Virus record (IMG/VR): IMGVR_UViG_3300020160_000064
Location: 1 to 30,281 of that record
Strand: one strand, 5' to 3'
DNA from: a virus
DNA: 30,281 nucleotides
Both the position numbers and the translations under genes were made by a program. Position 1 is the first letter of the stretch; each line of letters starts with the position of its first letter. A model generated the notes under the pieces. It was not told the origin of the DNA. It did not search any database and was given only the letters and a program-made list of their open reading frames with translations. Below are positions 1 to 30,281 of this stretch, piece after piece.

Positions 1-93
1 AAGCGCAACGAAGCCTTCAAAGCTCGTCATGCTCAGAACATTGCAAAGGGTAAGATGAGTGCTGCTTATTGGGCTGATAAAATTAAGTGGTAA
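1..93 (+). CDS. C-terminal end of a small basic phage protein (5' truncated by window)
   Basis: Frame 1 is open from the first base and ends with TAA at 91-93, giving 30 residues that begin KRNEAFKARH and end AAYWADKIKW. The stretch is rich in Lys/Arg and aromatic residues. From memory, tails of the type KARHxxNIAKGKMSAAYWADKxKW occur at the ends of small phage proteins of unknown function in aquatic phage genomes, but this cannot be checked here. The start codon lies outside the window, so total length and function cannot be given. It is followed by a 21-bp gap and then a small gene on the same strand. Confidence 0.6.
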   Translation, partial: KRNEAFKARHAQNIAKGKMSAAYWADKIKW

Positions 94-114
94 AACACTA
101 AAGATGTTATACCT

Positions 115-315
115 ATGTACATAGTTCAGTTTTTGTTCTGCGTTGCACAAGCGTGTGTGATGTTGGAGCAGCACCCGTATGTGGTGTATAAGGACAAGCA
201 AAGCTGTGAAGCTGCAGCGCTTGTACAGGTAAAAGAGTTGATGGCTTTGTGGGATGACAAAGCTATTGAGGCTGTTGCAACTCGTTGTGTAGACAAGAGC
301 GGCAGTATTGTTTGA
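115..315 (+). CDS. small hypothetical protein, 66 aa
   Basis: This is a short ORF on the same strand as its neighbours. The protein starts with a hydrophobic segment containing a Cys (residues 3-16) followed by a polar, helical-looking region (DKQSCEAAALVQVKEL), with three further Cys. It could be a small secreted or membrane-associated protein, but no family is recognised. No clear Shine-Dalgarno precedes ATG 115. The bases just before it read TGTTATACCT, which resembles an extended -10 element, so a leaderless or later start is possible. A small hairpin follows the stop codon. Confidence in coding rests on gene packing and strand only. Confidence 0.5.
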   Translation: MYIVQFLFCVAQACVMLEQHPYVVYKDKQSCEAAALVQVKELMALWDDKAIEAVATRCVDKSGSIV

Positions 316-335
316 GGCGTGGCCTCGTTTATTTT
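314..335 (+). terminator. possible weak terminator hairpin
   Basis: GAGGC (314-318) and GCCTC (322-326) form a 5-bp stem with a GTG loop, followed by GTTTATTTT. It begins within the stop codon of the preceding gene and lies just before the ribosome binding site of the next. The stem is short, so full termination is doubtful. Confidence 0.3.
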
Positions 336-348
336 CAAAGGAAACATT

Positions 349-642
349 ATGGCTACGGCTAAGACAGACGCACAAAAGGTTACAGAACTTCGCAAACAAG
401 CAATGGACAAGACATTGCCTCAAGAAGTTCGTGATATGGCTGACAAGAAGGCTAACGACATTGAAGCCAAATCTGTGGAGAAAGCTACAGGTATGAAGTT
501 GGCTAAGGGTGGTGATGTTAAGGCTAAGATGGCTGCTACCAACAAAGCTAAGAAACCAGCAGGTAAAGCTGGTGTTGCCATTGTCATTGCTCCTATGAAG
601 AAGATGAACAAAGGTGGTATGGTAAAAAAGGGTAAATGCTGA
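349..642 (+). CDS. small Lys/Ala-rich phage protein, 97 aa
   Basis: ATG 349 is chosen over an in-frame ATG at 319 because AAAGGAA (337-343) lies 5 bases upstream and the extra ten residues would overlap the hairpin region. The protein is very basic and Ala/Lys-rich. An N-terminal helical part (VTELRKQAMDK..PQEVRDMADKKANDIEA) is followed by a low-complexity tail. That tail carries two glycine-glycine motifs, LAKGGDVKAK near residues 51-60 and MNKGGMVKKG near 86-95. Similar GG motifs occur in two larger virion-type proteins of this window. Basicity suggests nucleic-acid or virion association, but this is inference. No enzyme motif is visible. Confidence 0.75.
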   Translation: MATAKTDAQKVTELRKQAMDKTLPQEVRDMADKKANDIEAKSVEKATGMKLAKGGDVKAKMAATNKAKKPAGKAGVAIVIAPMKKMNKGGMVKKGKC

Positions 643-643
643 C

Positions 644-811
644 ATGGCTACTAAACAGACTAAGAAGCAAACAGCCAAAGTTGCTAAGGTGATGGGAGAG
701 TTCAAAGAAGGCTCTCTGCACAGTGGCAAAGGTGGTAAAGTGGTGAAGAGTCCTAAGCAGGCTATAGCAATTGCTTTGTCTGAGGCTAAAGTGAAGCCTA
801 AAAAGAAATGA
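644..811 (+). CDS. DUF6496-like small basic protein, 55 aa
   Basis: ATG 644 starts one base after the previous stop (640-642). The product begins MATKQTKKQT, contains VMGEFKEGSLHSG and SPKQAIAIALSEA, and ends PKKK. The combination MGEFKxGxLHSGxGxKV..xxQAIAIALSEA is how I recognise the DUF6496 family of small phage and bacterial proteins of unknown function. The Lys-rich ends suggest binding to nucleic acid or an acidic partner (inference). The TGA stop (809-811) overlaps the ATG (808-810) of the following virion-type gene, which indicates translational coupling. It lies among late genes. Confidence 0.8.
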   Translation: MATKQTKKQTAKVAKVMGEFKEGSLHSGKGGKVVKSPKQAIAIALSEAKVKPKKK

Positions 812-2067
812 GTATTACCAGCTATCCAGAACTTGTACACATTGCTAGTAGTGGCAACACTGTTAGCATTGGTGGTACAAACGTCGATGCATTTGGAAGA
901 CTACGCATCAGTAGCCCATTGACGCTGTTTGACTCATCGCATCGATTCACCGATAACAACCTTTGGGTGGATTCCATCACTGGCACAGCAGCCGCAACTT
1001 TCAATGCAAACGAAGGCTTGGTCAATCTAACGGTTGGATCTGCAAGTGGTGATCAAATTGTTCGTGAAACCATTAAAGTGTTTGCATACCAACCGGGAAA
1101 GAGTTTGTTGGTTATGTCCACGTTTGTTTTTGGTACAGCCAATGCAAACTTAAGACAGCGTATTGGTTATTTCGGTGCAGCAAATGGCATCTACTTTGAG
1201 CGAGATGGTACAACTTTGTACATGGTTGAGCGCAGTAGCGTGTCTGGTTCTGTTGTAAATACTCGTATAGCTCAGACCAATTGGAATCAAGACAAGCTTG
1301 ATGGTACAGGTCGTTCTGGTATTACGCTGGATGCTACTAAGGCTCAAATCTTGTACATGGACATTGAATGGCTTGGACTTGGAACAGTTAGAACAGGATT
1401 TGTCATTGATGGTGTATTTGTTCCAGTACATAGTTTTCATCACGCCAACATCATCACTACAACATACATCACAACAGCTTCGTTGCCGTTGCGATATGAA
1501 ATGACAAACAATGCAACCACTGGAGTTTCTAGTACACTCAAGCAAGTTTGCTCAACTGTTATTTCTGAAGGCGGTTATGAACTTCGTGGATCACAGCTAT
1601 CGATTGGTACAGCCATTACTGCCCCTCATACATTAACTACAGCAGGTACTGACTATCCCATTGTGTCAATTCGATTGAAGTCTGCTAGGTTGGACGGCAT
1701 TGTCATCATGACCGCAGTATCAATACTTGGTATCACAAACAACGCCAATTACAAATGGAAAATTATTGCTCAGGGCACTACCAACGCTGGTACTTGGGTT
1801 AGTGCTGGTGCAAACTCGTCAGTAGAATATAACATCACAGGTACTTCTTTCACTGCAGGTACAGGTAGGGTGTTGGCTTCTGGGTACTTCCAAGGGTCCA
1901 ATCAAGGCTCTAGCACTATCGATATTCTTAAAGAAGCTTTGTTTGCTGCTCAGCTTGAACGCAATTTTTTAACATCTACCCCTTACGAGATCAGTCTTGT
2001 TTGTTCAGGATCAAGTAACGGTGATCAAGTTCATGCTTCAATTGATTGGGAAGAAATTTCAAGATGA
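808..2067 (+). CDS. virion structural protein, probably tail or head surface component
   Basis: A 419-residue protein begins MSITSYPELVHIASSGN, with the phrase VDAFGRLRISSPLTLFDSSHR near residues 26-46. I recall this AFGRLRxSxPxTLFDSxHR block from predicted structural proteins of diverse marine and freshwater phages. The rest is beta-rich with alternating hydrophobic/polar pattern, Gly/Thr-rich and without transmembrane segments, typical of a virion surface protein. The C-terminus ends DQVHASIDWEEISR. ATG overlaps the preceding TGA by ATGA, and its own stop overlaps the start of the next gene in the same manner, so the three genes are probably co-translated. The exact position in the virion is unknown. 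Confidence 0.75.
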   Translation: MSITSYPELVHIASSGNTVSIGGTNVDAFGRLRISSPLTLFDSSHRFTDNNLWVDSITGTAAATFNANEGLVNLTVGSASGDQIVRETIKVFAYQPGKSLLVMSTFVFGTANANLRQRIGYFGAANGIYFERDGTTLYMVERSSVSGSVVNTRIAQTNWNQDKLDGTGRSGITLDATKAQILYMDIEWLGLGTVRTGFVIDGVFVPVHSFHHANIITTTYITTASLPLRYEMTNNATTGVSSTLKQVCSTVISEGGYELRGSQLSIGTAITAPHTLTTAGTDYPIVSIRLKSARLDGIVIMTAVSILGITNNANYKWKIIAQGTTNAGTWVSAGANSSVEYNITGTSFTAGTGRVLASGYFQGSNQGSSTIDILKEALFAAQLERNFLTSTPYEISLVCSGSSNGDQVHASIDWEEISR

Positions 2068-2396
2068 CAACAAAAAACAGAACAATTGGTAAAGAGCTAA
2101 CAACAACAAACAGTGATGTTTATGTTGTTCCTTCTAGATACAGCGCACAAATTACAAGCGTTGTTATTACAAATATGTTGTCATTTCCTGTTACGTTTTC
2201 ACTAGATTGGTATGATGTTACTTCTTCAACATATTACACCATTGCAGAGAAAACACCACTTGTTGCAAATGGTATTGTACAAATCACAGACGGTTTCTTT
2301 CTGCAGGCTGGTGACAGCTTCAGAGGACTAGCTAGTGATAACAGTGCTGTCACCGTCACAATCCGAACAGAAGAAGATTACTCAGTAGTTGTATAA
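2064..2396 (+). CDS. small virion-type beta-sandwich protein, 110 aa
   Basis: The start is placed at ATG 2064, which overlaps the preceding stop as ATGA; an in-frame start at 2046 would add six residues inside the upstream gene. The product begins MTTKNRTIGKELTTTN and consists of alternating beta-like strands (VYVVPSRYSAQITSVVITN, VTFSLDWYD, VTVTIRTEEDYSVVV). It has no charged low-complexity parts and no membrane segment. The pattern and its coupling to the 419-residue structural gene suggest a small structural or decoration partner with an immunoglobulin-like fold. No specific family is recognised. Confidence 0.7.
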   Translation: MTTKNRTIGKELTTTNSDVYVVPSRYSAQITSVVITNMLSFPVTFSLDWYDVTSSTYYTIAEKTPLVANGIVQITDGFFLQAGDSFRGLASDNSAVTVTIRTEEDYSVVV

Positions 2397-2407
2397 CGAA
2401 ATGACAT

Positions 2408-2776
2408 ATGGCAAAAGAACTTACAGATCAACATAAGCGTTTCCTTGAGGTGTTGTTCGCTGAAGCTGGCGGCAACATCAGTCACGCCATGCGTATGGCA
2501 GGTTTCTCTGAAGGCTATAGCCGACGAAGCCTGACCAACTATCTCAAAGAAGAAATCATTGAAGCTACACAGCTTTACATTGCTATGGCAGCACCAAAGG
2601 CTGCAGTGGCTATGATTGGTGCCATTGACGATCCTACAGAACTCGGATTGAAAGAGAAGATGTCTGCTGCTAAAGACTTGCTCGACCGTGCTGGTTTGGT
2701 AAAAACTGAGAAGGTGCAAGTTGAAAGCACTGGTGGCATTATGGTGTTGCCTGCTAAGGAAACTGTGGATGAGTGA
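2408..2776 (+). CDS. terS: terminase small subunit
   Basis: The 122-residue product has an N-terminal helix-turn-helix pattern of small terminase subunits: LTDQHKRFLEVLFAEAGGNISHAMRMAG followed by FSEGYSRRSLTNYLKEEI (about residues 5-50). This would bind the packaging initiation site. A central helical region (EKMSAAKDLLDRAGLVK, about 82-98) probably mediates oligomerisation, and the C-terminal tail (GGIMVLPAKETVDE) would contact the large subunit. It is the first gene of a small subunit, HTH protein, large terminase series, which strongly supports the call. Its stop overlaps the start of the next gene by 8 bases. The length is within the usual range for this family. Confidence 0.85.
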   Translation: MAKELTDQHKRFLEVLFAEAGGNISHAMRMAGFSEGYSRRSLTNYLKEEIIEATQLYIAMAAPKAAVAMIGAIDDPTELGLKEKMSAAKDLLDRAGLVKTEKVQVESTGGIMVLPAKETVDE

Positions 2777-3230
2777 GGATACCTTTGATTTTGGCTTAGG
2801 TGTTTTTGTACTACCACAGCCTACATCAAAAGAGGAGTATGTTAAGATACCAAGACTGTCCCGCACCGTTCCATTTGGTTATGTTGTAGACAGTGAAGAC
2901 GATGGATGGTTGCAACCTGTAGCGCTTGAGCTAGATGCTTTGGAAAAAGCTAAGAAGTATTTAAAGCAGTATAGCTCTAGGCAAGTGGCAGCATGGCTCA
3001 CCAATGTAACTGGTAGAGAGATTAGTCATGTTGGTTTATTGAAACGTATAAAGAATGAACAGTCCCACAAAAGGAAATCCTCTACTTATCGAAAGCTTGC
3101 CGAAGGGTACGAAAAAGCCCTTAAGAAAGCGCAAGAGTACGAAGAAAGACTCGGAACAAAAGACGGAAGCTTCTTCGATAGTGATCGATTCGTCCAACTT
3201 AGACAACACTTCACAGCCAAGTCCGATTGA
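2769..3230 (+). CDS. HTH protein of the terminase operon, possible second DNA-binding packaging factor
   Basis: ATG 2769 overlaps the small terminase stop; the longer in-frame start at 2721 lies well inside that gene and is rejected. The 153-residue protein begins MSEDTFDFGLGVFVLPQ, has KIPRLSRTVPFGYVVD (about residues 27-42) and then a helical DNA-binding-like region: ELDALEKAKKYLKQYSSRQVAAWL..TGREISHVGLLKRI (about 56-97). A charged coiled coil follows (YRKLAEGYEKALKKAQEYEERLG). I recall proteins of this pattern directly upstream of large terminases in many aquatic phages. It may act with the small subunit in DNA recognition (inference). Its last 176 bases overlap the long N-terminal reading frame of the large terminase. 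Confidence 0.7.
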   Translation: MSEDTFDFGLGVFVLPQPTSKEEYVKIPRLSRTVPFGYVVDSEDDGWLQPVALELDALEKAKKYLKQYSSRQVAAWLTNVTGREISHVGLLKRIKNEQSHKRKSSTYRKLAEGYEKALKKAQEYEERLGTKDGSFFDSDRFVQLRQHFTAKSD

Positions 3231-4641
3231 AGTTGTTGAGCCTGTGCGGGACAACGTCATATTTAGACCCAACCCCGGCCCACAAACAAACTTCCTAGCT
3301 GCTTCAGAACGAGAAGTGTTGTATGGTGGTGCTGCGGGTGGCGGTAAAAGCTATGCCATTCTTGCAGATCCTCTGCGTTACATTGCACACCCACAGTTTT
3401 CTGGACTAATTCTTCGACACACTACAGAGGAATTGCGAGAACTGATTTGGAAATCGCAGGAGATGTATCCAAAAATCTACCCCGGCATCAAGTGGAGTGA
3501 GCGAAAGATGCAATGGCAGCATCCAAGTGGGGGTAAGTTGTGGATGTCCTACCTTGACCGTGACGAAGATGTCATGCGTTATCAGGGTTTGTCGTTCTCC
3601 TACATCGCTTGGGACGAGCTAACACAGTGGCCTACCCCATTTGCGTACAACTATATGCGTTCTCGTCTGCGTACAGCAGCGCCAGATCTGCCTGTGTTCA
3701 TGAGAGCCACCACCAACCCCGGTGGTCCCGGTCATCAATGGGTTAGAAAGATGTTCATTGTGCCTGCAGCACCCGGTAAAAGCTTCTGGGCTACCGATGT
3801 TGAGACAGGTGACATGCTGACATACCCTAAAGGGCACAGCAAAGAGGGACAGCCGCTGTTCAAACGCAAGTTTATCTCGGCTAAACTGGCAGACAACCCC
3901 TATTTGGCTGAGTCTGGTGACTACGAAACCATGTTGTTGTCTCTACCAGAGCACCAACGTAAGCAATTGCTTGAAGGCAACTGGGATATTGCAGAGGGTG
4001 CAGCGTTTTCTGAGTTCAATAGGGCTATTCACGTTGTAGAACCCTACACAATCCCTAGTAGTTGGCCCAGATTCAGGGCTTGTGACTACGGATATGGTAG
4101 CTTCAGCGCTGTATTGTGGTTTGCTGTGGCTCCAGATGATAGTTTGGTGGTGTATAGGGAGCTTTATGTCAGCAAAGTGCTGGCAGAAGACCTTGCTGTC
4201 ATGGTTATGCAGGCTGAAGACGGGGAAAAGATTCGTTATGGGGTGCTGGATAGCTCATGCTGGCACAAACGTGGCGATACAGGACCGTCTATTGCTGAGC
4301 GGATGATAATGAAGGGTTGTCGTTGGCGACCTGCTGACCGTTCTGCTGGTAGTCGCATCGCTGGTAAGAACGAAATACATCGTCGTCTGCAGATTGATAC
4401 CTATACAGAGCAGCCGCGCATTGTATTTTTCAATACCTGTACACAAATCATTGCCGATCTTCCTACATTGCCTATCGATAAGACCAATTTGGAAGACATC
4501 AATACTAAAGTAAGCAACGATCACACCTATGATGCGTTGCGTTATGGCGTAATGTCACGCCCACGTAGCGGTCTTTTTGACTTCGATCCTATGTCACAGA
4601 GGACAGGTAAGGTCGTAGCAGATGAAGTATTTGGTTATTAA
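3055..4641 (+). CDS. terL: terminase large subunit (packaging ATPase and nuclease)
   Basis: 528 residues from ATG 3055. It powers DNA translocation into the prohead and cuts the concatemer. The N-terminal ATPase has Walker A GGAAGGGKS (residues 91-99), Walker B YIAWDE (183-188, Asp-Glu) and a coupling motif TTNPGGPGH (219-227). The C-terminal RNase H-like nuclease shows acidic residues in RACDYGYGS (D344), YGVLDSSCW (D399) and SNDHTYDALRYG (D489/D493). The first 65 or so residues are Lys/Ser-rich, precede the family core and overlap the upstream gene by 176 bases in another frame. Initiation could instead be at an in-frame GTG (3178 or 3244), since 3055 has no good Shine-Dalgarno. The identification is secure; the start is not. 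Confidence 0.95.
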   Translation: MNSPTKGNPLLIESLPKGTKKPLRKRKSTKKDSEQKTEASSIVIDSSNLDNTSQPSPIEVVEPVRDNVIFRPNPGPQTNFLAASEREVLYGGAAGGGKSYAILADPLRYIAHPQFSGLILRHTTEELRELIWKSQEMYPKIYPGIKWSERKMQWQHPSGGKLWMSYLDRDEDVMRYQGLSFSYIAWDELTQWPTPFAYNYMRSRLRTAAPDLPVFMRATTNPGGPGHQWVRKMFIVPAAPGKSFWATDVETGDMLTYPKGHSKEGQPLFKRKFISAKLADNPYLAESGDYETMLLSLPEHQRKQLLEGNWDIAEGAAFSEFNRAIHVVEPYTIPSSWPRFRACDYGYGSFSAVLWFAVAPDDSLVVYRELYVSKVLAEDLAVMVMQAEDGEKIRYGVLDSSCWHKRGDTGPSIAERMIMKGCRWRPADRSAGSRIAGKNEIHRRLQIDTYTEQPRIVFFNTCTQIIADLPTLPIDKTNLEDINTKVSNDHTYDALRYGVMSRPRSGLFDFDPMSQRTGKVVADEVFGY

Positions 4642-4659
4642 ATCGCTACATGTTATACC
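4631..4659 (+). promoter_or_regulatory. putative sigma70-like promoter for the portal gene (extended -10)
   Basis: TTGGTT (4631-4636), a 17-base spacer and TATACC (4654-4659) preceded by TGT form a -35/extended -10 arrangement. It lies at the end of terL and just before the portal start at 4683. The -10 is not a perfect match. The same TGTTATACCT string occurs at 105-114. Confidence 0.4.
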
Positions 4660-4682
4660 TTTCTTCATAATTTGGAACACTT

Positions 4683-6749
4683 ATGGCACTTATTGACAAA
4701 CCATCCAACGATAAAACACTGGCTCTTGATGACTCTCCGAAGGATGAGGACAACTTTGCCGCTGGTGATTTGATCAGCTTCATTGAAAAACGCTACGTCA
4801 AATCTGAAGAATCTCGTCGTACCGATGAAGAAAGATGGCTTCGTGCCTATCGCAACTATCGTGGCATCTATGGTCCTGATATTAAGTTTACTGAGACTGA
4901 AAAGAGCCGTGTATTTGTGAAGGTGACAAAGACTAAGACGCTGGCTGCGTATGGTCAAATCACAGATGTGTTGTTTTCTAACAACAAATTCCCTTTGAGT
5001 ATTGATCCATCTGTGTTGCCTGAAGGTGTGGCAGAGTCTGTTCATTTCGATCCTAAAGGCGCTCCTGCATCTATTCCGTTTGGTGAAGAAGGTGCTGCTT
5101 CTATCGGTAATGACTTTGACTTGGACAAGCTTGAAGAAATGCTTGGTGCTTTGAAGGGTGACCTGAAAGACATTCCCGGTTTGAAAGATGGTCCCGGCAC
5201 TACACCAAGCGCTGTGACGTTCAGTCCCGCTATGGTTGCTGCCAAGAAGATGGAAAAGAAAATCCATGACCAGCTTGATGAGAGCGGTGCAAGTAAACAT
5301 CTCCGTGCTTCCGCATTTGAGATGGCACTGTTTGGCACAGGTGTGATGAAGGGTCCGTTTGCAATCAACAAAGAATACCCAAACTGGACAGAAGACGGTG
5401 AATACAAGCCAACAATTAAAACTGTACCAGAAGCGTCACATGTTTCTATCTGGAACTTCTATTGGGACCCTGACGCAAACAACACAGAAGAGTGCCAGTA
5501 TATTATTGAGCGACACAAGATGTCGCGCACACAGCTTCGTGCTCTGAAGCGCCGTCCTCATTTCCGTAAGAACGTTATTGACCAGCTTATTGAACAAGGC
5601 GAAGGCTATGTTAAAAAGTATTGGGAAGATGACTTGCGTGACTACGCTCCCAACTTTGCTGTCGAGCGCTTTGAAGTGTTGGAGTATTGGGGCAACGTCG
5701 ATATTAAATTGCTTGAGGAAAACGAAATTGAAATTCCAGAAGAGTTTCAAGATGGTGATGAACTTCAGGCAAACATTTGGTATTGCAATGGCAAAATTAT
5801 TCGACTGGTGTTGAATCCTTTCAAGCCTTCAAAGATTCCTTACTATGCTGTTCCATACGAACTCAACCCATACAGCTTGGCTGGTGTTGGTGTTGGTGAG
5901 AACATGGACGACACACAAACATTGATGAACGGCTTCATGCGTATGGCTGTGGACAACGCTGTGTTGTCGGGCAACCTTGTCTTTGAAGTTGATGAAACCA
6001 ACCTTGTCCCCGGTCAAGATATGTCTGTCTATCCCGGCAAAGTGTTTCGTCGTCAAGGCGGTGCTCCCGGTCAAAGCTTGTTCGGTACTAAGTTTCCTAA
6101 CGTGTCTCAAGAGAACATGCAGTTGTTTGACAAGGCCCGTCAGCTTGCTGATGAATCGACTGGTATGCCATCGTTTGCTCACGGTCAAACTGGTGTGAGT
6201 GGTGTTGGTCGTACAGCTTCTGGCATCTCTATGCTGATGAATGCTGCTGGTGGTTCTATCAAGACCGTTATCAAGAACGTTGACGACTACTTGCTTGCTC
6301 CTCTCGGTAAAGCCTTCTTCAACTTCAACATGCAGTTTGATTTTGATCCGTCCATCCGTGGCGATCTGGAAGTCAATGCACGTGGTACAGAAAGCTTGAT
6401 GGCTACTGAAGTGCGTAGTCAGCGTTTGATGCAGTTCTTGCAAATCGTTAGCAACCCTGCGTTGATGCCGTTTGCCAAGATGCCTTACATCATCCGTGAA
6501 ATTGCTAAGTCGATGGATCTGGATCAGGACAAAGTTACTAACAATATGGATGAAGCTGCTCGTCAGGCTGCGTTGATGGGGCCATCTGCTGCGTCTGCTG
6601 GCGCTCCTGCTGCTGGTGCTCCACCTGTACCGGGCGCTGGTGTAGCTGATATGACTGGTGGCGGTGCTGGCAACATTGGTGTTGGTGCTGCCCCTATGCC
6701 GGGTGAACAAGGCTTTAGTGCTGCTCCTCAACCACCAATGGGTGCTTAA
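4683..6749 (+). CDS. portal protein (head-tail connector)
   Basis: The 688-residue protein would form the dodecameric ring at the capsid vertex through which DNA is packaged. Identification rests on its place directly after terL, its length, and typical blocks. These are an N-terminal helical region with RRTDEERWLRAYRNYRGIY and KSRVFVKVTKTKTLAAYGQI, a central wing-like part (HVSIWNFYWDPDA), and a stem/crown part with GVGENMDDTQTLMNGFMRMAVDNA and GVGRTASGISMLMNAAGG. These resemble podovirus portals. An acidic Gly/Pro-containing insert (about residues 125-170) and an Ala/Gly/Pro-rich, probably disordered C-terminus (from about 630) stand out. A putative promoter precedes it. A weak GGA lies before ATG 4683. 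Confidence 0.9.
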   Translation: MALIDKPSNDKTLALDDSPKDEDNFAAGDLISFIEKRYVKSEESRRTDEERWLRAYRNYRGIYGPDIKFTETEKSRVFVKVTKTKTLAAYGQITDVLFSNNKFPLSIDPSVLPEGVAESVHFDPKGAPASIPFGEEGAASIGNDFDLDKLEEMLGALKGDLKDIPGLKDGPGTTPSAVTFSPAMVAAKKMEKKIHDQLDESGASKHLRASAFEMALFGTGVMKGPFAINKEYPNWTEDGEYKPTIKTVPEASHVSIWNFYWDPDANNTEECQYIIERHKMSRTQLRALKRRPHFRKNVIDQLIEQGEGYVKKYWEDDLRDYAPNFAVERFEVLEYWGNVDIKLLEENEIEIPEEFQDGDELQANIWYCNGKIIRLVLNPFKPSKIPYYAVPYELNPYSLAGVGVGENMDDTQTLMNGFMRMAVDNAVLSGNLVFEVDETNLVPGQDMSVYPGKVFRRQGGAPGQSLFGTKFPNVSQENMQLFDKARQLADESTGMPSFAHGQTGVSGVGRTASGISMLMNAAGGSIKTVIKNVDDYLLAPLGKAFFNFNMQFDFDPSIRGDLEVNARGTESLMATEVRSQRLMQFLQIVSNPALMPFAKMPYIIREIAKSMDLDQDKVTNNMDEAARQAALMGPSAASAGAPAAGAPPVPGAGVADMTGGGAGNIGVGAAPMPGEQGFSAAPQPPMGA

Positions 6750-6752
6750 AAA

Positions 6753-6965
6753 ATGAGCAAACCTTTTCTTCCTAAGCTTAAAGGAATGCTCAATAGCCCT
6801 CATCTGTGGGACGCTTTTGTTGAGAAGCTCGACTATGACATTGAGCAACAACAACGAAAGCTTGAGCAAGCTACCGAATTACATGAGATGTTTAAGGCAC
6901 AGGGTGCCATTGCTGCATTGCGCCAGCTTAAGTATTTGAAAGAAGAAATCAATCATGCAAACTGA
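6753..6965 (+). CDS. small helical protein following the portal, 70 aa
   Basis: The gene starts three bases after the portal stop and overlaps the next gene by 11 bases. The product begins MSKPFLPKLKGMLNSPHLWDAFVEKL and continues as one long charged helix (DYDIEQQQRKLEQATELHEMFKAQGAIAALRQLKYLKEEI). The combination of a tryptophan-containing WDxFxxxLD start and AQGAIxALRxLKxLxE end is seen, from memory, in small proteins between portal and scaffold of many podoviruses. A coiled-coil role in prohead assembly is likely but unproven. No catalytic or DNA-binding motif is visible. Confidence 0.75.
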   Translation: MSKPFLPKLKGMLNSPHLWDAFVEKLDYDIEQQQRKLEQATELHEMFKAQGAIAALRQLKYLKEEINHAN

Positions 6966-8349
6966 TATGAACAAACTGTTCGCTGAAGGCGGTGTCATGC
7001 AAGAGGGTGGTACTGTTGATCCAGTATCTGGTAACGAAGTGCCGCCCGGTGCAATGAAAGAAGAAGTAAGGGACGACATTGATGCAAAGCTCAGCGAAGG
7101 CGAGGTTGTTTTCTCTGCCGATGTGGTTCGCTACATTGGTTTGGAAACACTGATGAAGCTTCGTGACAAAGCCAAGATGGGTTTGAAGAGGATGGAAGAG
7201 ATTGGTCAGATGGGTAACGCCGACTCTGTTCCTGATGCTGAAGCCCTGCACAGCGGTGAAGACGAAATGGATGATGAAATTTTCTCGTCCGAGATTGATT
7301 CTATCCTTGGTGAAGACGAAGGCGAAGAGAAAGAGTATGCTGCTGGTGGTTATGTTGCACCAACGTCTGCTCAGATCAGTGGTCAAAACCAACAAGCAAC
7401 AAACGACTTGGCTGCTTCGGGTACAACAACTCAGTATGCTGACGCACCTCTTAAAGGTTTTGAAATGGTGGCAATGGTTAATGACGCTGGTCAAACCATC
7501 TATATTCCATTCATTGATGGTGTTCCTCAGTTGTCTGTACCAGAAGGCTACAAAGTTAAGAAGACAATTGATACCACTACTCCTCCTACCGATGCTACAC
7601 AACCAACAACTCCTGCACAGGGCGGGGCTGGTTCTGGCAACACTGGTAGTGATAGCGGTAATACAGGATTGACCAAAGAACAAGAAGCCACCTTCGACTT
7701 TATGAATACTCCCGAAGGGGCTTCGTATAAAGAAGCATACGGTAAGGCAAACAACGGTTTGATTGGCAGTGTTCTTGGGTTTGTTATTCCGGGACTTAAT
7801 CAGATATTGGACGTACCGAAGAATCCGATTGAACAGTTCCGAACTGCAAACAATATTTTCAAAGAAGCAACCGAAGCATCAAAGACTACACGTGGAGTAG
7901 AAGGTACAACGCGAGCAATGAATGACGGATTTGGTCAAACTTACGGCACAACTGGTGCTGGCTCTGCTGTTGGTATTGGTGTTGGTAGTACAACTGGTAT
8001 CAACGCAATGGACGCAGAGAGCGATGCTGCCTCTGCCCGAGCCGCTGCCGCTGCCGATACTGGTGGTAGTGGTTACGGTACAACTGGCGCTGGTGCTGCT
8101 TCTGGTGTTGGTGTTGGTAGCACTGAAGGTATCAACTCAATGGATGCAATGAGCGATGCTGCTGCTAGTAACAACACTACCGACACTAGCCCCAGCACTA
8201 CTGATACTACTACTACTACCGATACTGGCCCCAGCACTAGCGACACTAGCACTAGCGATACCACTGGAGATTATCGTGGTGGCTTTATTACCCGTAAGAA
8301 TCCAAAGTCGAAGATTGCAAAACAAAAAGGCTTAGCTTCTCGTAAGTAA
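6955..8349 (+). CDS. head-region structural protein with internal repeat and Thr/Ser/Asp-rich tail
   Basis: 464 residues. The conserved N-terminal part reads GGTVDPVSGNEVPPGAMKEE then VRDDIDAKLSEGEVVFSADV, VRYIGLETLMKLRDKAKMGL and an acidic region (DEMDDEIFSSEIDSILGEDEG). I recall this domain from proteins encoded between portal and scaffold in aquatic podoviruses; function unknown. The middle contains EYAAGGYVAPT and FVIPGLNQILDV. Near residues 330-405 a unit of about 31 residues (YGTTGAGxAxGxGVGSTxGIN) occurs twice, followed by a Thr/Ser/Asp low-complexity segment and a basic end (RKNPKSKIAKQKGLASRK). It overlaps the previous gene by 11 bases. Acidic and low-complexity content suggests a head-interior or assembly role (inference). 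Confidence 0.7.
   Translation: MQTDMNKLFAEGGVMQEGGTVDPVSGNEVPPGAMKEEVRDDIDAKLSEGEVVFSADVVRYIGLETLMKLRDKAKMGLKRMEEIGQMGNADSVPDAEALHSGEDEMDDEIFSSEIDSILGEDEGEEKEYAAGGYVAPTSAQISGQNQQATNDLAASGTTTQYADAPLKGFEMVAMVNDAGQTIYIPFIDGVPQLSVPEGYKVKKTIDTTTPPTDATQPTTPAQGGAGSGNTGSDSGNTGLTKEQEATFDFMNTPEGASYKEAYGKANNGLIGSVLGFVIPGLNQILDVPKNPIEQFRTANNIFKEATEASKTTRGVEGTTRAMNDGFGQTYGTTGAGSAVGIGVGSTTGINAMDAESDAASARAAAAADTGGSGYGTTGAGAASGVGVGSTEGINSMDAMSDAAASNNTTDTSPSTTDTTTTTDTGPSTSDTSTSDTTGDYRGGFITRKNPKSKIAKQKGLASRK
7942..8166 (+). repeat. two-copy in-frame repeat, period 132 bp
   Basis: Two copies of about 93 bases (7942-8034 and 8074-8166) encode YGTTGAGSAVGIGVGSTTGI plus NAMDAESDAAS and the matching YGTTGAGAASGVGVGSTEGI plus NSMDAMSDAAAS. 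The starts are 132 bases apart, separated by an Ala-rich linker. The copies differ mostly at few positions, consistent with a tandem duplication inside the gene. Confidence 0.8.
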
Positions 8350-8360
8350 TGTAGTACACT

Positions 8361-8457
8361 ATGAATACCAGAGTCTGTGGTGGGCAGACTGGTACTTAAC
8401 AATACCCACCATCATTGGCTACCTGACTCCGAGACAGTTGTCTCCTACAGTGCAGCC
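8361..8457 (+). promoter_or_regulatory. structured leader of the scaffold gene with predicted H-type pseudoknot
   Basis: In the 126-base gap before the scaffold gene, ACCAG..TCTG (8367-8377) pairs with CAGACTGGT (8385-8393), with a two-base bulge. The whole seven-base loop TGGTGGG (8378-8384) is complementary to CCCACCA (8405-8411). The two pairings interleave as in an H-type pseudoknot, with an A-rich 11-base third loop (8394-8404). One loop base may need to stay unpaired for geometry. Downstream, GGCT/AGCC (8417-8420 with 8454-8457), CTG/CAG (8423-8425 with 8448-8450) and GAGAC/GTCTC (8431-8435 with 8440-8444) stack into a second hairpin. No ORF or recognised riboswitch class is seen. Confidence 0.45.
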
Positions 8458-8475
8458 CCAACTTAAAAGGTAAAT

Positions 8476-9348
8476 ATGACTGAAGTAGTCTTGGAACAAA
8501 AGTCGCAACCAACTGCGCTTGCACCATTTGGTAAACGCAATGCGAACCGCGAACGTATTGAACGTGAAGAAGAAGAGTTGAAACAACTCATTGATAAAAA
8601 AGAAGAGAAACCTGCAGCTTCTGAAGAAAATGTTGACGACGATAGTGATTTGTCAGCAGAAGAGAAGAGTTTTAAGAAACGCTATGGTGACCTTCGTCGT
8701 CATTCACAGCAACAACAATTGGCCCTGCAGAAACAGATTGATGAACTGCGTACACAGCTAACTCAGTCTACCGAGAAACAAATCAAGCTTCCAACAAGTG
8801 AAGACGATTTGGCTAAGTGGGCACAGACTTATCCCGATGTGGCAAAGATTGTAGAGACAATCGCCATTAAGAAAGCTAAAGAGCAAACTGCTTCAATTGA
8901 AGAGCGCTTTAAGGCATTGGATGAACAAGAGAAGCTAACCGCACGTGAGAAGGCAGAGTTGGAATTGATGAAGATTCATCCAGACTTTGACACTATCCGT
9001 GATACAGATGACTTCCATAACTGGGCAGAAGAGCAACCTAAGTGGGTGCAACAGGCTTTATACGAGAATGATACAGACGCTCGTGCTGCTGCTCGTGCCA
9101 TTGATCTTTATAAGGTTGATCGCAATATCGGCAAAGCGAAAGCGAAGAAGGAAGATACTTCTGCTGCACAGGGAATCCGTACTCGTTCAGAGAGATCTGC
9201 TCCAAGCGGACAAGATACTGAAGGTGTAGTGTACGAGTCACAGGTGGCTAAAATGTCTAGCCGACAGTATGAAGCTAACGAAGAAGCCATCAACAAAGCT
9301 ATGGCATCTGGTAAGTTTGTATACGATCTGAGCGGCAACGCACGATAA
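8476..9348 (+). CDS. capsid scaffolding protein
   Basis: The 290-residue protein is rich in Glu, Lys and Gln and predicted to be almost all helical. It starts with a short neutral region, then NANRERIEREEEELKQLIDKKEE, an acidic stretch (ENVDDDSDLSAEEKSF), FKKRYGDLRRHSQQQQLALQ and a coiled coil (KQIDELRTQLTQ), then helices to a C-terminal SGKFVYDLSGNAR. The FKKRYGDLRRH block is typical of scaffold or core proteins encoded directly before the major capsid gene in aquatic phages. It would guide capsid assembly and then leave the head. AAAAGG (8465-8470) lies before ATG 8476. Position, composition and neighbours make this a good call, though no enzyme or protease motif confirms it. Confidence 0.8.
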   Translation: MTEVVLEQKSQPTALAPFGKRNANRERIEREEEELKQLIDKKEEKPAASEENVDDDSDLSAEEKSFKKRYGDLRRHSQQQQLALQKQIDELRTQLTQSTEKQIKLPTSEDDLAKWAQTYPDVAKIVETIAIKKAKEQTASIEERFKALDEQEKLTAREKAELELMKIHPDFDTIRDTDDFHNWAEEQPKWVQQALYENDTDARAAARAIDLYKVDRNIGKAKAKKEDTSAAQGIRTRSERSAPSGQDTEGVVYESQVAKMSSRQYEANEEAINKAMASGKFVYDLSGNAR

Positions 9349-9351
9349 CAG

Positions 9352-9381
9352 TTGACACGGACAGAAAAAGTCTGGTATAAC
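9352..9381 (+). promoter_or_regulatory. strong sigma70-like promoter upstream of the major capsid gene
   Basis: A perfect -35 TTGACA (9352-9357), an 18-base spacer and TATAAC (9376-9381) preceded by TG and one base (extended -10) lie right after the scaffold stop codon. Transcription would start near 9387-9389, giving a leader of about 305 bases before the capsid ATG. This is the best promoter match seen in the window and fits the high demand for capsid protein. Confidence 0.65.
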
Positions 9382-9385
9382 TTTT

Positions 9386-9431
9386 AACAAGAACAACAAC
9401 GACTTATATTACTTGTCTTGTTGTTCTTGTT
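9386..9431 (+). promoter_or_regulatory. perfect 14-bp hairpin at the predicted 5' end of the capsid transcript
   Basis: AACAAGAACAACAA (9386-9399) and TTGTTGTTCTTGTT (9418-9431) are perfectly complementary with an 18-base loop. The predicted transcription start falls at the base of the stem. A 5'-terminal hairpin could protect the capsid mRNA from decay. It could also weakly stop read-through from the scaffold gene, although the stem is AT-rich and no clean T-run follows. Confidence 0.6.
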
Positions 9432-9694
9432 TAGATTGCCATTGTTTCTTTGAGTATTGCCGATGCTTGCAACATCCAACCAATGCTAGTCCAGAACAAT
9501 GGTGAAATAAGACGGTGCATTGTCATCGTCATCAGTAACACAAAACAATAAACTGTCAGATATACCTGATGTTTTATTAGCCCATTGCCTTCCGTTGGGC
9601 ACTTCGGAAGACTAATGTACCTGATAAAGTCAGCCTCTGTAGTTGTGTTGAGTGTATTTAATTATATGCCAATATATCTATAGGAGATTTTAAA
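9432..9694 (+). promoter_or_regulatory. long non-coding leader of the capsid gene with predicted pseudoknot
   Basis: There is no ORF of note and no tRNA in this stretch. A compact H-type pseudoknot is predicted: GCCCA (9580-9584) with TGGGC (9596-9600), and loop bases CTTCCG (9589-9594) with CGGAAG (9605-9610). It is enclosed by TATTA/TAATG (9575-9579 with 9613-9617). Other pairings are CCATTGTT/AACAATGG (9439-9446 with 9495-9502), CAATGC/GCATTG (9481-9486 with 9517-9522) and CTGA/TCAG around 9621-9634. The ribosome binding site TAGGAGA (9681-9687) sits 7 bases before ATG 9695. No known riboswitch class is recognised. Confidence 0.4.
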
Positions 9695-10765
9695 ATGGCT
9701 TTTCCCTCAGCAGTAGGTCACGGTAACCTGCCCAATGGTAATTTCAGCGCTGTAATCTACAGCAAAAAAGTACAACTCGCTTTCCGCAAATCGTCGGTGG
9801 TTGAAGACATCACCAACAACGATTACTTCGGTGAGATCGCTCAGATGGGCGACAGCGTTAAGATCATCAAAGAGCCAGAAGTTTCTGTGCAAGCTTACAA
9901 GCGTGGCACTCAAATCACTGCTCAAGATCTGGACGACGAGGACTTCACTCTGGTTGTTGATCAAGCAAACTTCTTTGCTTTCAAGATCGACGACATTGAA
10001 GCTGCTCACTCGCATGTGAACTTCATGCAAATGGCTACTGACCGCGCCGCCTATCGCTTGCGTGACCAGTATGACCAAGACGTGCTGGGCTATTTGTCCG
10101 GTTACACTCAGTCCGCTCTGCATGCCGCCGCTGACACCGCTCGTACCTCTTTCCCCGGTACTAAAGCTGTTGCCACCGCTGGTTCTGACGAACTGTTGTC
10201 TAGCATGAAGCTGATCAAGTCGAGCTTCAGCAACATCACCACTGCTTCTGCTGGTGACCACTCCATTCCTTTGGCTCCTCGCTTGCCCGGTGCAACCGCA
10301 TTGCCCACTGCTACCGCTTCGCCTTTGATGGTGATCGCTCGTATGGGTCGTTTGTTGGACCAGCAATTCGTTGACAGCCAAGGTCGTTGGTTGGTCGTTG
10401 ACCCAGTGTTCATCGAAATGTTGAAAGACGAAGACAGCCGTTTGTTGAATGGTGACTTCGGTGGTTCCGGTTTGCAAAACGGTTTGGTTATCAACAACTT
10501 GCACGGCTTCCGTGTGTATGTGTCGAACAACCTGCCTAAGATCGGCACTGGCCCCGGCACTTCCGGTACAGCTAACCAGAACACCAACTTCGGTGTGATC
10601 GTTGGCGGTCAAGACGCTGCTGTTGCAACTGCTCAGCAGATCAACAAGACTGAGTCTTATCGTGATCCCGACAGCTTCGCTGACATCGTTCGCGGTATGC
10701 ACTTGTACGGTCGTAAGATCTTGCGTCCAGAAGCCATCGTTACTGCAAAGTATAACGTGGCCTGA
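9695..10765 (+). CDS. major capsid protein
   Basis: The 356-residue protein builds the icosahedral head, presumably with an HK97-like fold. Recognisable blocks of podovirus major capsid proteins are GDSVKIIKEPEVSVQAYKRG (about residues 52-71), TAQDLDDEDFTLVVDQANFF and AFKIDDIEAAHSHVNFMQMA. These are followed by DQYDQDVLGYLSGY and, later, GRWLVVDPVFIEMLKDEDSR and GLVINNLHGFRVYVSNNLPK. The end reads YGRKILRPEAIVTAKYNVA. Position after the scaffold, its own promoter, a strong Shine-Dalgarno (TAGGAGA) and a terminator directly after the stop all fit a highly expressed capsid gene. There is no sign of a protease gene nearby. Confidence 0.93.
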   Translation: MAFPSAVGHGNLPNGNFSAVIYSKKVQLAFRKSSVVEDITNNDYFGEIAQMGDSVKIIKEPEVSVQAYKRGTQITAQDLDDEDFTLVVDQANFFAFKIDDIEAAHSHVNFMQMATDRAAYRLRDQYDQDVLGYLSGYTQSALHAAADTARTSFPGTKAVATAGSDELLSSMKLIKSSFSNITTASAGDHSIPLAPRLPGATALPTATASPLMVIARMGRLLDQQFVDSQGRWLVVDPVFIEMLKDEDSRLLNGDFGGSGLQNGLVINNLHGFRVYVSNNLPKIGTGPGTSGTANQNTNFGVIVGGQDAAVATAQQINKTESYRDPDSFADIVRGMHLYGRKILRPEAIVTAKYNVA

Positions 10766-10772
10766 TGAAACA

Positions 10773-10801
10773 GGGGAGGCTCAAAAGGCTTCCCCGTTTT
10801 T
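10773..10801 (+). terminator. intrinsic terminator after the major capsid gene
   Basis: GGGGAGGC (10773-10780) pairs with GCTTCCCC (10788-10795) across a seven-base loop, with one G-U pair, followed by GTTTTT to 10801. It begins 7 bases after the capsid stop codon. It probably separates or attenuates transcription between the capsid and the next gene. Confidence 0.85.
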
Positions 10802-10832
10802 AAATCACACACCTCAATAAAGGAAATTTAAA

Positions 10833-11240
10833 ATGGCTATCTCTCAATCTGCACGTTACGCTCCCATTCTCGTAGAGAAGGTCGTAAGCTTGGCTGCTTC
10901 CTCTGGCACTACTGTTGGTATCTCTGTTCCTGCTGGCACTACTGTGTTGGCTGCTGGTTTTCAAAACTTCACTGTTGTTCCTGACGTTACAACCTACACC
11001 TTGGACGTTACCGATGGCACCACTGTGTTTGCTAACGACTTGAACTTTGACAACACTGCTGCTAACACCAACAAAGGTGGTGTTACTCCCGGCTTTATCG
11101 CTGCTGCTGACACCATCGACGTTGTCACTACCATCTCTGGTACTCCCGGTGTTATCACTGGCCGTGTGTGGGCTGTGGTGGTTGACTGCTCTAAGAGCGT
11201 TGAAGCTGCTACTGACGTAGACCGCGACCAATTGGCCTAA
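10833..11240 (+). CDS. putative capsid decoration or minor head protein, 135 aa
   Basis: The gene lies between two strong terminators directly after the capsid gene, with AAAGGAAA (10819-10826) before ATG 10833. The protein begins MAISQSARYAPILVEKVVSL and is beta-rich and Thr/Val/Gly-rich (GTTVGISVPAGTTVLAAGFQ, TYTLDVTDGTTVFAND, ITGRVWAVVVDCSKSV). It has no membrane segment and few charges. Small beta-type proteins in this position are often capsid-stabilising decoration proteins, hence the call by context. A family cannot be named with certainty. The isolated, well-started and well-terminated unit suggests high expression, in line with a stoichiometric head component. Confidence 0.6.
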   Translation: MAISQSARYAPILVEKVVSLAASSGTTVGISVPAGTTVLAAGFQNFTVVPDVTTYTLDVTDGTTVFANDLNFDNTAANTNKGGVTPGFIAAADTIDVVTTISGTPGVITGRVWAVVVDCSKSVEAATDVDRDQLA

Positions 11241-11241
11241 T

Positions 11242-11290
11242 CTTTTAGGCTGACCTAAGAGGGAGGGTCTTTCGCGAGGCTCTCCCTTTT
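11242..11290 (+). terminator. intrinsic terminator with preceding alternative hairpin
   Basis: AGGGAGGGTCTT (11260-11271) pairs with GAGGCTCTCCCT (11276-11287) over a TCGC loop, with three G-U pairs, followed by TTTTGTTGTTTT. Just upstream, CTTTTAGG (11242-11249) and CCTAAGAG (11254-11261) form another 8-bp hairpin that overlaps the first by two bases, so the two stems compete slightly at their junction. Confidence 0.8.
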
Positions 11291-11316
11291 GTTGTTTTAA
11301 ATATACAGGAACCATC

Positions 11317-12045
11317 ATGGCATACGACTACATCAGTCTTGTTAATGAAGTGAATCGTCGCCTCAACGAAGTAGAACTTACATCGGGTAATTTCTCCACA
11401 GCCAAAGGTTTTTATTCTCAGATCAAAGATAGTGTAAACTCTTCCATTCGTGACATTAACCAGACACACTATGAATGGCCCTTCAATCATGAACTTGCTG
11501 AAGACACTTTAACAGCAGGTACAACTCGTTATGCTTTCCCAGCCGATGCAGGGTCGATTGACTTCGATACTTTCCGCATCAAGGAAAGCACCACTTTCGG
11601 TAATGCCACTGTCAAGCTGGGCGTTGTTGCTTACGAAGACTATTTGGAAAATGCAGTTGCTCAGGAATATGGCGACAACACTTCTAAGCGCAAGGTTCCC
11701 ACTTCTGTGTTCCAAGCAACCAACTTAGAATGGGGTGTGACTCCACCTCCTGATCAGGCATATGAAATCGTTTACGAATACTACAGTGTTCCGAGCGATC
11801 TCTCTAGTTCCACAGACGTACCAACTGTTCCAGAACGATTCCGTCATGTCATCATTGATGGTGCGATGTATCACGCATACATGTTCCGTAGCAATGAACA
11901 AGCAGCCAACCTTGCCAAGAGCAAGTTTGAAGAAGGCTTGAAACGTATGCGAACAATCTTGGTCAATCGTTATACATACATGCGAGGCACTACTATTAAC
12001 CAAGTTGGTAGCGGTAGTTCTGCTTTCGGTGATCGGGTGCGCTAA
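11317..12045 (+). CDS. head-tail adaptor protein (gp11/gp4-like tail tubular A type)
   Basis: The 242-residue protein begins MAYDYISLVNEVNRRLNEVE and has a helical N-terminus followed by beta-rich segments (TLTAGTTRYAFPADAGSIDF, GVTPPPDQAYEIVYEYYSVP). A helical C-terminus follows, with RFRHVIIDGAMYHAYMFRSN then KSKFEEGLKRMRTILVNRYT. This arrangement, the VPERFRHVIIDGAMYHA block and its place between capsid and nozzle genes are typical of the podovirus adaptor ring that joins portal to tail nozzle. AGGAA lies upstream of ATG 11317. The stop codon shares one base with the ATG of the nozzle gene (TAATG), indicating translational coupling of the two tail-ring components. Confidence 0.8.
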   Translation: MAYDYISLVNEVNRRLNEVELTSGNFSTAKGFYSQIKDSVNSSIRDINQTHYEWPFNHELAEDTLTAGTTRYAFPADAGSIDFDTFRIKESTTFGNATVKLGVVAYEDYLENAVAQEYGDNTSKRKVPTSVFQATNLEWGVTPPPDQAYEIVYEYYSVPSDLSSSTDVPTVPERFRHVIIDGAMYHAYMFRSNEQAANLAKSKFEEGLKRMRTILVNRYTYMRGTTINQVGSGSSAFGDRVR

Positions 12046-14024
12046 TGGCTGACGGACTACAAACATATCCGTTTGAGTTCCGTGGTGGACTCATCTCCAA
12101 CTTGTCACCGCTTCAGCACGGTACACAAGCTCCCGGTAGCGCTCGTCTGTTGAAGAACTTTGAGCCATCTACCGATGGTGGCTATAAACGCATTGAAGGT
12201 TTTAGAAAGTATTCAAGCTCGTTTGTTCCCGCTTACGGTGAACCAAAGGTGCAGGGATCTGGACAAACTGGTACAACCCTTGTCATCTCTAACATCTACA
12301 CTGCTCCCAGTGATGGATCAACATTGACCATTGCGGGTGTTACAGGCATATACACCATTGCCACAAGCGGTGTTTCGTTTAGCAGCACAAACAAAGAAGC
12401 GACATTGACGCTGACTACTTCGATGGCTTCTAGCCCAGCCGATAAAGCAGCCGTCACTTTTACAACTCACACTGGCACAATCAAAGGTGTTGTAGCGTGG
12501 AACGATACAGTGTTGTCCTATCGTAATGCTGACATTTACTCGACCGATGGCACCACGCATACTAAAATATCTAAGCCTTCATACGGCACTGTGCTGGTGA
12601 ATGGTGGTTCTCAGACAGGTTCAACACTGAACGTCGATGGCTTAACTGGTACACCACAGATTGGTGATACCTTCTCTATTGCTGGTGTTCAAAAAGTATA
12701 CACTGTGCTGGCTGTACCAACTGTAACCGGTGGTGCTGCTTCATTGTCTATTCATCCTGCCCTTGCTTCCAGTCCTGCAGACAACGCTGTTTTAACAATG
12801 TTGTCGTGTGACAGAAGCGCTGGTGCAAAGCTTCGTTTTACAAAGTATAGAGTGGCTGGTGTAGACAAGGTTGCTGGTGTAGACGGTGTCAATCCTCCAT
12901 TCATTTGGAACGGCACCACCTTCACAGAGATGACATCTGCTCCGTCTGATGTGATTGGTGCAAGCTTCATCACCTATCATAAGAATCAAATGTTCTTCGC
13001 TAAAGGCGAGACATTGACTTTTACATCGCCATACACTGATACAGACTTTAACGCTGCTAACGGATCTGGTGTTATCGCCATTGGTGGAACAATCACTGGT
13101 ATCATTCCTTTCCGCGAATCACTCATCATCTTTACAGACAAGACGATCAATCAGCTTGTCGGAAATACTTTACAAGACTTTGTGCTGCAGCCTGTGACAA
13201 AGAACGTTGGTTGCGTTGCCCCTGATACTATTCAGGAAATTGGCGGTGATGTCATCTTTCTTGGCCCTGAAGGTTTGCGTTTGTTTAGCGCTACAGACCG
13301 TGTAGGCGACTTCAACTTGGGTGTTGTGTCAAAGACTATCCAGTCTGAGATGACCAGTTTGATTTCTAACAGCACTAGTTTCGCAAGCTGTGTGATTAAG
13401 CAGAAGTCACAATACCGCATCTTTGGATACAACGGTAACGTTTCTACAACAAACGCTAAAGGTGTATTGGGTACACAGATGGTTGGCGACAACACCAGCA
13501 CAATGTCGTGGGGTGAAACACTCGGCATCAAGGCGTTTGCTGCTGATGGTGATTACGAAGATCAGACAGAGACATTGATCTTTGCTCACGACGATGGGTA
13601 CATCTATCAGATGGAAGATGGTAATAGTTTTGATGGCGACAACATTGTTGCTTCATTTGCTACACCTTTTGTTTCTATTAACGATCCACGTATCCGTAAA
13701 ACGTTTTATAAATTGTTCCTTTATACCGATCCTCAAGGTGGTGTTACAACCTCCGTCAACCTGAAACTTGACTTCGATACATTGGGTAGTGTTCAACCAG
13801 ACACTATTCAGTTGTCTAACGAAGCTGGCACTGTAGGTTTTTATGGAAGCTCTGGTGCTCGTTACGGTACTACGGTGTACGGAAGCAAGTTGGTGAAGCA
13901 GTTTGAAACACAGGTGATCGGATCTGCTTTTAGCGTGTCGTTGCAGTTTGTATCGGACAGTCAAAACCCACCATTCAGTTTGGACGCTGCAACTTTGGAA
14001 TATACAACACACGACAGACGTTAA
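12045..14024 (+). CDS. tail nozzle protein (tail tubular B / P22 gp10-like)
   Basis: 659 residues beginning MADGLQTYPFEFRGGLISNL. The N-terminal block GGLISNLSPLQHGTQAPGSARL plus KNFEPSTDGGYKRIEGF (about residues 14-54) is characteristic of podovirus nozzle proteins. The remainder is beta-rich, with propeller-like repeats such as VVAWNDTVLSYRNADIYSTD, HKNQMFFAKG and FRESLIIFTDKTINQLVG. Two similar Thr/Gly-rich inserted segments (about residues 67-140 and 190-250; TGTTLVI..GSTLTIAGVTGIYTI and TGSTLNVDGLTG..FSIAGVQKVYTV) look like duplicated small beta domains. It would form the distal tube to which fibres attach. It is coupled to the adaptor gene upstream. Confidence 0.8.
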   Translation: MADGLQTYPFEFRGGLISNLSPLQHGTQAPGSARLLKNFEPSTDGGYKRIEGFRKYSSSFVPAYGEPKVQGSGQTGTTLVISNIYTAPSDGSTLTIAGVTGIYTIATSGVSFSSTNKEATLTLTTSMASSPADKAAVTFTTHTGTIKGVVAWNDTVLSYRNADIYSTDGTTHTKISKPSYGTVLVNGGSQTGSTLNVDGLTGTPQIGDTFSIAGVQKVYTVLAVPTVTGGAASLSIHPALASSPADNAVLTMLSCDRSAGAKLRFTKYRVAGVDKVAGVDGVNPPFIWNGTTFTEMTSAPSDVIGASFITYHKNQMFFAKGETLTFTSPYTDTDFNAANGSGVIAIGGTITGIIPFRESLIIFTDKTINQLVGNTLQDFVLQPVTKNVGCVAPDTIQEIGGDVIFLGPEGLRLFSATDRVGDFNLGVVSKTIQSEMTSLISNSTSFASCVIKQKSQYRIFGYNGNVSTTNAKGVLGTQMVGDNTSTMSWGETLGIKAFAADGDYEDQTETLIFAHDDGYIYQMEDGNSFDGDNIVASFATPFVSINDPRIRKTFYKLFLYTDPQGGVTTSVNLKLDFDTLGSVQPDTIQLSNEAGTVGFYGSSGARYGTTVYGSKLVKQFETQVIGSAFSVSLQFVSDSQNPPFSLDAATLEYTTHDRR

Positions 14025-14027
14025 AGC

Positions 14028-14055
14028 TTTACAGCTTTATTGTTTCAGTTATAAC
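14028..14055 (+). promoter_or_regulatory. putative promoter for the tail fibre genes
   Basis: TTTACA (14028-14033), a 16-base spacer and TATAAC (14050-14055) lie between the nozzle and first fibre gene. The -10 is part of the palindrome GTTATAAC (14048-14055). The -35 lies in a small hairpin TAAAGCT/AGCTTTA (14022-14039), which could also be a weak terminator of the nozzle transcript. Confidence 0.45.
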
Positions 14056-14078
14056 TACATACACAGACAGGAACTACT

Positions 14079-16256
14079 ATGACAGGATATGTACGAGTCG
14101 ATACGGGTAATAACATTGCTGACGGAAACGTCATTAGTGCTGCCGACCTCGATAACGAATTTGATGGTGTACAAGCTGCGTTCAACCTCAGCACAGGCCA
14201 CACTCATGGTGGTGCTGTAGGTGAAGGTGCTCCAATCACCAAGATTGGTCCAACACAGGACGTAACTGCCAGCGCTGTACTGTTGGCTCCTAAGACTACC
14301 AACTTTGTTGACATTGGTAGTTCTCTGTTGAAATTCAAAGACCTGTATCTGGCAGGCAATGCTTCTATTGGTGGCACGTTGGCGGTCACTGGGGTTGCAA
14401 CATTCACTGCACAGCCTGTGTTGTCTTCGTTGACTGCAAGCAAGGCAGTGTTCTCTGACGGCTCAAAAGGATTGGTTAGTAACGACATCACTGGTACAGG
14501 TAATGTTGTCATGTCCAATAGCCCTACTCTGGTTACACCAGCATTGGGCACACCCTCTAGCGTCACTCTGACAAACGCTACAGGTCTTCCTGTTGCCAGC
14601 GGCATTTCAGGCTTAGCTGCTGGCGTTGCCACATTCTTAGCTACACCTTCTTCTTCCAACCTTGCTTCCGCTGTAACTGACGAAACAGGCACTGGCGCTT
14701 TGGTGTTTGCCAATAGCCCGACATTGGTTACACCTGCGTTGGGTACACCATCGTCTGCAACTCTGACAAACGCCACAGGTCTTCCTGTTGCAACTGGTAT
14801 TTCCGGTTTGGGTACTGGTGTTGCCACATTCTTGGCTACTCCCTCATCTGCCAATCTTGCTTCTGCTGTTTCTGACGAGACAGGCACTGGCGCTTTGGTG
14901 TTTGCTAACAGTCCAACACTGGTCACCCCTGCTCTCGGTACACCCGCATCGGCTACACTGACAAATGCTACAGGTCTTCCTATCGCTACAGGCGTTAGCG
15001 GTTTAGGCACTGGTGTTGCCACAGCATTGGCTGTAAACATTGGCTCTGCTGGCGCTGCTGTTGTCAACGGCGGTGCATTGGGTACGCCCTCTAGCGGTAC
15101 ATTGACAAACGCTACAGGTCTTCCTATTGCATCGGGTGTCAGTGGTTTGGGCACTGGTGTTGCTACAGCATTGGCTGTAAACGTTGGTTCTGCTGGTGCT
15201 GCTGTTGTAAACGGTGGTGCGTTGGGCACACCTTCTAGCGGTACATTGACAAACGCTACAGGTTTGCCAGTTGCTACAGGCATCTCTGGCTTAGGTACTG
15301 GTGTTGCTACATTCTTGGCTACACCAAGCTCTGCCAATCTCGCCTCTGCTGTTTCTGATGAAACAGGTACTGGTGCTCTCGTGTTCGCTAACAGCCCTAC
15401 ATTGGTGACTCCTGCATTGGGTACACCGTCTAGTGCTACGCTGACAAACGCTACAGGTTTGCCAATTGCTACAGGTGTTTCTGGATTGGGTACTGGTATT
15501 GCTACAGCGTTGGCTGTCAATGCAGGCTCTGCTGGTGCTCCTGTGTTGTTCAATGGTGCATTGGGTACACCATCAAGCGGCACTGTGACCAACCTAACTG
15601 GTACAGCGTCGATCAACATCAACGGCACTGTTGGTGCTACAACACCTGCCACTGGTGCGTTCACTACATTGGAAGCATCGTCCACTGCCACACTCAATAC
15701 GTTGTCGAGTTCTGGTGCCACACTAACTGGCGGCACAATTAACAACATGGCTATTGGTGGCACGACAGCGGCTGCTGGTGCATTCACTTCTGTAACAGCC
15801 TCTGCTGATTCTTCGTTTAACTCGACAGGTGCGGTTAAGCTTTCTACAGGTACGACAGCAGAGCGTCCTACTGGTGCTGCTGGTAAGTTGCGATTCAACA
15901 CAAGCACGTCAGAGTTTGAAGGACACAACGGTACAACATGGTCGTCTGTTGGTGGCTCTTCTATCAGCAACGACACCTCGACTTCAACAAACTTGTATCC
16001 ATTGTTTGCTGCTGCAACAACAGGAACTGCTACAAGTGTTTATACTAGCAATGATAACTATCTGTTCAAGCCTAGCACAGGTGAGTTGAGTGTAAAAGCT
16101 CCACGTGCTAGTAACGGTATTATAGTTAATAGTGCTACAATTAGTGAAGACTACACCATTGCTTCAGGCGATAACGGTGGTTCATTCGGCCCTGTTGCTG
16201 TAGCTTCTGGTATAACTGTGACGGTATCTTCTGGTTCCGTGTGGACAGTTGTTTAA
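14079..16256 (+). CDS. long repetitive tail fibre protein
   Basis: 725 residues beginning MTGYVRVDTGNNIADGNVIS. The N-terminal part (ADLDNEFDGVQAAFNLSTGH, about residues 21-45) is of the type found at the virion-attached end of podovirus fibres. Residues about 145-520 are made of repeats built around ALGTPSSGTLTNATGLP, a unit widespread in phage fibres that probably forms a trimeric beta-stalk. The C-terminal part contains a KLSTGTTAERPTGAAGKLRF motif common before fibre tips and ends GITVTVSSGSVWTVV. It binds host surface receptors or carries other adhesins (family knowledge). A putative promoter precedes it, and GGAA lies upstream of ATG 14079. Confidence 0.88.
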   Translation: MTGYVRVDTGNNIADGNVISAADLDNEFDGVQAAFNLSTGHTHGGAVGEGAPITKIGPTQDVTASAVLLAPKTTNFVDIGSSLLKFKDLYLAGNASIGGTLAVTGVATFTAQPVLSSLTASKAVFSDGSKGLVSNDITGTGNVVMSNSPTLVTPALGTPSSVTLTNATGLPVASGISGLAAGVATFLATPSSSNLASAVTDETGTGALVFANSPTLVTPALGTPSSATLTNATGLPVATGISGLGTGVATFLATPSSANLASAVSDETGTGALVFANSPTLVTPALGTPASATLTNATGLPIATGVSGLGTGVATALAVNIGSAGAAVVNGGALGTPSSGTLTNATGLPIASGVSGLGTGVATALAVNVGSAGAAVVNGGALGTPSSGTLTNATGLPVATGISGLGTGVATFLATPSSANLASAVSDETGTGALVFANSPTLVTPALGTPSSATLTNATGLPIATGVSGLGTGIATALAVNAGSAGAPVLFNGALGTPSSGTVTNLTGTASININGTVGATTPATGAFTTLEASSTATLNTLSSSGATLTGGTINNMAIGGTTAAAGAFTSVTASADSSFNSTGAVKLSTGTTAERPTGAAGKLRFNTSTSEFEGHNGTTWSSVGGSSISNDTSTSTNLYPLFAAATTGTATSVYTSNDNYLFKPSTGELSVKAPRASNGIIVNSATISEDYTIASGDNGGSFGPVAVASGITVTVSSGSVWTVV
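14517..15636 (+). repeat. tandem coding repeats of the tail fibre stalk, 195-bp and 144-bp units
   Basis: Type A units start with the codons for NSPTLVTPALGTPS at 14517, 14712, 14907 and 15390; the first three are exactly 195 bases apart. Two 144-base type B units (VATALAVNxGSAGAAVVNGG) lie between the third and fourth A units, which makes the 483-base spacing (195 + 2 x 144). A partial B-like unit ends the array. All spacings are multiples of three, so the repeats can expand or contract in frame. Confidence 0.9.
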
Positions 16257-16265
16257 GGGAACATT

Positions 16266-17228
16266 ATGACAGTAACAATTAACGGTACAACGGGCATTGC
16301 CAATGATGGCGGCTACACAGGTGACGGTGTAGTCTTTGCCGATACAACCCCTGCGAATACGCTGGTGACTACTACTAGCGGCAACGTGGGTATTGGGACG
16401 AGTTCGCCTGCTGCAAAGCTGCACGTTGTTTCTGATGCGACAACCACCGCACTTATTCAGTCCTCTGCTGCGGCAACTACCCTCGCAATTAACAACACTA
16501 ACGCCAGCGCTTGGGGCAGCAACCTTGCAATTAGAACTGGCGGCGTTGATGCTGGCTACTTTGGAACAATTGGCTCTTTGCTTGGCAGCACTTCGCAAGA
16601 CCTTACTGTTTATGCAACGGCTGGCAATGGCTTCCGTGTCTACACAAACGGCAACAACGAACGCGCCCGTATCGACTCCAGCGGTAACTTGCTGGTGGGG
16701 ACGACGAGCCAAGTTGCGTCTGCTTTAATTACCAATAACGGCTCATATTCTCAAAACGGCAACCAGATGAATTTTGCTTCTGGTTCATCTACCATTGAGT
16801 TTGTCAACAGATCTACTGGTGCAAAAACATTTAGTTGGTATTACGGTTCTGCTGGAGGCGGATCTCCTGCAACTCTGTCTACATCTGGGGTTTGGACTAA
16901 CGCATCTGATGCTCGCGGCAAAGAAAACATTACCGACATTGGTTATGGCTTAAATACTGTTTTGTCAATGCAAGCACGACAGTACGATGTAAATTCAGAT
17001 GAAAGCCATGCGATTGGTTTTATCGCTCAAGAATTGTTGCCGATTATTCCAGAGGTGGTTCATGTAACAAGAACAGATGAACATGGTGACGATTGGTATG
17101 GTGTTGATTACGGCTCAATTGCAGCAGTTTTGGTCAAAGCCATCCAAGAACAGCAAGCCATCATCACCGCCCTGACCGCCCGAGTCACTGCACTGGACGC
17201 TCGTTTAACCTCGCTGGAAGGAGCATAA
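16266..17228 (+). CDS. tail fibre or spike protein with C-terminal S74 intramolecular chaperone
   Basis: 320 residues. The N-terminal part has fibre-type sequence (TSGNVGIGTSSPAAKLHV, RARIDSSGNLLVGTTS). The C-terminus, from about residue 208, is a Peptidase_S74 self-cleaving trimerisation chaperone: SDARGKENI (S214, K219 of the expected Ser-Lys dyad), IGFIAQEL..IIPEVV and YGVDYGSIAAVLVKAIQEQQ. A final coiled coil follows (ITALTARVTALDARLTSLEG). The chaperone would cleave just before S214 after folding the trimeric fibre. The gene starts 9 bases after the long fibre, with AAGGGAA before ATG 16266. The presence of its own chaperone suggests it forms a separate fibre tip. Confidence 0.9.
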   Translation: MTVTINGTTGIANDGGYTGDGVVFADTTPANTLVTTTSGNVGIGTSSPAAKLHVVSDATTTALIQSSAAATTLAINNTNASAWGSNLAIRTGGVDAGYFGTIGSLLGSTSQDLTVYATAGNGFRVYTNGNNERARIDSSGNLLVGTTSQVASALITNNGSYSQNGNQMNFASGSSTIEFVNRSTGAKTFSWYYGSAGGGSPATLSTSGVWTNASDARGKENITDIGYGLNTVLSMQARQYDVNSDESHAIGFIAQELLPIIPEVVHVTRTDEHGDDWYGVDYGSIAAVLVKAIQEQQAIITALTARVTALDARLTSLEGA

Positions 17229-17229
17229 A

Positions 17230-17517
17230 TTGTCAAAAATCGCATTATCAGGCAACGCCAGCGGCACAGGTACGCTGACCATTGCTGCCCCTAACACCAA
17301 CACTGACCGCACACTATCACTGCCTGACGCTGCAGGTACACTGTTTGTATCTGGACAAGCTATGTCAGCTAGTACAGTGAGCATTGGTGCTGGATGGACC
17401 ATTGAACAGTCTGGTACAGATCTGCTGTTTAAATACGGTGGAACATCTGTATTCAAAATTACATCGGCAGGTGCCATCGTAGCTAAAGATAACGTTACAG
17501 CCTACGGCACGGTGTAA
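17230..17517 (+). CDS. small tail fibre-type protein with TTG start, 95 aa
   Basis: The start codon is TTG 17230, supported by a very strong Shine-Dalgarno GGAAGGAG (17216-17223) located in the end of the preceding gene. The protein begins (M)SKIALSGNASGTGTLTIAAP and contains TNTDRTLSLPDAAGTLFVSG, a module seen in many phage fibres, often at the N-terminal or tip-proximal part. It continues with IGAGWTIEQSGTDLLFKYGG and ends NVTAYGTV. The short length suggests an independent fibre segment or a module that has been separated from a longer fibre. It probably assembles with the neighbouring fibre gene products (inference). Confidence 0.75.
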   Translation: MSKIALSGNASGTGTLTIAAPNTNTDRTLSLPDAAGTLFVSGQAMSASTVSIGAGWTIEQSGTDLLFKYGGTSVFKITSAGAIVAKDNVTAYGTV

Positions 17518-17519
17518 GC

Positions 17520-18425
17520 ATGGCATTACCGTCATCTGGTGCTATTTCATTTTCACAGATCAACACTGAGTTGGGTCTGTCTTCGACTGCACAGATCAGC
17601 CTAAACGACAGCGTGGTGCGTACTTTGTTCGGCAAGGCCAGCGGTGCCATCACTATGAGCGATGGTTATGGCAAGGCCAACCAGTTTGCGTTTACAATCT
17701 CCAGCAATCAAACCAATGCAAACCTTCGCACGTTGGCTGTCAACGCTGGATGGGACCAGTCTAGCAAAGTTGTTGCCACAATTGGATCAGGTGTTTACAT
17801 CTCCAGTAACAGTACAGCAACGCCAGCCCTTATAATCAACGGGTCATTCCCCGGTGGTGTTGAGCTTGTGAATAACGGGTTCATCGTTGGTATGGGTGGT
17901 GCTGGTGGTGGCGGTGGTGGTGACTATCGGCAACCGCCGTACTCAAACTACGGCCAAGGCGGTTTCGGGGGCGGGCTTGCGCTGTCTGTCAGTGCTGGCG
18001 TTTCTATCAATAACGCAGGAACTGTCGCAGGTGGCGGCGGTGGTGGCGGTGGTGGCGGCTGTGGATCTAATGCTGGCGTTATTAGTCCGGCTGGAGGTGG
18101 TGGTGGCGGTAGGACGGGTCTTACCAACTCAGCAGGTGGAGTCAGGGGCTACGTGGCTGGGTCTTCTGGAGGATCAGCGGGTGCTGCGGGTACCTCATCT
18201 GGTCCCGGCGCAGGTGGCGGCGGCGGCACTGCTGGTAACGCCAAAGATAATAATCAATCAACAGGTGGGTCTGGAGGGTCTGGCGGTGGCTGGGGTGCAG
18301 GCGGAGCAGGCGGGTCTTATGCCAGCATTTACGGCGGCGCAGGCGGCAGCGCAGGAGCGGCGGTATCTGGCAACGGTAACATCACATGGGTGGCAACAGG
18401 AACACGTTTAGGAGCAATTTCATGA
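17520..18425 (+). CDS. tail fibre adhesin with glycine-rich (polyglycine-type) domain
   Basis: 301 residues beginning MALPSSGAISFSQINTELGL. The N-terminal module (SSTAQISLNDSVVRTLFGKA, SGAITMSDGYGKA; residues 1-55) is common in phage fibre proteins. A beta domain follows (about 56-125; GSGVYISSNSTATPALIING). The C-terminal half is dominated by glycine runs (GGAGGGGGG, GGGGGGGGG, GGSGGSGGGWGAGGAGG) between variable loops. This resembles the gp38-type adhesins of T-even-like phages, where glycine-rich helices pack as a sandwich presenting receptor-binding loops. I infer that it is the host-range determinant. The stop overlaps the next start as ATGA. Confidence 0.8.
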   Translation: MALPSSGAISFSQINTELGLSSTAQISLNDSVVRTLFGKASGAITMSDGYGKANQFAFTISSNQTNANLRTLAVNAGWDQSSKVVATIGSGVYISSNSTATPALIINGSFPGGVELVNNGFIVGMGGAGGGGGGDYRQPPYSNYGQGGFGGGLALSVSAGVSINNAGTVAGGGGGGGGGGCGSNAGVISPAGGGGGGRTGLTNSAGGVRGYVAGSSGGSAGAAGTSSGPGAGGGGGTAGNAKDNNQSTGGSGGSGGGWGAGGAGGSYASIYGGAGGSAGAAVSGNGNITWVATGTRLGAIS

Positions 18426-18724
18426 GCATTGAATATACATACGAGATCGTCAACGTTGACGAATCAGCCCGTTGCATGGAGGTCGTCTATTCTGCATCTG
18501 GTCATCAGACCATGCACATTGGCGCACGACTGCCGTTTGAGGGCGAGTCGCTTGAGGATGTCATCAAAGCGTTCGCTCCTGTACCGCTGTGGCTTGAGTT
18601 GGCGCGACCAGTTCAGGTTCCTATGGTTGGTGTGCAGGGCACTGTTGCTCCAGATCCAGAGCCTGAGCCGACTGTTCAATCCGTTGGAACAAACACCGTA
18701 GTCATCGATGAGGTGGTGCTGTGA
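18422..18724 (+). CDS. small protein coupled to the glycine-rich adhesin, possible fibre assembly factor, 100 aa
   Basis: The start at ATG 18422 overlaps the adhesin stop (ATGA) and is preferred to an in-frame ATG at 18386 inside that gene. The product begins MSIEYTYEIVNVDESARCME and contains HQTMHIGARLPFEGESLEDV, followed by an acidic, proline-rich segment (APDPEPEPTVQSV) and a short C-terminal strand. Proteins of this size directly after phage adhesins are often fibre chaperones or assembly factors, so this is a plausible role by context. I do not recognise a defined family. The next gene begins with GTG overlapping its stop codon. Confidence 0.65.
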   Translation: MSIEYTYEIVNVDESARCMEVVYSASGHQTMHIGARLPFEGESLEDVIKAFAPVPLWLELARPVQVPMVGVQGTVAPDPEPEPTVQSVGTNTVVIDEVVL

Positions 18725-19233
18725 AACACCAGCGGCACGAAGTCTTTGGCTGGGTAATCCACAAAGGGACTGCCGATGCCGGGGAGCAGTTTGACATTGA
18801 GGTTCGTCGTGAGGCGGCACATCACCGTCTCTCAGCACAAACCCTATATACAAAGGGTCGAATCACTGGTCATCAAGATGGTGACTCCAACACTCCAGCA
18901 GCTACTCGCGTGGTTGGTTTTGGCAACGACATGCTACCGAACCCTGTGCCTTCAGTGACCATGAAGATGACTGTTCAGGAAGACGCTGAGTGGTGGTGCG
19001 TGAGTGTTCCATCAAACAAGTCTCTTCCGGCGGTTGAGTACATCCGGCTGCAACCCGGAGAAAGTATGCCTGTCGCCAACGGCAACTTAATCTTTGTGTG
19101 TTCCGGTAGCGCAAGCTTCTCGGGCAACAACGTAGACAGTCCAGTCGCAGTCCGAGTGTCGAACGCATCAGACTTGCTGGCCGTTGATGCGCCGGTTTAT
19201 GCAATGCGGTTTGACCGCGAAAACGTTGCCTAA
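18721..19233 (+). CDS. hypothetical cupin/jelly-roll-like protein, 170 aa
   Basis: It starts with GTG 18721, overlapping the previous stop (GTGA). The protein begins (M)KHQRHEVFGWVIHKGTADAG and has beta-rich segments. The C-terminal part, EYIRLQPGESMPVANGNLIF followed by VCSGSASFSG and a closing APVYAMRFDREN, resembles the rhythm of a cupin barrel, although the usual cupin metal histidines are not evident. It could be a virion protein or a small-molecule-binding protein. The gene ends five bases before the first desaturase, so it may belong functionally either to the fibre genes or to the desaturase cassette. No confident family call is possible. Confidence 0.55.
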   Translation: MKHQRHEVFGWVIHKGTADAGEQFDIEVRREAAHHRLSAQTLYTKGRITGHQDGDSNTPAATRVVGFGNDMLPNPVPSVTMKMTVQEDAEWWCVSVPSNKSLPAVEYIRLQPGESMPVANGNLIFVCSGSASFSGNNVDSPVAVRVSNASDLLAVDAPVYAMRFDRENVA

Positions 19234-19238
19234 TTAAC

Positions 19239-19973
19239 ATGTACCGTGTAGACATTTTCCACATGACCAAGAACTCTGCAAACGTGTTCTACTTGGTGGG
19301 CGCTATTGCACTTGTGGCTGGTCTTATGCAGGGAAGTTATCAATGGGCTTGGGTTTCGCTCTTTGTTCACGTTTTGGCTATTTCACTGTTCTCGGCTGTT
19401 GTTCACCGATACTTCTGTCACAAAGCTTTTGAAGCCAACAAAGACTTCATGTGGGTGCTGTCGATCATTCCCACGATCTACAACTACGCCACACCGCTTC
19501 AATGGGCGGTTATGCACTCTGCACATCACGCCTATGCAGACACCGACAAAGATCCCCACCTTAAGGGGTGGAAGGGTGTGTTTACAGCCACGTATCGCAA
19601 CCCGCCGCCTCGTCACTTGGTGGCAACAAAGTGGTTCCGTGACGGCAAGCATGAAGCTTTGTTCAATTACTCGGTGCTGCTCATCATTGTTTGGAACTTG
19701 ATCTTGCTCAGCGTCTCAGTTGATGCGATGATCTGGATTGGGCTTGTGCCGATGTTCACCCTGTCGCTCGCAAATGGTCTGCACAGGGCGTTCAGCCATT
19801 CAAGTGGTAAAGCAACAAACCGCTGGTACTTAGAGTTCTTTGCCCCGATGGGTGGTGAGTGGATTCATGACGATCATCATGACAACGCTCGCAAGCCCGT
19901 CTATGCGAACAAGTGGTATGAGATTGATACCGGTGGATTCTTCATTTGGCTATTGAGAAAGAGGGCCATCTGA
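19239..19973 (+). CDS. membrane fatty acid desaturase 1 (acyl-CoA/lipid desaturase family)
   Basis: 244 residues of the type 1 membrane fatty acid desaturase family, which uses a di-iron centre to introduce a double bond into acyl chains. The histidine boxes are HRYFCH (56-61), HSAHH (93-97) and HDDHH (210-214), with an extra H187 in AFSHS that fits the additional metal ligand. Four hydrophobic segments (about 15-30, 36-53, 144-160, 163-180) fit the usual membrane topology. The protein is shorter than typical bacterial members (about 300 or more), mostly at the N-terminus. No fused electron donor domain is seen, so host ferredoxin or similar would be needed. A second start is possible at 19263. 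The TGA overlaps the next ATG as TGATG. Confidence 0.88.
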   Translation: MYRVDIFHMTKNSANVFYLVGAIALVAGLMQGSYQWAWVSLFVHVLAISLFSAVVHRYFCHKAFEANKDFMWVLSIIPTIYNYATPLQWAVMHSAHHAYADTDKDPHLKGWKGVFTATYRNPPPRHLVATKWFRDGKHEALFNYSVLLIIVWNLILLSVSVDAMIWIGLVPMFTLSLANGLHRAFSHSSGKATNRWYLEFFAPMGGEWIHDDHHDNARKPVYANKWYEIDTGGFFIWLLRKRAI

Positions 19974-20719
19974 TGCGCGGTGGCATTTTTAAGATGTTTG
20001 TTCTGGTGCCAGTCATGACCTTGCTGGTCTTATGGCACATGTTCACAAGTGATAACTGGCTGATGACGCTATTGGTCGGCTTTGCATTGTACTTCCCCAT
20101 TCACCAACTTGGGCAAAGTGCAGGCTACCACAAACTGTTTGCACACAGGGCATTTAAACCGGTGCGTTGGTACCCACCTGTTGCTACGGCAATCGCATCA
20201 ATCAGCTTTTTTGGCGACCCACTTCGATCAGCGATGATTCACCGTCTGCATCACAGGCACCCTGATACCGAGCGTGATCCGCACAGTCCGATCCACGGAC
20301 GTTTCCACGCTTACATGGGCTGGCTATTGACGTGGAAGCCATCACCACGTGATGCAGCAGCGGTGGCTGATTTACTGCGTGAGTACCCGTGGATGGGACC
20401 GTTTCGCAAAGTGGAGTGGATGGTGCCAGTAATATTTCACAGCGCAATGTTCATCTTCACAGACTGGCTCTTTTACCCTGTTGCACTGGCTTGTCTGCTT
20501 TCCATTCAGAACGGGTTGCTGCTCAATGCATTTTCGCACTCGCCAAGTCTGCCCGGTAAAAACAAAGCAATCGACAGTGTGTGGCTTGCTGCGCTGTTTA
20601 ATCCAATTTTTCTGCACCGCCGCCATCACGAGAATGGTGGGTTGGTTGATTACTCGCATGGACGAGTTCATGACTATTGGGCGTTGGCTATTCGCAGGGT
20701 GCTGGAGCAAAAACCATGA
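19973..20719 (+). CDS. membrane fatty acid desaturase 2 (divergent paralogue)
   Basis: ATG 19973 overlaps the previous stop (TGATG) and has AGAGGG (19960-19965) upstream; an in-frame TTG at 19946 is less likely. The 248-residue product has three histidine boxes, HKLFAH (53-58), HRLHH (90-94) and HRRHH (215-219), and the AFSHS motif (H189). All are in the order and spacing of the desaturase family. Hydrophobic segments are near 8-24, 28-46, 68-82 and 152-180. The boxes differ strongly from the neighbouring desaturase, so this is not a recent tandem duplication. Different substrates or positions on the acyl chain, or a heteromeric complex, are possible (inference). Its stop overlaps the next gene as ATGA. 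Confidence 0.87.
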   Translation: MRGGIFKMFVLVPVMTLLVLWHMFTSDNWLMTLLVGFALYFPIHQLGQSAGYHKLFAHRAFKPVRWYPPVATAIASISFFGDPLRSAMIHRLHHRHPDTERDPHSPIHGRFHAYMGWLLTWKPSPRDAAAVADLLREYPWMGPFRKVEWMVPVIFHSAMFIFTDWLFYPVALACLLSIQNGLLLNAFSHSPSLPGKNKAIDSVWLAALFNPIFLHRRHHENGGLVDYSHGRVHDYWALAIRRVLEQKP

Positions 20720-21411
20720 TTCATACCCATGCACATGATGCAGATACAGACAAGTATGTTTACGACACCGGTCTGAATTTTGGTGTCGATTTTGGTTTGA
20801 AGCTGCTTGACATGGCGCTCAACAATCTCAACATGTTCCCACGGCGTAGCAATTTCAAGAAGCCTGATGACCCAGTTGATATGACCAAACTCATCGGCGC
20901 TCGAAAGACTCGTGAGCTTCTTCGTCGGATGCGGCAAATTGATCAACAGTCGAATGGATTAACACCCATTCAGTTTTCTCAGCACTTCTTCCCAGAAGAT
21001 CTTGGGCGGGAGATTGTTAGCTTAGCGCCACAGTGGTTGCAAGATATATCACCGGGAGAGCCATCCCCGATGCTTCAAGTTTCCAGCAACGGAGACTATC
21101 TTGGTACTCACAAAGGACACAAGCGTAGAGCCTCGCTGTTTATGTTGCTTCAAGGCAGTGGACAAGAAACCCGCTGGTATCGCAACACAGAAGATTTTGA
21201 AGTTATTGATCCGTTGCGAATTCCTGACCACGATAAAATAGAACATGTGGTGACTGCGGTGATGCAGCCATTTCGTTGGTATGTCTTCAATCATTTCGAG
21301 TGGCACTCAGTCCATAACTTCGCGCAGGGCAGTGTACGAATCAACATGGGTTTGGACTTTAATAACATTACTGCTCCAGAGCTTGTTGCAAAAATTAAAG
21401 AACACGCATGA
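20716..21411 (+). CDS. putative 2-oxoglutarate/Fe(II) oxygenase-like protein with HxG in place of HxD
   Basis: 231 residues from ATG 20716 (ATGA overlap); a longer in-frame start at 20677 lies inside the desaturase gene. The C-terminal half has the strand pattern of a double-stranded beta-helix oxygenase: THKGHKRRASLFMLLQG (H132), ETRWYRN, RWYVFNHFEWHSVHNF (H197) and GSVRINMGLDF (R208). In phage 2OG oxygenases as I remember them, the first strand reads HxDxxRxxSLxxxL; here the Asp position is Gly134. His135 or His200 could alternatively supply a ligand. The N-terminal 110 residues are helical and of unknown role. The substrate is unknown. Coupling to two desaturases suggests a lipid, but a protein target is possible. 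Confidence 0.6.
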   Translation: MIHTHAHDADTDKYVYDTGLNFGVDFGLKLLDMALNNLNMFPRRSNFKKPDDPVDMTKLIGARKTRELLRRMRQIDQQSNGLTPIQFSQHFFPEDLGREIVSLAPQWLQDISPGEPSPMLQVSSNGDYLGTHKGHKRRASLFMLLQGSGQETRWYRNTEDFEVIDPLRIPDHDKIEHVVTAVMQPFRWYVFNHFEWHSVHNFAQGSVRINMGLDFNNITAPELVAKIKEHA

Positions 21412-21629
21412 CTGAAACCAAAACACGCACAATTGTTAGAGCAATCAGTTATCGCATTACAGCGTGGTTGTTCACTATTTTTTGGACATGGCTTTTTACT
21501 GGTGACCTACTAAAAAGCGCTGGATTTGCTTCGGCACTGCATGTTCTACTGACGGTTGATTACTACTTTCACGAACGTATATGGTTGCGTGTTCGATGGG
21601 GCATGACACATGCACAACAATCACAATGA
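21408..21629 (+). CDS. DUF2061-family small membrane protein, 73 aa
   Basis: ATG 21408 overlaps the previous stop (ATGA). The protein begins MTETKTRTIVRAISYRITAW, followed by a hydrophobic segment (LFTIFWTWLFTG) and a second one (SAGFASALHVLLTVDYYFHE), then RIWLRVRWG. The pattern RxxxRAxSYRxxA...D...YYxHERxW is how I recognise DUF2061, a family of short predicted membrane proteins of unknown function, found alone or fused to other domains in bacteria. Two transmembrane helices are likely. It is the last member of the coupled desaturase cassette and may support the membrane enzymes (inference). A gap with a promoter-like element follows. Confidence 0.8.
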   Translation: MTETKTRTIVRAISYRITAWLFTIFWTWLFTGDLLKSAGFASALHVLLTVDYYFHERIWLRVRWGMTHAQQSQ

Positions 21630-21635
21630 TATTTT

Positions 21636-21645
21636 TGTTATAACT
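21636..21645 (+). promoter_or_regulatory. putative extended -10 element before the last tail fibre gene
   Basis: TGTTATAACT (21636-21645) matches an extended -10 and includes the same GTTATAAC palindrome found before the long fibre gene. It lies 10 bases before ATG 21656, so a transcript starting at the usual distance would begin near 21651 with almost no leader and without the AAGGAAA binding site (21646-21652). No -35 is visible. Support is therefore weak. Confidence 0.25.
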
Positions 21646-21655
21646 AAGGAAAATT

Positions 21656-22795
21656 ATGAGCACTGTAAAAGCAAATTCATTCACTGACGCTTCAGGTGGC
21701 AGTAATGCTGTCCTGTACGGCGTAGCTGCTCCAGCGAACTCGATGGGCTTTCGCAACCGCATCATCAACGGTGCGATGGTGATCTCACAGAGAAACGGCA
21801 CAAGCAGCGTCAACGTACCCGGTACTTCGTATCCATATCAGATGGATCGTTTTTACTGTGGTGGCTTGAACGGTGTGGCAACTCCGTTTACGCTTCAGCA
21901 AGTCACGGATGCTCCCACGGGTTTTTCAAACTCTGTACGCATCACGGTAGCCAACACAGATGCACTGGGGAATGCTGCCACCGAGTACGGCTTTCAGACA
22001 ACGTTTGAGGCCAACAATACTTCCGACTTTAATTTGGGTACGGCTAACGCAATCACCGTAACTTTGAGCTTTTGGGCAAAATCCAGCCTGACTGGTACGT
22101 TCGGACTTGGTGTACGCAACGCGCCAACATTCAATCGCGCTTATGTTGCAACGTACACGATCAACAGTGCAAATACGTGGGAATTCAAAACGATCACGCT
22201 TCCGCTCGACACAACAGGGACTTGGAATAGCAGCGGCGCTAATGCCTCTTTAAACATTTCTTGGTCTCTGGGGGTTGGTGCAAATCTGCGCGGCACGGCC
22301 AACACATGGCAAGCTGGTGGCGCGGTTCAGACCAGTGGCTCTGTAAACCTTGTGTCCAACGCTGCCGCTACATGGCAGATCACCGGAGTCCAACTGGAAG
22401 CAGGGTCTGTTGCATCCCCGTTTGAGCGCAGGGACTACGGGCGTGAACTGATGATGTGCCAGCGTTATTACATCAAACTCGGAACCGATGGTGCTTCTTT
22501 TGCATCTTGGGGTAACGGTGTAGCAAACGCATCCAACTCAGTTCAGGGTTGTGTTGTGCGTTTACCTGTAACGATGCGTACTCAGCCTTCTGTAGATTTT
22601 TCAACACTTCGTGTGTATGACGGTCTTGGTGCTGCCGCAATTTCAAGCCTTTCATCAGTAACAGCTTTATCTAATTCCAATACCATCGGATTTGATGCGT
22701 CTTTGGGGTCTTCCACACTCACCGCCGGAAAGCCGGTAACAGTTCAAGCAAACAACTCAACATCTGGGTACATTGCTGCCTCTGCGGAGCTATAA
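21656..22795 (+). CDS. tail fibre / receptor-binding protein
   Basis: 379 residues beginning MSTVKANSFTDASGGSNAVL. The block GFRNRIINGAMVISQRNGTS (about residues 31-50) and the later WQITGVQLEAGSVASPFERR with DYGRELMMCQRYY (about 240-272) are hallmark segments of a widespread phage fibre architecture. Between them is a beta-sandwich resembling carbohydrate-binding modules (ITVTLSFWAKSSLTGTFGLG). The C-terminal 100 residues probably form the receptor-binding tip. AAGGAAAA lies before ATG 21656. The gene follows the desaturase cassette, so that cassette is enclosed by fibre genes on both sides. A small gene of fibre-assembly type follows. Confidence 0.88.
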   Translation: MSTVKANSFTDASGGSNAVLYGVAAPANSMGFRNRIINGAMVISQRNGTSSVNVPGTSYPYQMDRFYCGGLNGVATPFTLQQVTDAPTGFSNSVRITVANTDALGNAATEYGFQTTFEANNTSDFNLGTANAITVTLSFWAKSSLTGTFGLGVRNAPTFNRAYVATYTINSANTWEFKTITLPLDTTGTWNSSGANASLNISWSLGVGANLRGTANTWQAGGAVQTSGSVNLVSNAAATWQITGVQLEAGSVASPFERRDYGRELMMCQRYYIKLGTDGASFASWGNGVANASNSVQGCVVRLPVTMRTQPSVDFSTLRVYDGLGAAAISSLSSVTALSNSNTIGFDASLGSSTLTAGKPVTVQANNSTSGYIAASAEL

Positions 22796-22797
22796 AC

Positions 22798-22971
22798 ATG
22801 ACCGTTCAGTACAAACTGCAAATCGACAACTACACAGGCGAAGTTGGTTCGGTGACCATCATCGGGCAAAACATTTGCATACCCTTCAACCCTGAAAATT
22901 CAGACTACGCCGAGTACCTGAAGTGGCTTGAGGCTGGCAACACACCATTGCCTGCTGACGAACAAGGTTAA
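22798..22971 (+). CDS. small fibre-associated protein, 57 aa
   Basis: The gene starts two bases after the fibre stop. The product begins MTVQYKLQIDNYTGEVGSVT and ends with IPFNPENSDYAEYLKWLEAG followed by NTPLPADEQG. The phrase YxxYLKWLEAGNTPLPADE is very common at the end of tail fibre assembly-type proteins and in short independent proteins after phage fibre genes. It may act as a chaperone or cap for the preceding fibre. ATG at 22798 is the only sensible start. Confidence 0.75.
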   Translation: MTVQYKLQIDNYTGEVGSVTIIGQNICIPFNPENSDYAEYLKWLEAGNTPLPADEQG

Positions 22972-22973
22972 TC

Positions 22974-23180
22974 ATGGATAATATGATCGACCCTGTCGAA
23001 TACGGCAAACTAATCAGCACCGTTGACAACCTCACAAAGAAGGTTGACTCAATGGATGCTGACATTAAAGAACTCCTACAACTTGCTAATCAGAGCAAGG
23101 GTGGATTCTGGATGGGCATGACTGTCGCCTCCATCTTCGGAGGTGTTCTCACGTTTGTTGCGGAGCGTTTGTTGCGATGA
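22974..23180 (+). CDS. holin-like small membrane protein, 68 aa
   Basis: The product begins MDNMIDPVEYGKLISTVDNL and has an amphipathic coiled-coil part (TVDNLTKKVDSMDADIKELLQLAN, with heptad pattern). A single C-terminal transmembrane helix follows (FWMGMTVASIFGGVLTFVAE) and a basic end (RLLR). This coiled coil plus one membrane helix arrangement is like XhlA-type lysis accessory proteins and some single-helix holins. It is the first gene of a cluster of membrane proteins that leads to the spanins and the endolysin, so a role in membrane permeabilisation is likely. Its stop overlaps the next gene by ATGA. Confidence 0.7.
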   Translation: MDNMIDPVEYGKLISTVDNLTKKVDSMDADIKELLQLANQSKGGFWMGMTVASIFGGVLTFVAERLLR

Positions 23181-23680
23181 TTGGAATGTTGTTAGATCCA
23201 GAAGCAGCGCTTGACGCTGTAAACAAAGCAGTGTCGCTGGTCAAGAAAGCCAGCGCTACAGCCAACAGCGTGGAGGCATTGGCCCCTATGCTGGGTAAAT
23301 ACTTCGACGCTAAAGCCAATGCCATTGCTTCTGCTGAAGCGGCAAAGGCTGGAACGTTCGGTGGTTCTTCTATGGGCAAGGCTTTAGAGATTGAGCTTGC
23401 CATTGATTCACAGAAAGAGTTTGAAGAAGACTTGAAGCGTTTGTTCTGGAACGCTAACAAGATGGATGTGTGGCAGAAGATTAAAGCCCGTGCAACTGTG
23501 ATGGAAGCTGAAGCTGCTAAAGCTGCTGGCAAAGCCAAAGAAGACGCACGGCGCAAGAAACAAAAAGATCAAGAGGAACTTGAAACGGCCATTGCTGTAA
23601 TCATTTCCGTAGCGATCTTTTGCGGCCTGATGTGGGGTGGTTGGGAATTGTTCTCATTCTGCCGCAAGTACGGGTGCTAA
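23177..23680 (+). CDS. lysis-cassette protein with helical domain and C-terminal membrane anchor, 167 aa
   Basis: ATG 23177 overlaps the previous stop. The protein begins MIGMLLDPEAALDAVNKAVS and consists of Ala/Lys/Glu-rich helices (VKKASATANSVEALAPMLGK, then KARATVMEAEAAKAAGKAKE and DARRKKQKDQEE). It ends in one transmembrane helix (ETAIAVIISVAIFCGLMWGGW) and the short tail ELFSFCRKYGC. I have seen similar proteins between holin-like and spanin genes in aquatic phages, but the function is not known to me. It could be a holin accessory or antiholin (inference). The start of the next gene follows after four bases. Confidence 0.65.
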   Translation: MIGMLLDPEAALDAVNKAVSLVKKASATANSVEALAPMLGKYFDAKANAIASAEAAKAGTFGGSSMGKALEIELAIDSQKEFEEDLKRLFWNANKMDVWQKIKARATVMEAEAAKAAGKAKEDARRKKQKDQEELETAIAVIISVAIFCGLMWGGWELFSFCRKYGC

Positions 23681-23684
23681 CGAT

Positions 23685-23879
23685 GTGTGGAAGCTGCTCA
23701 AGTGGTTTGATGTTGGCGCAGACTGGAAGCTCGGGTTCGACCGTTTCCTTATTACCTGCTGCGCTCTCATCGTTGCCGACTGGGTGCTCGACATGCTCTA
23801 CGTTTTACCAGTTGACGACTCCAAGTCGCTAATTGAGTTTATAAAATCCCTTATACCATTAGGAGGTGGTGATGACTAA
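23685..23879 (+). CDS. small membrane protein of the lysis cassette, GTG start, about 65 aa
   Basis: The reading frame runs from an upstream in-frame GTG at 23637, but GTG 23685, just after the previous stop, is preferred. Another frame opens with ATG 23683, two bases earlier, but it gives a Cys/Ser-rich product without family-like features. The chosen product has VWKLLKWFDVGADWKLGFDR, a hydrophobic helix (FLITCCALIVADWVLDMLYVL) and an acidic end (GGGDD). One membrane helix is likely. It overlaps the following EF-hand gene by 8 bases, whose Shine-Dalgarno lies in its 3' end. The call rests on context and overlap. Confidence 0.55.
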   Translation: MWKLLKWFDVGADWKLGFDRFLITCCALIVADWVLDMLYVLPVDDSKSLIEFIKSLIPLGGGDD

Positions 23880-24195
23880 AGCACTTGAGAAAGATTCCAA
23901 GTATAATCAGTTCGATGTTGATGGTGACGGCGTTGTCACCGATGAAGAACTCAACCGATCTGAACGAATGATGATGATGGAGAACATGGATAAGCTTGCT
24001 GACCAGCAACGTGTCATGGCTTGGGTTGCGATGTTTATGCCATTTGCAATCATCATCTTTATGACTGCCCCCTTCATTGAACTCGACAAGGTGGCAGCAT
24101 TGATGGGTTTGGCTACTACATTCTGTGCAGCTATGGGCACCATCGTTGTTGCTTTCATGGCAGCTACTGCATACATTCGCGGGAAGATGGAGTGA
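23872..24195 (+). CDS. EF-hand membrane protein, holin-like, 107 aa
   Basis: ATG 23872 is chosen over the in-frame GTG 23866 because AGGAGG (23861-23866) is then correctly spaced. The product has a complete 12-residue EF-hand loop, DVDGDGVVTDEE (residues 15-26), with Asp at 1, 3 and 5 and Glu at 12, as needed for calcium binding. It then has two transmembrane segments (about 49-66 and 76-100) and a short basic end. Small phage membrane proteins combining one EF-hand and one or two helices occur near lysis genes and are suspected holins. Calcium-dependent control of hole formation is an attractive but unproven inference. The stop overlaps the next start (GTGA). Confidence 0.8.
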   Translation: MTKALEKDSKYNQFDVDGDGVVTDEELNRSERMMMMENMDKLADQQRVMAWVAMFMPFAIIIFMTAPFIELDKVAALMGLATTFCAAMGTIVVAFMAATAYIRGKME

Positions 24196-24644
24196 ATTAC
24201 TTCACCATCGCTTTAGTTGCTGCGTCATTCTCTGCAGGCTTTGCTGTGCAGGGTTGGCGCAAAGACGCTGTCATCAGTGAAATGGTGGCAGCACAATCTG
24301 TAGCGGTTGCCGCTGCAACAACAGAAGTGATGAATGACAACATTCGTTTACAGAAAAAGAAAGATGATGCCCTTGTACAAGCCAATCTCAAAGCTAAACA
24401 AAACGCTGACGCTGCCGCTGCTGCTAAGTCTCAGCTTGATTGGGTGCGGGACTACAACCAGCGTAGTGCCGCCGCCATCAGTACATCTACCTGCACTTCC
24501 GTTAGAGACTACGCCACAACCGTCAACACCGTATTCGGAGAATGTACGGTTGCTCTTGAAGAGTTGGCAAGAAAAGCTGACGGCCACGCCCTTGACGCAA
24601 ACACCCTAATTAAATCTTGGCCCACTAATAAGGAAACAAAATGA
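24192..24644 (+). CDS. Rz: i-spanin (Rz-like inner membrane spanin subunit)
   Basis: It starts with GTG 24192, overlapping the previous stop. The 150-residue protein has an N-terminal signal-anchor helix (FTIALVAASFSAGFAVQGW) followed by a long periplasmic coiled coil (VMNDNIRLQKKKDDALVQAN, LKAKQNADAAAAAKSQLDWV) and a C-terminal part with two Cys (STSTCTSVRDY, VFGECTV). This is the layout of Rz-type i-spanins, which join outer membrane lipoprotein partners to fuse the membranes at the last step of lysis. The partner Rz1 lies embedded in another frame of the same gene, as in lambda. The stop overlaps the endolysin start (ATGA). Confidence 0.85.
   Translation: MNYFTIALVAASFSAGFAVQGWRKDAVISEMVAAQSVAVAAATTEVMNDNIRLQKKKDDALVQANLKAKQNADAAAAAKSQLDWVRDYNQRSAAAISTSTCTSVRDYATTVNTVFGECTVALEELARKADGHALDANTLIKSWPTNKETK
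24364..24609 (+). CDS. Rz1: o-spanin (Rz1-like lipoprotein) embedded in Rz
   Basis: A different frame inside the Rz gene encodes a signal peptide (LNKTLTLPLLLSLSLIGC) with lipobox-like LIGC, then a proline-rich region (VVPPPSVHLPALPLETTPQP) and a short helical end. Such Pro-rich lipoproteins nested in Rz are typical o-spanins, attached to the inner leaflet of the outer membrane. The start at ATG 24364 gives Cys28 and a normal signal peptide of 27 residues; ATG 24367 and ATG 24334 are other options. The whole gene lies within Rz, as in the lambda arrangement. This indicates a Gram-negative host with an outer membrane. Confidence 0.82.
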   Translation: MMPLYKPISKLNKTLTLPLLLSLSLIGCGTTTSVVPPPSVHLPALPLETTPQPSTPYSENVRLLLKSWQEKLTATPLTQTP

Positions 24645-25105
24645 ACCTCACTAAAAACTTCAGTCTCAATGAACTCACACAGAGTGAAACTGCTTTACGC
24701 AAAGGACTTAATAATGTTCCCACACAAGCTATTATTGACTCTTTACAAACACTGGCTGTCAATGTGTTGCAACCTATACGTGACCATTACGGTAAGGGTG
24801 TCAAAGTTAGCAGCGGCTATCGTAGCCCTGAAGTGAATGCTGCTGTTGGTGGTAGCAAAGTTAGTGATCATTGCAGAGGTCAAGCTGCCGATATTGAAAT
24901 TCCCGGTTTGCCCAATATGGAGTTGGCAACATATATTAAAGACAACTTGAAGTTTACTCAGTTGATCTTGGAGTTTTATACTCCCGGTGTTGTTGATAGC
25001 GGCTGGGTCCATGTATCGTATAATCCTGACAACCTTAAATGTCAAGTGATGACAGCCGTCATGAAAGATGGTAAAACTGTATACCTGCCCGGTCTAGTGG
25101 CGTAA
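24641..25105 (+). CDS. endolysin, Peptidase_M15_3-type zinc peptidase
   Basis: 154 residues beginning MNLTKNFSLNELTQSETALR. The family pattern of M15 D,D/L,D-peptidases is present: VSSGYRSPEVNAAVGGSKVS, DHCRGQAADIEI (H77, D84 as zinc ligands) and GWVHVSY (H124, third ligand). E111 in LILEFY is a possible catalytic acid. It would cut peptide cross-links of peptidoglycan after the holin has opened the inner membrane. It has no signal peptide, so it depends on holin-type release. It closes the lysis cassette, with its ATG overlapping the Rz stop. The length is usual for single-domain phage M15 endolysins. Confidence 0.92.
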   Translation: MNLTKNFSLNELTQSETALRKGLNNVPTQAIIDSLQTLAVNVLQPIRDHYGKGVKVSSGYRSPEVNAAVGGSKVSDHCRGQAADIEIPGLPNMELATYIKDNLKFTQLILEFYTPGVVDSGWVHVSYNPDNLKCQVMTAVMKDGKTVYLPGLVA

Positions 25106-25117
25106 TAGGAAAACAAC

Positions 25118-26950
25118 ATGGCTGAAAGCTTTACATCAAAACAAAAAGAAATCGTAGCCCGTAAGATGGGCTATGACGGCCCTATGCAGATGTTTGATGA
25201 GTTCTTGGCTGCATCACCTTCAGACGCACAGAAGTATAGCGCCATCACTTCTAAGTTTGCTGAACGTATGGCTAAAGGCGGTGTTGTTCAACCTAAGAAG
25301 TATGCTGTTGGTGGCGCAGTGCCGACAATGAATACTGTTGGTACAACATACGAAGCTGCTACCACAGACGTTACACCTGAGATGAAAGTGGCGCAGACTA
25401 CAGCAGCACCTGCAGTGGCAGCACAACCTGTTGCTGCTGTAGAGGCTACTGGTGTCACTGCTCCTGCTCCTATTGCTGCACCAACCATCACTGCTGCTTC
25501 GGCTGCTCCTGCTGTCACCACCGCCCTTGAGGGTGTGAAGGCTGAACAAGGTGCAGTGTCTGAGCAAGCACAGGTTGCAGCAGCAACACAAGAACCTACA
25601 ACAACTGCGGTGTCTGGTCTTGAAGCAGCACAGGGTGTTGCCACTCAGGTTCAGAATGCTCCTGTCCGTCAAGCTCAAGCTGGTGAAATGGTGTCTGGTC
25701 CTGCTGTCGATATGGCAAAGGTTGAACAAACTTTAGCACAGACACAGGCAGCACAGGGTACTGTCACAGAAGAGATGACTACACAGGGTCAACTCAATAA
25801 GTTGTTGTCTAGCTTTGACGCTGGTGCTCCACCACCTTGGGCTGCTGCATCGTTGCGTACAGCCACTGCACAGATGGCAGCACGTGGTCTTGGTGCTAGT
25901 AGCTTGGCTGGTCAAGCAATCATTCAGGCAACACTGGAAGCTGCAACACCTATCGCTGCTTCAGATGCTAAAGTGTTTGAACAGATGGGATTGACAAACT
26001 TGTCTAACCGTCAGCAAACTGCAATATTGGTTGCACAACAACGTGCTCAGTTTTTGGGTCAAGAGTTTGATCAAACGTTTCAGACTCGTGTGTTGAATGC
26101 TGCAAAGATTTCTGACATTGCAAACAAGAACTTTGATGCACAGACAACCATTGCTCTTGAGAATGCTCGACTGGCAAGCACAATGGATATTGCCAACTTG
26201 TCATCGCGTAATGCGTTGGTGCTTGAAAAAGCTGCCGCCATCTCTCGTCTTGAAACACAGAACCTGAACAACCGACAGCAAGCTGCTGTGGTGAATGCTC
26301 AGTCGTTCTTGCAGATGGATGTTAAGAACTTGGATGCTCGTCAACAAACTGCTTTGTTTAAAGCACAGGAGTTGACTGACGCTCTTGTTAGCGATGCTGG
26401 TTTTGAAAATGCTGCACGTGTAACCAATGCCACTAACAAACTTGATGCGGATAAGATTTCTGCATCATTGGCTTTGACTGCTCAACAGTTTTCTGCCACT
26501 GAGAAGAACAAAGTTGCTTTGGCTAACATGGATGCTGCAAACGAGCTTGTTAAGTTTAATACCCAAGAAGCAAATGATCGTGCAGAATTTAATGCTAACT
26601 TGTCTACACAGATCAACGTAGCTAATGCTAAAATCTTAGCAGACATTTCAACAGCTAACACTGCTTCAATCAATGCAGCCTATGCTGTTAATGCTAAGAA
26701 CGCTACTGATTTGTCTGCTGCTGCTTATGCACAGCAAAGCCAAACCTATCGTGATTTGTTGGAGATGTCTTGGAAGACTGGTGAACAAGAAAAAGACAGG
26801 GTAACAAACATTGCTGTTGCCACTATCACTAAGAGTGCTGCCACATCTGCTGCTCAGATTAAAGCTGATGCAGATTCTAGTGCGTCTTGGGGACAGTTGG
26901 CTTTCAAAGTGGTTGAGAACTGGGACACTGTCAAAAAGATCTTTAGCTGA
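25118..26950 (+). CDS. large helical virion protein, probable internal/ejection protein
   Basis: 610 residues with AGGAAAA before ATG 25118. The N-terminal domain (about 1-70: FTSKQKEIVARKMGYDGPMQ, MFDEFLAASPSDAQKYSAIT) ends in MAKGGVVQPKKYAVGGAV, a glycine-glycine motif shared with other proteins of this window. Residues about 70-240 are Ala/Thr/Val/Gln-rich and probably disordered. Residues 240-590 are one long Asn/Gln/Ala-rich helical region with a recurring NLxxRQQTAxxxAQ-like pattern (LSNRQQTAILVAQQ, LNNRQQAAVVNAQ, LDARQQTALFKAQ), suggesting an extended coiled coil. Such long helical proteins after the lysis genes are often ejected virion components. The role is inferred from position and composition. 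Confidence 0.65.
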   Translation: MAESFTSKQKEIVARKMGYDGPMQMFDEFLAASPSDAQKYSAITSKFAERMAKGGVVQPKKYAVGGAVPTMNTVGTTYEAATTDVTPEMKVAQTTAAPAVAAQPVAAVEATGVTAPAPIAAPTITAASAAPAVTTALEGVKAEQGAVSEQAQVAAATQEPTTTAVSGLEAAQGVATQVQNAPVRQAQAGEMVSGPAVDMAKVEQTLAQTQAAQGTVTEEMTTQGQLNKLLSSFDAGAPPPWAAASLRTATAQMAARGLGASSLAGQAIIQATLEAATPIAASDAKVFEQMGLTNLSNRQQTAILVAQQRAQFLGQEFDQTFQTRVLNAAKISDIANKNFDAQTTIALENARLASTMDIANLSSRNALVLEKAAAISRLETQNLNNRQQAAVVNAQSFLQMDVKNLDARQQTALFKAQELTDALVSDAGFENAARVTNATNKLDADKISASLALTAQQFSATEKNKVALANMDAANELVKFNTQEANDRAEFNANLSTQINVANAKILADISTANTASINAAYAVNAKNATDLSAAAYAQQSQTYRDLLEMSWKTGEQEKDRVTNIAVATITKSAATSAAQIKADADSSASWGQLAFKVVENWDTVKKIFS

Positions 26951-26961
26951 AAGAAATAATA

Positions 26962-27159
26962 ATGCAACACATTAAAGACTACATCTCTAAAATCGAAAAG
27001 ACTTTAGAAGCAAAGAGCAATAAGAAGACAAAGGGTTCTGGACTGTTGGCTTCTACAAAGCCCATGCAGTCAAAAGAAACAACCGATCTTGACATCGTTG
27101 CCAACTTTGTTCAAGGCATTCGTACAGCCAAAGAGGAAATGAAAAATGGCAGCAAATAA
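26962..27159 (+). CDS. small basic hypothetical protein, 65 aa
   Basis: The gene starts 11 bases after the preceding stop and overlaps the next by 14 bases. The product begins MQHIKDYISKIEKTLEAKSN with an N-terminal helix, a Lys/Ser-rich linker (KKTKGSGLLASTKPMQSKE) and a second helix (DIVANFVQGIRTAKEEMKNG). No membrane segment or known motif is visible. The overlap with the downstream start and shared orientation support coding. It may be an assembly partner of the virion proteins on either side (inference). Confidence 0.6.
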   Translation: MQHIKDYISKIEKTLEAKSNKKTKGSGLLASTKPMQSKETTDLDIVANFVQGIRTAKEEMKNGSK

Positions 27160-27649
27160 CTTTACATCGGCTGACGTTATCAAACCTGTACCACCCGGCA
27201 TCTCTTGGACTGCCCCTGCTAAGGGTCGTCCTTGGACAACTCCTCCAAAGCTTGTTAAGCTTAGCGATGTTGCTCAAGGGTATATTGACAACCTGTCTTC
27301 TGCCAGCACAATGAACAACATCTTAGATGTTATTGAAACAGAAGTTCCTTTGGCTTCGATGGCTGAAGCGTTGATGTTGTCTAGTGTCAACAAAGGCATT
27401 CACACAATCGACACAGGCATCTTGGTTATGCCTGTCATCATTGAAATGTTGAAGACTGTTGCTGAACTGCACGGTGCTGAATACACCATCTTCCCTGATG
27501 AACTTGTTGAGGGTGATGATATTCCCATGCGTGTTGCTCGCGCTGCAATCAAGAGTGCTTCTGAAAAGAAAGCAGCACCTGAAGAGATTGTAGAACCTCG
27601 TGTTAAATTGTCTGGACTAATGTCTAAGAAACCTGTGGAGAATATGTAA
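27146..27649 (+). CDS. conserved phage virion-associated protein, 167 aa
   Basis: GAGGAAA (27132-27138) lies 7 bases upstream of ATG 27146, inside the previous gene. The product begins MAANNFTSADVIKPVPPGIS and contains WTAPAKGRPWTTPPKLVKLS, then helices with DNLSSASTMNNILDVIETEV, PLASMAEALMLSSVNKGIHT and IDTGILVMPVIIEMLKTVAE. The combination GxSWTxPxxxRPWxxPP and GxHxxDxGxLVxPVIxE recalls proteins of marine and freshwater phages encoded among late virion genes, of unknown function. The stop shares one base with the next start (TAATG), which suggests co-translation with the large helical protein that follows. Confidence 0.7.
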   Translation: MAANNFTSADVIKPVPPGISWTAPAKGRPWTTPPKLVKLSDVAQGYIDNLSSASTMNNILDVIETEVPLASMAEALMLSSVNKGIHTIDTGILVMPVIIEMLKTVAELHGAEYTIFPDELVEGDDIPMRVARAAIKSASEKKAAPEEIVEPRVKLSGLMSKKPVENM

Positions 27650-29016
27650 TGGGATTTAATTTTACAGCGTTTGCGGGTGGCTTTGCTAAAGAAGCTGTTT
27701 CTTCTATTGAGAAAGAAGAAGAGCTTGCTGCTACACGTGGTGCTAACGGTGCCAAGGTGTTGTATGAGAATTACAAAACTGTCTTGTCCGAAAACCGTAA
27801 GCTTGAAAACGAACTCAAGGCAAACATTGAGACACTCAGAGCTTACGATCCCAATGCCACAGAAGCTGAACTGCTTGCTGTTGCAACAAAGAAACCTGTG
27901 ATGGAATACGTCACTGCTCAGATCAAGAAAGAAAACTTTGATCCTTCAACATTCAAGCTGTCAAACATTGCAACAATCTCCAATGACAATGTGAAGGGCA
28001 CAGCGCTTGATCTCATCAAAGAAAACCTGCGTGTTCCTAAAGCAATGAAGGATGCACAGGCTTCGTTTGCCATCAAAGAAACAGGCAACGTTGTCACCGA
28101 TCTTAAAAACATTGCAGGCAGTCGCGCTGCAGAGAAGTCTGCTCGTCAAACAGCAGAGGCTCTTGGTGTTTCCTATGAAGAGTTGTTGGCGGCTAAAGGC
28201 TATCAACGTCCTGAGATTGATGTTAAAGCAACATACAACATGGGTGGTGTTAAGACTGCCAAGACCTTTGATCAGCAGCTTAACGATGCTCAAGTCAAAC
28301 TTGTCAACGCAAAGAGAGCAAACGACACCAAAGGTATTGCTGAAGCTAATGCCGACTTGTTGATCTTCAAAGATGTGAAGAGCAAGATGTCTCCTGAGCA
28401 AACAGAGTTTGCTAACAAGATTGCTGACATTAAGAATCGCTATATGTTCGGTGATGCTGCAACCCGTAAGGCTGCTAAGCCTGAATACGACAAGCTCATG
28501 GCTGACGTTCGTGCTGAAGCATTGGCTAAGAAGGTTACTAAAGACGGTGAAGGCGAAGGCAAGATTCCTGCATTGGGTACATTGAACACCTTCACTTCTG
28601 CTTCTGTTGCACGTGCTGTTGCTGCTAAGCATGGTGACTTGATTAAGACTAAACAGCTTGCCATCATTGAGAAACCAGACGGCAGTGTTGGTATTGACTA
28701 CATTGGCGACAACGAAACTCTTCGTCGTCAGATCTTGGAGACACAGGCCACTGCAGCTAAGAACGCTTTGTCGCTCTACACAGACGCTGAAGGTAAACCA
28801 CTCAACCGTGATGTTGCTTCTGTGATGAACTCGTTCACTGCTGTTGTGCGTACTGATACACCTGCTGCTGCACCTGCCGCTGCTGGACCAACAAGACCTG
28901 CTGTGCCTACACCTGCTGCAAGCCTTCGTAGAGAAGCTGAAGCCGCTATCGCTCGTGGTGCTAATCGCGATGCTGTTGCTAAGCGATTTAAAGAACAAAC
29001 TGGTCAGGAGTTTTAA
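27649..29016 (+). CDS. helical virion protein, probable internal/ejection protein
   Basis: 455 residues. ATG 27649 overlaps the previous stop by one base. It begins MGFNFTAFAGGFAKEAVSSI, then long charged helices (NYKTVLSENRKLENELKANI). A more globular central part contains GVSYEELLAAKGYQRPEIDV and SPEQTEFANKIADIKNRYMF. A Pro/Ala-rich linker (AAAPAAAGPTRPAVPTPAAS) leads to a C-terminal helix ending AIARGANRDAVAKRFKEQTG, a segment that I recall at the end of several phage virion proteins and that may dock onto another component. The hydrophobic N-terminus could be membrane-active. Its place between helical virion genes supports an ejection or internal-core function. Confidence 0.65.
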   Translation: MGFNFTAFAGGFAKEAVSSIEKEEELAATRGANGAKVLYENYKTVLSENRKLENELKANIETLRAYDPNATEAELLAVATKKPVMEYVTAQIKKENFDPSTFKLSNIATISNDNVKGTALDLIKENLRVPKAMKDAQASFAIKETGNVVTDLKNIAGSRAAEKSARQTAEALGVSYEELLAAKGYQRPEIDVKATYNMGGVKTAKTFDQQLNDAQVKLVNAKRANDTKGIAEANADLLIFKDVKSKMSPEQTEFANKIADIKNRYMFGDAATRKAAKPEYDKLMADVRAEALAKKVTKDGEGEGKIPALGTLNTFTSASVARAVAAKHGDLIKTKQLAIIEKPDGSVGIDYIGDNETLRRQILETQATAAKNALSLYTDAEGKPLNRDVASVMNSFTAVVRTDTPAAAPAAAGPTRPAVPTPAASLRREAEAAIARGANRDAVAKRFKEQTGQEF

Positions 29017-30281
29017 ATGGGTATGTTTGATGACTTGCTTCCATCTACAGGTGGAGGCAGCGCCTTTGCTGATTTGATTCCATCTTCCGGTGGTTCTTTT
29101 GATGATCTCGTTCCATCGAAGCCAACGCAGCCTACAGCACCAACACCACAACAAATCGAACGCATGGCTGCTGCACAGCCTGCAAAGCCTGCTGTAGATT
29201 TGACCAAGCCAGCAATGGCTGCTCCACGTCAACGTGCTACAGAACTACAGAAGGTTCAAGCTGCTGCTATTGAAGAGCGCAACAAACCCAAGTTTGACTA
29301 CCAAGAACTCTACACCAATCCTGACTTGTTCAAGATTGTTACCGACTACAACAAAGTTGCCACTGGTAAAGAGTACAAAGAAGGTCAGAACAAAGAAGCA
29401 TTTGTTGCCGACTTCATGGCTGAGTTGCGTGGTAATGACTGGAACACCTTCTCTAATATTGCCGCACTTAATAAGCTGAAGAATTCTTCACTGCCTGAGA
29501 AAGAAAAACTAGCTCTTGGTGAGAAGTTATTTGAACAAGTTAAAAGTGCTACAGAAGCAGGTGGTCAACCCGGAGCATCTCCGTATCTGGATATTGCCAA
29601 GGCTGCTTTCACTGATCCATTTAACTATTTCGCTCCCGGTGTTTCAAGCATTGGTCGCAGGATGATCTTAGGTGCCGCAGCTAAAGGCGTTAAAACTGCA
29701 GTAACTCCAGCTATTGTTACTGGAGCAACAATGGGTGTTGAATCTGCCATCGGTGTTGGCGGTAACGTTGTTGAACAAAAGAAGAAGCAAGAAGTTGCTA
29801 AAGCTCTTGGTGAACAACCTGCCGATCTTGATGTTGGTCAGATGGGCGTTGCTGCTTTGTTCAGTTCTGTTGGTGGTTTCGTAGAAGCTAAAGGCACATT
29901 GGCTGTACCTGCTGGTAAGTCTGGTGCTGAACAACTCACTGACATCCTGAAGAAGAAAGCTAAGTCTCCTACAAATCCTAACGCACCAGTCACATCGACT
30001 GAGCGTATCTTGACTGATCCTGTCGCTGAGAACATGGACAAGGTTGTTGATGAGTTCATCAAGATTGAAGGTCGTCGCATCTTGGACGAAGTCAATCCTG
30101 CTACAGCTTTGACAGATTCAAAGATTCAAAAGGACATGTCGTCCCGTGCTGTTCGTGTAGCAATGCACGTCATTGAACAAGATCCAACATTCCGTCTTAA
30201 GCCTAACCAGCAAGTTAGCTCTGCCATTAACGAAGTGTTCTCCAATCTGGACAACGTTGATGATGCCATCCTTGAACAAGC
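29017..30281 (+). CDS. large virion protein with N-terminal FxDLxPS repeats (3' truncated by window)
   Basis: The frame opens at ATG 29017, directly after the previous stop, with AGGAG (29006-29010) upstream, and remains open to the window end (421 complete codons). The N-terminus has three copies of F-[DA]-D-L-[LIV]-P-S (residues 4-10, 17-23, 28-34) separated by Gly/Ser linkers. A Pro/Ala-rich stretch follows, then a globular part with FDYQELYTNPDLFKIVTDYN and GNDWNTFSNIAALNKL. A Gly/Ala-rich possibly membrane-active region (MILGAAAKGVKTAVTPAIVT, GATMGVESAIGVGGNVV) comes next, then further helices. This resembles the start of very large podovirus ejection proteins. No lytic motif is visible in the part available. 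Confidence 0.8.
   Translation, partial: MGMFDDLLPSTGGGSAFADLIPSSGGSFDDLVPSKPTQPTAPTPQQIERMAAAQPAKPAVDLTKPAMAAPRQRATELQKVQAAAIEERNKPKFDYQELYTNPDLFKIVTDYNKVATGKEYKEGQNKEAFVADFMAELRGNDWNTFSNIAALNKLKNSSLPEKEKLALGEKLFEQVKSATEAGGQPGASPYLDIAKAAFTDPFNYFAPGVSSIGRRMILGAAAKGVKTAVTPAIVTGATMGVESAIGVGGNVVEQKKKQEVAKALGEQPADLDVGQMGVAALFSSVGGFVEAKGTLAVPAGKSGAEQLTDILKKKAKSPTNPNAPVTSTERILTDPVAENMDKVVDEFIKIEGRRILDEVNPATALTDSKIQKDMSSRAVRVAMHVIEQDPTFRLKPNQQVSSAINEVFSNLDNVDDAILEQ

Follow-up and report, generated by a model that had tools for sequence, protein, structure and literature searches.

A predicted desaturase–oxygenase cassette chained to adhesin genes in the fibre region of a freshwater phage

Why should a phage carry what look like lipid-modifying enzymes in the same gene chain as its tail-fibre adhesin? 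The question is raised by a freshwater phage represented by an IMG/VR record of 30,281 bases, the whole of which was analysed here (the window) and which is probably about half a genome. Its gene order is that of the late region in tailed phages, from terminase, portal and major capsid through tail and fibres to an endolysin. TerL is 81% identical to that of Manatee Spring phage MW202701 and 61–73% identical to those of the Roseobacter CRP phages and Puniceispirillum phage HMO-2011, identities that by sequence place the phage among the HMO-2011-type podoviruses.

Seven closely packed genes on the plus strand lead from the adhesin to a DUF2061 gene (17520–21629). The chain opens with the glycine-rich tail-fibre adhesin (17520..18425; phrog_11439 tail fiber protein, 3.4e-6; phrog_10745, 2.4e-17), continues with a small protein of 100 residues (g100, 18422..18724, recognized from its sequence and from homologues at the matching position) and a 170-residue protein with a GTG start and a predicted bicupin fold (g170, 18721..19233, annotated from its AF2 model, VIA fold matches and synteny), and then enters the putative desaturases desA (244 residues, 19239..19973) and desB (248 residues, 19973..20719), a candidate AspH-like Fe(II)/2-oxoglutarate oxygenase (231 residues, 20716..21411) and the small DUF2061 membrane protein (73 residues, 21408..21629). 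An earlier note on this DNA had described the last four genes as joined by TGATG and ATGA overlaps, and rechecking the reading frames and junctions reproduced that description exactly: the desB ATG at 19973 lies within TGATG (19971–19975), the oxygenase ATG at 20716 within ATGA (20716–20719) and the DUF2061 ATG at 21408 within ATGA (21408–21411). Its upstream extension of the chain from the adhesin is equally correct, with ATGA at 18422 between adhesin and g100 and GTGA at 18721 between g100 and g170. The spacing from g170 to desA is 5 nt, and desA has an alternative in-frame ATG at 19263. A promoter search between the fibre genes and the cassette gave no signal above chance; judged from gene order, cassette expression would be late.

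Both desaturase candidates carry the three histidine boxes of the pattern HX3-4H, HX2-3HH, HX2-3HH, which read HRYFCH, HSAHH and HDDHH in desA and HKLFAH, HRLHHRHPDTERDPH (second box HRLHH) and HRRHH in desB. desA also has a GLHRxFSH-type motif, its box histidines are conserved in all nine aligned homologues, and each protein has three strong hydrophobic segments on the Kyte–Doolittle scale. A desA profile matches the stearoyl-CoA/acyl-CoA desaturases 4ymk (4e-8) and 4zyo (6.5e-8); the NCBIfam DesA-family match (3.7e-8) is weak and far under its cut-off. PF00487 (FA_desaturase) matches neither protein at E up to 1, nor anything else in the window record, and single-sequence Pfam searches returned no convincing match for desA, desB or the oxygenase. 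Boxes and segments, with the profile in the case of desA, indicate that desA and desB are membrane desaturases (SCD/DesC-like) with predicted activity, as the earlier note had read them. Homologues of desB at 52–67% occur in four related contigs (L002, L004, L007 and L008), and a second desaturase is a variable member across loci. Where their substrates are known, SCD-like membrane desaturases work on acyl chains, and a lipid substrate is likely for this pair.

The oxygenase was assigned through its AF2 model (pLDDT 88.5), in which a double-stranded beta-helix is predicted. VIA-align places it at Z about 11 to AspH (5jqy) and at Z 10–11.5 to many other 2OG oxygenases, whose substrates are many and varied. 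Family alignment identifies H132, G134, H135, H197 and R208 as invariant. The HxD/E triad is not obligatory for the Fe(II)/2OG oxygenase superfamily: AspH has a known two-His iron site. The halogenases WelO5 and BesD, both present among the fold matches here, have an HxG/HxA site in common. In its HxG (H132 and G134) the window protein is reminiscent of AspH, with its two-His site, and of some halogenases. Its likeness to the AspH-type oxygenases (PF05118) comprises the modelled double-stranded beta-helix, HxG in place of the common HxD/E...H triad, a distal histidine (H197) and an arginine 11 residues on (R208), a pattern that a two-His iron site would lead one to expect. It differs from them in sharing only about 12% identity with AspH in the structural alignment and in the failure of the PF05118 (Asp_Arg_Hydrox) HMM to match any of 13 family members, other Pfam models also falling below threshold. 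We accordingly describe the predicted fold as AspH-like and do not file the protein under PF05118, a family that also covers the lipid hydroxylases LpxO and OlsC; the fold supports the oxygenase-like identity proposed earlier, and a lipid substrate for the modelled enzyme is unproven. Sequence matches in the PDB to TAL effectors and an auxin-binding protein vanished when a profile was used.

This oxygenase appears, on sequence searches, to belong almost only to phages. Its single match in GTDB genomes (L096, PBPT01000016.1, a Neomarinimicrobiota MAG) lies on a contig that shares gene order with L013, a contig of a marine phage; the MAG therefore probably includes phage DNA of this kind, and we rejected the match as a bacterial oxygenase. 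Neither the oxygenase nor g170 has a match among 50,697 deposited phage records, and such chemistry is therefore unexplored in isolates.

The gene upstream of desA proved informative. The AF2 model of g170 (pLDDT 95.5) resembles a two-domain cupin (bicupin fold), with modest VIA scores to PA5104 (Z 9.6), the pirin YhhW (Z 9.5) and HutD (Z 8.9). An alignment of 25 bicupin sequences contains no conserved stretch, and a search with the window's own g170 alone found no relative. In the loci compared, g170 stands immediately 5' of a desaturase in at least 36 contigs besides the window. A reciprocal scan with a closer g170 alignment alone, which reaches only the g170 subgroup within that alignment, returned 23 contigs, mostly overlapping the earlier contig set, and a desaturase lies immediately downstream in all 23. 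The adhesin gene also precedes the cassette in L002, L004, L009, L029–L035 and L189–L198, and a g100 homologue occupies the corresponding place in L002, L004, L009, L029–L035 and others.

Scans of viral contigs for the oxygenase found 19 contigs with the single sequence and 32 with the alignment. In the close clade (22 contigs, 42–76% identity) a desaturase is nearby in 21 of the 21 testable contigs, L196 being excluded because it starts within the oxygenase; the background for this count is 379 desaturase relatives in 2.9 million contigs scanned. A more distant oxygenase in L028 also adjoins a desaturase. Ten marine contigs (36–44% identity) have no desaturase within the flanks examined, and in L013 the gene sits amid other 2OG-type oxygenases; the oxygenase is therefore not linked to lipid genes everywhere. 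Near-duplicate contigs (for example, L005/L006, L030/L031, L189/L190 and L197/L198) mean that the counts represent fewer independent events. Oxygenase and desaturase distances are correlated (Mantel r 0.57, p 0.0002). Rare co-occurrence, which the earlier note had named as fatal to its idea of one functional system, is thus not what is seen for desaturase with oxygenase or for bicupin with desaturase: both are stable genetic pairs.

The fourth gene behaves differently, and the proposal of four families as one fixed system does not hold. DUF2061 is firmly identified (PF09834, 4.9e-8, 33.7 bits against a cut-off of 23.1), and it directly follows the oxygenase in the window and in only 3 of the 22 related contigs (L001, L002 and L003), while 76 of 80 phage DUF2061 loci have no other cassette family within the DNA examined. 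It is an optional member of the cassette and a common independent phage gene; together with the variable second desaturase it gives some footing to the idea that four unrelated accessory genes merely chance to adjoin in an overlap chain. We consider that very improbable, given that desaturase and oxygenase are found together repeatedly, with close spacing kept across divergent phages and under purifying selection. Chance does not account for the cassette: many viral contigs have intact homologues arranged alike, and selection is purifying in the pairs examined. Outside the cassette, a QueE-like radical SAM gene precedes DUF2061 in 43 of about 80 phage loci (L101–L180). Bacterial DUF2061 genes have been connected with iron: in Caulobacter expression rises when iron is limiting and when fur is mutated (PMC3751524), and a Shewanella list of regulated genes related to iron includes one (PMC12442407). 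Such a link is suggestive beside three predicted iron enzymes.

How does the cassette move? Comparison by tblastn with MW202701 and CRP-345 delimits an exchangeable fibre/cassette block on the plus strand (16266..24640). The flanking genes match (TerL 81%, MCP 81%, endolysin 64%), the capsid genes being common to the window, MW202701 and CRP-345 and the endolysin match being to MW202701, whereas within the block the sole match in these relatives is to 52 residues of the first gene, and 17230–24640 has no counterpart in either. Since HMO-2011-type relatives at the capsid level are without the block, the cassette and the fibre genes are exchanged as a single segment. Some carriers have no match to the window TerL (a comparison with no positive control), and L005 (a fragment), L008 and L195 have none to the window capsid protein where the positive control matched. 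The block thus moves between unrelated phages along with the fibre genes, and the cassette is fibre-linked, as had been claimed. A 167-residue gene further downstream (23177–23680) has a 93% identical counterpart in L001, a contig with only about 29% identity in the capsid protein, and therefore records a recent gene exchange between different phages.

Where dN/dS could be estimated for the desaturases and oxygenases, in close pairs, it lies between 0 and 0.13; the cassette genes tested are under purifying selection and keep their predicted catalytic residues. Within some groups the desaturase is 94–99% identical and alleles of the adhesin, g100, g170 and oxygenase are reshuffled around it. 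Two near-identical loci, L029 and L032, differ chiefly in the C-terminal part of the adhesin and in the first oxygenase. Joint replacement of adhesin tip and oxygenase is seen in that pair and was rejected as a general pattern, the alleles showing no co-variation across 14 loci; a one-to-one match between adhesin and oxygenase is not favoured.

Phage desaturases are usually interpreted as stress-relief metabolic genes, and the dullest reading of the locus follows that line: ordinary AMGs whose desaturases merely raise host membrane fluidity, for cold or stress or for easier virion release, at a fibre site that is a recombination hot spot for accessory genes. Fibre regions are mosaic, and phage desaturases with such a proposed role are published (PMC7300359; Roitman 2018, as cited in PMC11480375). 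Desaturases also occur without these partners: an alignment scan of viral contigs with desA found 379 related contigs in 2.9 million, many of them without bicupin or oxygenase (the best 80 were examined). A scan with the single desA protein found nothing. Deposited phage records with desaturase matches comprise only Pelagibacter phage Mosig and contigs labelled as Acinetobacter phage, which we set aside because chromosome-type genes surround them; a search for cyanophage matches to these desaturases found none. Random hot-spot cargo, however, would not sit directly behind one and the same bicupin in 23 of 23 contigs, nor would all 21 testable contigs pair it with a single phage-restricted oxygenase, and we regard the AMG reading as somewhat unlikely. 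The consistent bicupin partnership, often with the oxygenase as well, ties the desaturases to the receptor-binding module across unrelated phages.

The likeliest explanation, to which we give even weight for and against, is that the receptor-binding (adhesin) module of the phage includes the cassette as a unit for modifying lipids and remodelling the envelope, which would act late on host acyl lipids. Its relatives in unrelated phages indicate that the desaturase co-travels with the receptor-binding module, which suggests host-envelope remodelling in receptor handling. As DesC/SCD-like enzymes, the desaturases would introduce double bonds into acyl-CoA or acyl-lipid chains of the host with host electron donors, no electron donor gene being noted in the cassette; the AspH-like oxygenase might then hydroxylate the same acyl chains or an attached head group. 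Lipids so altered would, at a late stage of infection, give the host cell a different surface or fluidity, the most plausible outcome being that progeny virions escape re-adsorption, or that the phage adjusts superinfection and lysis to whichever adhesin it uses. Phage lipid enzymes may, on such a scheme, serve adsorption or superinfection control. The most interesting reading of the adhesin tie goes further and is doubtful: the bicupin–desaturase–oxygenase set would be the adhesin's receptor-editing partner, altering an envelope lipid or lipid-linked receptor so that infected cells and debris stop capturing progeny. If true, receptor editing would constitute a lipid-based class of receptor-modifying system within phage fibre operons.

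Larger versions of the locus raise a different product. Six contigs (L001, L003 and L005–L008; for example, L007:2755-8523) combine the desaturase–oxygenase pair with a SPASM radical SAM gene, an oppositely oriented GNAT-like gene and several more 2OG-type oxygenases, and the best NCBIfam matches of the radical SAM protein, tested in L001 and L007, are peptide maturases. A second type has a PP-loop ATPase (SGGIDST motif) after the bicupin–desaturase pair, followed by GNAT or several 2OG oxygenase genes (L041:10829-11791, L043:10775-11710, L047:7682-8635, L064:10822-11775 and L072:10890-11837). The radical SAM relatives oblige us to weigh another product: the cassette could belong to a biosynthetic or protein-modification cluster, in which desaturase-type diiron enzymes and 2OG oxygenases, joined in larger versions by the SPASM radical SAM enzyme and the GNAT, would make a small molecule or a modified peptide, or would act on the adhesin or another virion part. 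Both types of extended locus, and the cluster beside the tail-fibre genes of Mosig, point that way. Yet the window cassette has neither radical SAM and GNAT genes nor a precursor-like gene beside it, the known SCD-like membrane desaturases have acyl chains as substrate, and the Asp_Arg_Hydrox proteins of Mosig escape the window's oxygenase profile; we judge such a cluster unlikely here.

Besides the AspH-type oxygenases, two known systems stand closest to the envelope-remodelling unit proposed here. Pelagibacter phage Mosig EXVC030M (MT647606) resembles it in a desaturase that adjoins an Asp_Arg_Hydrox gene, both within a cluster continuing into the tail-fibre genes; with its aminotransferase, GNAT and MoaA-like genes, that cluster holds many more biosynthetic genes than the window cassette, its hydroxylases escape the window's oxygenase profile, and a search there for a bicupin found none. 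The extended loci and Mosig therefore make the desaturase part of a wider theme, enzyme islands beside fibre genes. The earlier note knew of no described phage system of this composition, which stands for the combination, no fibre-bound bicupin–desaturase–oxygenase unit being described in the open-licence literature that we searched, and fails for desaturases alone, which are published phage genes: the phage-encoded fatty acid desaturase vFAD (PMC7300359) and the cyanophage lipid desaturases of Roitman 2018 (ISME J, as cited in PMC11480375), with host membrane fluidity as the proposed role. These share with the window a phage membrane desaturase with three histidine boxes and a stearoyl-CoA desaturase match, and the purifying selection reported for vFAD (PMC7300359) is seen in the window cassette too. 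Unlike them, the window has two predicted desaturases chained to an adhesin, a bicupin and a phage-restricted 2OG-type oxygenase.
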